DNA of 64,000 nucleotides from Trifolium pratense (taxonomy: Eukaryota > Streptophyta > Magnoliopsida > Fabales > Fabaceae), in assembly GCF_020283565.1 (NCBI RefSeq), contig NC_060062.1:27464251-27528250 (forward strand), given 5' to 3'. Under the pieces are notes generated by a model. That model had not been told where the DNA came from and did not search any database. It worked only from the letters and a program-made list of their open reading frames with translations. This document shows, one piece after another, positions 1-64,000 of the stretch. The position numbers were made by a program, and so were the translations under genes. Every line of letters begins with the position of its first letter. Within the stretch, counting starts at the first letter, position 1.

Positions 1-3000
1 TAGGGTCATAAAATATTTCATCTCAGCGACATTAGATACCATCCCTTAATCATATGATTGAAAGCCATCATCCAACTTTTGCATAATGAATAAAGAGTTC
101 AAAATGCTAATATGCAAATGTGTTGGAATAAAAATTCCAAAATGTGCAAAACTCCATTACGTAACAAACAAAAAAATTGTCTTTCAAAATATATAGGGCC
201 TTGGTACATAACATGTTTACTCAATTAAGGTTTTTTTCATGCAGAAGATTTGAATGTTCTTCGATTATCAAGAATGAAAAAAATCAGTATCACAACATAT
301 GCATCTAAAAAAATTGACTTTCAAATCGTTGATGCCAAATAGGGTCACATACATAGCACACATTTGCTCAATTAAGGGTTTTTTTTTCCCTCAAGCAGAA
401 TATTGAAGGTTCTTGAATATTCAAAAATGAGAAAAAGGGTAAAAGATTCTAACTTTTTTCCCTCAAGCTGAAGATTGAATGTTCTTGAATATTCAAAAAT
501 GAGAAAATGGATAAAAGATTGTACCTTTTTTAAGCAAGATAGCATATACATTTGCAGAAAAATGAGTAAAAGGCATGCAATCAAAATATGGACCGATAAA
601 CCCTCATTATGGTTTCCTGCATTGATCATAATGCAAGCATCCAAAGAGTTGATCTGCATAATGAAATATATACCAGATAGACATTGTGAGAAATAGTTCA
701 AACTCCAAAGAGTTGATTTCTTTGTACTTTGCTTCACTTGACATGTTCCTTCCTTAAAGAATTCCTTTGCATTTAGGCAAAATTGCATTTAGGGACTAAG
801 GTCATCAAAGCACAATAGATAGCATTCAAGCCTTAAATTATGAATAAAATTTCACAGTAAAATTGCATTTTTGGGCTATCAAAGACAACCTATCAAAAAT
901 CATGGAACAAAGAGTATATTCATCTTATTGTCGAAATAATGGGCTAAGCAACAATTTCACAATTAGGGTTATAAAAATATTTCATCTCAGCAACAATAGA
1001 TACCATCCCTTAAATCATATGATTACAATTTCGTATAAAAATTGTATTGAAAGCCATCATCCAACTTTTGCAATATGAAAATTGTCTTTCAATGTATATA
1101 GGGTCTTGTGAAGAGCCGGATTACCAAGTATTCAAAAAAAAATAAAAGGGTCTTGTGACATAACATTTTTACTCAAATAAGGTTTGTTTTCATGCAGAAG
1201 ATTGAATGTTCTTCAATTATCAAGAATGAAAAAAATGGGCAAAAGATTGTACCTTTTTGTTAAGCAAAAAATATTAGAAATAGTTCAAACTCCAAAGAGT
1301 TGGTTTCTTTGTACTTTGCTTCACTTGACTTGTTCCTTCATTAGAGAATTCCTTTGAAACCCTTACCAGTAGGGTAATCCAACACATCACAATCCATTTT
1401 GCATTTAGGCAAAATTGCATTTAGGGACTAAGTTCATCAAAGCACAATAGATACCATCCAAGCCGTAAATTATGAATAAAATTTCATATAAAATTGCATT
1501 TTAGGCAACAACTAACTTTCGCATTAAGGAATCATCCAACGTTTTCAGGCTCATGTATATTTATCTTATTGTCGAAAGAGTTGGCTCATGTATACCACAC
1601 CACCCTTCATAGATAATGAATAAAATATTTCATCTCAGTGACAATTTCACTATTAGGGTCATAAAAATATTTCATCTCAGTGACATTAGATACCATCCCT
1701 TAATCATATGATTACAATTTCGTATGAAAATTGCATTGAAAGCCATCATCCAACTTTTGCATCATGAATAAAGAGTTAAAAATGCTAATATGCAAATATG
1801 TTGGAATGAAAATTCCAAAAATGTGCAAAACTCCATTATGTAACAAACAAAAAGTTGGTTTCTTTGTACATACCAGATAGATACTATTAGAAATAGTTCA
1901 AACTCGAAAGAGCTGGTTTCTTTGTACTTTGCTTCACTTGACTTGTTCCTTCCTTAAAGAATTCCTTTGAAAACCTTACAAAGTCGGTTTCTTTGTACCG
2001 GTAGGATAATCCAACACAAGTCACAATCCATTTTGCATTTGCAAAATTGCATTTAGGGACTAAGGTTATCAAAGCACAGTAGATACCATCCAAGTCTTAA
2101 ATTATGAATAAAATTTCATATTAAAATTGTATTTTAGGCAACAACTAACTTCCGCATTAAGGCATCAACCAACGTTTTTAGGCTCATGTATACCACACTA
2201 TTAGGGTCATAAAAATATTCCATATCAGCGACAATTTCACTATTAGGGTCATAAAAATATTCCATCTCAGCGACATTAGATACCATCCCCTAATCATATG
2301 ATTACAATTTCATCTCAGCGACAATTTCACTATTAGGGTCATAAAAACATTCCATCTCAGCGACAATTTCACTATTAGAGTCGTAAAAACATTCCATCTC
2401 AGCGACATTTGATACCATCCCGTAATCATATGATTACAATTTCATCTCACCGACAATTTCACTATTAGGGTCATCAAAATCTTTCATCTCAGCGACAATT
2501 TCACTATTAGGGTCATAAAAATATTCCATCTCGGCGTCATTAAATACCATCCCTTAATCATATGATTTCAAAACATTGATGCCGAATAGGGTTTCGGACA
2601 TAGCACACATTTGCTCAATTTAAGGTTTTTTTTTAATTTATTTCTCAGGCAAGAAGATTGAATGTTCTTGAATATTCAAGAATGGGAAAAATGAGTAAAA
2701 TATTCTAACTTTTTTTCTCAAGCAGAAGATTGAATGTTCTTGAATATTCAAGAATGAGAAAAATGGCTAAAAGATTCTAACTTTAATTTCTCAAGCAGGA
2801 GATTGAAATGTTCTTGAATATTCAAGATTGAGAAAATGGGTAAAAGATTCTAATTTTTTTTCTCAAGCAAAAGATTGAATGGGTAAAAGATTTGACCTTT
2901 TTGTTAAGCATAAGATTGAATGTTCTTGAATAATCAAAACTAAAAAAATGGGTCTATAATCTTTCAAAATAATAGGTACTACCAAACAGGAACTTGTGAA

Positions 3001-3350
3001 AGAACACCTTTTCAATTAAGGTTCTTTGATTGTTATTTGTTTTCTTCAAGCAAGCAAGCAAGCAGAAGATTGAATGAATAATGAAGAATTGGAAAAACAT
3101 TACCGTATAAAACGAGAAAGACTTTATCTTTGTGTTCGTTGATGAAAACTCTACTGTTGCAGAAAATTGAAGACCCAGCAAATTGATTCGTTCTATTTCT
3201 TCCTTCTTCATTTCCGTTGATGAAACCACAATTGCGTATTTGACTCTTTTCTTGAAGAATGGAGAAAAAAGAACTCTATAAACTCTGCTTAACATTGAAA
3301 CTTGAAAGAAAGAAAGAAAGAAGACAAAACAAGTGATGTAGTATGTGTTT
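1..3350. repeat. Degenerate internally repeated AT-rich region
   Basis: The stretch is built from a few modules repeated many times with divergence. One module carries the words 'cactattagggtcataaaa' and 'catctcagcgaca' followed by 'ccatcccttaatcatatgat'; it occurs near 1, 960, 1,650, 2,190, 2,240, 2,330 and 2,460, and is close to tandem (about 42 bp period) at about 2,190-2,530. A second module, 'gattgaatgttcttgaata', recurs about every 70 bp at about 2,650-2,930 and also near 390-500 and 1,200. A third, around 'gtttctttgtactttgcttc', recurs at about 720, 1,310 and 1,920. Short open frames here overlap the repeats and show no protein family. A minus-strand frame at 2,954-3,295 has a GT splice-like end but no recognisable homology. 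I see no supported gene. Confidence 0.7.
1112..1147 (+). mobile_element. 36-bp 5'-truncated SINE tail with 11-bp target duplication
   Basis: The word 'gggtcttgtga' occurs at 1,101-1,111 and again at 1,148-1,158. Between the copies lie 36 bp ending in an A-rich tail. The segment before the tail ('attaccaagtattc') resembles the 3' end of the fuller SINE at 4,948-5,127 ('aataccaggttttc'). This is the expected footprint of a severely 5'-truncated SINE copied in by LINE machinery. Confidence 0.7.
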
Positions 3351-4609
3351 TAAGACTACTTATAGGCTTTTAAAATTTGTTGGACTAAGTGATTCGGCCC
3401 AATACCTAGCTAATCATGCTTTAGTAATTTTGATAAATAAATAAAATATTCAAGGATTAAATAGGAAAAAAAAATTATTATAGATTAAAAAAAATTACTT
3501 TATATTTCAAAATATGACTTTTTGTGTAAATTTAGTCAAAACTAGTAGAAGTTATTTCAAATTTATTGATACTCCCTCCGGTTCTTTTCATGTTTATTTG
3601 GGGAAAGAGCCCATGGTAGAACTTCTAGTGTCGCCACCTGCACATGGGTGGTGGAACTCCCTGTATAGCATTAATCTATAGAAAAATATCGTCATAGGGA
3701 CATCTCTCTTTGGCGAAAATCTCCTCACTGGTTCTCACCCTCTGCAAATCGACTTCTTCATCTCAGTTGCGAAGCTTCTCTTTTCCTGTGGAAAAAATCC
3801 TAACACAATTGTCCCCTCTCTTCAACGAAGTCAATGCTACTACTTTGAACTTATTCATAGAGTTGTTAATGTATTCACTAGTTTCTAGTGAATTATTATG
3901 TTTAATATAAAATTTTAATATGGTATTGAAGTTTATCGCCCGGGTTATCATCGTTTATATCCACGTATAAAAAATGTCACATAGAAAGGAGAGAATGAAT
4001 AAATATGTAAAGAGTGATTTTTTTTTTTTTTACAAATCATTTTTTAATGATGAGTTAAGTTAAATATAAAAACTTAATTGAACCTTAAAAATTTGGGATA
4101 GGAGACAAATTTATAGAAACATCAATAACAAAAAAGGACTATCTTACATGTTTGAGTAAACCAAATAAGAATTTGAATCCTTTCCAATTTTTCTTCATGT
4201 TTTCTCTCATTTTTCTTACGGTTAATTTTCTCTTTTTTTTATTCTTTGTAATTTACCAATCCTTACATTAAAATGTTTGACTTGAAACAAACACAATAGC
4301 AACACATGTTTGACTTGAAACAAAATGTTGGAGTTAGACAAAATAGCAAAGCATTTCCAGAGAGATATGTTCATCATCAACTGAAACTAAACAAAGGTTA
4401 TAAATAATTACACTGAACTATTAGTTTAGGTGGTTTTATATTAAAAATATATCCTTATATTAAAAATTATTACAAGATACTAGAGATTCATGCAGATAAT
4501 TTACTAAAGGACCATTTAACTTTTTGACTTGCTTATCTAGTGACTAATATTCATTGATCAGTTGTTATAAGTTCTTCGACAGTAGTTATTAGCTTAATGA
4601 AATGCTTTC
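3351..4609. other. AT-rich spacer, no gene seen
   Basis: AT-rich sequence downstream of the Myb gene. It contains a lone 'actccctccgg' word at about 3,571, typical of Stowaway-type MITE ends but without a visible partner. A GC-richer patch follows at 3,600-3,720. The 66-codon plus-strand frame starting at 3,710 shows no recognisable domain. Confidence 0.5.
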
Positions 4610-7600
4610 TCAATTATTGCCACCAACTTTATTTCGTAAAATTCTCCACCTCTGCAACCAAAATTTGGATAAATTAAATCATGACAATAAGTACCATTAA
4701 AATGTATATAACTAACAATAATAAGATAAAACATATATACAAATGCACATATTAGTAGTTAATTTATTTATTTTGTCTTAATTATTTGATTTATAACAAA
4801 AATAAGCTTGGATAATATGAAAGTCGATCTGAGTGGTAGGGTAGAATATGACTAAAACCTAATTTGACCTGAGATCAAACTTAGATGATTCTAATTGTCT
4901 CGAACTTAACCAAAACAATTCATCATTTGATAACTATAGCCAAAATACTCTCAAGCTCTCAGGTTTGATTCCCTCCGATGTCAATTTCGGTGGGTTAAAT
5001 CCATACAGAGGGGAAAAAAAAACTCTGACTTTAAATTGGACCCCCCGCAAATGGGTGGTAGGATTGGCCTCATTGAATTAGTCAGTCATAAGGCCGAATA
5101 CCAGGTTTTCAAAAAAAAAAAAAAAATTATAGCCAAAATAAATTTGAATATAATTCAAATACTCCGGCCCGTCACTCTATTTTTAACAAAGGGTCATGTT
5201 AACATGTGCACCAAGGGCACATGTTAAGCTACCTAAAAAGGAAATATAACAATTAATGATACAAAATATTTAATGTTTAAAAAGTTGAATTCACAAACTT
5301 AACATTTAATATTTACCACATTTATCTCCTTAACATGTGCCTTTGGTGCACATGTTAACATTCTCCTTTAACAAATTAGTAGAGTAGAAAAGTCACCTTA
5401 GACAACTGTGCAGCAGTTTTATCAATAGTAAAGTCATCTCTTCCAGCAATATCTGCCCAATTCCCTTCACCCCATTTCTCAACAGCAGCTTGTAATTGCA
5501 TATCCTCTTCCTTTGTCCATCCTTTTCTTTTCCTTTGAATATTTGATGTAACATTGTGACCAACTAATCCATTATTTTGTACATATTTAGTTGTTGAAGA
5601 TACATTATTTAACCTTGTTTGTCTCTCAACAATAACTGGAAAAACAATGTTTGGCTTTTGTATCAAATTATTAAATGGTTGTGAACTTGTACTACATGAA
5701 GCATGTGATGATGGTGTTGGAACATTTATAGTCAAAGGAGCTTCAATTGTTGCGCTAGTTGGATTACATTCACTCATTGGAACAGAAGATATCATTACCT
5801 ATTCAATAAACAGTTTAAGAAAAATAAACATGCTGCTATAATATAAGTAGACATTATTCAACAAACCTTTAGATAAAATTTAATAATGTACTAAAATTCA
5901 ATTATATTATTATGTACCAACCTGGACACATGCTGCAGCTTGCAAAGCAGTTTGTTTGGGAATGGATGGTAATGTTTCCTTTTCACATTCCAAGTCACTA
6001 TCATCATCCTGTAACCAAGATTCAAAAGTACAAAGTACAATACAAATTCAATGCATAATTTATTTAAATAAATAATAGGTCAAATTAAAATGACAATGAA
6101 GCTACTGTACTGCATTAGCTAGCATAACTGATTGACCAGAGTTGTGCTTTCTTTTTGTTTTTCTTCTGAAAATAGAGTAAATGAGAATTGAATTTAGAAT
6201 TTTATGACTACTATTCAAACTCCCCACCGTTAAACCAAATTTAGAGACCTTCCAGAATTGTGGTTTTAAACACAAATACGGTGAATGGTATATATTTTTT
6301 CAATAATTCTTCTTCTTTTTTTTTTTTTTGTCAATGGACGAAATGACTCTGGTCATGACGTCCAACCTAATATTCTCAACATTTCTACATGATTTTGGAC
6401 AATTTTATTATTCCACTAAACATAAAAATGTAAGTCATTAACTCTTCTTCAACTACTTATATTTACATCTACGATTAAATTTCGTGTAAAAAAATATTCA
6501 CCATCTTTATAAAATCTACTGTTAGGATTGTATGTATCTCAAAAAGATTTCTTATTTTGAAATCAGCACACACTCAGTAATCTATAGTCAAAATATCAAT
6601 TAAAAAAAATAGTAAAAATCCATTGAACCGTTTTTTTTTCTTCACAAAATACTGAACCGAATTTCTAAACGTTTTAAATATGGAAAATAAAAATTGTGGT
6701 GTTGAAACGTGTACACAAAAAATTAGGCTTGAAACGTGTATCTTCAATGAAATTGATTCCAGTCTTTATTCTTGCTTGAATGACAAGTTTTAGTTTTTTT
6801 AGGAAACTTGGATGGCAAGTTTTTTTTTTTTTGTCAGGCTAAAAAATTTATCTTAAAAAGTGAATAAGTGGGTTCAAACCCTGGCTCCTAATATCTCTGT
6901 CAACTGAACTAAATTCAAGAGACAATTATTTATTATAAGAACGTCTTTTTCGGCTTTTACCACATGTGGTCTTTTCTACTAAATCACTACTAAATCAACT
7001 GACGATTGATTTTTTATAAGAACCTTAAATAACATGTTACATTCATTTTTTTTCTTAAAAAAACAAAGATTTTACACTTATTTTTTTTTAATGTCCGTTG
7101 CAAATCCAGAATTTTGTGTGATATAGTTATAAAACTATTTTGTGTGATCTCCATTAAACACTATATCTCATCTAAAATAAAGGACAATAGTAACCCCCAC
7201 TCGCCCGCAATTGCTTTGACCTCCCCAACCAGATTAAATTGACGGAGATGGGTGAAAGCATTAAAAAAATAAAGTTTGAAAATTGGTAAACAAAGAAGTA
7301 ATAATACTACAATAAGAAGCATAATACTAACCAAAGGTAGATCATCATCTTCAAAATCAGCATCAATCAAGGAATGACCATAGGCCAAATGACGCCACAA
7401 CATTTGATACTCTTTCGCACTCGAAATACCGGTCGAAGTTTTTTTCACCATCTCGTTCCAATTAATCTTCCAACGATCATGACTCGCCACTTCTTGCAAT
7501 AACTTCAACAATGTGCTTGCATCGTACCTACAATACATCATAAAAAATAACATTACAAGCACCAAAACGCGCAAAATTGTGAAGAAAAAATGAACGAGAA

Positions 7601-7742
7601 AGAGAGAGAGATACTTTTGTAAGAGAACAAGAGAGTCTTGCTCAGTGAAAGAAGACTTGTTCTTGTTTTGATTTTTGCCCTCTTGTGTTATTTGCAAAGT
7701 CTTTTTGAAGGTGTTGTTGTTAGAAGAATGTTTTCTCTCCAT
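4610..7742 (-). CDS. Single Myb/SANT-domain protein (homeodomain-like superfamily)
   Basis: Exons on the minus strand: 7742-7615, 7527-7332, 6008-5922, 5798-5397 and 4651-4610, all with GT-AG junctions and matching phases, giving 284 codons. Exon 1 starts at the ATG encoding MERKHSSNNN and ends in phase 2 (AA|gtatct), completed by G from exon 2. The N-terminal half holds the conserved block found in plant Myb/homeodomain-like proteins of the At1g58220/At1g09710 kind (LLQEVASHDRWKINWNEMVK, later EYQMLWRHLAYG). An acidic DDDSDLE segment follows. The C-terminal Myb/SANT domain (about residues 227-284) has KGWTKEEDMQLQAAV and GEGNWADIA, and ends in the last tiny exon (RWRILRNK). It is probably a nuclear DNA- or chromatin-binding protein; family membership is inferred from memory. 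The protein is short for the family and stops just after the Myb domain, so it may be a truncated paralogue. The last intron contains a SINE. Confidence 0.8.
4948..5127 (+). mobile_element. SINE with 13-bp target duplication, in Myb gene intron
   Basis: 'tatagccaaaata' stands at 4,935-4,947 and again at 5,128-5,140. The enclosed 180 bp carries a pol III B-box-like word (ggtttgattccc) near its start, so the 5' A-box part is probably missing, and ends in a 16-A tail. It lies in the last intron of the Myb gene, in antisense orientation to the gene. Confidence 0.8.
6111..6165 (-). other. Possible alternative exon in Myb gene
   Basis: A 55-bp minus-strand block bounded by 'ttttcag' and 'gtacag' is open in one frame (basic KTKRKHNSGQ-type peptide). 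Its 3' phase fits exon 5922-6008, but its 5' phase does not fit exon 7332-7527, whereas direct splicing between those two exons is in frame. It is either an optional exon that would shift the frame, part of a path using an unseen micro-exon, or not an exon. Confidence 0.3.
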
Positions 7743-8439
7743 TTTTAATTTAATGGAATTTGTGAATTTTTTGATCGGGAAAAGGGGAAATTGACGGTAA
7801 CAACTTACTAAGCTATTGCTACGCTGGCTTTTGGTATTTGTTTGGAGAGAGAAAGTCATTGTATTTGGAATTTATATTGTTTTGTTAATTAATGATTTAG
7901 AGAAGATATTTTGGTGGAATATAATTCTACTATTAATGGTATTTGTTTGGAGAGAAAGTCACTGTATTTGGATTTTTTTTTTTTTGGGTACAATGTATTT
8001 GGAATTTTTATTGTTTTGTTAATTAATAATTTGGAAGATATTTAACTGATTATGTTTTGGGTGGAATATAATTCTAAAAAAAAAAGAATATAATTCTAAT
8101 ATTATTTGAGATTTCATTTCATCTATGAATATGTTAGTGAATTAATAGATAGATTTTCCAATTATATATATCAACAAAAAAAATACTGATTTTCATAAGA
8201 TAAAAAAATATACTATTGATTTTTATTTTTTATATATAATCGACACTATTGATTTTTCAGTAAAATATAAATTAATCGACACTATTGATTAGAAAGAAAT
8301 TGTTTTTTTTTTTAAAAAAAAAAAAGAGAGTCTTGTATGACAACATTTAACGCTTTATAAATTATAACTACTATCTTCCATGTATGGTTAACCAATTTTT
8401 AATCGGTCAAATTTTTTCTTTTTATAGATTATTTTATTA
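7743..8439. other. Myb gene upstream region
   Basis: AT-rich sequence upstream of the minus-strand Myb gene, expected to hold its 5' UTR and promoter. No clear TATA box can be assigned. The words 'gtatttgtttggagagaaagt' (in part) and 'tgtatttggaat' recur at 7,830-8,010 as a small local duplication. Confidence 0.4.
7973..7993 (-). mobile_element. 21-bp poly-T micro-insertion with target duplication
   Basis: 'tgtatttgga' is present at 7,963-7,972 and 7,994-8,003. Between them are 13 T followed by GGGTACAA. Read on the minus strand this is TTGTACCC plus a poly-A tail, i.e. only the last few bases of a SINE-like 3' end. Confidence 0.6.
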
Positions 8440-8612
8440 TATGGTTAATGAGCTTCCTCTAGGACGAATTATTCGGTAGAACTCAAGTTCGATTCTTAGT
8501 GAAAATAATTATTGGTCAAGCTTTTCTTACCTCCGATCGAACTCTGGATTATTTGGGAGAGGGCTTGCCTTTCCACCGAGAGCCAGAGAGTCAAAATAAA
8601 AAAAATAAATCA
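8440..8612 (+). mobile_element. SINE (tRNA-derived)
   Basis: The sequence has an A-box-like start ('tggttaatgagcttcctcta'), a B-box-like GTTCGATTC at about 8,488-8,496, a GC-richer body with 'ggagagggcttgcctttcc', and an A-rich tail at about 8,596. Boundaries are approximate because I could not fix a target duplication. Confidence 0.6.
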
Positions 8613-8854
8613 TTCTTACTAAATTTCAATTCTCATTAATTAAATATTGAGTAGTCATGCTATATTATATTTTATAATCTTCCGGTAAAAAAAATATTTA
8701 TAATAAACGTCTAAAAATATTTTATCTTTATTTAAAAAATCATATTAAGTCTGTATCCTCTAGTTAATATGTATTGATTCACTTATCTTGTATGCATGCT
8801 TTGTTGATGTCTGACATAAAAGTTTGAGAATTATTAATTTTAAATTTTTTTTAA

Positions 8855-9089
8855 TCTATAACAATATATAAAGGGGATAGGGGAGTTTTGACTGACTTTT
8901 TTTGGTCCATTTTGCCCTTTACTATAATTTGAAATAACATTTAACAATAATACCAACAATACCCTTTATTTTTTTAGTAGCAACAAATTTTTTTTATTAA
9001 CAAACTCACAATAACATAAGACATATATATTTTTTTTTTACATAAGTTAGACACATACAGGCGCGGAACGCGCTTGCCTGGCCCGCTAG
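8855..9089 (+). mobile_element. Complete 235-bp non-autonomous Helitron
   Basis: It begins with TC (TCTATAACAATATATAAA) after a host A at 8,854 and ends with CTAG before a host T at 9,090, the A|T insertion rule of Helitrons. Just before the end lies the expected GC-rich hairpin: CAGGC ... GCCTG enclosing GCG ... CGC at about 9,058-9,080. There is no coding capacity, so it would need a Rep-helicase supplied elsewhere. Confidence 0.8.
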
Positions 9090-9827
9090 TAATAATAAAA
9101 AAAAGACACATGTTAAAATGTTTTCTTCAACGCTGAAATTGTCGCACATCTTCCTTAACGACTCACCTCTTTGCTGCAGCACCACCTCGACGGTCCACCT
9201 CTCTACTGCTATTGTTATGTCCTCATTGTCAAGAATTTCTTTTAGGAAGGGAAAGGTAAACCTATAATTCGAGGACTAGGACCCTCCTGAGAAGATTAAG
9301 AAATAGAGAATTTGGATAAAATTTTGCTTATTTCATTCATTCCTTACATAGGGTATATTATGTAGCAAAAAGTACAATAACAAAAAGATAGTACTGAATG
9401 CAAGGAAAGGAATAGTCAATAAATGACTTCTAGAACGTAATCTTATAGGATGTTTTCTCTCTCAATCTCCCGTGATTCTTTTATATACCTCCCAATATTC
9501 TAATTTTACCCTCGTAGAAAAATTTGATTTGCAGAAATTGATAGTTTCAGGGACCCAATATTCTCCCGAGAATTTAATTCTATTCTCTAGTTCTGAATTC
9601 TAATCCATAGAAAATTCTACTCCAATTTTCAATTTCCATTTTTAATACTTTCAATTTAAGATGTTGATTAAAAATATTTATTTGGTAGCTAAAGAAAAAA
9701 AAAACTGTTAAATAATTTTATTTTTTTTAATGTTTGGCCTAGGGCTAATAAAATGGAGAAATGATATTTGTACAACAATTTTTTATCAACATTTGACAAT
9801 TTTTTCTCTCATACTCACATTACATTC
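9090..9827. other. Spacer, nothing assigned
   Basis: A GC-richer patch at about 9,115-9,310 (with 'cttgctgcagcaccacctcga'-like sequence in part) has no long open frame. The rest is AT-rich. No gene or element could be defined. Confidence 0.4.
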
Positions 9828-11390
9828 TTTTTTTTTTTTGACGGTAAAAAGTTTATAGCATTTCATTATTTAGAATGTTAACAATACAAGTGGGTATATC
9901 AATGAAAAGGTGGAAACTAGCTATAGAAGTGGCCACCCTTGCTAGAGCATGAGCATCCTCATTGGCTTGTCTCCTAATAAACTCAACACTAGAGTTTCTA
10001 AAATAAGTTTTGTGCAAACGAACACAATCTCTAATAACATCACCAAGCTCAGACACATTATTGTGCTTACTATGAAAGCTTGTAACAACATTCTTGGAGT
10101 CTAGTTCAAAGTCCACATTTTCTAGCTGCAAATCATGAATCCATTTCAGAGCGCTAAGCAAACCAAGAGCTTCACCAATATCAGTATCTGTGATGGGTGA
10201 CATCCATTCAGTTTTGGCTAGAACAAATTGTCCTTGATCATCTCGTATACACATTCTTATTCCAACTTTATTCTGCCGAACAGAGAACGAAGCATCTATG
10301 TTACACTTGTACCGCCCTGTATGCGGCTTTTGCCAACGAGTTTCAGTTACTTGTTGTTGCTGCATACAGTTCCGTTGCTTGTATTGTTGTGCATTTCTCC
10401 AGTCCAATAATAAGTTGGTGGTTCTGTCACAAACTACATGAGTTGGTTCAATTTTATTCCCCCACACCCTATTGTTTCTTTGTTGCCAAATGCTCCATAA
10501 TGTCACCATGAACAACGTTGAATGCTCTGAGTTAAACACCTGCAAAAGAGAAAAGATGATCTCTGCTATATGATTGTTAGCCTGCAAGTGTTGTTGAATA
10601 ACATCTTTTCATCCAAGCTTTTGCCATATATTCTTTGCATTATTGCATAAGAAAAATAGATGAATATTATCTTCAAGCTCATCATCACAATGAACACAAT
10701 TACCAGGACAATTAACACCCTTTTGGTTCAGTCGAAATCTAGTCGGAATGCAATTACGACATAACCGCCAAATAAAGTTCTTAATTTTTGGTGGAGCCGT
10801 TGCTTTCCAGATATAATGCCACTGACCTGGAACCTTCAGATGTGTAGTATCAATGGCCTCGTCATTGCAATAACGATATGCACTCTTAACTGAATAGTGC
10901 CCATCCTTTTCTAATCTCCAAATAACTTTGTCGACTGGAACTGAGTCTAACAGAGGAGTTTTCAAAATTTTCCTTGCACTACTATCATCAAACAAGGAGC
11001 AAATAAGAGGCAAATTCCACATCTTTGAATCAGACATCAACAAATCTGAGACTCTCATAGTGTCCATCACATGATTCATATGTATCGGTCGTGTAAAAAT
11101 ATCACCATCCAAGCTCCATTTATGATTCCAAACCGGGATATGGTTACCAGTACCAATACTCCACTTATATCCGCCACGAACAATAAATTTAGCACTCCAA
11201 ATGCTTCGCCAAACATAGCTAGGATTATGCCCAATGCTCGAATCAAGAAAATCACTTTTAGGAAAATATTTAGCTTTGAATAATTTTGTGATTAAATTGC
11301 TTGGATCTGATAACAACTTCCAAGCTTGTTTTTCAAGCATTGCATACTTAAAAGCTTCAATGCTTTTAAAACCCAAGCCACCCGCATTCT
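9828..11390 (-). mobile_element. 5'-truncated LINE with zf-RVT and RNase H
   Basis: A non-LTR retrotransposon fragment on the minus strand. It starts abruptly inside the region downstream of the reverse transcriptase (AGGLGFKS motif), continues through the zinc-binding zf-RVT region and an RNase H domain, and ends in a poly-A tract that appears as T at 9,829-9,839. The missing 5' part (endonuclease, RT core) fits aborted target-primed reverse transcription. I could not confirm the target duplication. Confidence 0.85.
9853..11387 (-). pseudogene. LINE ORF2 C-terminal remnant: zf-RVT + RNase H
   Basis: One open frame of about 510 codons interrupted by a single TGA at 10,609-10,611; both halves are in the same frame. 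The upstream part has GGLGFKS, then the zf-RVT region with cysteines and histidines in CPGNCVHCDDELEDNIHLFF and the hallmark PPKIKNFIWRL. The downstream part is an RVT_3-type RNase H: CNIDASF (first catalytic Asp), EALGLL (Glu), ELDSKNVV (Asp) and EDAHALAR (Asp). All four acidic positions are kept, but the domain lacks its RT partner. The stop sits where a Trp codon would be expected (GGA TGA AAA). It has no host function; it is a dead retrotransposon fragment. Confidence 0.85.
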
Positions 11391-12160
11391 TATTCTCTCT
11401 ATCTCTTCCTTTTTCTCTCTATTGTTATTGTCCAATAAGAATAAGAGAAAAGAAAATTGTCCTAAAAGTTGTACCAAAATTATTGTTCAAATAACATACC
11501 TCAATAAAATGTCAAGTACGAAGCTGCCTTTAAATGCTTTTAAGTTGCATTCATTCCATTGAGAATCGATTATCATCACCATATCAATTATCTTCTCCAA
11601 GACAAAAATCAGCCCAATATATACTATCCTTCACTTGAGAAGTTGTTGGAACATGAGCACCATTAATGTGTGAAAGTTGAACAAACTTGGTTGGAAAATG
11701 AAAGAATAAACACCCAAGGATTGTGGCCTTACAAATATTGAAATGTGAATTGAAAAAAGCTGGAGAAGTTCCACATTTTAAAGAACACACTTTATTAGTG
11801 TTTATACATTCTAAGGTGACAACTGTAGGATATTTTATATCTTAATTTATTTTAAACATTATTTTATATTATTATGTATGTTAATTATTATTAAATTCCT
11901 TTGAACCAAGTTATCATTCGTAATTAAAAGGGTGGATTTTCGGTTAATGCCTTTTAATTTAGTAACGTTGCCTTTTATTTCTAATAAACAGATTTTATGG
12001 TTTACTTAATAACATGACCAATGGCTTGATCAGTTTAAGGGACTATGAGTATTTATATTGATTTACGTGGGTTTGAGAAGGGGAGATATAGAGAGAAGAG
12101 GTGAGACCGAAAGAGTGAAGAAGAAATGATATAAGCTATGCAAACATATATGATAAGTAA
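11391..12160. other. Spacer with unassigned 68-codon frame
   Basis: The region between the LINE and a MITE. A minus-strand open frame at 11,584-11,790 could be a gene fragment because its composition is less AT-rich than its surroundings, but I recognise no family. No other signal was found. Confidence 0.3.
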
Positions 12161-12162
12161 TA

Positions 12163-12458
12163 CTCCCTCCGGTCCTTTTTATAAGGAACACTTAGGGCAA
12201 AAAATTTGGTCCTTTTTATAAGAAACTTTGACCAATTTTCAAATGTTTTAAATGTTCAATTTCACTTATGCCCTTATTTATTATGAGAGAGAATTTAAAA
12301 ATAAGTAAGTTAGTTGAATAAAGAGTAATTAAATAAGGGTATACATGGAATAAATTTAAATTTATAAGAGTATTAAATGAAAATAACTATGTTAAATGTG
12401 TTTCATTGGTCTGTGTGATTTTTTCAAAGTGTTCCTTATAAAAAAGGACCGGAGGGAG
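12163..12458. mobile_element. Stowaway-like MITE (CTCCCTCCG ends)
   Basis: The terminal inverted repeats CTCCCTCCGGTCCTTTTTAT and its complement end at 12,458 and are flanked by TA at 12,161-12,162 and 12,459-12,460, the Tc1/mariner target duplication. Length is 296 bp and there is no coding capacity. A second internal copy of 'ggtcctttttataag' lies next to the left end. Confidence 0.9.
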
Positions 12459-12460
12459 TA

Positions 12461-12821
12461 TAAACTAAGTTCCCTTGAGCATCCAAAAAGTAGTTTTATG
12501 AGACATTGCTAATTCACGTGCAGTGCTAGCAAAAAGTGACTGTTGTATCCTGGAGGATATATTAGCTATGAGACCAACTGCACCAGGTAACTTACCTGTG
12601 GCGACGAAATACTCTTAAGCCCAGTGCATTGCACGCCTCAATCATCAAATCGATAAGTTCTTCTTGTTCTATATTTTTATTTTATTATGTATCATATATA
12701 TTTGTACAAATATTTCTTTAATTTATATTAATGAAATAATTCTATGTCATATTTTTCCAACAACAACTTGGGATGTGTCATAAGGGATACACCGTTTTAT
12801 AAATGGAGAATCACACACTAC
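12461..12821. other. Spacer
   Basis: Contains 'tacctgtggcgacgaaatactc'-type moderately GC-rich sequence at about 12,580-12,660, with no supported frame. The last 8 bases (cacactac, 12,814-12,821) are the left target duplication of the following hAT element. Confidence 0.4.
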
Positions 12822-12956
12822 CAGGGCCGGTTTTGGGCCAGGGCAAGCAGGGCCCGAGCTCAGGGCCTCCAAATTTTGGGGGCCTCAATTTTTTTTTTTC
12901 AAGCCCATAATGTAAAATACTACTCAAGTATATTTGATGCAAAGTCATGACATGAA

Positions 12957-13067
12957 ATGGTTCTTGCTCCGGTGGTTGGTGTGCCTGTTTTAAAATCTTA
13001 GTATCCAGAGGTTGTGAGTTCAACTCCCACCTCCAGTAGTAATTTTGTTTTTTTTTTTTTTTTTATT
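12957..13067 (+). mobile_element. SINE-like insertion inside the hAT element
   Basis: A tRNA-like A box (GGTGGTTGGTGTGCC) is followed about 45 bp later by a B box (GAGTTCAACTCCCACC). The sequence ends in 'ttttg' plus a long T run rather than an A tail. It breaks the similarity between this hAT element and its relative at 30.6 kb. No clear target duplication was found. Confidence 0.55.
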
Positions 13068-13089
13068 TTACTTTAACCCATTTATATTT

Positions 13090-13102
13090 TTTTTGGTACA
13101 AG
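13090..13102 (-). mobile_element. 13-bp micro-insertion with 13-bp target duplication
   Basis: 'cccatttatattt' at 13,077-13,089 is repeated at 13,103-13,115. Between them is only TTTTTGGTACAAG, which on the minus strand is CTTGTACC plus A, the same SINE-like 3' end seen at 7,973-7,993. Confidence 0.6.
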
Positions 13103-13594
13103 CCCATTTATATTTATAATGAACACTTCATACGCTACATTTTTATAAACAACTTCACTATTTTTATTTTTTAAAAAACTACATTTTATTATTTCTTTGA
13201 AAATAAAGAATTAATTTCTAATATTAAGTTGCAATTTTATTAAAAACACTATCAATTTTTAATGATATTAGCTTTAAGGTGTATTTTGTTATTATTGATT
13301 TGAAAATGATTATTTTTTTACATTATTGATGTTTACATTTTAAATAAAAGATTATATTTTTAAAAAAATTATCAGTTCATTTTTAATGATATATCGCTTA
13401 ATTTTATATTTATCGATTCAATTTCAACAATGTGAAATGACATTTTCTTTATGTTAGTTATGACTATTTTTTATGTTGTTGATACTATTTACAATTTAAA
13501 TAAATTGTGTTCTTTTGAAAGAAAAAAAAATTATTAGGGGTCCATTTTTATTATCTTTTGAAAGAAAAATCTCAGAACCGGCACTGCACACTAC

Positions 13595-14519
13595 CCTTGA
13601 ACATCACACGTGTGTGCTGCTATACATGTAAATCTACAATTGGTCATCATGCCACCTAAGCAATAATATTAAAATATAATTTTATAGTTTCTGCAAAAAA
13701 AAAAAAAAATTAGAGTTTCTAAAAAAAAAGAAAAATAACAAGTTTCTATCCTATAATGTAAACCCACAATTGATATTCATGCTTATCATTTAACTTGCAC
13801 ATAAATGTATAATTATTTGTTCCATACAGTACATATGAAATTTTTTAATGTGGTGGTACATTAAATCAATTAATTAATAAATTAACGAGTATTTTATAAA
13901 TCGAAAAATTATTTATCGATTATTGTATTTTAGAAATGATAATTTCTTAAGAAAAACACAAGTTCAATATTTTATAAGCATTATACTTAACTTTTTTACA
14001 TTTTTTCATTAAAAAAAATTCAATAATGACTATTATGAATGATAAATAGTTCAAATTTTTTTTTTTTTACAATTTTGATAAATAGTATTTAGTTATTATA
14101 ATATTTTAAATGATAGGAAAATGATTTTTTTTCAAAAAAATATTCATTAACTAGTAAGTTAATGATCTAATGTACCGGTAGTACATTGAAAATTTCAATG
14201 TGTACCATAGAATTTCCCTAATTGAAATATTAAAATATAATATTAGAGTTTCTGCAAAAGAAAAATATAATATCAGAGTTTTTACCAAAAAATAAATAAA
14301 ATTAGAGAAGTTTTATATTGAATGTCACATAAACAATTTTTATTGAGAATGCATGAGAGAACTTTGTAGGAATCTTGTAATGTATATTATAGAGATTCAT
14401 ATTGAAAAAAATAATTTTGGTAACATTTTTTTCTCACAAGCTTATTGCATAGTTTTACTACCTTATAGCTTATTATTTTTCTTTCAATTTTTTTGTTTGT
14501 TTTGTTTTCACCATCGGTA
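13595..14519. other. AT-rich spacer
   Basis: Very AT-rich, with 'aatataatattagagtttc'-type short repeats at about 13,670-13,720 and 14,225-14,300. No gene was seen. Confidence 0.5.
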
Positions 14520-14670
14520 TTCGGTCCACTGGAACGCCTAATTTGGTTCGGTGGTCAATTTTGACATCAAGTGGTTTCAGCCCCTTTCCGATCGCAGTTG
14601 CGGGAATCGAACGGTGGTCCTCCTACCAAGTTCAACATCAACCAATGAACCAACTAACGATTGATATTTT
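14520..14670 (-). mobile_element. SINE (family A), minus strand
   Basis: On the minus strand: an A-box-like 'gttagttggttcattggttg' start near 14,665, the B box GTTCGATTCCCGC at about 14,598-14,610, then a body through 'ccacttgatgtcaaaattga'. The same family recurs at about 21,783-21,868 and, split by a hAT element, at 62.8-63.5 kb. Confidence 0.6.
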
Positions 14671-14911
14671 TCTTCCAATTTTAATCCTGTCAATAAAAAA
14701 ATATAAATATTAATTAAAACATATATCATCCATGTCATTTCATATTAATAAAATAACCCGATCGTTAATTTTACAAATCACTACAAATTTAGTCAATTAA
14801 TTTATTCGCTATAAACCCATCTTTTATAAGCTAACGTTTAATTATCCGGTGTTTTATGAAATAGAACATTAAGTTAATTGGTAAGACATTAAGGTCCGTT
14901 TGAATTAACTT

Positions 14912-15034
14912 TTTTTTTTAAGAAGCTAAATTAGCCACCTAAATTGGCACCAGAGAGAATCGAACCTCAGACCTTAAGAGGAGCACACTCTTAGGTCTCA
15001 AACAAATATCAATGCACCGACCCAAGGTTTTCCA
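14912..15034 (-). mobile_element. SINE (family B) with 13-bp target duplication
   Basis: 'tttgaattaactt' at 14,899-14,911 is repeated at 15,035-15,047. The 123 bp between them, read on the minus strand, carry the B box GAGGTTCGATTCTCTC and end in a poly-A tail (T run at 14,912-14,919). The rejoined flank is part of an older repeat with the words 'tttgaattaactt..tttagc'. Confidence 0.8.
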
Positions 15035-15047
15035 TTTGAATTAACTT

Positions 15048-15752
15048 ATTTTTTAGCATGAAAAATAGCTTATGAAAATAAATTTATGTTAATTCATAAG
15101 TTCTCATTAGCAAAAATTATATCTTCATAAACTATTATTTCACAAAACACCTTAACAAACTTATAAACAATATTGTCTGTTTCTCAGGTAGTCCCTTAAT
15201 TGATAAGTCACTTTGTAACCTAGAGGTATTTGGTTCGAAACTTGACATTAGCAAAAAAAATTATAAATAATATATAAAATTTATTTATTTATATAAATTA
15301 TTTAAATAAACTAAAAAATAAACTAATCCAAATACCCGTAAAATATACTCCTTCAATCTTATATATATAAACAATTTTTTACTTTTTAATTAACTTTGAT
15401 AAATAAAAATAAAAAATAAAAAATTATTTATTTATATATTGGAACAAAGGAAGTACAAAGTCAGAGTTGGAAGCCAAAATTCTTATCATAAAATTGTGGT
15501 CACAATGCTAAAAATAATAATTTATTATTAATATGCTTTGGGTGTTTCCATTTGTAGGGAAAAAAAAATTAATTTATGCCAAACACATCACTCATCATGA
15601 CACTGAATGCTCAAATTACATGACACTCTACTCTCTCTCTCTCTCTCACACACAGACACACACACAATACTTAGTAGTGTAATGCTACAGATTCTCAGAT
15701 AAAACTGTGTTGTTGTGGTTCCGGAACGCGAACAACAACAACAACAAGAATC
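15048..15752. promoter_or_regulatory. VIN3-like gene upstream region and 5' UTR
   Basis: AT-rich sequence, then at 15,631-15,665 short CT and CA runs, typical of plant 5' UTRs and core promoters, directly before the start codon at 15,753. No TATA box position can be fixed with confidence. Confidence 0.4.
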
Positions 15753-15800
15753 ATGAACGAACAACAAAACAAGATAAGCTTCTTCACTGCAACCAACTCA

Positions 15801-15856
<56 letters not shown>

Positions 15857-18800
15857 TTCGATTTACGCTTTTTTTTTCCTACTTCTCTTTAATACCACCA
15901 CCTTCAACTTTTTCCGATTCCTTTTCTCTCTCATCTATTGTCCCTCTTTTCCTCTTCGCAAACAATGTGGGTTATATACTAAATTTTCTGTTATTATTTT
16001 CCAACTAAAAAATATATGTATTTCTTTTTATTAATATATAAGAAATAGGAAATATAGAGTCTCCTATTTTTTATATATATAATAATAGAGTTAGGGTGAG
16101 CCTTGATCTTTTTATCCATTATTATAATTGTTCCATTGTTGTATTGTAACAATTGCTCAATGTCATCAACGGTGGAATTGATGTCCCTCAGATTAGTCGG
16201 TTATTGGACCGGATACCAGATATCGAGGAAAATAATTGCTCAATGCCATCAAAGTGGAAAGTGCCTACTTAAGTCCATATTTTTTTTATTTTATTTTTTC
16301 ATTCATATATTGCAAGGATGTGATTCTTATACCATAGTCACTAGTATGTATGTATGTATGATTGATTCATTTGAAAGGGGTTAGGTTCTCACAATGTTGT
16401 TGCAAATCAAGCTTTGATTCTCCGTTGAGAGCGGTGTTCACATTTAGTATCTTAGAGACAAGTCCTTGAACAGGTTGTGTTGGGTCTAGACGGATTAGAC
16501 ATAGTACAGTATTGTTGGTAGGGTTGGAAAATAAGTAATGTTATAGAAAAATTTGTACTCGGCATTATCGCGCTAGCGAGTGCTACTTTGGGGTTTGAGA
16601 CATGTTTAATTACGTTTGTGTTTGGGTGAGCGTTTGTGATTCGGAATAAATTTGATTTTGTAAAATTTATTTGCTTACAAATGAGTTTGATTACACTAAG
16701 AGCATGTTTAATGTAAAATTTCATGTGAATTTTTCAATTCAATGCAAAGTTACTAACTGAGGTTGATTGAGGCAAATCAATCAATTTTGATTTAAAGTAA
16801 TTGAACATTCCGGTTTCCCGAGTGGTTGGTTGGTCTGTGGATGCCTCATCATCCTGGGTCAAACCGTTCCGCTGATCATGGATAACGGATAGGCTTGGAC
16901 GATGGCGTGTCCTCGGCTGAGGAGCACGTGGTTCACATGCCTGTTTTGCCCTAAGCGGATTATGTCATGCTTTTTTGGGCCGTCCTCAACGTCCTAGCGG
17001 ATTGGGTCGTGCTCGACATTGGGCCAGCCTTAGTCCCAGTCCAGAACAATTATTGATCTGTGAATCCTGTTTTTTTCATATCCTTCTTTGTGAGGAATAG
17101 ATTGTAAAATTCTATACCAACTGGCTTTGCCCTGCTATGTGCATTGTAACTGCAATGGATCAAATTGTCTTAGAAGTTAATATGATGGAGATTTTCTTAA
17201 AGTTAAAACAAAGATATTCAGGATGGCATAGTGATTAGTGAGGGGTTTGTAGTTTTTAACAGACTATTGTTATTGGTTTGCCCCCCTATGGATTTTATTT
17301 GTTTTTCTCCTCTTCTGTTTTTTAATAATATTTGGGGATGCTGCATGTGATTGGTTCTGCCTTTGGTGCCAACCTAATTGGAATAATTGGTTCTGCCTTT
17401 GCGCCACACCTTCAATTTCTTAAAAAATTGATCTGTGTTGTCAAATTGTTGCCATGGGGTTATGGCATGGTGGATTCTGTGCCAGCTGTCATCGGCTGCA
17501 ACACCTGTTATATCTGCCATATTTTTGTAATAGGCTGCAACGTCATATCTGTAAGGCATTTTTTTGGCAGGCTGACACCGCTGATTTAAATTATTATTAA
17601 TTAATGCTTTTCTTTCCTAACCTAGGTTTTTCACATACAATGATAAACATTTAACAGATTTTGTTGTCATTGCTTTTTTGGGTAAAATTGTCTCCAATTT
17701 ATACATAGTAGATAATTTAGGCAGATGGTAAACACAATGTTCAAATTTGCTATTAAGGACAATCGCGCACATCATAGATTTTCATAAATTTGTTAAAAGA
17801 TTTCCCATATAGTCATGTTTAACTTCATTTATTGTCAATTATGAGACAATATCAATCTAATAATGCTGTTAATATTTCAATACAGGTTTTCTAGTTGACC
17901 CTGCAATGTGTGGTGTGCTGAATATCCAAGACAAGCAAAGACTTGTCCATGAGGTTGCTCGTCAATCCAAAGATGCCCCAAATATACTTCAAGCATTTAC
18001 TCGCCGGGAACTCCTAGAATTAATCTGTGCTGAATTAGGCAAAGAAAGGAAGTACACGGGATATACTAAGGATCAGATGATAGAATATCTTCTGAAGTTA
18101 GTTTCTAAGAAATCCAACCTGCACGTTGAACAAAATGCTCTTGCTCATTCTCCTGCCAAAAGTTCCATAGGATCTAAACGGAAAAAGGGACCTCCGTCTT
18201 CTGATTTACATAATGTTCAATTACAGAACACTAATGAGGATACAATGAAGACCTTAGTGTGTCAGAATGTTGCATGCAAAGCTACGCTGAATCCAGAACA
18301 TTCGTTTTGTAAGAGATGTTCTTGTTGTATATGTCGTTGTTACGATGATAACAAGGATCCTAGTTTGTGGTTGACCTGCACCTCTGATAATCCCAATGAA
18401 GGGTCATGTGGAATGTCATGCCATTTGCAATGTGCTTTGAGTAATCAAATGTCTTGCATTTTGAAGGGAAGTTGCGGTAAAACCTTGGACGGAAGCTTCT
18501 ATTGTGTTTCTTGTCGAAAAATTAATGACTTAATGACGTAAGTAGTTTACACACTATTTTATACACACCCAAACAAAAGTAAAATATACATAGCTAGCTG
18601 CATGCACATGTACACACATAAATCCCATTAATTACTTATTATATGTTCATATGTTATTGGGAAAACTTATTTGTTCATATTGGTTGCTCTTCATCTGTTT
18701 AAGGAACCATGTGTAAAATATCAATTATTTGAATGAATATTTGGATTTTATAGGACGTGGAGAAAGCAATTATTGGTTGCCAAAGAAGCAAGAAGAGTTG

Positions 18801-20517
18801 ACATACTCTCTTTGCGAATATCCTTGGCCCACAGAATTCTCATAGGAACAAAAGTCTACAAGGAAGTGCAGAAGATTGTAGAAACTGCTCTCAAATTACT
18901 GGAGAATGAAGTGGGACCTCTGGATCATGTATATGCTAGGATGACGCGTGGAATTGTTAGCAGACTCTCATGTGGTGCTGAGGTTCAGAAGTTGTGTTCT
19001 ACTGCAATTGAATGTTTTGATTTGAAGTTTTCTGAACACTTTTCTAGTTCTGCAGAAAAGAAAGAAGCACCAAGTAAGCTTTTAATTTTTTGTATGAATC
19101 AGCTGATTGAGCTTTGAATTGTCAGGAAGAACCAGAAATGCTCTGGATTTTCATGTTATTTTCACTTTACTACAGTAGTCAAAGTTTAAAGAGCCTTGAT
19201 TGTTGTTCATTCTTGAAATTTTTTAGTCCAGAATAGCATTATATGCATTTTATTAGTTTCAAAGTACTAGACTTTCAGATGAGGCAATGAAGAACTAAAC
19301 AATTTACCTTTCCTTCCATTAGTGTGTACAGCAAGTATGGACATTTAAATGGATTACACCTCCAAGTCTCATCCCATGATCATGGTAGACATAATCATCT
19401 ATATCTATATAGCACCGAAAATTTATATTGAAGGCATGTTTAGTGTCCGACATGTGTCAGTGTTGTAAACCTACACGTGTAATTACATTTAACCACTTCT
19501 ATTTCTTCAAATGACTACTGGTGTTGTGTCAATATTGTATCTGGTGTCTGTGTTTGTGTAAGCGCTTCATAGATAATCATCGAGATAAATGAGATTGCAT
19601 TCTTTCTATATTTATCTGTATATTTTAGAATTGTATTATCATCATGTGGGAGGATATAGAAGTAAACTGGTTGAACATCATCGGCAGAAAACAGCACTGA
19701 TTTTATAATATATTCATGTATTAGATGATTTTGCATTTCTACTAACCTATACTAATTTGGCTTTTCTTGTCACTTTACTTTGGCAGCATGCTCTTTACAT
19801 TTTGAAGAGTGTCTTCCTACCTCAGTGGTCATTGTGCTTGAATACAAAGACAAACTTTTAAAGAACTTTCTAGGCTGCAGGCTTTGGCACGGAAAATCAA
19901 CAACGGACTATCCAGAACAACCCACTTTCATTGTTTTGAGGCCCGAGAAAAGATTCAAGTTAGAAAACCTCACACCTTCAACCGAGTACTCTTGCAAAGC
20001 TTCTATTTTCAGCAGCACAGGGATTTTGGGTGCAGCAGAAGCTAAATGGGTGACGCCTTGTCAACCACCTTCAAAAATTATTCGACATATTGCAACCCAT
20101 TCATCTTTTAACACATGTACGCAAAACCATTCAACTATCAGGGAAAGGTTTGAAGAGTTCCTCACCAAGTCCCCAACGATAGAACCTTTTTCATATAAAA
20201 GTTTTGCAGCAGCTCCACCTGCCACACCTTCTAAATCCAATGAAATGAGACAACTTACTGGTTTGAATTCTAGAAAGCGCGTGAAAGAAAATGATTACGA
20301 GTATTCTGTGAGGGTAGTCAAATGGTTAGAGCATCAAGGGCACATAGACGAAATCTTCAGAGTGAAGTTTCTAACATGGTTCAGTCTCAAGGCTAATCAG
20401 CAAGAGAGAAGGGTGGTTAGTGCTTTTATCGATGCATTGATTGATGACCCTGCAAGCTTAGCAGACCAGCTAATACACACTTTCACCGACGAAATTTGTT
20501 GCGACCAAAAATCTTAG
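15753..20517 (+). CDS. VIN3-like (VIL/VEL) PHD-finger protein
   Basis: Exons 15753-15801, 17886-18537, 18754-19073 and 19787-20517; phases agree at all three GT-AG introns and give 583 codons. From N to C: a helical region with LLELICAELGKERKYTGYTK (about residues 58-78); a Lys/Arg-rich likely nuclear signal (KRKKGPP, about 114); the Cys-rich VEL-type PHD superdomain (about 142-227, eight Cys/His ligands including CQNVACK, CKRCSCCICRCY and FYCVSC); an FNIII domain beginning in exon 4 (about 341-430); and a C-terminal VEL domain (about 507-577, with VKWLEHQGHIDEIFRVKFLT and DDPASLADQL). Known family members (VIN3, VRN5/VIL1, VEL1/VIL2) work with Polycomb PRC2 to silence genes such as floral repressors. 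The VEL domain mediates head-to-tail polymerisation. The domain set is complete and no break is seen. Which paralogue it is cannot be told here. The tiny first exon and long first intron (2.1 kb) are notable. Confidence 0.92.
15802..17885 (+). other. First intron of VIN3-like gene
   Basis: A 2.1-kb intron starting gtttctctc and ending aatacag. A (CT)n microsatellite at about 15,805-15,857 abuts the donor. A GC-richer insert at about 16,800-17,060 ('gaggagcacgtggttcacat', 'gtgctcgacattgggcc') looks like a foreign repeat fragment but has no frame or clear ends. Long first introns hold cold-responsive control elements in other VIN3-family genes; nothing in this one proves that. Confidence 0.6.
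19787..19800 (+). other. Exon 4 acceptor of VIN3-like gene
   Basis: The acceptor tttggcag|CATGC was chosen because it closes the codon split by exon 3 (A + CA) and starts the FNIII domain exactly. The open frame extends a few codons upstream through the acceptor, so the exon start would be misplaced without the phase argument. Confidence 0.8.
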
Positions 20518-21782
20518 GGGATCTTCATTAAATATTTTGTTCTTGGTTTGAGTCCACTGAACCTAAATGGCACTGCATATTTTCATTTTTTGATGATAAT
20601 TGGCATTGGATATTTAAAGTTATTTTCACTTTGTAGGAATTGTAGGGTCAGTACATGGATCAGATTTTTCAATTGTTCCTCTGACTAGTGATGGGGTGGA
20701 CTAGTTTATGGTCTTTTAAAGAAATCTTAGCAACATGCATTCTAACACTTTTTATGGCATTCTTTATTATTAGATAGAAATCATGTATCATGTATGGTCT
20801 TTTAAATATGAAGTTTGTTCCACTAATTAGAGAGTGCAATTTGGTGAGACTCACCTGATTTATTAAATCATATAAATTTGATTTAATTAACAAAGAACAC
20901 GTTCAGAAATCTAGTAAAACTATGGTGGTGGCGATCAGAAATAGTAAATAAAATATATATATATATATCTCTGCGCTGAAGCGTCATAGACATAGATCAT
21001 AAATCTTGGTGTCAACTATCGAGAAAAAAATATCCTGAAGTAGAATAAAAGTGGTGTCTATGATTTACTTTCTAAAATCTGAAGAAAAATTGACTCGTTC
21101 TCAAACAATTTTGGGTTCAACTAGTTATTGGTGCAAACATGGTGTCTAAGTTTTGGGAAAACCACCATCCCCTACTTGTCTAGCGAATATCGTCACTACT
21201 TAACTAATGAATTGGCCAGCGATCAAATTTTATTGTCTTTGGTCAAATTGTGTCATCGGACGATCATGATTTAACAACTGTATTTTTTTACTGTATTTAT
21301 TTAAACCGTCCGATCGTGATCGGACGGCTATCAAGTAACTGCACTAAAAATTCGAATGCACCTAATCCAATTCCGTCATCTTGTTAAGTGGTCAACTTTA
21401 ATTGTCCTGGTGTGGCCATGATATGACATTGGTCATTGAGATAATCAATGAAGGACTTTTTTGGTCAAATTGAAAACGTTATGAATAATTGAGCAACTCA
21501 AATGTCACTTTTCCAAACATAAATTGGCTGTCTTGTGATGTCAATGTTGAAGGTGGGCGCAATTGGGATGTCTTGTGATGCCAATGTTGAAGGTGGGCGC
21601 AGCTAAGTGGCAGCTTGTTCTGCCACAATGGAAAGTTGTGCACCCAAAGTAGAATTTGGTTGGGTCTGTATCATATTCTTATCTAATGTTTGAAATTATT
21701 TTGTTTTACGTTGTAACAAATACATTCTAATGTAATTTTACTTTCAAAACCCTCGTCAAATCATTTTTTCCTTCAAATTTGT
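20518..21782. other. 3' flank of VIN3-like gene and spacer
   Basis: Likely 3' UTR just after the stop, with no certain poly-A signal, then AT-rich spacer. A short tandem duplication 'gggatgtcttgtgatg'/'caatgttgaaggtgggcgca' lies at 21,540-21,602. A strong palindrome is listed separately. Confidence 0.4.
21306..21327. repeat. Perfect 10-bp inverted repeat with 2-bp spacer
   Basis: CCGTCCGATC, gt, GATCGGACGG. An imperfect relative, 'catcggacgatcatgat', lies 50 bp upstream at about 21,257. It may be the core of an old MITE. Confidence 0.8.
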
Positions 21783-21868
21783 GGTCGAAATCATGGGGAA
21801 TCGAACCATGATTCTTTCTACCAAGTTTGACGTCAACCATCACTGAACCAACTAACGATTGATATTTG
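21783..21868 (-). mobile_element. SINE fragment (family A)
   Basis: The minus strand shows 'gttagttggttcagtgatgg', then 'ggtagaaagaatcatggttc' and the B box GGTTCGATTCCCC, as in the SINE at 14,520-14,670. The 3' part is missing or diverged. Confidence 0.55.
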
Positions 21869-21982
21869 CATTGAATATTTTTTTTTTATACATACAATGG
21901 ATATTTGTTTGGACGAAAATGAAAAAAGCAACAAGTATCATCAATGAGGCTGCAGAAAAGGGCATTGAAGAGAGTGGTATCT

Positions 21983-22198
21983 TTTTTTGGTATAAATCGG
22001 GTATTTTTTGCGCGGAACTGCAGAGACTAATTTCTCGAACCTTGCGGGACCTAAATGGATGGCAAACTCTTCCTAAGAGTTTTAACACTGCTGCATGTCC
22101 AAGTCAGGGATCGAACTTCGAACCTGGGACCTTGGTTAAGTTAGAAGAGACCCGCACCATCTCATTTAAGTACTCTTAGGTGAAAAGAGAGTGTGTAT
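21983..22198 (-). mobile_element. SINE (family C), nearly full length
   Basis: On the minus strand it has an A-box-like 'gatggtgcgggtctc', the B box GGTTCGAAGTTCGATCCC, a GC-rich body and a poly-A tail (T run at 21,983-21,988). 'gtggtatct' at 21,974-21,982 and 22,199-22,207 is the probable target duplication. Confidence 0.7.
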
Positions 22199-22207
22199 GT
22201 GGTATCT

Positions 22208-22469
22208 AATATAAAGTAATTATAATTTTATATTGATAATAATTGAATAATTACAAGAGGTATCAAATATACACTCAAGGCAATGATAAAGAAATTAATT
22301 CACCAATTGTGCATGAGGAAAACGGATAATTATGCATTGAACACTATTAATATTTATGATCCTTTTTTTTCTTTTTCTTTTTACGTTTTGGTTTATATGA
22401 TCTTAATTTAATTTTTTGTTTTTTTACATTTCGGAACTTATGTTCCGAAAACAGTCTTTTTCGGATCTT
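22208..22469. other. AT-rich spacer before LINE
   Basis: Nothing assigned. The true 5' end of the LINE lies somewhere near 22,450-22,480; no target duplication was found to fix it. Confidence 0.4.
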
Positions 22470-22678
22470 AAGATACAAAGTGGATGATATTTGGGGGATA
22501 GGGAAGACAATCGGGGTCAAGTTTCAGGGTGATAATGTGAATTTGTTTAGTGTTCTTTCTAGGGCAGGCAGTGGCAAGAAGGGGGCTTTCAAGCTTGCAG
22601 CAGGGGAAGGGAGCACGGAAGGAGGCGGAGTGCTAGGTCTGTGGTGTGTGTGCGAGGGGGAGAGTGTGTCTAATGAAG

Positions 22679-22871
22679 ATTATTTCTTGGAATGTTAGAG
22701 GGTTGGGTGGGTTGCAGAAGAGGAAGGAGGTTCGCAAGTTGGTGAGGGACCTGAAACCTTTTATTCTTTGTATCCAGGAGACTAAGCTACAGTCTTGCGA
22801 TGCTTTTCTTAGCTCGTCTTTATGGGGTAGTTCTCCCCATGCATTCTCCTATGGTCCTTCGGTAGAGGCTT

Positions 22872-22908
<37 letters not shown>

Positions 22909-23799
22909 CTGCTAACGGTTTGGGATTCCTCTCAGGTGGATATTTGGTCGACTAAGAGCTGCGAACATGTCTTATGGTGTCGTGGTAGATTTATTCAGTC
23001 TGGAGAAGAGTTCATGTTGGCGAACGTTTATGCGCCTTGTGATGATGGCGCAAAGCAAGAGCTGTGGGACTCTCTTTCGGTGCGGATACAAGCGTTGGGA
23101 AGGGATAGGGTGTGTGTTTGTGGGGATTTTAATGCTATTAAACAAGTGGAGGAACGTCGCTCTTCTAGGGGGAGTCAACGTAGTTCGGACCACATTCCTT
23201 TTAGTCATTTTATTGACAATAACAATCTCGTTGACCTTCCATTGAGTGGGCGTAAGTTTACTTGGTTTAGAGGGGATGGTCTATCGATGAGTCGGTTGGA
23301 CAGGTTCCTTCTCTCTAAGGAGTGGTGCCTGACTTGGCCTAATTGTAATCAGGAGGCTAAGATGCGAGGGTTGTCTGATCATTGCCCTTTGGTTCTCTCT
23401 ACAAATGATAAAGATTGGGGTCCCCGTCCTTCAAGGATGCTTAAGTGTTGGAAAGATGTTCCTGGTTATAATCTGTTTGTGAGAGAGAAGTGGAATACGT
23501 TTCAGGTCGAGGATTGGGGAGGGTATGTGCTAAAGGAAAAGCTTAAGATGATGAATGCGGCTCTGAAAGATTGGCATAAGATGCATGTTCAGAACGTGCC
23601 TAGTCGTATTGAAACTTTGAAAGATCAGTTGTCGTTGCTTGACCAGAGGGGGGAGGAGGTGGACTTGTCTGGAGAAGAGTTAGCAGAGCTTCATGGGGTC
23701 ACTGCGGATCTCCATTCGCTGTCGCGTTTGCAAGCTAGCATTAGCTGGCAACAGTCTCGCTCCCTGTGGCTCAAGGAAGGTGATGCAAACTCAAAGTAG
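22679..23799 (+). pseudogene. LINE endonuclease domain, frameshifted at a G run
   Basis: It starts at ATG 22,679 (MKIISWNVRGLGG). Endonuclease motifs are WNVRGLG, IQETKL, the DFNA motif (CGDFNAIKQVEERR) and SDHCPLVL, so the catalytic Asn, Glu, Asp and His positions survive. The frame is lost at the 36-bp G run (22,873-22,908) and resumes in another frame before 22,936. The second half ends at a TAG (23,797-23,799) in the conserved KEGDANSK-x-FH motif, where an aromatic residue is expected. Downstream coding continues in the same frame. Confidence 0.85.
22873..22908 (+). repeat. 36-bp uninterrupted G homopolymer
   Basis: Thirty-six consecutive G inside the LINE endonuclease reading frame. Homopolymers of G this long are rare in plant DNA and are prone to polymerase slippage and sequencing error. 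The run also has G-quadruplex potential. Confidence 0.9.
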
Positions 23800-25494
23800 T
23801 TTCATTCGGTTTTGGCAAGCTGTAGCCGACAGAATGCTATTTCTGTGATTCATGTGGAAGGGGCATCTCTTGAGGATGTGGCTCCTATTCGGCAAGCTGT
23901 GTTTTCGCATTTTGCGTCTCACTTCAAGTCTTCTACAAAGGAGAGACCTAGGGTGGATAATCTTCAGTTTAAGAGGTTGACCTATGTTGAGGGTAGTAGC
24001 CTCACCAAACCTTTTACGGAGACTGAGGTGAAGTCAGCTGTATGGGACTGTGACAGTTATAAAAGTCCAGGGCCTGACGGGATAAATTTCAGCTTCATAA
24101 AAGATTTTTGGGCTGAGCTTCGCGGTGATGTCATGTGTTTCATCTCTGATTTCCACCGAAATGGAAAGTTGGCGAAGGGTATTAATTCTACTTTCATCGC
24201 TCTTATTCCCAAGATTGATAGTCCCCAGCGACTAAATGATTTTCGGCCAATTTCGCTTGTTGGGAGTCTTTATAAAATTTTGGCGAAGGTTTTAGCGAAT
24301 AGGCTGCGTTTTGTTATTGGTAGTGTGATTTCGGAATCTCAAACGGCGTTTGTTAAGAATAGCCAGATCTTGGATGGAATTCTTATTGCTAATGAGGTCG
24401 TGGATGAGGCTCGAAAGTCTAAAAAAGAACTTATGCTTTTCAAGGTGGATTTTGAGAAAGCCTATGATTCGGTGGATTGGGGGTATCTGGACAAGGTTAT
24501 GGAGAGAATGTCGTTTCCAACCCTTTGGCGGAAGTGGATTAAGGAGTGTGTGGGTACAGCTACGGCATCTGTCCTTGTCAATGGTAGTCCAACTGCTGAA
24601 TTCCCTTTGGAGCGGGGTCTTAGACAAGGAGATCCATTATCTCCTATTCTTTTTTTGTTGGCTGCCGAAGGTCATAATGTGTTGATGGAGGCAATGGTAA
24701 GGCGTAATTTGTTTACGGGGTTTAGAGTTGGGGTGTCAGATTCTCTCTCGGTGTCGCACCTTCAGTTTGCTGATGATACTCTACTTCTGGGGGAAAAGAG
24801 TTGGGCTAATGTTAGGGCTTTGAGGGCTGTTCTGGTGCTGTTTGAGTCTTTGTCTGGCCTAAAAGTTAATTTTCACAAAAGTATGCTTGTTGGGGTTAAT
24901 ATTCCTGATTCCTGGTTAGACGAGGCAGCGTCGGCTCTATGTTGTAGGGTGGGAAAGACTCCTTTTCTTTATCTGGGTCTTCCTATTGGGAGCGATTCGA
25001 GGCGTCTAGTTTTCTGGGAACCGGTGTTGGCTTGTTTAAAGAATCGATTATCTAGGTGGAAGAGTCGTTTTCTTTCTTTTGGTGGTCGTATGGTTCTTTT
25101 GAAATCTGTCTTGACCTCTCTACCTGTCTATGCTCTATCCTTCTTCAAAACTCCCTCAGGTATTATTTCCTCTATTGAATCTATTTTAATTAATTTTTTT
25201 TTGGGGGGGGGGGGGGGTTGTGAGGACTTTAGGAAAATTGCTTGGGTTAACTGGAAAACCATTTGTTTGTGTAAGGAGTATGGTGGCTTGGGGGTCAGGC
25301 AGTTGAGGAAGTTTAATTTGGCTCTTTTAGGTAAATGGTGTTGGAGGATGTTGGTGGATAGAGAAGGGATGTGGTTTCGAGTGCTGACAGCTCGGTATGG
25401 GGTGGAGGGAGGGAGATTGCGAGATGGAGGGAGGCACGGGTCGGTGTGGTGGCGAGAGATAGCGATTATTAGGGAGGGTGGTGAGGGGTCATGA
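23800..25494 (+). pseudogene. LINE reverse transcriptase domain
   Basis: In frame with the upstream endonuclease part, between two stops (TAG 23,797 and TGA 25,492). RT motifs in order: YKSPGPDGI, FRPISLVGSLYKILAKVL, FVKNSQILDGILIANE, FKVDFEKAYDSVDW, GLRQGDPLSPILF and the catalytic FADDTLLL box. All core Asp residues are present. A 15-G run at about 25,203-25,217 lies where related elements have a short WGG-type motif; the frame is kept there. The TGA sits in the middle of the conserved GSWFGDHV block. The enzyme would be intact apart from the nonsense codons. Confidence 0.9.
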
Positions 25495-26400
25495 GGTAGT
25501 TGGTTTGGGGATCATGTGGTTAAGAGGGTGGGGGATGGATCCGATACTCTTTTTTGGATTGATCCCTGGTTGGGAGAGACTCCTTTGCGTGAGCGGTTCG
25601 GGCGTCTGCTTGCTTTGGCTGAGACCAAACAGTGTACGGTCGCTGAGATGTTCTCCTTAGGGTGGGGGTTTGTTGGGGAGGCATGGGTGTGGCGGAGGTC
25701 GTTGAGGGGGTGGGAGGAGGAGTTGTTGAGAGAGTGTCAGATTTTATTATCTAACATTTCATTGCAGGCACAATCTCCAGATAGGTGGCAGTGGAGGTTA
25801 GACCCCGATACAGGCTACACTGTCCGGGGAGCATATCAGTTTTTGACTTCTATTGACTTGGTTACTATGGATGATGCGGAGAACCTCATTTGGCATCCTC
25901 AGGTTCCTTTAAAGGTCTCCGTATTGGCTTGGCGGCTTTTGCGTGACAGATTACCCACGAAGACAAATCTGGTTACTCGAGGCATCTTATCTCCTGCAGC
26001 TCACTTTTGTGTATCTGGATGTGGGGAGGCCGAATCAGCACAACACTTGTTCATCTCATGTAGTACATCTGGCTCCCTTTGGACTCTAGTTTGCACTTGG
26101 ATTGACATTTCTCCGGCAGTTTCTACTTTTATTCGGGATCACTTTGTTCAGTTTACTTCTTCAGCTAGTGGATCTAGAGCGCGTCGGTCTTTTTTGCAGC
26201 TTATTTGGTTGGCTAGTGTTTGGGTAGTGTGGACAGAAGGAAACCATAGAATGTTCAGAGGCTCATCTAGTAACTTGCATCAGATGTTGGACAAGATCAA
26301 ACTTTTTTCGTATCGGTGGTTGAAGACGAAGAATTTTACTTTAGTCTCAAACTACCATAGATGGTGGTCTAGTCCTTTACTATGTTTGGGCCTTGTATGA
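25495..26400 (+). pseudogene. LINE C-terminal zf-RVT region
   Basis: Same frame as the RT, after one TGA. WFGDHVVKRVGDGSDTLFWI leads into the zf-RVT domain, with VPLKVSVLAWRLLRDRLPTK, the cysteines of CVSGCGEAESAQHLFISC and a Trp-rich end (WVVWTEGNHRMF). It stops at 26,398-26,400, followed by a 115-bp 3' UTR and the A tail. The zf-RVT is thought to help bind template RNA. Confidence 0.85.
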
Positions 26401-26671
26401 TTTGATTGGCTTTCTTTTTGTGACTAGTCCTTTACTATGTAATCTTTTGTAGTCTACTTTGGCACACCTTGTGCTGAGAAGGCTGTTTGTTAATATATCT
26501 CATTTTAGCTTCTTCAAAAAAAAAAAAAAATTTAGGGTGCTTGAGAACAACTCAGAAGCTTAAAGAGCAATTTTCTACCGCGAGACTCAATTTACTTTTT
26601 TTGGACAGAATGAGACTCATAATTAGGAGCCATAAAAATATTATTTCAATATAATCTTAGCGAAAAAATAG

Positions 26672-26878
26672 ATGTTTTCTCTTTAGGCCTCATGGTTCTT
26701 TTCCCCCCTAGATTTTACTTTTTTGCTCTTCAATAAAAACTTCGGTTTCTGTTAACCGAATTTTTCCTGAATTTGAACTAGAAAAAACTTCTGATTTCTA
26801 TGAACTGAAGTTTTTATCAAGGGCAAAATTGAATTTTTTTGGGTATAAAAGAACATCGGGGGCCTAAAGAGAAAACAT
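26672..26878. mobile_element. Mutator-type MITE, copy A
   Basis: The ends ATGTTTTCTCTTTAGGCC and GGCCTAAAGAGAAAACAT are inverted repeats. 'gaaaaaatag' flanks both sides (26,662-26,671 and 26,879-26,888), a 9-10 bp duplication typical of Mutator-like transposition. It is 207 bp with no coding. Confidence 0.8.
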
Positions 26879-27008
26879 GAAAAAATAGGTAACTCATAAT
26901 CATGGACACTTAGTAGGAGCTAAATAGGTAACTCATAATCATGGGCTTAGTAGGAGCTAAAATGTGGAGTCATTAACAATTTTAAATTTTTTAATAACTT
27001 TAAATATA

Positions 27009-27264
27009 GATGTTTTCACTTTAGGCCCCCATGGTTCTTTTTCCTGTCTGGAATTTATTTTTTTGTCCTTCAATAAAAACTTCGGTTGCTACGAACCAAA
27101 TTTTTTTTGCCTTGAAAAAAAAAATTCGATTTCTGTTAACCGAATTTTTCCTGAATTTGAACTAGAAAAAACTTCGGTTTCTGCGAATCGAAGTTTTTAG
27201 CAAGGACAAAATTGAAATATTTGGAGATATAAAAGATACATGGGAGGCCTACGGAAAAAACATC
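27009..27264. mobile_element. Mutator-type MITE, copy B
   Basis: Same family as the copy at 26,672, with ends GATGTTTTCACTTTAGGCC and its imperfect complement. 'ttaaatata' flanks at 27,000-27,008 and 27,265-27,273 give a 9-bp duplication. The interior carries an extra partial duplication of the 'cttcggttnctgngaancgaa' segment compared with copy A. Confidence 0.75.
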
Positions 27265-27273
27265 TTAAATATA

Positions 27274-27899
27274 AATGACTTTCCCAATAGAAAAAAAGGG
27301 AAAATTTAGTACAAAAAAAAAAAAGAAAAAAAGGGAAAATTTATTTAAAAAATTGGTTCAACGTTCAAGTCATGTATAAAAAAATACATTTCTATAAAAT
27401 AAGGTAAAAAATCACCGAGTGAAATTTTTGTTTTATAAGTCTCGTGAATTTCAATAAATGCACCACTCACATTCTAGGAGTGCAAGAAGATATTTTTGGG
27501 GTGTGAGTAGGAGAAAAAAAAAAGTGCCTTGAAAGTGGGTGCCTGGAGTAGCAGAAAACGTTAACGGACTTGACTATAATATCAAAGACGTTCAATACAA
27601 TGTTCTAGTCATGCAGTGTAAACAATTACAGTTCTATAATAAAATATACATAAAACCATTCAATTTTCCAGCCTTGAACCTCAATCGAGTGCATCATATG
27701 CTTACTGTCTCTCAAGTTCAGTACGTCGCTTATGCCAAAGCATTTAAAAATGAATGGTTACTCAGTATTCAGCAATGTATTCAGGTTACACAGTTTTAAC
27801 AGTTTCTAACCTTGTATCTGCACTAATCATCCATGTAAGTAACCTGAACCCATTCCTAAAAATCATCCATAACTGAGTTCAAGTCATTGAAAGCAGTCA
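27274..27899. other. Spacer and probable SICKLE-like 3' UTR
   Basis: AT-rich, with runs of A at about 27,313-27,330 and 27,511. The sequence 27,540-27,899 is less AT-rich and probably includes the 3' UTR of the minus-strand gene ending at 27,900. No separate gene is supported. Confidence 0.4.
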
Positions 27900-30102
27900 T
27901 CATACATTTTCTTCAGTGTTGGCAGCTTCATTGAACGCCGAAGCCAAGTATTCAGCAAGGCTTGGGCCAGAAGAACTGGACTTGGTAAAAACAGCAGGAG
28001 GTCCCTCCCTTTTTGAACTTGTTGATTTTGAAGGATTCCAGGGTTTCGAATTCTCACGTGTATACGTTGAATACCATATAATAGGTTTCAAAGACTTCCA
28101 CGGATCTTCAACCATGGACATCTTGTAAAGTTGTTCTGGACGAAAATTTGTGTTTTCGTTGTACCTGCGACCATGAGAACTTGATCCTCGTCCTCTACCT
28201 CGTCCTGGTACAGGACTTCCAGTGTTGTTCCAGCTGCCCCTTCCTCGCCCTTGACTAGAGTTGGGACTGTTTCTGAATGCTGGAGAATGATTTGGATTAT
28301 ATTCTGAACTAGGATATGGACTATGGTTGCGCCATTGATTCATGCCTGGTGCAGAGTTGTATGACGGACCGCCTGGTGCAGAGTTGTATGACGGACCGCC
28401 TGGTGCAGAGTTGTATGACGGACCCCCTGGTGCAGAGTTGTATGACGGACCCCCTGGTGCAGAGTTGTATGAAGGACCGCCTGGTGCAGAGTTGTATGAC
28501 GGACTGCCTGGTGATTCAAACCTAGGACTCGGATAAGCACCACCACCTGGTGGATGGAATGGAATGTTAGTGCCTCGAGGTCCGTTCCAAACCGGGTTTC
28601 TATAGGCTGTTGGCAATGCTTGTGTGGGAAAGGGAGACATCTGTGGATTTTCTGATTCTGTTATTTCAAATCAATCAATGTAAATTGTCAGAGGAAAAAA
28701 GTAAATGTAAATCTGTATAGTGGTCAGAGTGTACCTATGAGAAACACCAGATACAAATGATCATAACCAGACAATAATAACTCACAAAAGTAACAATTCA
28801 GACCTCAATTCAACCATTTTTTACAGAAAAAAAGGCCAGGAAAAAATTCCCACACGTTAAAGAGTAAGCAGGTATTTTTGTTCCGTGCAAGGTTGGGATC
28901 GCACAAATTAAATCCTTAAAAAGTTATTTAATATATTAATATTCAAACTTTGATTCAACGAAGTCTCTGGTGTTAAATTAAAATCACTGGAAGATTATTA
29001 GACTATACTTCCTCCTTGGTTGATTCAAATTATAAAATAGTGCAGTTTGTAGTCTATTGATGTGGAATGGAAATATTATTCAGCAAACTAAATATTTGAA
29101 GGGGTACCCTAAACAGAATGGAAGCAGGGCTGTGAAGTCATTATTCCAGTCTGCATTGACATAATATGAATAATTTCAGCATAAATTAGGTTTAGTAGTT
29201 TAATGTTGAGTAAATACTCAAGTTACTATATATATATATTGTAAGCCTGTATTAAAATAATCTCCACATTTGCAAAATATTAATCACTTTCATCTCTCTG
29301 TCTGTATTTGTTATCAAATGCATCCCTAACATTATTCACTTAGTTACAAATTCAACGAACTTGATTAACATTTTACGATTTCAAGCACCATTTTGGAATA
29401 TTGATAATGTGGGGATCTATGTAGCACCAACGTTTCAGATCAAAGGCGTCTTTGGTGTCCAACAAATGTCAATGTCAGACACCACCAAGACACTAACACA
29501 AGTGGTTACATTCAATCACTTCCATTTTCTTAAATTTTAACCAGTGTCTACGTGTCAGTGTTGTGTCTGTTATCAATGCCTAATAAGCGGGTATTAAGTT
29601 AGTTCAGTCCTACAATGTCAATGTCAGAAACCAACAAGACACTAACACAAGTGATAATATTCAATCACTTCCATTTTCTAAAATTACAACCAGTGTCTAC
29701 CTGTCAGTGTGTGTTGTGTCTTGTATCGGTATCTATATCAATGCATAATATTAATCTATCAATGCTTAATATTAATTCATCATCACATCAAATGATACCT
29801 GGATATGGCGATGAAAATTGCACCATAGATGGTCCACCAAAACTCGGAGGAGGAGGCAAATACTCGGGCGCAGGCCGGACATTAACACTACTCCTCTTAT
29901 CAGAAGAGAATGCATTCATTGGATCTGTATAATAGTTAAATCTTGGAGCAGCATCAGTTGATAAAACAGTTGAAGGAGCTTCAGCCAACGGATTTGAAAG
30001 AAAACCGGGAACACCGGAACCTTCAACACCAGAATCTTCAGCAAGATCAGCTTCCAATCGCATCTCTTTCAACCGTTTTTTTCGTTGCTCTGAATCTTCC
30101 AT
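27900..30102 (-). CDS. SIC: SICKLE-like proline-rich protein
   Basis: Two exons, 30102-29799 and 28657-27900, with phases agreeing (CCA G|gtatca; aacag|AATCAG), giving 353 codons. The N-terminus MEDSEQRKKRLKEMRLEA, the SNPLAE motif (about residue 33) and YYTDPMNAF (about 54), with C-terminal EDPWKSLKPIIW (about 285) and SLAEYLASAF, match my memory of Arabidopsis SICKLE. That is a nuclear Pro-rich protein linked to miRNA biogenesis, intron lariat handling and temperature-dependent splicing of clock genes. The middle is low complexity: six tandem copies of a 9-residue SYNSAPGGP-type repeat, then Gly/Arg-rich RGRGRG patches suited to RNA binding. It is slightly longer than I recall for the Arabidopsis protein because of the tandem repeat. 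No break was seen. The identity rests on recalled motifs, not on a search. Confidence 0.82.
28340..28520 (-). repeat. 27-bp coding minisatellite in SICKLE-like exon 2
   Basis: Six near-identical 27-bp units (plus-strand core 'cctggtgcagagttgtatga') encode six copies of a 9-residue repeat without shifting the frame. All three minus-strand frames stay open in parts, which explains overlapping spurious frames here. Such repeats expand and contract by slippage, so length polymorphism is expected. Confidence 0.9.
28658..29798 (-). other. SICKLE-like gene intron
   Basis: A 1.14-kb intron. At 29,467-29,575 and 29,614-29,740 lies a diverged direct duplication with the words 'caatgtcaga', 'aagacactaacacaagtg' and 'caatcacttccattttct'. 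It belongs to a dispersed repeat also seen in the VIN3-like gene intron at about 19,440-19,570 ('gtgtccgacatgtgtcagtg') and at about 61,370-61,440. Confidence 0.6.
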
Positions 30103-30505
30103 GTAACCTAATAATAAATAATAATCAAAACCAAAAATCAATTACAACAACCACAAATCACAATATGGATAATAGAAATAGAACTTTGAAGCAAAAATCA
30201 ACCGAAATATAGGAGAATTGAATTTTAGTTATTTTTCAAGCATCGATACGAAAATTGAAGGGGGGGTCATAAGTTAGGGTTTGACCTACATGTGTCGTGA
30301 AGAGGCGGCGAGAATTACCGAATGACAATTTGCAGTACAACCTGAGACGGCGAGTTGTGGCGGTGACGGACGCCGGTAACGGATTAGGGCAAACGCGGGA
30401 TGGTTTAAGTTTAAGTAACGAAATAATTTACTGGGATGGTTAATTTACTTTTGGGTTTCAACTTTGAAACAAAATTTGTTTTTCTTTTGGGTTAATTATA
30501 TTTTT
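30103..30505 (-). promoter_or_regulatory. SICKLE-like gene upstream region
   Basis: Contains a GC-rich patch at about 30,290-30,410 ('gagacggcgagttgtggcgg') that is probably 5' UTR or core promoter of the minus-strand gene. The exact start is not determinable. Confidence 0.4.
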
Positions 30506-30522
30506 TATTTTTTTTGGTAGAA
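30506..30522 (-). mobile_element. 17-bp micro-insertion with 17-bp target duplication
   Basis: 'gggttaattatattttt' at 30,489-30,505 is repeated at 30,523-30,539. Between them is only TATTTTTTTTGGTAGAA; on the minus strand this is TTCTACC plus an A tract. Confidence 0.6.
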
Positions 30523-30622
30523 GGGTTAATTATATTTTTAATCATTACATATATTATCTTTAGTCCATATCTATATATGTCTTTTTTTATTCAATTTTTT
30601 TTAGGCTATGTTTGGATTGGTG

Positions 30623-31431
30623 AAGGGCCGGCCAGGTGGGTGTGCAAAGTGAGCCACCGCACAGGACCTCAAATATTTAGGGGCCTCAAATTGTTTATAT
30701 CGGTCTATTAAAAAATTTATATATGTAAAAAAAAATAATGACTTTGTTACTACTAAAAATATTTTAGTACTAAAAAAAAAATTAATAGACACACTCTTAA
30801 TTTTATAAGTAACTTGCAGTTAATCGTAAAAAAAGAAAGGCTTAACTACACATTTGGTCCCTTACGTTTATTTTAGGTTTCAATTTGGTCCCTTACGTTT
30901 AAAAAGTATCAATTTGGTCCCATACGTTTATTTTAGGTTTCAAGTTAGTCATTTCCGTTAGTTTTGTCACTAACATCGTTTGAACAGTACACGTGTCAGC
31001 GTGTCAAAGTGCCACGTGTCAATCCACGTATGCAAATTGACTGCCACATGTGACAAAATTGACGGAAATGACTAACTTGAAACATAAAATAAACGTAAGG
31101 GACTAAATTGATACTTTTTAAACGTAAGGGACCAAATTGAAACCTAAAATAAACGTAAGGGACCAAATGTATAGTTAAGCCAAAAAGAAACTAACATTTT
31201 AAGAAAGTTTTTTTTCTGAAGGAACCGTAAGTTGATAATGATATTAGATTGAAGATGTATTTTAATGTATTGATTAAAATATGTCGCTTTTAGATGTTAT
31301 TTACTATGATAACTATTTTTTATGTTATTTACGATTCAAATAGAGAATCACTTTTAAAAATAAAAAAAAAATTATTAAAGATCTATTTATAATTTTCAAA
31401 CAGGGCCTCCAAATACTCGGGACCGGCCCTG
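30623..31431. mobile_element. hAT element inside the Harbinger MITE
   Basis: The ends AAGGGCCGGCC and GGACCGGCCCTG are imperfect inverted repeats. 'gattggtg' at 30,615-30,622 and 31,432-31,439 is the 8-bp target duplication and is itself part of the outer MITE's terminal repeat. Same family as 12,822-13,586. Non-coding. Confidence 0.85.
30839..31181. mobile_element. Mutator-type foldback MITE inside the hAT element
   Basis: Long inverted repeats of about 130 bp (starting GGCTTAACTACACATTTGG and ending with its near-complement) cover most of the 343 bp. They contain tandem 'ggtcccttacgttta' words. 'aaaaagaaa' at 30,830-30,838 and 31,182-31,190 is a 9-bp target duplication. Confidence 0.88.
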
Positions 31432-31735
31432 GATTGGTGGTACAAAATGGAATGGAGCGGAATGGAACATAATGGAATAGAGTGGAACGGAGCGGAATGG
31501 AGTAAAAATATCATTCCATTGTTTGGATATATTTTATAAATATTCATTCCATTGCATACACCCCAATTTGGAGGGGAAAGAAAATTAGAAGATTGGATGG
31601 TATGAGATGGAATGGGTTCCATCGTGTTCCATTCCACTCCATTCATTTTTTGCAAATCCAAACAATAGAACTTAGTTAGTTACCACTTCATTCCATTCCA
31701 TTCCATCATTTACCACCAATCCAAACATAGCCTTA

Positions 31736-32692
31736 AGGTCATGCTAAACAGTATCCCGGGATACTTGTTAAACATAAAAAAAAAGAAATAAAAAATAAAA
31801 ATTAATTATTAAAAAGACAATTTTTGACATTTTAACATATTGAATGCACGCATTTCGAAACATAATTTTTATTTTTAAATGCTTAATTAATGTCCCATTT
31901 TCCTATTTTTAATCATTACATATATTATTTTTCTTTTAAGCAAATCATTACATATATTATCTTTAGTCCGTATCTATATATTATACGTATCAAATAAAAT
32001 TTTAGATTCCACTATATTGAACAAATTAATAAATAAGAAATAGGCAGGTATAGGAGCGACACTTGCTTGGTACAAGTTTTTTAGCACAAGATTTAGGCGC
32101 ACACAAATAAAAAAAAATTAAAAAAAATAAAATTATCAAATCAAATATATTACTTTAACCATTTTTATTTTATTTTTTTTTATATCTTGTGAGTGTGCCT
32201 AACAACAAATATTTGGGTTTGTGCCTGCTTAGAGAAGTATTTCCACCGGCTATAGATAGAAAAAGTAGTACTACAAGTTTGTATTTAAAGCATTAGAATA
32301 AGCCTAATGACACACGGTGTATTACTAGTATAAGCTTGATCTGCTAAAAAATAAGGAATTGGACAGAACAACTTCAGTTATACTGTGTTTAATTTTATAA
32401 TTGTTCTTGAGACTAGACAAACTGGGGTCAAGAGATTAGACAAAAATAGAGGTTGTTGTCCCCCCATTGAACCAAGAGACAACTTTTTGTCATCCGCACA
32501 AGTTGTCTAAAATACTAAAATAACATTTTGTTCACCAAACATTGTACAAGACCAAATTTGTTCAATACCTTAAACGTTTTGTCTTGTGTTATTATATTTT
32601 TTACTGTCGGATATTGTTTTATCCGGTATTTACATTTTACCGATCAAACGGACCCTAATGCATATGAATTTACATATATCCTCGGGAGTAAT
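31736..32692. other. Spacer with dispersed repeat
   Basis: AT-rich. At about 32,395-32,615 it carries a copy of a dispersed repeat ('gagacaactttttgt', 'ttgttcaataccttaaa', 'ttgtcttgtgtt') that is also present at about 61,690-61,905. No gene was seen. Confidence 0.5.
31929..31942 (-). mobile_element. 14-bp micro-insertion with 18-bp target duplication
   Basis: 'aatcattacatatattat' at 31,911-31,928 is repeated at 31,943-31,960, around TTTTCTTTTAAGCA. The sequence at 30,540-30,580 is a paralogous copy of the flank without the insertion, so the empty site can be seen. Confidence 0.6.
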
Positions 32693-33110
32693 TGAAGGTG
32701 CGTTTGTTACAGATTAAAAAAATAGTGATTTTGATGTAAAATAATTTAGAGATTAGTTTTTAGAGATTTTTAGAAAAGTTGAATTTACTTTGTGTTTGTT
32801 ATTATTATAATAAAAATCACTTTTTTTAAGTAAAATAATCTTTAGTTTGTTTGGATACAACTTATAAAAGTGATTTTTTTAATTACAAACAACTTTCTTT
32901 TAACATTTCTTTTCTCTCTCCTCGAAAAAAATCTATTATTTTATAAGCTACTCTAAGTAGCTTCTCATTTTTAGCTGTTTTCTGATTATTTTTAGCTTCT
33001 GATTATTTTAAAAATTTGTAACAAACGGACACAAAACAATTACAAGTGATTATTTTTATTAAAAAAATGATTTTTTTCTAAAATAAGCTATAACAAACGA
33101 ATTCTGAGCA
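32693..33110. mobile_element. hAT-like MITE, 8-bp TSD ggagtaat
   Basis: Imperfect terminal repeats share CGTTTGTTA near each end. The interior is a foldback of 'gtgatttt'/'aaaatcac' words. 'ggagtaat' stands at 32,685-32,692 and 33,111-33,118. It is 418 bp and non-coding. Confidence 0.7.
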
Positions 33111-33118
33111 GGAGTAAT

Positions 33119-34545
33119 AAATAATAAAAAAAAATATTTAATTTGTCCTTCTAATAAGAGATGAAACAATGATTAACTTCATTTTTTTGTGTTAAGCCGA
33201 TCGGTACTGTTTTATGAATAATATCCTATAGTTTTGTGTTTTTATGATAACAATATTTGAAAGCATGATTTGATACTCTTGCGTGATTAATAATTATGAC
33301 ATCTATGCCACCAGCACTACAAGACTAAGAATAGTACGATGTTTTCTACCACTACATCCACTACTCGTACAGTCGTACTATCAAGCGACGATAAGACAAC
33401 GACATAATTCAAATGAGAAAGCTCTCCATTTCAAAACCTTTTTAAATAAAGTATTCTCATATGAAAAAATGTGAAGAAATTCTTTGAAGAAAATTATCAA
33501 GTTATTCATATTCTGAAATTGAGTTATTCTTACGATAGCAAATTATTTTTAGATTAATTATTTCAAGTTAGTTCTTTATTCACATTATTTCCTAGGAAAG
33601 TTTTACACTTGTATTTGAGATTTTATCGAGTTTATATATCTTCGAGTTTTTGTAAACGGATCATCTGATTGTATCTGCTATGTATGAGGAATTTGTTTTA
33701 AGTGTTAATTACCAAGTCCATATACAGTTAAGGCAGAAAATCTAGAACTAGGTTGTCTTGGTGTGTGTTGTAATTAGTGTGATTATAGTTAAATCCTTCA
33801 CGTGTGAAGAGACTTCATTAGCACTAATGTGTGGTGCAAATCAGAATAAATTTCTTGTGTGTTTCTATTGCTCTCTCCTTCTCCTTACTTTCTTATCTTT
33901 GCGTTTGTGTAACGGTCAATTTAAACTCTTTCGCACGATTCATGTAAACAACCGTGAAAACTTTATGGTTGGCTAGGGTTGCTCATATCTCAATCCAAAC
34001 CATCCAAACAAGAGAATCTTGACAAAAGAATTTGAATTTTCTCAAAATATTACTTTACCTCAAAACATTCCTTCATCCAAACACACTTTTTTTTTGCAAA
34101 AGAACACATTCTTAAAGAATTTAAAATGACAAAAAAATCTAGGAATTTAAAATCCCTTCCTCCCATATGTTTTAATATTTCAAAGCGACCCTTATAATAT
34201 TTTATAAAATAGCAAATTGACCTCTTAGATTTTTTAAAAATTGCAAACTGGTCCATAAAAAATTTGAATTTGTCATTTCCACATTTGAAATTGCAAATTG
34301 GTCCTTCTTTTTAAAATTTTAAATTTTGACTCAACTTTTCAAATTTATAAAAATGTCCAAAATATTCGCAATGAAATTTCCAATCATGCTATCCAAACAC
34401 ACATGTCTTAAAATAAAGGTAACAATAACATAAATATAATCGTTTAAATTTAAATTTAAATTACTTTTTTTTTACACATTAAATTTAAATTATTTAGAAT
34501 TTTAAATCTTCAAAAAATCCAAACACACTAGTATTTAGTGGTGAG
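33119..34545. other. AT-rich spacer
   Basis: Short open frames at 33,283 and 33,758 have no recognisable domains. The stretch 34,070-34,530 repeats the words 'gcaaattgg' and 'aatccaaacacac', suggestive of old MITE debris. Confidence 0.4.
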
Positions 34546-34735
34546 TAAACCCTCATTTTGGTCCCTGAAAGTGTCAGACGTTATCACATAAGTCCTTGAA
34601 TTAATGAAAATGATAAAAAAAGTCCCTGATTGTTAACTCCGTCAGTCACTTTAGTCCAAAACGTTAAATATCAATTAACTTTGGTGATGTGTCTTAAAAT
34701 TCAGCTGATGTGGCAAGCTTACTATAATATTATAA
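34546..34735 (+). repeat. Dispersed repeat ('ttggtccctgaaag' family)
   Basis: Carries 'ggtccctgaaagtgtcag', 'aactccgtcagtcac' and 'ggtgatgtgtcttaaaa'. The last part recurs in inverted orientation at 60,060-60,140, where a Helitron cuts it. It is probably one end of a non-autonomous DNA transposon; its ends were not resolved. Confidence 0.55.
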
Positions 34736-36711
34736 TAATTTGTTTATTTTTTATTTGTCTTTTATTTTAACTAATTTTAATTTTAAAACAAAAATATAAG
34801 AAAACATAACAAATTGATACCCAAGACTTTAGAATTAATCACTAAATTCTTTATATATCTCTCTCTCTCCCACACTGAGTGAAAGTGAATTAGATTTTGC
34901 AACACCCTATTTCTAATTCAGATAATTTTTGACCCATTCATGTGACAGTGATGCAAAATCTTTATACACAGTGAACTAAATGGGGGAGTATTGAATTGCT
35001 TTTTTACATTGTTTTGAAGTATTGAAGTAGAGAAAGATTCAATTTTGAAGTGATGGTGTAGTGTAGCGAGTGTTGTCATTGTGGATCTAGCGGCAGGAAC
35101 AAAAAACAATAAATTGCAAAGATCCATATTAAAAACAAAATAAAATCTTGAACAAGAAACCAGATCTGGAAGATGATATGACAGGAAATCAGATCTAGAA
35201 CAAGAAATTGGATTTGATTGTGTTTTTTAACGGTACAGACGTACAACGGAAAAAATACCCAAAGAGGAAGTAAAAAGGAAGAGAGAACGAAAATGTAGAA
35301 AATATGGAAAATGGTTAGCCAAAAAAGAAAAACCTTCTTCTCAATGGTGGTGGGATAATAGTACTAAAACACCATAGAGGATGTAAAAGGAAAAACAGAG
35401 AATTTTTAATTTTTTTTCTTTTGATATGATTTGTGCCACACTCTCTGTTCCTTTTCACTTCACTTCACTTACTTTATGAATGAATGTATGGGTTTGTAGG
35501 ATGAGTTTCTTGGTTTGATTGTGGTTGAGTATTAATTTATTTTGGAGTAATTGATTAAGCTTTTCTTTTTTAAATTAGTATCAATATCAATTAAAATAAA
35601 AGCAAAGCGGATGTAAAAATATTCAACAAATCTCTACAACTACACAAGTGTAAATCAACTATTAGCAAAAAAAAACAGGTGTCAACCTCTAAGGTTGTCC
35701 ACATAGGATCTGAGCTTTCATGTTTAGACAAAAATTTATCCTAATTTAGGCAATGTTTTCAAAATTGTTGATGGAGGGAAAAAAGTGTGAAGAAATGATC
35801 AAAGGGCCACAAAATTGGGTCGAAAATGCAAGGCCTGTTGCATTTAGGCCCAAAACGAATGAAAAAAACAAAATGAGCTAGCAAGTAGTGTCACTTTCAT
35901 TTCTCTTCCCACGTTGCTTTCTCTGTCTCTTTTCTTTTTCCTTCTTCACTAACCCATTTTGGTGAAAAAACCAAAAGCATGTTTTCAAATTTCAAATTCA
36001 AAAACTTCAATACAATCTTTATCTTTGTGACTCATCCTTTCTTTCTTCCATTGCATATACAAGATTCTCTCTCTTTTTTTTTTTTCATCCCCCATCTCTC
36101 TCATAACAACAACTCACGCACAACAACAAAGCTGGTAATCTTCCTCCGTATCAAATCGGCACACCACCATCTCATCCTTTAATATGAAACCAAAAATGCC
36201 GACAACCATTGTTTTTCCGGTAACACTCTTAATCTCAGGTTCTTTCATTTTTTAAATCCCTAATTTTCTTCAATTGTATTTCTAGCCCTCTTTATCGTTT
36301 TTTTCAATTCTGAATTAGAGGCAAAAAAATTGGTCTGAAACCCTAACAAATTAATCACGTCAATCAGGTGAGAGATATCTAAATGTTTTTTTTTGTTTCT
36401 GTTATTGTTGTTTCAAATGAATTTTGATTCTATTTTTCTGTTTTCACTTAGATACATGGAGTAACTTTGATTTTGATTTCAAGCAAAATATCAATTGAAG
36501 CGGCTATGTATTGAAGTAACTTTGGTGATCTTTGGATTTTCATGAAGGAATGTTCAAAGGGCTTCTCAAAAAACAAGGTAGGTCTTTTGATTTTCTAAAT
36601 CTAATGTTTAAATATTTTACTATAATAATGATTGTTTTTCTAACTCTATTGATTTCAATATTTGCTTTAATTGGTGTTCCTAATTTGTTTTCTAATTTCA
36701 TTCAATATTTG
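34736..36711. other. Host sequence left of copia element
   Basis: From about 35,900 onward the sequence resembles 52,670-53,170 ('cccattttggtgaaaaa-ccaaaagc', 'ctttgtgactc', 'caatcaggtgagat') with divergence. This indicates an old tandem duplication that continues at 45,394-46,800. Possible splice signals are present (caatcag/gtgaga; aacaag/gtaggt at about 36,573), but no protein can be proposed. Confidence 0.45.
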
Positions 36712-37882
36712 TGTTGGGTTTTTGTATGTTGGCTACATTTTGCAAAAACATCTTTTAGCCAAGTGTTGAGACATATGTGCTTACGCCAAGTGTTGCGACA
36801 GATGTAACAACACTTGTATGTCTGATTGTTCACGCCAACTAGCGTTTTTATTTTCTACTCAATCTTTCGAAGATTTGATTGAAGAATTGTTTCGTGGTTT
36901 CTTACTCAACAAGGCGCACGTGATCAATGTGTTTCAGAAGGCAGCTGAACCCTAGTTCTATTTTCTAAAAGGATAAAATAACTTTTAGAAAATATAATAT
37001 TTGTTTCAAAAATATATCTTGTGAAGATTGCTGCAGAAAATATAAAAGATTTATTTCAAATAAATCTTTGTGTTTCCAGAAGATTAGAAGATTTAATTTT
37101 AAAATATATTTACAACAAATATATTTATGGAAGGAATATTTGATGCAAAGAAAGATTTGATAAAAATATATATTTTGCATCTAGAAGATTTCTTGGAGCT
37201 GAAGCATTATGAAAAGCCCACGAGGCTCTGCTATTTAAAGGGTGTTGCTAACCCTTATTATGCACCGAAACTTGAAGCTAAAAATAGAATATCAAAGATG
37301 TAGTCTTTTAAGGGTTTCGTGTCTTTAAGCCACTCTCTAGGAGAGTTGGTGTAAAGTGAACCACTCGAGTTGTGAGATGGTCACTATGTCCTCACTCAGA
37401 AACCTATAGGTAATGAGTTGAGTATTGTAATTGGAGGAAGCTTTTAAGCAACTCCAAATTGTGAACTTAGTCGTTGGCTAGGTGGTGATGTTATTGAAGT
37501 GTGTCTTCATCTTTGTCAAGGAGAGTGTCTCCATTATGTTGTTATTGAAATCCTTACTGGTTGTAAGGTTGAGGGGAGTGAGACGGGGTCTCATATCTAG
37601 GAGTTCCTAGGTAGAAGTTGCATTGGGTAGGGATTAAGTGAGGAGTTGTAAACGGGGGAGTTTAGCTCCGAATTAATACTGCTGATAGTGAATTTCCTCC
37701 TGGATTGGTATCCCCGAGATTAGGCTGTTAGGCTGAACTGGGTTAACAATTATGTGTGTCGTTTATGCTTTTCAGTATATGTTTTTAATGCTCTGTTTTA
37801 TTGTTCTTACTGCTAAGACAAGTGTTGCGACAAGTGTCGGCACATCGTGGACAACACTTGTCTACTGTGTACCAGAATTTCA
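36712..37882 (+). repeat. 5' LTR of copia element
   Basis: 1,171 bp. It contains a TATA-like TATTTAAAG at about 37,229 and two hairpins: CAAGTGTTG/CAACACTTG (36,787-36,795 with 36,808-36,816) near the start, and AGACAAGTGTTG/CAACACTTGTCT (37,816-37,827 with 37,852-37,863), a perfect 12-bp stem only 19 bp from the LTR end. Confidence 0.92.
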
Positions 37883-37902
37883 ATTGGTATCAGAGCAGGC
37901 AT
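37883..37902 (+). other. Primer-binding site of copia element
   Basis: Directly after the LTR end, 'att' is followed by GGTATCAGAGC, complementary to the 3' end of plant initiator methionine tRNA, the usual primer of copia and SIRE elements. Confidence 0.85.
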
Positions 37903-39298
37903 CCTGTTCTGTATCTGGGTGAGATCCTAGGGAAGATACTTTCTGGTTATGAACAAGTAAGGAATACTGAAAAGTTGTTTGGACTTGAAGAAGTTCATAT
38001 TTGTTTGAATGGTCCCTAGAAGTGGAGGATGGACTATTCATGGCACGGTGTATAGCTTTGATGTTTGAGCTTCTGTATGGTTTGATTTATTTTCAAACCT
38101 ATGTTAACCTGTTGCACCTGAAGTGTGGAGTTTGTGCAAAGGTCATTATGGTGTGCCTGAAGTTTGTTGAGGAGTTTTCTGGTTTGAATTCCGCTGCATA
38201 CATATATGATGGGAAAACTCCTGGTGGTTTTGAGTGTGCTACACTCTGTTCTCCTCTGGTGAGGTTCAACTAACTTGTTGGAGATGCCAACGATACTTGA
38301 GGGTGATCTCAAGTCCACTCATAAAGGCACTCATATATGAGTTTGTTGAAGAGAGATCTGAACGAAGTTGTGACCAATTTATTTTTGCTTCTAACCCTAA
38401 AAGCCAACCTCCAGTGGCTTTGATAAAGGATCTCTTGGTGTGTTCCTTGAGAAGGGGACTGATGTCGTCCCAGATGTTGCTACATCTGACCAGCAGTATG
38501 CAGAATCTTGTTGGATTTATTTTGACACTAGAAACTTATGGTTGACTTCTTGGGTGAGTTTATTTCTGATCCAACTAAGTGGTAGTGCAGATGTGTATTT
38601 TGTTTTTCCTGTGTAAGCTTGATAAAGGTATCTCATTCAAATTCTTTATGTGGAGGTCAAGCTTAAATGTCAAGGACATTTTCTCTGACATCTGGAGAAT
38701 CCTTCTGATCAAAGGAGCCAGATTTATGGAATCTTGTTTATGGCCATGAAACAGATTCTGTTTGGAGGAGAGTAACTTGTGTATACCAACCACTAGATGT
38801 GCAGCTATTGAAGGGGGGAATGTATAATTCTCTAGAGTGCTATGAGAAGTTATTAATGAGGAATCCTTATTCTGAAGCTGTGAGATCTTGAAGACATGTC
38901 AGGATGGAGGTTGTTTACTCTAACTTGATATTATCAAGTCTATGAGAGCATAGAACTCTTGTTCTGTTGTAGTGAAAAGAGCTTCATGGGATTATGAACA
39001 TTGGAGCTGCTTCAACCTATGTCCAATGGTTGAATTGTTATATGCACTTTGGAGTGTCATCCAAATCACATAGGATAGGCATTTCAGTTGTTTCTAGCAA
39101 GGAGAAGTTATTATTTTTGGGAGCAAAGGATTATTGCTCTTTGGTATTGAAAGTTGATCAACTACTGATGGTTGATTCTCTTCTGCTGTTGTTAATTGTG
39201 ACTTTGGTGCTTCCACTAAGGCCACAAGTGATTGTATTGCTGATTCTCTCAAGGGAACTGTCCTTGAGACTGATGTTGTATCAAATATTGACACATCT

Positions 39299-39763
39299 GT
39301 GGCACTTGAGACGGATGTTGTGTCAGATGTTGACACATCTATGGAACTGGAGACAAATGTTGTACCAAGTGTAGGTACATTTGGGGTACTTGAAATTGTC
39401 ACAAGTGACACTGCTCATAATGATGCTACTGAAAAAGAAGGAATTCCTGTGGTAGCAAAATCTAGTAATAATCTTGTGGATTACTCTGAATCAGATGAAA
39501 GCAGTAAGTCCCTATCTAAAGGTAAGGGAGTGAGTGATTCTGATGTTGTCTTCATGCATGAAAACGTTACAGGTGACAAACTTGTGACAGAAGTGTCTGA
39601 TACTGGTGTTGGTAAAAGGACTAGAAGTAGGACAGGTAAAGGTGTGACAACTGTTAGTACACCTGTCCATCACTCTGAGGCAGAGAAGTCTGCTAAAATG
39701 GCTGGGAAGAAAATTGTGACTGGTCCCCCTAGAACCAGGAGCAAGGTGATTCCAACTTCTTAG
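39299..39763 (+). pseudogene. Variable linker region upstream of env-like domain
   Basis: An open 154-codon stretch, Ser/Thr/Val- and acidic-rich, with basic KRTRSRTGK patches. It repeats a degenerate peptide of the type 'NVV-x-x-VGTS/F'; at DNA level this is the recurrent 'gatgttg...gacacatctg' motif. A TAG at 39,761 separates it from a further stretch before the env-like domain. Such low-complexity linkers occur in front of the env-like domain in SIRE-type legume elements; assignment is by position and composition. Confidence 0.5.
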
Positions 39764-39865
39764 GTCAAGAAGAAGAGCTTAAAGAGAACAGAACCTCATT
39801 CTAGTGATTCAGACTTTGAAAGGGAGACAAATGTAGCTACATCTGGTGGCACGTCTTGAAGAAGT

Positions 39866-40543
39866 GTGAAAGGTTTGATGAGAAAAGTGTCTGATCTAGG
39901 TGACTGTTTTGATAAGCTGGTTAGGGAATTTGTAGTGAATGTTGCTGACAATTGTGATGACCCTAAAAACCCTGAGTATAGGCAGGTTTTTGTGAGAGGA
40001 AGGTGTGTTCACTTCTCACCCTCTATAATCAACAAATTTTTGGGAAGAAGTAATGAGGAAGTAGCTGAGCTGGAAGTCACAGATAATGAAATTTGTAGAA
40101 CAATCACTGGGAATAGGCTGAAGCAATGGCCTTGTCAAATGAAACCTTCTGCATCTCAACTATCTCCTTTATATGCAGTTCTGAATAAGATTGTTGTTGT
40201 TAATCGGGTTCCTACCACTCATTCCAGTAATGTAGCCAAAGAATTGGCTAGGTTCATTTATGTTGTTGGAACTAAGGCCAGGTTTGATTATGGTGCTTAT
40301 GTCTTTTATGCCACTTTGGAACATGCTAAATCTTTTGCTCTACAACTACCCATAGCATTTCCTACTTTACCGTGTGGTATTGTTCTTGACCAACATCCAA
40401 ATATTCTTGTGGACACTGATGTCCCTTGTAAAAGAAAAGGAAAGCTGAATATTGAGCAAAGGCTGCTTGCAGGGACAAATGTTGCAGCAGGTGTTGGTAC
40501 ATCTGTCCAGCAAAAGCTGGTGCTCTCACTAGGCAGCAAATGA
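39866..40543 (+). pseudogene. SIRE env-like ('plant transposon protein') domain, copy 1
   Basis: A 225-codon open frame with the conserved VRGRCVHFSPSIINKFLGR block, then ELARFIYVVGTKARFDYGAY and PCGIVLDQHP, recognised as the domain annotated in legume SIRE elements as envelope-like or putative plant transposon protein. It lacks an independent start context and is cut off from the linker upstream by stops. No transmembrane segment is evident in this part. Function in these elements is unproven. It lies upstream of an integrase remnant, the reverse of the usual pol-then-env order, so the interior is rearranged. Confidence 0.7.
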
Positions 40544-40663
40544 TAACTGACTTAAATGAGTCTAGTAGAGCTCTCAAGAAACTGAAGACTGTGATGATCC
40601 TTAGAGTAAAGAATTCATGAAAGTTTTTTTTACATGGGTTGATGTGTTGAATTTTCACCTGCT

Positions 40664-40915
40664 GTGATTAATAAGTTTTTAGGCAGGAGTGGAGAACCTG
40701 AAGCTGAGCATGCTAAGTCTTTGGCTGTGAAGATGCCAACAACATTTCCCACTGTGCTTTGTAGTATTATTCTTGATCAGCATCCAAGTATTTTGATCAG
40801 CTCTGATGTTGTCTGTAAGAGGGAATCTCCTCTCACATTGCACTATAGACTAGTTGAAGGGACAAATGTCCCACATAATGTTGCAACATCTGGCAAGAAA
40901 ATTCTGGCTTCATGA
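40664..40915 (+). pseudogene. Env-like domain, copy 2, internally deleted
   Basis: An 83-codon frame that repeats the start (INKFLGRSGE) and end (EHAKSLAVKMP, SIILDQHPSIL, LTLHYRLVEGTNV) of the env-like domain, with the middle third missing. The join lies between GRSGEPEA and EHAKS. It is a second, diverged copy placed just after copy 1. This suggests template switching between two related elements, or duplication followed by deletion. Confidence 0.65.
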
Positions 40916-40957
40916 CAGAAAAAGAGATGATTGCTGATTTGATGAGACCTATGCAAG

Positions 40958-41035
40958 TTGAAAAACCTTGGTCGAAAGAAGTATGTCTTTTTAGTTGTTG
41001 ATGATTCCTCCAGATTTACTTGGGTAAATTTTATT
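40958..41035 (+). pseudogene. Integrase core fragment
   Basis: The peptide KKYVFLVVDDSSRFTWVNFI at about 40,976-41,035 is the first block of the copia integrase core, including its catalytic Asp. It is fused to unrelated sequence on both sides. It is the only pol remnant I could identify. Confidence 0.7.
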
Positions 41036-42819
41036 AATATCGAATCAAATGTTGTTACTCATGTTAAAGGTTCTGTCAGTTCAAATGTTGTGGGTAGTGT
41101 TGGAACATCTGTCAGATGTACCTCTGAAACTTTCAATCTGGTATGAATGTTGCTATTGTTGATGACACTATTGTTGAAATCGTGCATGTGTCATCTTCCA
41201 AGGTTGTTGGTTCTGACACTTTGTCATCCCTCACTAAAGTTGTGGTTGAGTCCCCCAAAGGAACCTAACATAAGTCTAATGTCATATCGGATGTTGAAAC
41301 ATCCTGGACCAACCAGTTAGTGTTGTTGAAACCTGTTCTGCAATCCCCCAAACTTATGCTGATATGGTTCTGAGAGTCCTCAATCTAATGAGGTTAAAGA
41401 TCAACTAATGGTGGTTTGGAGTATTAAGGTTTTGAATGTGGTAGAAGAAACTAATCTTGATGATCTTCCACTTGACCAAAGTTGTTGCTCAAAGTGTGAC
41501 TAAAAGAGAACTAGCATGGTACGATTGTTTGGATGTGCATTCTGCTGAGAAGTATTATATGTGTTCAAATGTGTTATGATCAGATGCGATAATGCTCAGA
41601 TATGTGATGATCAAAGGTGATTACTACTATGGTAAGTGATTGTTTCAGACCTGTTTCTGAAACCTCTAGTTTGATGTTCTTATGTGATGACAATATATCT
41701 ATTGTTGAAGATGCTTTTGGTATATGTCTCTTGAGATTGACACTGAATAATACTCATCTGTGTTGAATAACTTGTATGTTCTGGTACGAGATGTTGTAAC
41801 ATCTGTCTCAACATCGTGTTATCTCAAGTGTTCCAACATTGTGTACAACATCTGTCACCAAAATGCCAAAATGTGGTTGACTCTGAGCCAAATATTGAGG
41901 ATGATGTTCTGGGCATCATGTCACTTGACAGGAAGAAAGTTGACATCTCTTCTGTCCTCTTAGAGAATGTTTCATTCATTTTGAAGAAAATGTCTAGAAA
42001 TAGAAATTTGTGTTTTAAAGGAGAAAATGTTATGAGAAGCTGGATTTTTTGTGAGTATGTTTTTAACTATGAAGCAAGCTACAGCGTTTATGGTGAAGCT
42101 ACCAATAACCTTTATGGGTGTAATCTCTAAGAGTATTATGAGACAACTCTTTGAGATTGAAAGATCAGAAGCACTCCAAAGCCAAAAAAAAAAAAAAAAC
42201 AAAAAAAAGGAGTGTCTTTGACTTCTGACTATAGATTTCTTTTGTCGGACCACATGTTCCTAACATTGTTTTCTCTGCCGGTTGGTACATGTTGTTTCCA
42301 AGAACAATGTTTTCTCATGCTCTTGTCATGTTGTGGAAACAAGGGGAAAATGTCTATTTTATGAGTGTTAACTATGGAGTTTGATGTGGTAGATATGATA
42401 TGGTTCCTCCACTTCTGATATATATCTGATGAACTATGTATCCCATGGTGTTATATTTGGTTGTAGTAGCTCTGTGCACTATGTGGTTGATGTGATGAAG
42501 ATAGTATAGGTTTATGCCTTGTTACTTATGATCTTCATGCTATACTGTTGGAGTTTGGTCATGGTATTGTGGATGAAAGCGCACATGTTCTCTTTCCACT
42601 ACTTTTGTTCTCCGTATCATTTGTGGGCTAGGCCATGGATTTCTAGCACCTGTATGTGCCTATGGTCTGGAATATCTGCACTCTGGATATTTCTGTTTTT
42701 GCTACTCTGTGTTCTGATATGTATGATGTATGTCAAAATTATGACTAAAAAGGAGGAGTAGTGTGTGTGTGGACAAATGTGTGGACCGATGTTCTTACAT
42801 TTGGTGAAGTTGCTGTTCT

Positions 42820-42871
42820 TATGCTTCTATGCTCGTATTGATGTTCTTATGCTTCTATGCTCGTATTGAGG
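42820..42871 (+). repeat. Tandem duplication of a 30-bp word
   Basis: 'gttcttatgcttctatgctc' followed by 'gtattgatg' is repeated once directly, ending in 'gtattgaggggga'. A (AT)10 microsatellite follows at about 42,885-42,904. Confidence 0.8.
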
Positions 42872-43287
42872 GGGAGTATGAGTAATATATATATATATAT
42901 ATATGCATGTGTTGAGGGGGAGAAATGCTATTCAGGAGGAGTAGTAGTGTGTAGCTAGCTTGATAATGTGTTCTGCTAGCTTATGCTCTGATAGTGTGTT
43001 TAATGGTTGTGGGAGTGTTATGTTCCTGATGTGTGATGTCATGTCTGATGTCTAGACATCCTGATCTGATGTGTGAGAATTTATTTTTCTCAGTATGTGG
43101 GAGTTTATTTCTCCCTATGTGGTTCTTTTGTGAGAGTTTAGTTCTCTCTGTTATGTAACTTGCACTTCTGATACTGCTATGGTACCTCTTTGCCTCTATT
43201 CTTTTGTTTAATGCACACTGACTTTATTTGTCAGAATTTGTGGCTAAAAAGGGGAGTAGTGATCTGTGATATGTAAGATCTATCTGT

Positions 43288-43350
43288 GTGGACAGATGTG
43301 CTGACATCTGGTATCTGCGTGATGTGTGGACAGATGTGCTGATATCTGGT
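43288..43350 (+). repeat. CAGATGT hairpin motif pair
   Basis: GGACAGATGTGCTGACATCTGG at about 43,292 pairs CAGATGT with ACATCTG over a 4-nt loop. The next copy about 40 bp downstream has CAGAT/ATCTG. They belong to the 'GACA-x-ATGT ... ACAT-x-TG' motif found throughout this element. Confidence 0.65.
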
Positions 43351-43492
43351 GTGTATGTTGTTGCGGTTCTTTCTGCGATGTGATAATCTTCTAGGCCTAT
43401 GTCTGAGTGGAGTAAATGTTACCTTCAGCTCTGTGTGATGTGTTGCAAGAATTCCAAAAAACATTTAAATTTGTAGCATAGGGCATGATCAT

Positions 43493-43660
43493 AATCATAG
43501 TCATAGAAATATGGATGATTCATCGTGCTTAGTCATAATCATAGAAATATGGATGACTTTTATGCTTAGGATCACAGTCATAGAAATATGGGTGATTTAG
43601 GTCACATTCATAGCAATATGGGTGACTTAGTTAGTTACATTCATAGAAATATGGGTAACT
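43493..43660 (+). ncRNA. Five two-stem GNRA-tetraloop hairpins with covarying outer stems
   Basis: Copies at 43,493-43,520, 43,531-43,558, 43,571-43,596, 43,601-43,626 and 43,633-43,660. Each has an outer stem (AATCAT/ATGATT, AGTCAT/ATGACT, ATCAC/GTGAT, GTCAC/GTGAC, AGTTAC/GTAACT), a 3-nt 5' linker (AGT, AAT, AGT, ATT, ATT) opposite a single G, then an inner stem CATA/TATG closed by GAAA (four copies) or GCAA (one copy), both GNRA tetraloops. Three outer-stem positions show double, pair-keeping changes. The array sits between the two clusters of TTTATTT hairpins. Confidence 0.6.
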
Positions 43661-44211
43661 TGTACATGCTTATTTATGAATGCACACATGTGTGTCTACA
43701 ACAACTATTAAGCGTTAATCACTCTGATTGAATGCTTCTGCTATTACAAGGATGTTGTAGTTCCTATGGTTGATTACATTGTATGCTTGTGCTCTGTCAT
43801 GCATAAATTCAGGGGGAGTGGTAGTATGAATAAGTGACAAGTGTGATGCCAGATGCTGAGACATCTTGGCTTTATTCTCTGGTGGCTGGGAATTTATTTT
43901 TCCTAGTTCTATGTTTGTGGGAATTTATTTTTCCCTGGTGATCTTTTGTTGAATGGATGTACTCTGATTATAGGAGTTTATTTCTCCTATCTTTGAATCC
44001 ACTATGAGAGTTTATTTCTCTCTATCTGCTCTGTGAGGCTATATGTGTTTATTCCTGCTATTGCATGCCTCTGATGCTACTTACCTCTCTTGGAAGTAGT
44101 CTTACTATGTGTTACTTTCTTTCCTAGTTGTGTGATCATGTTGACTCGAAGGAAAGGTAATATTGTATCTCTCTATATACTGGTCTAATATTGTTTTAGC
44201 CAAAATTTGCC

Positions 44212-44223
44212 AAAGGGGGAGAT
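44212..44223 (+). other. Polypurine tract of copia element
   Basis: AAAGGGGGAGAT immediately before the 3' LTR; the expected site for plus-strand DNA priming. Confidence 0.85.
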
Positions 44224-45393
44224 TGTTGGGTTTTTGTATGTTGGCTACATTTTGCAAAAACATCTTTTAGCCAAGTGTTGAGACATATGTGCTTACGCCA
44301 AGTGTTGCGACAGATGTAACAACACTTGTATGTCTGATTGTTCGCGGCAACTAGCGTTTTTATTTTCTACTCAATCTTTCGAAGATTTGATTGAAGAATT
44401 GTTTCGTGGTTTCTTACTCAACAAGGCGCACGTGATCAATGTGTTTCAGAAGGCAGCTGAACCCTAGTTCTATTTTCTAAAAGGATAAAATAACTTTTAG
44501 AAAATATAATATTTGTTTCAAAAATATATCTTGTGAAGATTGCTGCAGAAAATATAAAAGATTTATTTCAAATAAATCTTTGTGTTTCCAGAAGATTAGA
44601 AGATTTAATTTTAAAATATATTTACAACAAATATATTTATGGAAGGAATATTTGATGCAAAGAAAGATTTGATAAAAATATATATTTTGCATCTAGAAGA
44701 TTTCTTGGAGCTGAAGCATTATGAAAAGCCCACGAGGCTCTGCTATTTAAAGGGTGTTGCTAACCCTTATTATGCACCGAAACTTGAAGCTAAAATAGAA
44801 TATCAAAGATGTAGTCTTTTAAGGGTTTCGTGTCTTTAAGCCACTCTCTAGGAGAGTTGGTGTAAAGTGAACCACTCGAGTTGTGAGATGGTCACTATGT
44901 CCTCACTCAGAAACCTATAGGTAATGAGTTGAGTATTGTAATTGGAGGAAGCTTTTAAGCAACTCCAAATTGTGAACTTAGTCGTTGGCTAGGTGGTGAT
45001 GTTATTGAAGTGTGTCTTCATCTTTGTCAAGGAGAGTGTCTCCATTATGTTGTTATTGAAATCCTTACTGGTTGTAAGGTTGAGGGGAGTGAGACGGGGT
45101 CTCATATCTAGGAGTTCCTAGGTAGAAGTTGCATTGGGTAGGGATTAAGTGAGGAGTTGTAAACGGGGGAGTTTAGCTCCGAATTAATACTGCTGATAGT
45201 GAATTTCCTCCTGGATTGGTATCCCCCAGATTAGGCTGTTAGGCTGAACTGGGTTAACAATTATGTGTGTCGTTTATGCTTTTCAGTATATGTTTTTAAT
45301 GCTCTGTTTTATTGTTCTTACTGCTAAGACAAGTGTTGCGACAAGTGTCGGCACATCGTGGACAACACTTGTCTACTGTGTACCAGAATTTCA
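44224..45393 (+). repeat. 3' LTR of copia element
   Basis: 1,170 bp, nearly identical to the 5' LTR. Differences seen: two substitutions at the 'ttcacgccaac' versus 'ttcgcggcaac' site, one substitution in 'atccccgag' versus 'atcccccag', and one A fewer in the 'gctaaaa' run. Confidence 0.92.
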
Positions 45394-45500
45394 ATTTGCT
45401 TTATTGTTTTCTAATTTCCTAATTTGGATTTTTGTGTCAAAAAAAAAAAAAAAACTTTCCTTGGATTTCATGAGTTTTGATTATTTGTTTTTTTGTTGAA

Positions 45501-45545
<45 letters not shown>

Positions 45546-46804
45546 TTGGCTTTGGATTTCATGACTAATTAAATGCATGTTCAAATTGAGATTTCTTCCT
45601 TTCATGTATCTAAAGACACAGGTTTATGCAATTTTCACTTTGACCTTGCAGCAAAGTTTGTAGTTACTGGGTTTTTTTTTTTTTTTGTAAATAAGTTTTG
45701 ATTGTTGGATAACCTCAGTTCCTAATTTTTCTCAATTGATAACAACCTCTTTTTAATTTGATTTCAAATTAACAACTAATATAAAATATCCTATCAATTA
45801 GTTGTTACTTATTTTACTTAAGTGGCAACCACTTTAATTAGTTGTTCTTGATGGCAACCACTTTATTATATATCAATGCATACAAAATAAAATCAATTAG
45901 CCATTTACCAATCCCTAATTTTATTCCATTCTCTTTTTCGGCAAAAGACAAGTAACAGTGATTTTGAATACAAAGAAAATCAATTGAAGCTGCAATGGAA
46001 GGAACCGCCATCAAGAAGGAAACACCGTCGGATCTGCTATTAGCAAGGACACATAGCAGGAATCAGTTCAAGTGATATTATTATTGTTAATGATTTTTTT
46101 TTTATGGTGTTTTGGTTTGATGGTGTGCTTTGTGACAATTTTAGTTGATGTTAGTTTTATTGTTCTGATATTTATAAGCCTAAGAAAAATTAAGAACTCT
46201 CAATCTCTCATATTTACATGAAAAGAAAAATCTGGTATAAAAAAATGTCAACCAGCTTTGGATTATGAAAAAAGATGTTTCTCATTATTGTGTTTCATTC
46301 ATTTTCGTATTTCATATCATTATATTTTATTCCTTCAATTTGTAATGATGTTGCTTCCTGCTCTACTTAGATCTTTGCTTTATTTTTTTTTTTTCATGTG
46401 CAATCAGAGGTTCTTGCTGTTCATCAAATTGAGGATAAATAAAGGTATGCCATGTTAACAATCAAAACAACTATCCATTTTCTTTCTAACGTGATGAGAA
46501 TTTGCTTCATCTTTTCTCAAGGTTTTTTCGTTCCTTCCTGTTTATTTCGAAATATCTTATTTGAATTGAGGGGATGAAGACTATCAAATTGAGGGGTCAA
46601 GTTTATGAATTTCCATGGATTAGTTTTTTATGAAACTATATTTATATGAATTAGATTTGCTTGAATTAGTGTAATGAATATGAAAAAATATGATTATTTT
46701 TTGGAATTTTTTTATTTTTTCCTGGTCAATTTTACAATTTTACTTTAGTTGCATACTTTTTTTTTTTACTTTATGATTAATTATAGGATAAAGATTTATG
46801 AAAA
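45394..46804. other. Host sequence between the two LTR elements
   Basis: Continues the host interrupted at 36,711. It holds a (TTA)n microsatellite at about 45,505-45,546 and A/T runs. The part 46,230-46,320 resembles 54,980-55,060 ('ttggtataaaaa-atgt', 'gaaaaaaga'), supporting the tandem host duplication. A 26-codon frame at 45,995-46,072 (start MEGTAIKKETPSDLLL) has coding-like composition but no recognised family. Confidence 0.45.
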
Positions 46805-47237
46805 TGTTCTGGTAAAAAACAAGGGGGTTTGTATTATTTGATAATGATAGAAATACAAAGCTCTCCTTAGAGAAGAAATTGATAAACTTTACAATAATGA
46901 AAGAATGGTGGTTTCTCAGAATGAGAGTCCCTTTATTCTCTTGAAGAAGATCCTATTTATAGGCAAAACATCTCCCTCTTGTTGCTTGATAACCGCCTTG
47001 CTTGGAGAGGAATTCATGGGTAGTGGGCGGTTACTTTTCCTTCTTCTCCAAGCTTCTTCCTTCTTCTCCAAGCTTCTTCCTTCTTCTCCAAGTTTCTTCC
47101 CTCTTCTCCAAGTCATGGTGGATCATGCTTATCATGTGTTTTTCATGGTTGTTTTCACGCTTCTCCTTTAGATGCTCCCATTGGGCTTTTTCGTATTGGG
47201 CCTTAACAAATCACACCCTGGTCCATGGCCCGGTACA
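46805..47237 (-). repeat. 3' LTR of gypsy-type element
   Basis: Ends TGTACCGGGCC (minus-strand start) and CCAGAACA. It contains four near-copies of a 17-19 bp word around 'cttcttctccaag' at about 47,037-47,115. Confidence 0.9.
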
Positions 47238-48060
47238 CAGCCCCCCAAGCACGAGGCTTCAAGAAGGCGAAGTGCTTTTGATTGAAATCACTTGGCAATT
47301 ATTATGCCTCGGCGTTGTTCTATGTCGCCTATTTGTTGCTGACTTATATTCTTCGTTTGCTTGTCGCCTTTTCCTTCCTTTTGTTGTTGATATTTCTTAG
47401 CTAATTTGTACGCCCTTCTATGACCTTTGAATATCTTGATGTACGCCATTTGTGGCTTTGAATATTGTTGTCATTGTTTCTTGGCGACTTTGAGCAAGTT
47501 GGCAAGTCGCCCTTCCTCTTTTTTCATTGTATTTGCATTTTCAAGCTAGCGTTGTCACCAATCTCGCCTCTTCATCTTTCGCGATTCGTCCCTCCTTGTC
47601 TTCTTGAAATCAAATTGAAACTTTGAGGCTAGTAACTTTGTTGGTCTGTACTTCTGCTTCTTCTACTCAACATGAGTTTCTTATTTTCTTTGACACTCTA
47701 TATTTGAGGATTGTAAGTATTCTGGCGTAATCTGTCTCGCCACTTCTTTGTTGTAGTTGATTTTCGTACTGCCAGGCTTGCACGCCTTATTTTGTAACTT
47801 CTTGGCGATTTAAAAAGAATTGGCGCTGCTCGGAGTCGCCCTTCCATTATACTTTGTGTTTGGTGTTGAAAATAATCTCGCCTTTGAAATTTTTAACTTT
47901 GCACCTGCAATGTCTTTAGCACTTTAAATATAATTATATACCATTTATGAATAACTTTATACCTGATGCCTTTTGGTGGTTGCAAATGATTTGGCGTTAT
48001 AATGAATCGCCTTGCTTTGGTTGTGTATAAGCTTTTTCTGGCGGTGTTGATAATCTCGCC
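47238..48060 (-). other. 3' internal region of gypsy-type element
   Basis: Between the array and the 3' LTR, recurring 'cgcc' words ('ctcgcc', 'gtcgcc', 'ggcgac') are spread through otherwise AT-rich sequence. There is no coding frame. The purine tract GGGGGGCTG on the minus strand lies directly against the LTR. Confidence 0.5.
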
Positions 48061-48084
48061 TTTCTTCGCTGTATCTTTTTCTGA

Positions 48085-50200
48085 CGCTCCCTACGGGTAA
48101 CGCCAAGGCATTTCGACCTTGTTTTATTTTCTTTTTCTGACGCCCCCAACTCGTAAGACTTACAGGTAACGCCAAGGCCTTTCAACCTTATTTTATTTTC
48201 TTTTTCTGACGTACCCAACTCGTAAGACTTACAGGTAACGCCGAGGCCTTTCAACCTTGTTTTATTTTCTTTTTCTGACGTACCCAACTCGTAAGACTTA
48301 CAGGTAACGCCAAGGCCTTTCAACCTTGTTTTATTTTCTTTTTCTGACGTACCCAACTCGTAAGACTTACAGGTAACGCCAAGGCCTTTCAACCTTGTTT
48401 TATTTTCTTTTTCTGACGTACCCAACTCGTAAGACTTACAGGTAACGCCAAGGCCTTTCAACCTTGTTTTATTTTCTTTTTCTGACGTACCCAACTCGTA
48501 AGACTTACAGGTAACGCCAAGGCCTTTCAACCTTGTTTTATTTTCTTTTTCTGACGTACCCAACTCGTAAGACTTACAGGTAACGCCAAGGCCTTTCAAC
48601 CTTGTTTTATTTTTTTTTTCTGACGTACCCAACTCGTAAGACTTACAGGTAACGCCAAGGCATTTCGACCTTGTTTTATTTTCTTTTTCTGACGCCCCCA
48701 ACTCGTAAGACTTACAGGTAACGCCAAGGCCTTTCAACCTTATTTTATTTTCTTTTTCTGACGTACCCAACTCGTAAGACTTACAGGTAACGCCAAGGCC
48801 TTTCAACCTTGTTTTATTTTCTTTTTCTGACGTACCCAACTCGTAAGACTTACAGGTAACGCCAAGGCCTTTCAACCTTGTTTTATTTTCCTTTTTCTGA
48901 CGTACCCAACTCGTAAGACTTACAGGTAACGCCAAGGCCTTTCAACCTTGTTTTATTTTCTTTTTCTGACGTACCCAACTCGTAAGACTTACAGGTAACG
49001 CCAAGGCCTTTCAACCTTGTTTTATTTTCCTTTTTCTGACGTACCCAACTCGTAAGACTTACAGGTAACGCCAAGGCCTTTCAACCTTGTTTTATTTTTC
49101 TTTTTCTGACGTACCCAACTCGTAAGACTTACAGGTAACGCCAAGGCCTTTCAACCTTGTTTTATTTTCTTTTTCTGACGTACCCAACTCGTAAGACTTA
49201 CAGGTAACGCCAAGGCCTTTCAACCTTGTTTTATTTTCTTTTTCTGACGTACCCAACTCGTAAGACTTACAGGTAACGCCAAGGCCTTTCAACCTTGTTT
49301 TATTTTTTTTTTCTGACGTACCCAACTCGTAAGACTTACAGGTAACGCCAAGGCATTTCGACCTTGTTTTATTTTCTTTTTCTGACGCCCCCAACTCGTA
49401 AGACTTACAGGTAACGCCAAGGCCTTTCAACCTTATTTTATTTTCTTTTTCTGACGTACCCAACTCGTAAGACTTACAGGTAACGCCAAGGCCTTTCAAC
49501 CTTGTTTTATTTTCTTTTTCTGACGTACCCAACTCGTAAGACTTACAGGTAACGCCAAGGCCTTTCAACCTTGTTTTATTTTCCTTTTTCTGACGTACCC
49601 AACTCGTAAGACTTACAGGTAACGCCAAGGCCTTTCAACCTTGTTTTATTTTCTTTTTCTGACGTACCCAACTCGTAAGACTTACAGGTAACGCCAAGGC
49701 CTTTCAACCTTGTTTTATTTTCCTTTTTCTGACGTACCCAACTCGTAAGACTTACAGGTAACGCCAAGGCCTTTCAACCTTGTTTTATTTTTCTTTTTCT
49801 GACGTACCCAACTCGTAAGACTTACAGGTAACGCCAAGGCCTTTCAACCTTGCTTTATTTTCTTTTTCTGACGTACCCAACTCGTAAGACTTACAGGTAA
49901 CGCCAAGGCCTTTCAACCTTGTTTTATTTTTCTTTTTCTGACGTACCCAACTCGTAAGACTTACAGGTAACGCCAAGGCCTTTCAACCTTGTTTTATTTT
50001 TCTTTTTCTGACGTACCCAACTCGTAAGACTTACAGGTAACGCCAAGGCCTTTCAACCTTGTTTTATTTTTCTTTTTCTGACGTACCCAACTCGTAAGAC
50101 TTACAGGTAACGCCAAGGCCTTTCAACCTTGTTTTATTTTTCTTTTTCTGACGTACCCAACTCGTAAGACTTACAGGTAACGCCAAGGCCTTTCAACCTT
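48085..50200 (-). repeat. 69-bp tandem array (about 30 units), open reading frame on minus strand
   Basis: Unit core on the plus strand: 'acgtacccaactcgtaagac', then 'ttacaggtaacgccaaggcc', 'tttcaacc' and T-rich spacer; 69 bp, some units 70 bp. At 69 bp the minus strand stays open and encodes a 23-residue repeat with GLGVTCKSYELG and a lysine-rich spacer; 70-bp units shift the frame. Variants ('ggcatttcgacc', 'acgcccccaac', 'cttatttta') recur as a linked multi-unit block at about 48,101-48,260, 48,650-48,800 and 49,340-49,500, which shows multi-unit duplication. Each unit has a CAAGG ... CCTTG mini-hairpin. Arrays in this 3' position of LTR elements are a known source of plant satellites. Confidence 0.9.
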
Positions 50201-50440
50201 ACATTTGGTTCAGCGCTCACATCTGAGTTGATCTTTAATAAAGATTCAGAGCTCAAGTTTGAGATAACCATTTTTTATTTTTTATTTTTTTTTTATTTTT
50301 TTTTTTGGTTCAGAGCCCGTAACTTAATCAGGTTGACCTTTATTCCATCACCGGTTAACCTTTATTGGTCTAGAGCCGGCTGGCTTCATTTATTCTTGGT
50401 TCAGAGCCCGCAACTTAATCATGATCGCTGCAAATAAGCT
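50201..50440 (-). repeat. Second short repeat family next to 69-bp array
   Basis: 'ggttcagagcccg' with 'aacttaatca' occurs at about 50,308 and 50,399. Related words 'ggttcagcgctca' and 'ggtctagagccgg' occur at 50,208 and 50,368. This is a diverged repeat of about 45-90 bp period with T runs between. Confidence 0.6.
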
Positions 50441-50849
50441 TTGATACATTAGGTTCAACAATAATAATATATGAAAAATAAAACAAACGAAAATGATACC
50501 GCCATGGGTGGTTTGTTGCGGCGCTCCTCGCCTAGCAAGAAAAACAATTATGTTTTGGCGTGGTGAGACTGAGTTCCATTGCGGTAGTCATCGCGGAATA
50601 TGCTTCAACCTGAAATATTAGTTGGCGGCTTCTATCTCGCCGAGTGATAATTACTGAATTTTCATCTCAATTTTCCACATTTGTTCGTTACCCTGTGCTA
50701 TGATCAACTTGATAACTTTGTTAGGTACAAAGGAAATAAAACTATCACAGTATCATGCATCAGATGTTCTCTATAATAATCAACAGCTATACTATCGAGA
50801 AATTAAAAGATTAAACACCAAACATCATAGAACTTTTGGTAGTTTGAGG

Positions 50850-51420
50850 TTCTAGCATCAGAAGCATATAATCGCTATATCAATACAGTATAATGTCCCA
50901 CTCCAAATATTGTCCTTAGTTTCATTTTCTATTGGTACATTACTATCACTAATTACATCAATTTGTTCATCACATTGATCAAGTTGCATGGCAAATAAAT
51001 GGGACAATGCAGGAAGGGATGATATGAGTTCAACGCTTAATAGTTTCATTGTTTCAACTTATCCAGTACCCTACTAATAGAATGCAACATGATCTCATGT
51101 TGCTATGCAGTTTATTTTTGTGGTGCTCTAACAATTTCCTTGAATAACTAAGAAGCATTTTGTGTTAATTATAAGTACAAATAACATATTATCAAAACAG
51201 AAGGAGTGAGAACTATATGATTAAATGGTAAGTTGCAAGAAAAGAACGTTAACACCTGATCGAGATGAACAGAACGACCGACGGTGAGATGGCGATTCCT
51301 CCATAACCGACCGCGGCGATGACAATTTCTCCACAACTGACGTCGGAGGCGATTTCTTAACGAATATAACGGCGGCGATGGCGACTTCATTGTTTCCGCC
51401 TGGATTGAGAGCAGAGTTGC
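50850..51420 (-). pseudogene. Possible captured gene fragment inside gypsy-type element
   Basis: On the minus strand an ATG at 51,390 opens a 45-codon Arg-rich frame (MKSPSPPLYSLRNRL...) ending at a good donor (GATCAG|gtgtta, about 51,256). Further down, 51,052-50,930 encodes a coding-like stretch (MKLLSVELISSLPALSHLFA). GC-rich exon-like and AT-rich intron-like parts are unlike the rest of the element and resemble a piece of a host gene with an intron. I do not recognise the protein. It could equally be old element sequence. Confidence 0.35.
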
Positions 51421-51666
51421 CGTAAAGAAAACAATGTGTTAGTGGCGGCGTGGCGGTTCTTGGATGGTGTGATAACAGATGCATGGCGATGCAAAGACGA
51501 GGACGCGATGCGATTCTCCGTATACACGCTTCTTTCTTTATTGATGAGTGGAGCCAAACAAAATCCTCCGGATCAAAACTATAATAATAATAATAATAAT
51601 AATAACATAGAGATATATCCAAAAGAGATGTCAAGTTGTAACTTCTGCTTCTTTCTCATCTGCCCT

Positions 51667-51774
51667 TTAAGCCTTGATGGCCGCAATGTGAGTCTGCAAA
51701 CGCCGAATTTCTACGACGGCGGCTTGCAAGGTGTTAACGCTAGAATTATCGTTGTTTCCATGCTCTCCAGCCAT
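51667..51774 (-). pseudogene. 35-codon gag N-terminal stub
   Basis: Minus strand, ATG at 51,774, 85 bp after the primer-site block: MAGEHGNNDNSSVNTLQAAV, continuing to a TAA at 51,667. Position and the start (MAG, Asn-rich, then an amphipathic segment) fit the beginning of a plant gypsy gag. The remainder is deleted. It is possibly kept because packaging signals overlap the gag start; that is inference. Confidence 0.6.
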
Positions 51775-51837
51775 GTGAAGATGTTTGATTTTTCGTCTAG
51801 TTGCTGTGATAGGCTGGGATCAAATGATTTTACCGCA

Positions 51838-51858
51838 GCCCCACGGTGGGCGCCAAAA
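51838..51858 (-). other. Primer-binding site of gypsy-type element
   Basis: Minus strand TTTTGGCGCCCACCGTGGGG directly after the 5' LTR; this fixes element polarity. Confidence 0.75.
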
Positions 51859-52291
51859 TGTTCTGGTAAAAAACAAGGGGGTTTGTATTATTTGATAATG
51901 ATAGAAATACAAAGCTCTCCTTAGAGAAGAAATTGATAAACTTTACAATAATGAAAGAATGGTGGTTTCTCAGAATGAGAGTCCCTTTATTCTCTTGAAG
52001 AAGATCCTATTTATAGGCAAAACATCTCCCTCTTGTTGCTTGATAACCGCCTTGCTTGGAGAGGAATTCATGGGTAGTGGGCGGTTACTTTTCCTTCTTC
52101 TCCAAGCTTCTTCCTTCTTCTCCAAGCTTCTTCCTTCTTCTCCAAGTTTCTTCCCTCTTCTCCAAGTCATGGTGGATCATGCTTATCATGTGTTTTTCAT
52201 GGTTGTTTTCACGCTTCTCCTTTAGATGCTCCCATTGGGCTTTTTCGTATTGGGCCTTAACAAATCACACCCTGGTCCATGGCCCGGTACA
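51859..52291 (-). repeat. 5' LTR of gypsy-type element
   Basis: 433 bp, same as the other LTR by eye. The minus-strand TATA box CTATAAATAG lies at about 52,006-52,015 and would start the element transcript. Confidence 0.9.
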
Positions 52292-55200
52292 GAAAACTTT
52301 AATCCTTAGATTTCTAGGAATTTTGATTATGATGATGCAAAGTTTATTTCTATCACATGTAAAAGAAGTTGCATAAGATATTTTTCATCAAATCTTTCAT
52401 TGGTTGATTGGTTAGAACAATACTTGAATGAGTTAATTGGTTTGTGTGTTGAAACATAATGCTTTTAATAACACTAAGTAGTGTTGTGCTAATTTGAAGC
52501 TCTAATTTTTAACGACCAAAACACCTGTTTTAATGATATTGAATGAAAGGATGCATTTTTTTGGCAGACTTCACATTTTGACCTTGAACTCCTACTTTTG
52601 GTAATTCTTTCACAGTCAAACAAAAAAATTTGGCAAGGCTGAACACACAGTGTTGTGTCACTTTCAACTCTGCTTTTCTTCTTTTCTTTGTGCATCTTGA
52701 CCATCCCATTTTGGTGAAAAACCAAAAGCTGTTACTTTGCAATCCTATTCTACAAGCTGTGACAAATGTTTTCAAAATTCAAATTTCAAAAATCCCTCCG
52801 AAGTTTAAAAAACAATGCTTACCTTTGTGACTCCTCTTTTTCTTCCTTTGTGATTCCTCTTTTGGACAATTTTTTGAATTGACCATTGAGAAACAATTGT
52901 TATCGTGTAATGTTGTAATGAGCCATATTTTTCGTAAGCCCAGTTTAATTCCCAACACAAACAAAAAAAATTGGCAAGGTCAGATCATTTTAATTTGCAT
53001 ATATTATAAGGATTCTCCCTCTTCTCTGTTTTTTTTGCCTCCTCCATCTCCAATAATAGGTGAGATGGGGTGCATTTCCATCCTCACTTTGGTTGATTAA
53101 TGTCTTGAACACAATCAGGTGAGATCTATATAAATTTTTTTCCCTGTTCTTGCTTTTATTGTTGAACACAATCAGTTTTATTTCTTTTTTTTTTATTTTG
53201 TATTTAAATGACAACACTGAATGTATTTTTATCTGATTATTTGTGTAAATTCAATTAATCACTCCATGTTTACATTCATTTTTACTTGAATTATGGTTTT
53301 TCCTTCAGGTGTCTGCGAAATGTACAAATGTGCCTGGATTGAAGCATTATTTTGGAAGAAGACCTGTTGGTTTACGAGCAAGGAGGCCTTTCATGCCTTC
53401 ACCATTCTATCCACCACATGCTTACTGGTAAGCTATCATTAGAAGCTAAATAAACTACTTACCTAGAATTTGTTGTTACTTTTGTTTGTCTCTATCATCC
53501 ATTTTGTAAGTTTTATGTCTTAAAAAGTAAATATGTTACTTTTTGTTTACATGGTGCTTCACATTGTGACTGTGATATTTGAAATTAGTGGATGGATTTG
53601 CTTCACATGTGTCTTTGTTGTGCCATAGAAAAAAGGAAAACAACAAAGTCAACAATTCAATTGTTTTGTAGTGATTAATATTAGTATGTTTGCTTGCATC
53701 CAGATTCACAACATATGTTGAATTTAGGTCCTTTGAGATATAATTGCAAGTTGCTTCAATTACATTTTATATTGTTATTGTTATTACGAGATTATATGTT
53801 TTCTCCTATATTGATTGATATTTTAGTTGTTAGTTTCATTGTTGGGTATATGGCTTGATTGAAGGTTTATGAAAGAATCCTACATCCATATGATATGACA
53901 AGATGATCAAGAGAATAGTTGAATGGTTGTTCCATATGCTCATAAGTAAGTAAGATGCATCTTATTTTTTAGTTTACTTTATTGATAGAATAGAGGTTCA
54001 CCCAATTTATGGTATTTAAGCTTAATGTTATAGAATAATTCATTTTTTAGTATATAATGCTTGATTGAAGGTTTATAGGCTTCAACTGCAATGTAAGATT
54101 ATAAGATAAATTTTGTGGAATGTTGTAAGGTTGCAAAGAATCTGCCATTTATTTGATGTAAGGCTTATTTTTTTATTTTTTTTGAAGAAGCTAAATCATG
54201 TAAGGCTTATTGAAAAGGAATCAAATGTGCTTCTATTTGATCGGGAGTAGTATAATCTCTCATATACCTTACTTTGAAGGGTGTTTGGTAGTCTAAGGTT
54301 TTGCTTTTAGTTTTATCATCACCAGCTCATTGTCTTCTGTTATAATTTTGTCATCAACTATTTTTGACATGAGTGTGGAATGGTTGCAGGAAAGAGGTAA
54401 GATGAAGGGAGGTTACAAAGGGAGATAGCGCCAACACAAATTGTTACAGAACAATGAGATAATTTTGAGGATTATATTTAGTTTTATTATAGTGTGTAGT
54501 ATTTCTTTGATTTTCCTTTCCATTACTTAATTTCATTTTATTATTACTACTACGTGCAAGAATTATAACTATAGAGGACATTAAGAGCATACCACTAGCC
54601 TATTGTTACTCCTACTGTCATGATAGAGATTGTATGGGAACTAGGCATTGAATCTTTTCTAGGCATGTGATCTATTTGTAATTTTTTTAGATATGATTTG
54701 TAGCATAACTAAAGTAGTTAATGATTATGTAAATCCAAATATTTTTCAATGATAAAGAAGTTTTTTTTTTTTTTTTTCCATACTTCTCTTTTTATATGTT
54801 GCTTTCCCTACAATGTTTTTGGGGATACTTTTAGTGAAAAAAATGAAAGCAAAGTGCTTGCACATTGAAAAACTTATGTAAATTACGGCATAGTTTTTTA
54901 AATAGGTGAAGTAGTGTAAAACAAATGAATTAAAATGAATTAAAACAAGAGACATATTAGTTTTGTGTTGTATATATAATTTTTTCAAAAAATTGGTATA
55001 AAAAGATGTGAAAAAGCTTTGATTTTTGAAAAAAGACATTAGTTTCTCATTATTATCATACAAATGTTATTTTATGACAATATAAATTTGAAGGTAAACG
55101 GAAATCTCCTAATATTGGGTTCCATTCATTAAGTTTTTCTTGGTTCAAGAGATTTCATTTTGCTAACAACTTATATTTATCACATAACATTTACTCTTCA

Positions 55201-55489
55201 CTCAAACTTGCAACATATATCCACATGAGCTTATGAACAATGTTGATAGTTATCTAACAAAATTTTAACGGTAACTACAAAATACGTCATCTAAATGGAG
55301 AGGAAAAACAAAATGGACCAAACATAAATTTACCAATAATATTAGAGCATGAATTTCATATCACAAGGAAATGGAGTAATATTTCTCACTTAATTAGACT
55401 AACTACAATTTAGTAATTCTAACTTCTATGTATTAACGATTCACGACTTAAGAATTCCAATTTTAATGATAAAATAGTTCAATCTCATC
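52292..55489. other. Host sequence right of gypsy element
   Basis: The second copy of the host duplication (52,670-55,060 resembles 35,930-36,700 plus 45,400-46,330). AT-rich, intron-like. A candidate coding exon is listed separately. No complete gene can be proposed. Confidence 0.4.
53309..54405 (+). other. Candidate two-exon 3' end of a small unknown gene
   Basis: Exon 53,309-53,427 (ttcag|GTGTCTG ... TTACTG|gtaagc) encodes a 39-codon stretch rich in Arg and Pro (GLKHYFGRRPVGLRARRP, then MPSPFYPPHAYW). Its phase fits an acceptor at 54,389 (gttgcag|GAAAGAGG), giving WKEVR and a stop at 54,403-54,405. Both splice sites are good and the peptide is not low-complexity, but no start exon is identified and I do not recognise the family. 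It could be a gene remnant. Confidence 0.35.
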
Positions 55490-58400
55490 TAACTCACGGG
55501 GACTGTATGATTTTATGTAGACTTTATCATACGCTCTATGTTTTGTGTATCCATTCAAGATTACATTAATTTTTTATGAAATTTATAATTTCATAATGTA
55601 ACTGTGTAATATGATATATGTTTTACCATAAATAAATTTGAAATTTCGTATCTCTCAAAAATGCACGGGGACTGTATGATTTTATGTAGACTTTATCATA
55701 CGCTCTATGTTTTGTGTATCCATTTTGTCTATCCATTCAAGATTACATTAAATTTTTAATTGAATTTATAATTTAATAATGTAATAGTGTAATATGATAT
55801 ATCTTTTACCATAAATAAATTTCAAATTTCGTATCTCTCAAAAATGCACGGGGACTGGATGATTTTATGTAGACTTTATCATATGCTCTATGTTTTGTGT
55901 ATCCATTTTGTCTATCCATTCAAGATTACATTAATTTTTTAATTGAATTTATAATTTCATAATGTAACCGTGTAAACATAGATATATTTTTTACCATAAA
56001 TAAATTTCAAATTTCGTATCTCTCAAAAATGCACGGGGACTGTATGATTTTATGTAGACATTATTATACGCTCTATGTTTTGTGTATCCATTTTTGTCTA
56101 TCCATTCAAGATTACATTAATTTTTTAATTGAATTTATAATTTCATAATGTAACCGTGTAATATGATATATGTTTTACCATAAATAAATTTCAAATTTAG
56201 TATCTCTCAAAAATGCACGGGGACTGTATGATTTTATGTAAACTTTATCATTCGCTCTATGTTTTGTGTATCCATTTGTCTATCCATTCAAGATTACATT
56301 AATTTTTTAATTGAATTTATAATTTCATAATGTAACCATGTAATATGATATATGTTTTACCATAAATAAATTTCAAATTTCGTATCTCTCAAAAATGCAC
56401 GGGGACTGTATGATTTTATGTAGACATTATTATACGCTCTATGTTTTGTGTATCCATTTTTGTCTATCCATTCAAGATTACATTAATTTTTTAATTGAAT
56501 TTAAAATTTCATAATGTAACCGTGTAATATGACATATGTTTTACCATAAATAAATTTCAAATTTAGTATCTCTCAAAAATGCACGGGGACTGTATGATTT
56601 TATGTAGACTTTATCATACGCTCTATGTTTTGTGTATCCATTTGTCTATCCATTCAAGATTACATTAATTTTTTAATTGAATTTACAATTTGATAATGTA
56701 ACCATGTAATATGATATATGTTTTACCATAAATATATTTCAAATTTCGTATCTCTCAAAAATGCACGGGGGCTGTATGATTTTATGTAGACTTTATTATA
56801 CGCTCTATGTTTTGTGAGTCCATTTTTGTCTATCCATTCAAGATTACATTAATTTTTTATGAAATTTATAATTTCATAATGTAACCGTGTAATATGATAT
56901 ATGTTTTACCATAAATAAATTTCAAATTTCGTATCTCTCAAAAATGCACGGGGACTATATGATTTTATGTTGACTTTATCATACGCTCTATGTTTTGTGT
57001 ATCCATTTTGTCTATCCATTCAAGATTACATTAATTTTTTAATTGAATTTATAATTTCATAATGTAACCGTGTAATATGATATATCTTTTACCATAAATA
57101 AATTTCAAATTTCGTATCTCTCAAAAATGCACGGGGACTGTATGATTTTTTGTAGACTTTATCATACGCTCTATGTTTTGTGTATCCATTTTGTCTATCC
57201 ATTCAAGATTACATTAATTTTTTAATTGAATTTATAATTTCATAATGTAACCGTGTAAACATAGATATATGTTTTACCATAAATAAATTTCAAATTTCGT
57301 ATCTCTCAAAAATGCACGGGGGCTGTATGATTTTATGTAGACTTTATCGTACGCTCTATGTTTTGTGTGTCCATTTTTGTCTATCCATTCAACATTACAT
57401 TAATTTTTTAATTGAATTTATAATTTCATAATGTAACCGTGTAATATGATATATCTTTTACCATAAATAAATTTCAAATTTCGTATCTCTCAAAAATGCA
57501 CGGGGACTGTAAGATTTTATGTAGTCTTTATTATACGCTCTATGTTTTGTGTATCCATTTGTCTATCCATTCAAGATTACATTAATTTTTTATTTGAATT
57601 TATAATTTCATAATGTAATCGTGTAAACATAGATATATGTTTTACCATAAATAAATTTCAAATTTCGTATCTCTCAAAAATGCACGGGGACTGTATGATT
57701 TTATGTAGACATTATTATACGCTCTATGTTTTGTGTATCCATTTGTCTATCCATTCAAGATTACATTAATTTTTTAATTGAATTTATAATTTCATAATGT
57801 AACCGTGTAATATGATATATGTTTTACCATAAATAAATTTCAAATTTAGTATCTCTCAAAAATGCACGGGGACTGTATGATTTTATGTAGACTTTATCAT
57901 ACGCTCTATGTTTTGTGTATCCATTTGTCTATCCATTCAAGATTACATTAATTTTTTAATTGAATTTATAATTTCATAATGTAACCATGTAATATGATAT
58001 ATGTTTTACCATAAATAAATTTCAAATTTCGTATCTCTCAAAAATGCACGGGGGCTGTATGATTTTATGTAGACTTTATCCTACGCTCTATGTTTTGTGT
58101 GTCCATTTTTGTCTATCCATTCAACATTACATTAATTTTTTAATTGAATTTATAATTTCATAATGTAACCGTGTAATATGATATATCTTTTACCATAAAT
58201 AAATTTCAAATTTAGTATCTCTAAAAAATGCACGGGGACTGTATGATTTTATGTAGACTTTATCATACGCTCTATGTTTTGTGTATCCATTTGTCTATCC
58301 ATTCAAGATTACATTAATTTTTTAATTGAATTTATAATTTCATAATGTAACCGTGTAATATGATATATGTTTTACCATAAATAAATTTCAAATTTAGTAT

Positions 58401-59600
58401 CTCTCAAAAATGCACGGGGACTGTATGATTTTATGTAGACTTTATCATACGCTCTATGTTTTGTGTATCCATTTGTCTATCCATTCAATATTACATTAAT
58501 TTTTTAATTGAATTTATAATTTCATAATGTAACCGTGTAAACATAAATATATGTTTTACCATAAATAAATTTCAAATTTCGTATCTCTCAAAAATGCACG
58601 GGGACTTTATGATTTTATGTAGACATTATTATACGCTCTATGTTTTGTGTATCCATTTTTGTCTATCCATTCAAGATTACATTAATTTTTTAATTGAATT
58701 TATAATTTCATAATGTAACCGTGTAATATGATATATGTTTTACCATAAATAAATTTCAAATTTAGTATCTCTCAAAAATGCACGGGGACTGTATGATTTT
58801 ATGTAGACTTTATCATACGCTCTATGTTTTGTGTATCCATTTGTCTATCCATTCAAGATTACATTAATTTTTTAATTGAATTTATAATTTCATAATGTAA
58901 CCATGTAATATGATATATGTTTTACCATAAATAAATTTCAAATTTCGTATCTCTCAAAAATGCACGGGGGCTGTATGATTTTATGTAGACTTTATCCTAC
59001 GCTCTATGTTTTGTGTGTCCATTTTTGTCTATCCATTCAACATTACATTAATTTTTTAATTGAATTTATAATTTCATAATGTAACCGTGTAATATGATAT
59101 ATCTTTTACCATAAATAAATTTCAAATTTCGTATCTCTCAAAAATGCACGGGGACTGTATGATTTTATTTAGACTTTATTATACGCTCTATGTTTTGTGT
59201 ATCCATTTTTGTCTATCCATTCAAGATTACATTAATTTTTTATGAAATTTATAAGTTCATAATGTAACCGTGTAATATGATATATGTTTTACCATAAATA
59301 AATTTCAAATTTCGTATCTCTCAAAAATGCACGGGGACTGTAAGATTTTATGTAGTCTTTACTCTTTATTATACGCTCTATGATTTGTGTATCCATTTTG
59401 TTTATCCATTAAATTTAATATTAATTTTCAAATTCTATATCTCTACAAACTGCACGGGGACTGTAAGATTTTATGCAGCCTTTATTATACGCTCTATGTT
59501 TTGTGTATCCATTTTCCGTATCCATTAAATTTAATATTAATTTTCAAATTTTATATATCTAAAAAATGCACTGGAGCTGTATGATTTTATGTAGCCTTTC
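55490..59600 (+). repeat. Satellite-like array, about 24 units of 182-185 bp
   Basis: Starts of the word 'gcacgggg' at 55,663, 55,846, 56,031, 56,215, 56,397, 56,581, 56,763, 56,946, 57,129, 57,314, 57,498, 57,682, 57,864, 58,046, 58,230, 58,412, 58,596, 58,780, 58,962, 59,146 and 59,329 give periods of 182-185 bp. The first unit (55,490) and the last two (about 59,452 and 59,567) are shortened or diverged. Variants (tttcg/tttag before 'tatctctc', ggggactg/gggggctg, tttatcatacg/attattatacg) recur in order: the block starting 57,682 matches the one starting 58,596, a five-unit (914 bp) higher-order repeat. The array runs into a Helitron 3' end. Confidence 0.92.
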
Positions 59601-60052
59601 TTATATTTTCCTTATTATATGGTTGTATTATGTTAATAATTAACATTTGTCTAGTTGGTTATATTTAAAAAATCTTATGTCATTATTTAATCATATAATC
59701 TTGAGTGCTGTATTTAATCAGATAAATATTATATTTAGTTTAATTTATAATGATATCGGGATATTATATGAAATTATTTATGTTTTAAGAACCATGTGAT
59801 GTTTTATTATGGTGTGAACCATGTGTTGTTTTATTATATTTGGATTAGTATGAGTTTCAAGTTCTACTTTAAAAATCATGTGTTGTATTATTGATTGACC
59901 TATGTCATTATTATTGTACTATTTCGTATTATTCGATTATTTTTAGGTCAATGTTTGATATCTTAATATTATGCCTAATTATTTATCATGGTACTACCAA
60001 TTAAAATATATAACAAATGCTTGCCCGTGCGTTGCACGGGTCGGATATCTAG
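59601..60052 (+). mobile_element. Helitron 3' terminal region downstream of the array
   Basis: It ends with the hairpin CCCGTGC-gtt-GCACGGG (60,024-60,040), then 8 nt and CTAG at 60,049-60,052 before a host T, the canonical Helitron 3' terminus. The 5' end is not found; the element probably includes the satellite array. The unit word 'tgcacgggg' resembles the right arm of this hairpin. Confidence 0.75.
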
Positions 60053-60140
60053 TTATTAAAACATCCCGGTAAAAATGCCACATCAACTTACTTTTAAGAC
60101 ACATCACCAAAATTAACTCATATTTCATGTTTTGGACTAA
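60053..60140 (-). repeat. Fragment of dispersed repeat between two Helitrons
   Basis: The reverse complement matches about 34,665-34,722 ('tttggactaa', 'ggtgatgtgtcttaaaa', 'tgatgtggca'). It ends at the exact border of the second Helitron, so it is part of the host into which both Helitrons inserted. Confidence 0.7.
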
Positions 60141-61014
60141 CTAGACGATTTACCCGTGCGATGCACGGGCTGAGTTGTTTTATAATGAAGCGTCAAAAAA
60201 TTATTTGTATAAATAGTAAATTAATAATTGAAACAATAGATGTTATCAAAATTATATTAACAATAAAACTTAATTAAAAATATTAACAATATGAATTATA
60301 TTTGTATTTGCATTTCAAACAATTTATTTGTAGTGTTTCGTAAATATCATACAAAGTCTCACTACAGAAATATAAAAAATTAGAGAATAAGAATGTTAAG
60401 AAGAAAATAAATATTGAATATTAAAAGGGAAAGAAATGAAGAAATAAGGATGAGAAAGAGGGTTGGCTTTAGAAGGGTCAGTATACAATGATTGTGACGA
60501 AGTGTTAAAATAGAATAAAGAACATCAAAATTTATATATACTTGCAAAATCAACAATATACTCTCACTCGTTGAATATGAAAAAAAAAATACAATAAAAT
60601 CACAAAATTTCAGAAACATACAATTCTTCTACAATACTAATAACCCTTCAAAATAGAAATTCCACATGCCCATATATATATAAATTCACAAAACCGTTTT
60701 TTATTATAGTGGGAATGTCAATGAAAAGACTTGACACTAAAAAAAATATTAAAAGAGGTGATTGTTTCACCTTTCATAACAATTTCAAATGTAAGTAGTG
60801 AGACAAACATTATTTTTTTGCATTGAGTGAGGCAAGCATTTTAGTAATCCATTATAATGATTTATTGCATTTATGGTATGAATTAAAACATTTCACTTAC
60901 TATCTAACTCTTGATTTATCCACACAAAAAAAATTAACTAAAGGCTATGATTGGTTGATACAATTAGGGTTATGATTAATGGTAGGAGAACTATTTAGGA
61001 TTTATATATATAGA
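60141..61014 (-). mobile_element. Complete 874-bp Helitron, minus strand
   Basis: The minus strand starts TCTATATATATAAATCC at 61,014 after a host A, and ends with the hairpin CCCGTGC-atc-GCACGGG (60,169-60,153) and CTAG (60,144-60,141) before a host T. It is non-coding and AT-rich. Hairpin arms are identical to those of the neighbouring Helitron, so both use the same transposition machinery. Confidence 0.85.
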
Positions 61015-62021
61015 TGTTTTCATTGTCTATTTGCAGAAAAGTAATTGTTAATAGATTGCACCACAAATTATTTGGTATGACTCAAATTCTTTTACTAATG
61101 ACATATTCATGTAATACCAAATTAAATTTGATAGAAAAACATTTCTTTACCTTTGTGAAACACAAGTAAGATCCTTGAAAGAAGTGAGGCTCACCTATAA
61201 AAAAAATCAAAGAACAAAAATAATTACAAAATTTAAGTCTCAAACAAAGTAACATAATAAATGGTAAAATATTATTATATCTTGTTTTAAATTTTTTTTT
61301 AAGAAATAAATTGCTCAACTTAGATTTATATATATTGATTCTCAATTTATATCTTTTATAAATATGTAGCGGTGTCGGTGTCCTATATTTTTTACATTAG
61401 CGGTGTCGTCGTGTCCGTGTCAGAGTTTGTGCTTCATAGGTTGATGATAACTAATCTACATCGGAGAGCACACAAAGTAGGTTCTCTATTTCAACCGAAT
61501 TTTTTCATATTGTATAGTCAGAAATCGAACCTCTAACCACATGCTTAAGAGATCAAGATCCTTAACACTTGAATTACTTTCTTATTGAAAATTCATTCCA
61601 TCGGTGATGATTAATATCTGGCGGAGGTAAATAAAAAAATATGAATGACATTGTGCGTTAATAAAAGACTGGACATGACAATTTCTGTTGTACGATGTTT
61701 GATTTTAAAACATTTCCTGGTACTGGACAAACGGGAGGTCAATGGATAGGACAAAAATAGAAATTCTTGTCCCCTACAGAGCCACGAGACAACTTTTTGT
61801 TCTCTACACAAATTGTCTAAAATACCGAAATAATTTTTTGTCCACGAAACATCGTACAACACAGAGTTTGTTCAATACCTTAAATGTTTGTCTTGTGTTG
61901 TTTTTGTCCACAAAAAAATGTTAGATTTGAAGGAATTAAAATCATATTTAACTCTTAAATTTTTATAGATCGATAATTTGTGTCTTGTATAATACTTGTT
62001 ATCTTATTAGATTATTTTTAT
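61015..62021. other. Spacer with dispersed repeats
   Basis: At 61,365-61,440 'gcggtgtcggtgtcctat', 'gtgtcagagtttgtgcttcata' (in part) belongs to a dispersed family also seen near 19,540-19,570. At 61,690-61,905 lies the second copy of the repeat seen at 32,395-32,615. No gene. Confidence 0.5.
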
Positions 62022-62562
62022 CAAGGTTGTCAGAACCGGACCGGTCATCGAACCGACAAGCTCACCTGTTCAATGTTCAATTGGTCGGACCGTGTTCAAT
62101 CGGGGTCGAACCGTTTTTAATTAAATATATATTTTAATTAATATATAAATAAATATATATGAATAATTGCTCAATATTTCATAATTTCACACATTAAAAA
62201 GATAAAATATCACAAGTCAAAATAAAATAAAATTTATAATTCAAACCAAATGAAAAATAGATGAAAAACAAAAACATTTCCTATTCCTACGACGTCGTTG
62301 TTTTGTTTCATATTTTTTTTAAAAAAATAAATTAAAACGACGTCGTTTTGCCCTATTTTTTTTATAAAAAAAAAAAAAAATCTGCAAAGCCGCTTGAACC
62401 GCCCGCCCGGTTCGCCGGTTCAACCCGGTTCGACCCCGGTTCACGTGTTTTTTTGCCTGTCGGTTTCCTATCCGATTTTTGCTCAAAACCGAACCGTTTT
62501 TATGACCGGTTCAAGGTCCGACCGGTTCGACCGGCCGGTCCGGTCCGGTTTTGATAACCTTG
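62022..62562. mobile_element. MITE with CAAGGTTNTCA / AACCGGACCGG ends
   Basis: The ends CAAGGTTGTCAGAACCGGAC and (complement) CAAGGTTATCAAAACCGGAC are near-perfect inverted repeats rich in CCGG. Flanks 'atttttat' (62,014-62,021) and 'acttttat' (62,563-62,570) look like an 8-bp target duplication with one change, suggesting hAT type. The frames at 62,348 and 62,394 are only the CCGG repeats. Confidence 0.7.
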
Positions 62563-62774
62563 ACTTTTATCACGTACGGTTAGCCGAAAAATCAAATGAT
62601 GTAATTCCCTAAATATAAGATTTTTCATCCTTTTTATATGACCCCTTTCAAATATCCAATAGCACTCATTATTTTTTTATCAGCATACCCTTAAATCTTT
62701 TTAAAGGATAAAATTGTAAAAATAATATTAATTGTCAATAAATTTAATACTACGATCCACTTTTATTCAGGTGT

Positions 62775-62860
62775 CAATTCAGACTTCAAGTGGTTCCAGC
62801 CGTCTTTCAATTGTAATTGCGGGGATCGAATTGTTTTTTTCATACCAAGTATATCGTCAA
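62775..62860 (-). mobile_element. SINE (family A), 3' part, split by hAT
   Basis: Minus strand B box AATTCGATCCCCGC at about 62,818-62,831 and a body with 'ccacttgaagtctgaattga'. The 5' part of the same SINE lies at 63,498-63,530 on the far side of the hAT element. Confidence 0.65.
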
Positions 62861-63489
62861 TAGAGGTGGGAACAGGCCAGGCCGACCTACATGGCCTTAA
62901 GGCCTAGCCTACATAGGCTCAGGCCAGGCCAGCCTATTTGTTTAAATAGAGCATGCCAATGCTTTTTTATAAGCCTATTTAGCTAAAAAGGCCAGGCCGC
63001 AGGCCATTAAAAAAGCCTTTGAGGCCTACTAGGCCGGCCTATTTAAGTTAACATGAATAATATTTTTATTACGATTATTATTTATATATTAAAATTTATA
63101 CTTTGATTAAATTATAAATCTATTAACTTTTTAAGTAATTTAAGTTTATTAATCTACATTAGTTTTTAACATATATAAATGTATTATTATAAATTAGAAT
63201 TGAAATATGATGACATATATAGTCAAATTCTCTAAAATATCAAATGGAACATTATTTTATTAGTTCATAAGTATATTTCAAAATAAATATAATTATTTAT
63301 TTAAATATGTTCATATGAAATAGGCTTTTAAACAGGCTAACAGGCCACATCAGACTTTCAAAAGGCCAGGCTCAGGCCTAGAATTTAAGCCTATGATAGG
63401 CCACAGGCCAGGCTCAGACCTTCGATTTTTTGACAGGCCAGGCTCAGGCTTGGCAAAGCCTAGCTCGGCCTAGCCTATTCCCACCTCTA
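62861..63489. mobile_element. hAT element inserted in a SINE, 8-bp TSD atcgtcaa
   Basis: Terminal inverted repeats TAGAGGTGGGAA and its complement; 'atcgtcaa' at 62,853-62,860 and 63,490-63,497. The subterminal regions are packed with 'aggccaggc' and 'ggcctag' words (likely transposase binding sites) while the middle is AT-rich. It is 629 bp, non-coding. Confidence 0.88.
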
Positions 63490-63497
63490 ATCGTCAA

Positions 63498-63530
63498 TCA
63501 CCACCGAACCAACTAACTATTGGCGAGATA
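63498..63530 (-). mobile_element. SINE (family A), 5' part
   Basis: The minus strand reads 'ccaatagttagttggttcgg', the A-box region found in the SINE copies at 14.5 and 21.8 kb. Together with 62,775-62,860 it restores one SINE. Confidence 0.6.
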
Positions 63531-64000
63531 ATATTATTTTTGCAGCAAAGATTTAATTGAATTAAAAAATAAAAAATTAACTTAATTTAATTTTGGTTTG
63601 AAGTCCATTGGATTTTGGTTTGGAATCCGTATGATTTATTACTCTCTATTTTTATTTTCAATCTTCTTAACTCTCGGTTAATCACTCTCCAATTATTATT
63701 ATTAACTTTTCTCTCCACAAGCTTCACTAACACAAACCCTAACTTCCTCCCCCTTTTGTTGCCGCCCCCCACCACCATCTACCCTCAAACGGCCATTACC
63801 AACACTGTCAATATCTTACTCTTATCGTCTAGTTTCTTTCTATTTGTTCAGTTTTTCAATTTTTTTTTTTAAGTTGACGTTGTATCTCTGTCGCAAGAAA
63901 CACAATTTTCGGTCATCTTTCGGTTCATCCATGGAGTTTATGACCGGATATGTAATCTTTTATCATGTAAGCTATCATTTGTTACGATTTTTCTTTTTCT
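63531..64000. other. Window end, possible upstream region of a gene
   Basis: After AT-rich sequence, the stretch 63,660-63,900 is pyrimidine-rich (with 'cccttttgttgccgcccccc') in the manner of a plant 5' UTR or promoter reading plus strand. No domain is recognised in the short frames, and no gene is called. Confidence 0.3.

Follow-up and report, generated by a model that had tools for sequence, protein, structure and literature searches.

The window, a 64-kb stretch of Trifolium pratense DNA analysed here at its full length, carries a complete LTR retrotransposon on the forward strand. Its borders, priming signals and only recognisable gene are as follows.

36712-45393, + strand: complete LTR element, with LTRs, target-site duplication, primer binding site and attachment site
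36712-37882, + strand: 5' LTR, 1171 bp, with the target-site duplication ATTTG (36707-36711) just upstream
37885-37896, + strand: primer binding site TGGTATCAGAGC, 2 bases past the 5' LTR, the sole + strand occurrence within the window
39866-40543, + strand: env-like ORF remnant, PF20167 (Pfam, E 2.9e-20)
42869-42922, + strand: two upstream polypurine tracts AGGGGGAG (42869 and 42915), exact matches
43811-43818, + strand: upstream polypurine tract AGGGGGAG, exact match
44214-44225, + strand: terminal polypurine tract with the attachment site, reading AGGGGGAG-AT/TG at the 3' LTR junction
44224-45393, + strand: 3' LTR, 1170 bp, with the target-site duplication ATTTG (45394-45398) just downstream

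The 5' and 3' LTRs were 99.66% identical, with three mismatches and one gap over 1171 aligned columns, and this identity together with the intact target-site duplication indicates that the element was mobilised recently. We take TGGTATCAGAGC to be a primer binding site of the Met-tRNA type. Three Sirevirus characters were found, namely clustered AGGGGGAG tracts, an AT/TG attachment site, and an env-like gene, the last occurring in some members, in agreement with the first-pass annotation, which had called the carrier SIRE-like. All four exact tracts lay no more than 1.4 kb from the 3' LTR, the remainder of the 64-kb window holding two on the + strand and one on the minus strand. For a candidate inverted repeat at the junction of polypurine tract and LTR, the reverse complement of the left arm, TTGGCAAATTTTGGC, was compared with the LTR sequence TTGGCTACATTTTGC by eye only.

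PF20167, listed in Pfam as 'putative plant transposon protein', was the only Pfam family in the internal region, where 16 sense ORFs (stop to stop, at least 60 codons) were scanned, and the ORF encoding it is an interrupted remnant. It was 97% identical to an unnamed protein, and 62% (P0002) and 85% (P0005, over part) identical to T. pratense envelope-like proteins; an envelope-like protein of T. pratense or T. medium was the source name for 14 of its 81 homologues. Neither gag/pol nor RT was detected by Pfam in these 16 sense ORFs. Directly 3' of the first env-like copy lay a second, shortened one (40643-40912), its middle absent, with 73% identity to the first over 22 aa and 52% over 67 aa. 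An adjoining ORF piece (40946-41143) gave no Pfam match and had three unnamed homologues; it includes the stretch VVDDSSRFTWV, which by eye resembles part of the copia integrase core, and hints that the internal region has been rearranged. The carrier can thus be described as a Sirevirus-like element of recent insertion, in which an env-like remnant was found and gag/pol was not. It may be a non-autonomous, LARD-like element, and its young LTRs would then point to mobilisation in trans. No second copy was found in the rest of the window (blastn, E 1e-3).

Downstream of the element, two satellite-like tandem arrays were found, one at 48092-50200 (69-bp unit, 30 copies, with minus-strand open frames) and one at 55541-59428 (184-bp unit, 21 copies). 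The 69-bp array was flanked by two smaller arrays approximately 5 kb apart (47037-47112 and 52091-52166) that shared a 20-bp consensus unit, copy number, and score, and possibly mark a long direct repeat.

A GNRA hairpin array in the 3' linker

Between the env-like remnant and the 3' LTR, approximately 560-730 bases upstream of the latter, lay five copies of a short hairpin.

43493-43520, + strand: copy 1, outer arms AATCAT/ATGATT, loop GAAA
43531-43558, + strand: copy 2, outer arms AGTCAT/ATGACT, loop GAAA
43570-43597, + strand: copy 3, outer arms GATCAC/GTGATT with a G.U pair, loop GAAA
43600-43627, + strand: copy 4, outer arms GGTCAC/GTGACT with a G.U pair, loop GCAA
43633-43660, + strand: copy 5, outer arms AGTTAC/GTAACT, loop GAAA

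The RNA fold predicted for each hairpin was ((((((..(((((....))))))))))), comprising a 6-bp outer stem, a 2-nt bulge on the 5' side, a 5-bp inner stem, and a GNRA loop. The loop was closed by a helix in all five copies, by sequence and in the predicted fold, and was GAAA in four and GCAA in one. The span 43493-43660 given by the first-pass annotation was exact, and the outer arms, GNRA loops, and inner CATA/TATG stem were as it had described them. Two details of its drawing required revision. It had allowed outer stems of 5-6 bp; the arms were correct, and copies 3 and 4 reach 6 bp by way of G.U, so the 5-bp length does not hold. Likewise, the letters of its 3-nt/1-nt internal loop were right and the loop itself was not, the predicted fold setting the conserved U against a conserved G to leave the 2-nt 5' bulge and a U.G pair, the first of the inner stem in 5/5 hairpins. 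Spacers measured 10, 11, 2, and 5 nt with no fixed spacing; the hairpins are kept and the tandem register is lost.

Folding favoured the sense strand. Relative to dinucleotide shuffles, the 188-nt array folded at -50.3 kcal/mol on the + strand (z -4.23, 0/200 shuffles as good) and at -34.1 kcal/mol on the minus strand (z -2.15, 5/200 shuffles as good), and each of the five hairpins had a better sense than antisense fold. In 150-nt windows over the array, + strand z scores were lower than those of the minus strand at 43451 (-3.2 vs -1.3) and 43601 (-1.1 vs -0.1), and the strands tied at 43526 (-2.7). Among the hairpin pairs G.U and U.G were present and A.C was absent. Rfam returned no match above gathering score across 42700-44300, the two weak minus-strand matches lying far below it.

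Compensated variation in the outer stems

All 55 pair cells of the five-copy alignment were paired. Three pairs were double-changed (2-27, 4-25, and 6-23; five double-changed cells), the same number of pairing-preserving stem positions that had been noted from the sequence alone, and a fourth pair had G.U in two copies. A search of both strands of the window with the core CATAGAAATATGG, allowing at most one mismatch, gave five occurrences, each with 6/6 outer pairs; since a search on the core alone finds all five, pairing of the outer arms played no part in their selection. When two mismatches were allowed, three more cores appeared on the + strand, with 3/6, 1/6, and 1/6 outer pairs. A covariance model built from the five copies found no sixth in the window, the next match having an E value of 0.27. 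Of the 120 possible assignments of 3' arms to 5' arms, only the real one paired all 30 outer cells, and slid registers of the alignment paired 32-46% of cells. All four combinations of pairs 2-27 and 6-23 occurred among the five copies, so a single split is insufficient and compensation must have arisen, or been reshuffled, repeatedly.

Neutral decay was simulated with five copies diverging from a perfect stem, using random stem sequences and an assumed coalescent tree. With exactly seven variable outer columns, full pairing was retained in 14/36,000 runs, and in 4/36,000 together with at least three double-changed pairs; with seven or more variable outer columns the corresponding figures were 10/60,000 and, with three double changes, 2/60,000. 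The claim that simple tandem-repeat decay would not match both arms was therefore borne out, and matched arms are unlikely to have arisen by chance, even allowing for the approximately 50 tandem-repeat rows in the window. Support from alignment shuffles was uneven. Of 500 shuffles, four reached the paired percentage and covariation score, 60 reached three double-changed pairs, and all 500 reached the number of pair types; two of the five measures are thus unimpressive, and shuffle support from five sequences alone is limited.

Variation was concentrated in the outer stem, where 7/12 columns varied, compared to 1/14 in the loop and inner stem (Fisher p 0.009). The sole tetraloop change does stay within GNRA, as had been pointed out, a weak argument given that one in three random substitutions of GAAA would do the same. 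The whole sample comprised these five copies and nine hairpins of a second kind, all from one element.

A second hairpin family flanks the array

The second family is defined by a TTTATTT loop and occurs at the following positions.

43074-43234, no strand assigned: first cluster, loop TTTA[TG]TT at 43080, 43104, 43137, and 43223, with the respective 5' arms TGAGAA, GGGAG, GAGAG, and CTGAC
43884-44022, no strand assigned: second cluster, loops at 43893, 43924, 43977, and 44011, with the respective 5' arms GGCTGGGAA (three G.U), GGGAA, ATAGGAG, and GAGAG
38079-38099, no strand assigned: GGTTTGA-TTTATTT-TCAAACC, an isolated hairpin close to the 5' end of the internal region

The two clusters flank the GNRA array, and parts of them align together at 74% and 78%. 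The linker reads, in order, tracts 42869 and 42915, TTTATTT cluster, GNRA array, tract 43811, TTTATTT cluster, and tract 44214. Seven of the eight TTTA[TG]TT sites in the linker were closed by five or more Watson-Crick pairs, and the eighth had a nine-pair stem with three G.U. Stems of at least 5 Watson-Crick bp were present at 8/17 such sites in the element and 0/95 outside it (Fisher p 5e-8); with G.U allowed, the counts were 9/17 and 3/95, and on the minus strand 0/2 in the element and 0/81 outside.

Across the nine stems, all five pairs varied, each on both sides, with 15/45 cells double-changed. These hairpins were gathered by requiring at least four pairs, which inflates the pairing figure of the nine-stem alignment, and the comparison across all TTTA[TG]TT sites is the fairer control; registers slid toward the 5' side were still 71-84% paired. 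As in the GNRA hairpins, variation fell on the stems, with 10/10 stem columns variable vs 1/7 in the loop (Fisher p 0.0006). Windows over the clusters mostly had lower z scores as minus strand (43001: -4.6 vs -2.0), and the linker mean z of -1.04 on the + strand and -1.67 on the minus strand makes it less likely that the TTTATTT family works in the sense strand only. The linker is shared by two covarying hairpin families, the GNRA array and this one; the first-pass annotation had noted neither the second family nor that gag/pol is undetected in the carrier.

A palindromic box with one-sided changes

The element also carries a third repeated motif, GATGT-N4-ACATC, present in six exact copies and six more with one changed arm letter.

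38473, 39326, 41290, 41790, 43047, and 43295, strand not given: exact copies, by pattern match
39830, 40490, 40877, 42788, 43333, and 43852, strand not given: copies with one change, by pattern match

The first pattern had fixed arms; relaxing it to at least 8/10 matching arm letters allows one double change per site. At this threshold the element held 23 sites, of which 6 were exact, 6 differed at one arm letter and 11 at two, those in the LTRs being counted twice; together they showed 28 one-sided changes and no double change. A further 17 sites were found elsewhere in the window, and some of the 11 two-change sites are therefore chance matches. The box varies as a DNA box would, and resembles a local form of the repeated motif known from Sireviruses, lacking its CGG-CCG core. 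A nearly fixed tip or loop with double-changed stems is the pattern expected if pairing, and not stem sequence, is selected, and the exclusively one-sided changes of the GATGT box provide an internal contrast that favours a selected-structure reading of the GNRA hairpins.

Short inverted repeats were abundant in the element more generally. In a count whose LTR borders differed by 1-5 bases from those given above, hairpins with stems of 5 or more bp numbered 23 in each LTR against approximately 9 expected (8.9 for the 5' LTR), 59 against 35.6 in the internal region, and 25 against 9.0 in the 3' linker, where 7 of the 25 belonged to one AT microsatellite. There was no excess in the two flanks (53 vs 50.9 and 20 vs 25.8 expected), and a distant stretch of the window showed a mild one (59 vs 44.4), reached by 8/200 shuffles. 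Longer inverted repeats, based on GTGTTG...CAACAC, were located at both ends of the LTRs (36790-36813 and 37822-37857, with 3' LTR counterparts at 44302 and 45333). An ordered structure along the whole element was also considered, for which windowed mean z scores were weak, at -0.43 (+) and -0.60 (-) in the internal region vs 0.00 to -0.37 in the flanks; LTR z scores were -1.31 to -1.79 on both strands.

Discussion

The reading we favour, at a probability of roughly 0.45, is that selection maintains the GNRA hairpins as a fold of the genomic RNA (sense strand), where they may serve as repeated protein-docking sites for export or packaging. Docking and packaging are among the roles that the first-pass annotation had put forward as possible, beside dimerisation and translation. 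Sites at which proteins dock typically combine a conserved tip, an interchangeable helix, and irregularly placed copies, which is why we favour docking. The recognised part would be the tip, made up of the GNRA loop with the 5-bp inner stem, which the 2-nt 5' bulge separates from the outer stem; the second base of the bulge is free. The outer stem would need only to be helical, leaving its letters able to change as long as the partner changes too. The irregular spacing suggests hairpins that work one by one, with avidity supplied by copy number. An RNA-binding protein, either the Gag of a helper element or a host export factor, would dock on the array and so commit the unspliced transcript to export and packaging. 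A recently moved element without gag/pol would need a signal that another element's Gag can read, as in BARE2. Against this reading count the small sample, five copies from a single element, the two unimpressive shuffle measures, the strand tie in one of three windows, and the location of the known copia-type packaging signals, which lie near the 5' end.

A broader version, to which we give appreciably less credence, extends selection to the 3' linker as a whole. The GNRA array, TTTATTT clusters, and polypurine tracts would together constitute a modular RNA handle serving helper-driven export, packaging, and copying of an element without gag/pol, with loop and stem pairing under selection in each hairpin family. 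If true, no structured cis element backed by covariation would have been described before for the Sirevirus linker, within the literature searched.

Somewhat less probable again is that the array acts in nuclear export or RNA stability and has no part in packaging, a host RNA-binding protein recognising it much as happens with the MPMV CTE or the avian DR. Bulged stem-loops that recur past the env-like remnant and before the 3' LTR would be consistent with such a role, and the CTE occupies a like position. The analogy draws on the CTE and the avian direct repeats described in PMC3856414.

The chief non-functional rival, which we hold to be about as improbable as export alone, is palindrome-templated correction, whereby template switching of reverse transcriptase or polymerase at imperfect hairpins would match the arms irrespective of function. 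The element is rich in short inverted repeats and its two flanks have no excess, and for tandem repeats in the 3'UTR of plant LTR elements, abnormal strand transfer or illegitimate recombination has been given as the origin (PMC7004042). However, correction of this kind should have erased both the 2-nt bulge and what is, as DNA, a T/G mismatch, and each was kept in 5/5 copies. It also offers no reason for a near-fixed tip and TTTATTT loop beside variable stems, and it leaves the restriction of GATGT changes to one side unexplained. It therefore fits poorly.

It is more doubtful still that the hairpins are a part of reverse transcription, pausing synthesis, transferring strands, or protecting the polypurine tracts on the RNA or cDNA template. 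Their interleaving with multiple tracts in the linker would accord with this, as would the mostly better minus-strand folding of the TTTATTT clusters, which fits a single-stranded minus cDNA; the GNRA array, however, prefers the sense strand, and all the evidence comes from a single element. Least probable are dyad-symmetric DNA boxes of the Sirevirus repeated-motif type, acting in transcription, or hairpins feeding small-RNA silencing: such boxes cluster in LTRs and before env (PMC2829016), small RNAs map in excess to the palindromic regions of maize Sireviruses (PMC10760457), and the element has a box of its own in GATGT-N4-ACATC, but the changes of that box are one-sided where those of the GNRA and TTTATTT families are double, and 5/5 GNRA and 8/9 TTTATTT hairpins lie past the env-like ORF, with none in an LTR.

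Homologues were sought beyond the window. In viral contigs, the double-hairpin pattern, the two-copy TTTATTT pattern, and the polypurine/LTR junction each gave 0 matches, the env-like ORF pattern gave 17 stretches, and an env alignment of 20 sequences gave 56 stretches, neither of the last two including a relative. Two genome-contig matches to the double-hairpin pattern, in Tetzosporium hominis and an uncultured Planococcus, were discarded, as both hold one shared repeat that by eye lacks the outer stems and is apparently coding. Docking of the GNRA loops within the RNA was likewise considered. In the 11-nt receptor for GAAA, a CCUAAG strand stands opposite UAUGG; UAUGG is present in each hairpin, the element has no CCTAAG on its + strand, and this candidate was rejected.

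Comparison with known systems

Sireviruses possess palindromic repeated motifs with consensus boxes, 66.5-100% identical within an element, 12 of 13 having a CGG-CCG core; they occur in LTRs and in the linker, where 77 of 79 copies lie upstream of env (PMC2829016). Our hairpins resemble these motifs, as described there, in being short, repeated, non-coding palindromes able to form hairpins. They differ in that the loop or tip is fixed, the arms covary, and the location is after env, and the CGG-CCG core was absent from all five GNRA and nine TTTATTT hairpins. One-sided vs double changes within one element provide a simple way to tell DNA palindromes from RNA structure across Sireviruses. The array also recalls the 3'UTR tandem repeats of Tat/Ogre LTR elements, in being a short array just before the 3' LTR; those are hypervariable repeat DNA, and the available part of that account makes no mention of compensated hairpins (PMC7004042).

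Among animal retroviruses, the direct repeats of Rous sarcoma virus are a putative transport element for unspliced RNA, the CTE stem-loop is bound by NXF1, and a packaging defect from changes in the 3' untranslated region appears as the title of a cited work (all PMC3856414). The MPMV CTE and these direct repeats share with our array a repeated or stem-loop RNA lying outside coding genes, for unspliced RNA (PMC3856414). Unlike them, the array consists of five short GNRA hairpins in a plant element, and is likened to them by layout.

In barley, RNA of the gag-less BARE2 is packaged in BARE1 particles (PMC3735527). Our carrier is similar to BARE2 as a copia element without detected Gag, BARE2 RNA being known to enter the particles of another element (PMC3735527), and differs from BARE1/BARE2 in belonging to a separate copia lineage. 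The array described here, repeated and compensated in an element that is poor in genes and moved recently, offers a small and testable candidate for a trans-packaging mark. No description of covarying hairpin arrays in the Sirevirus linker was recognised among the papers listed from open PMC full text. Hairpin-forming Sirevirus palindromes and 3'UTR tandem repeats are known, and what is new here is an RNA array with fixed loops and covarying stems.
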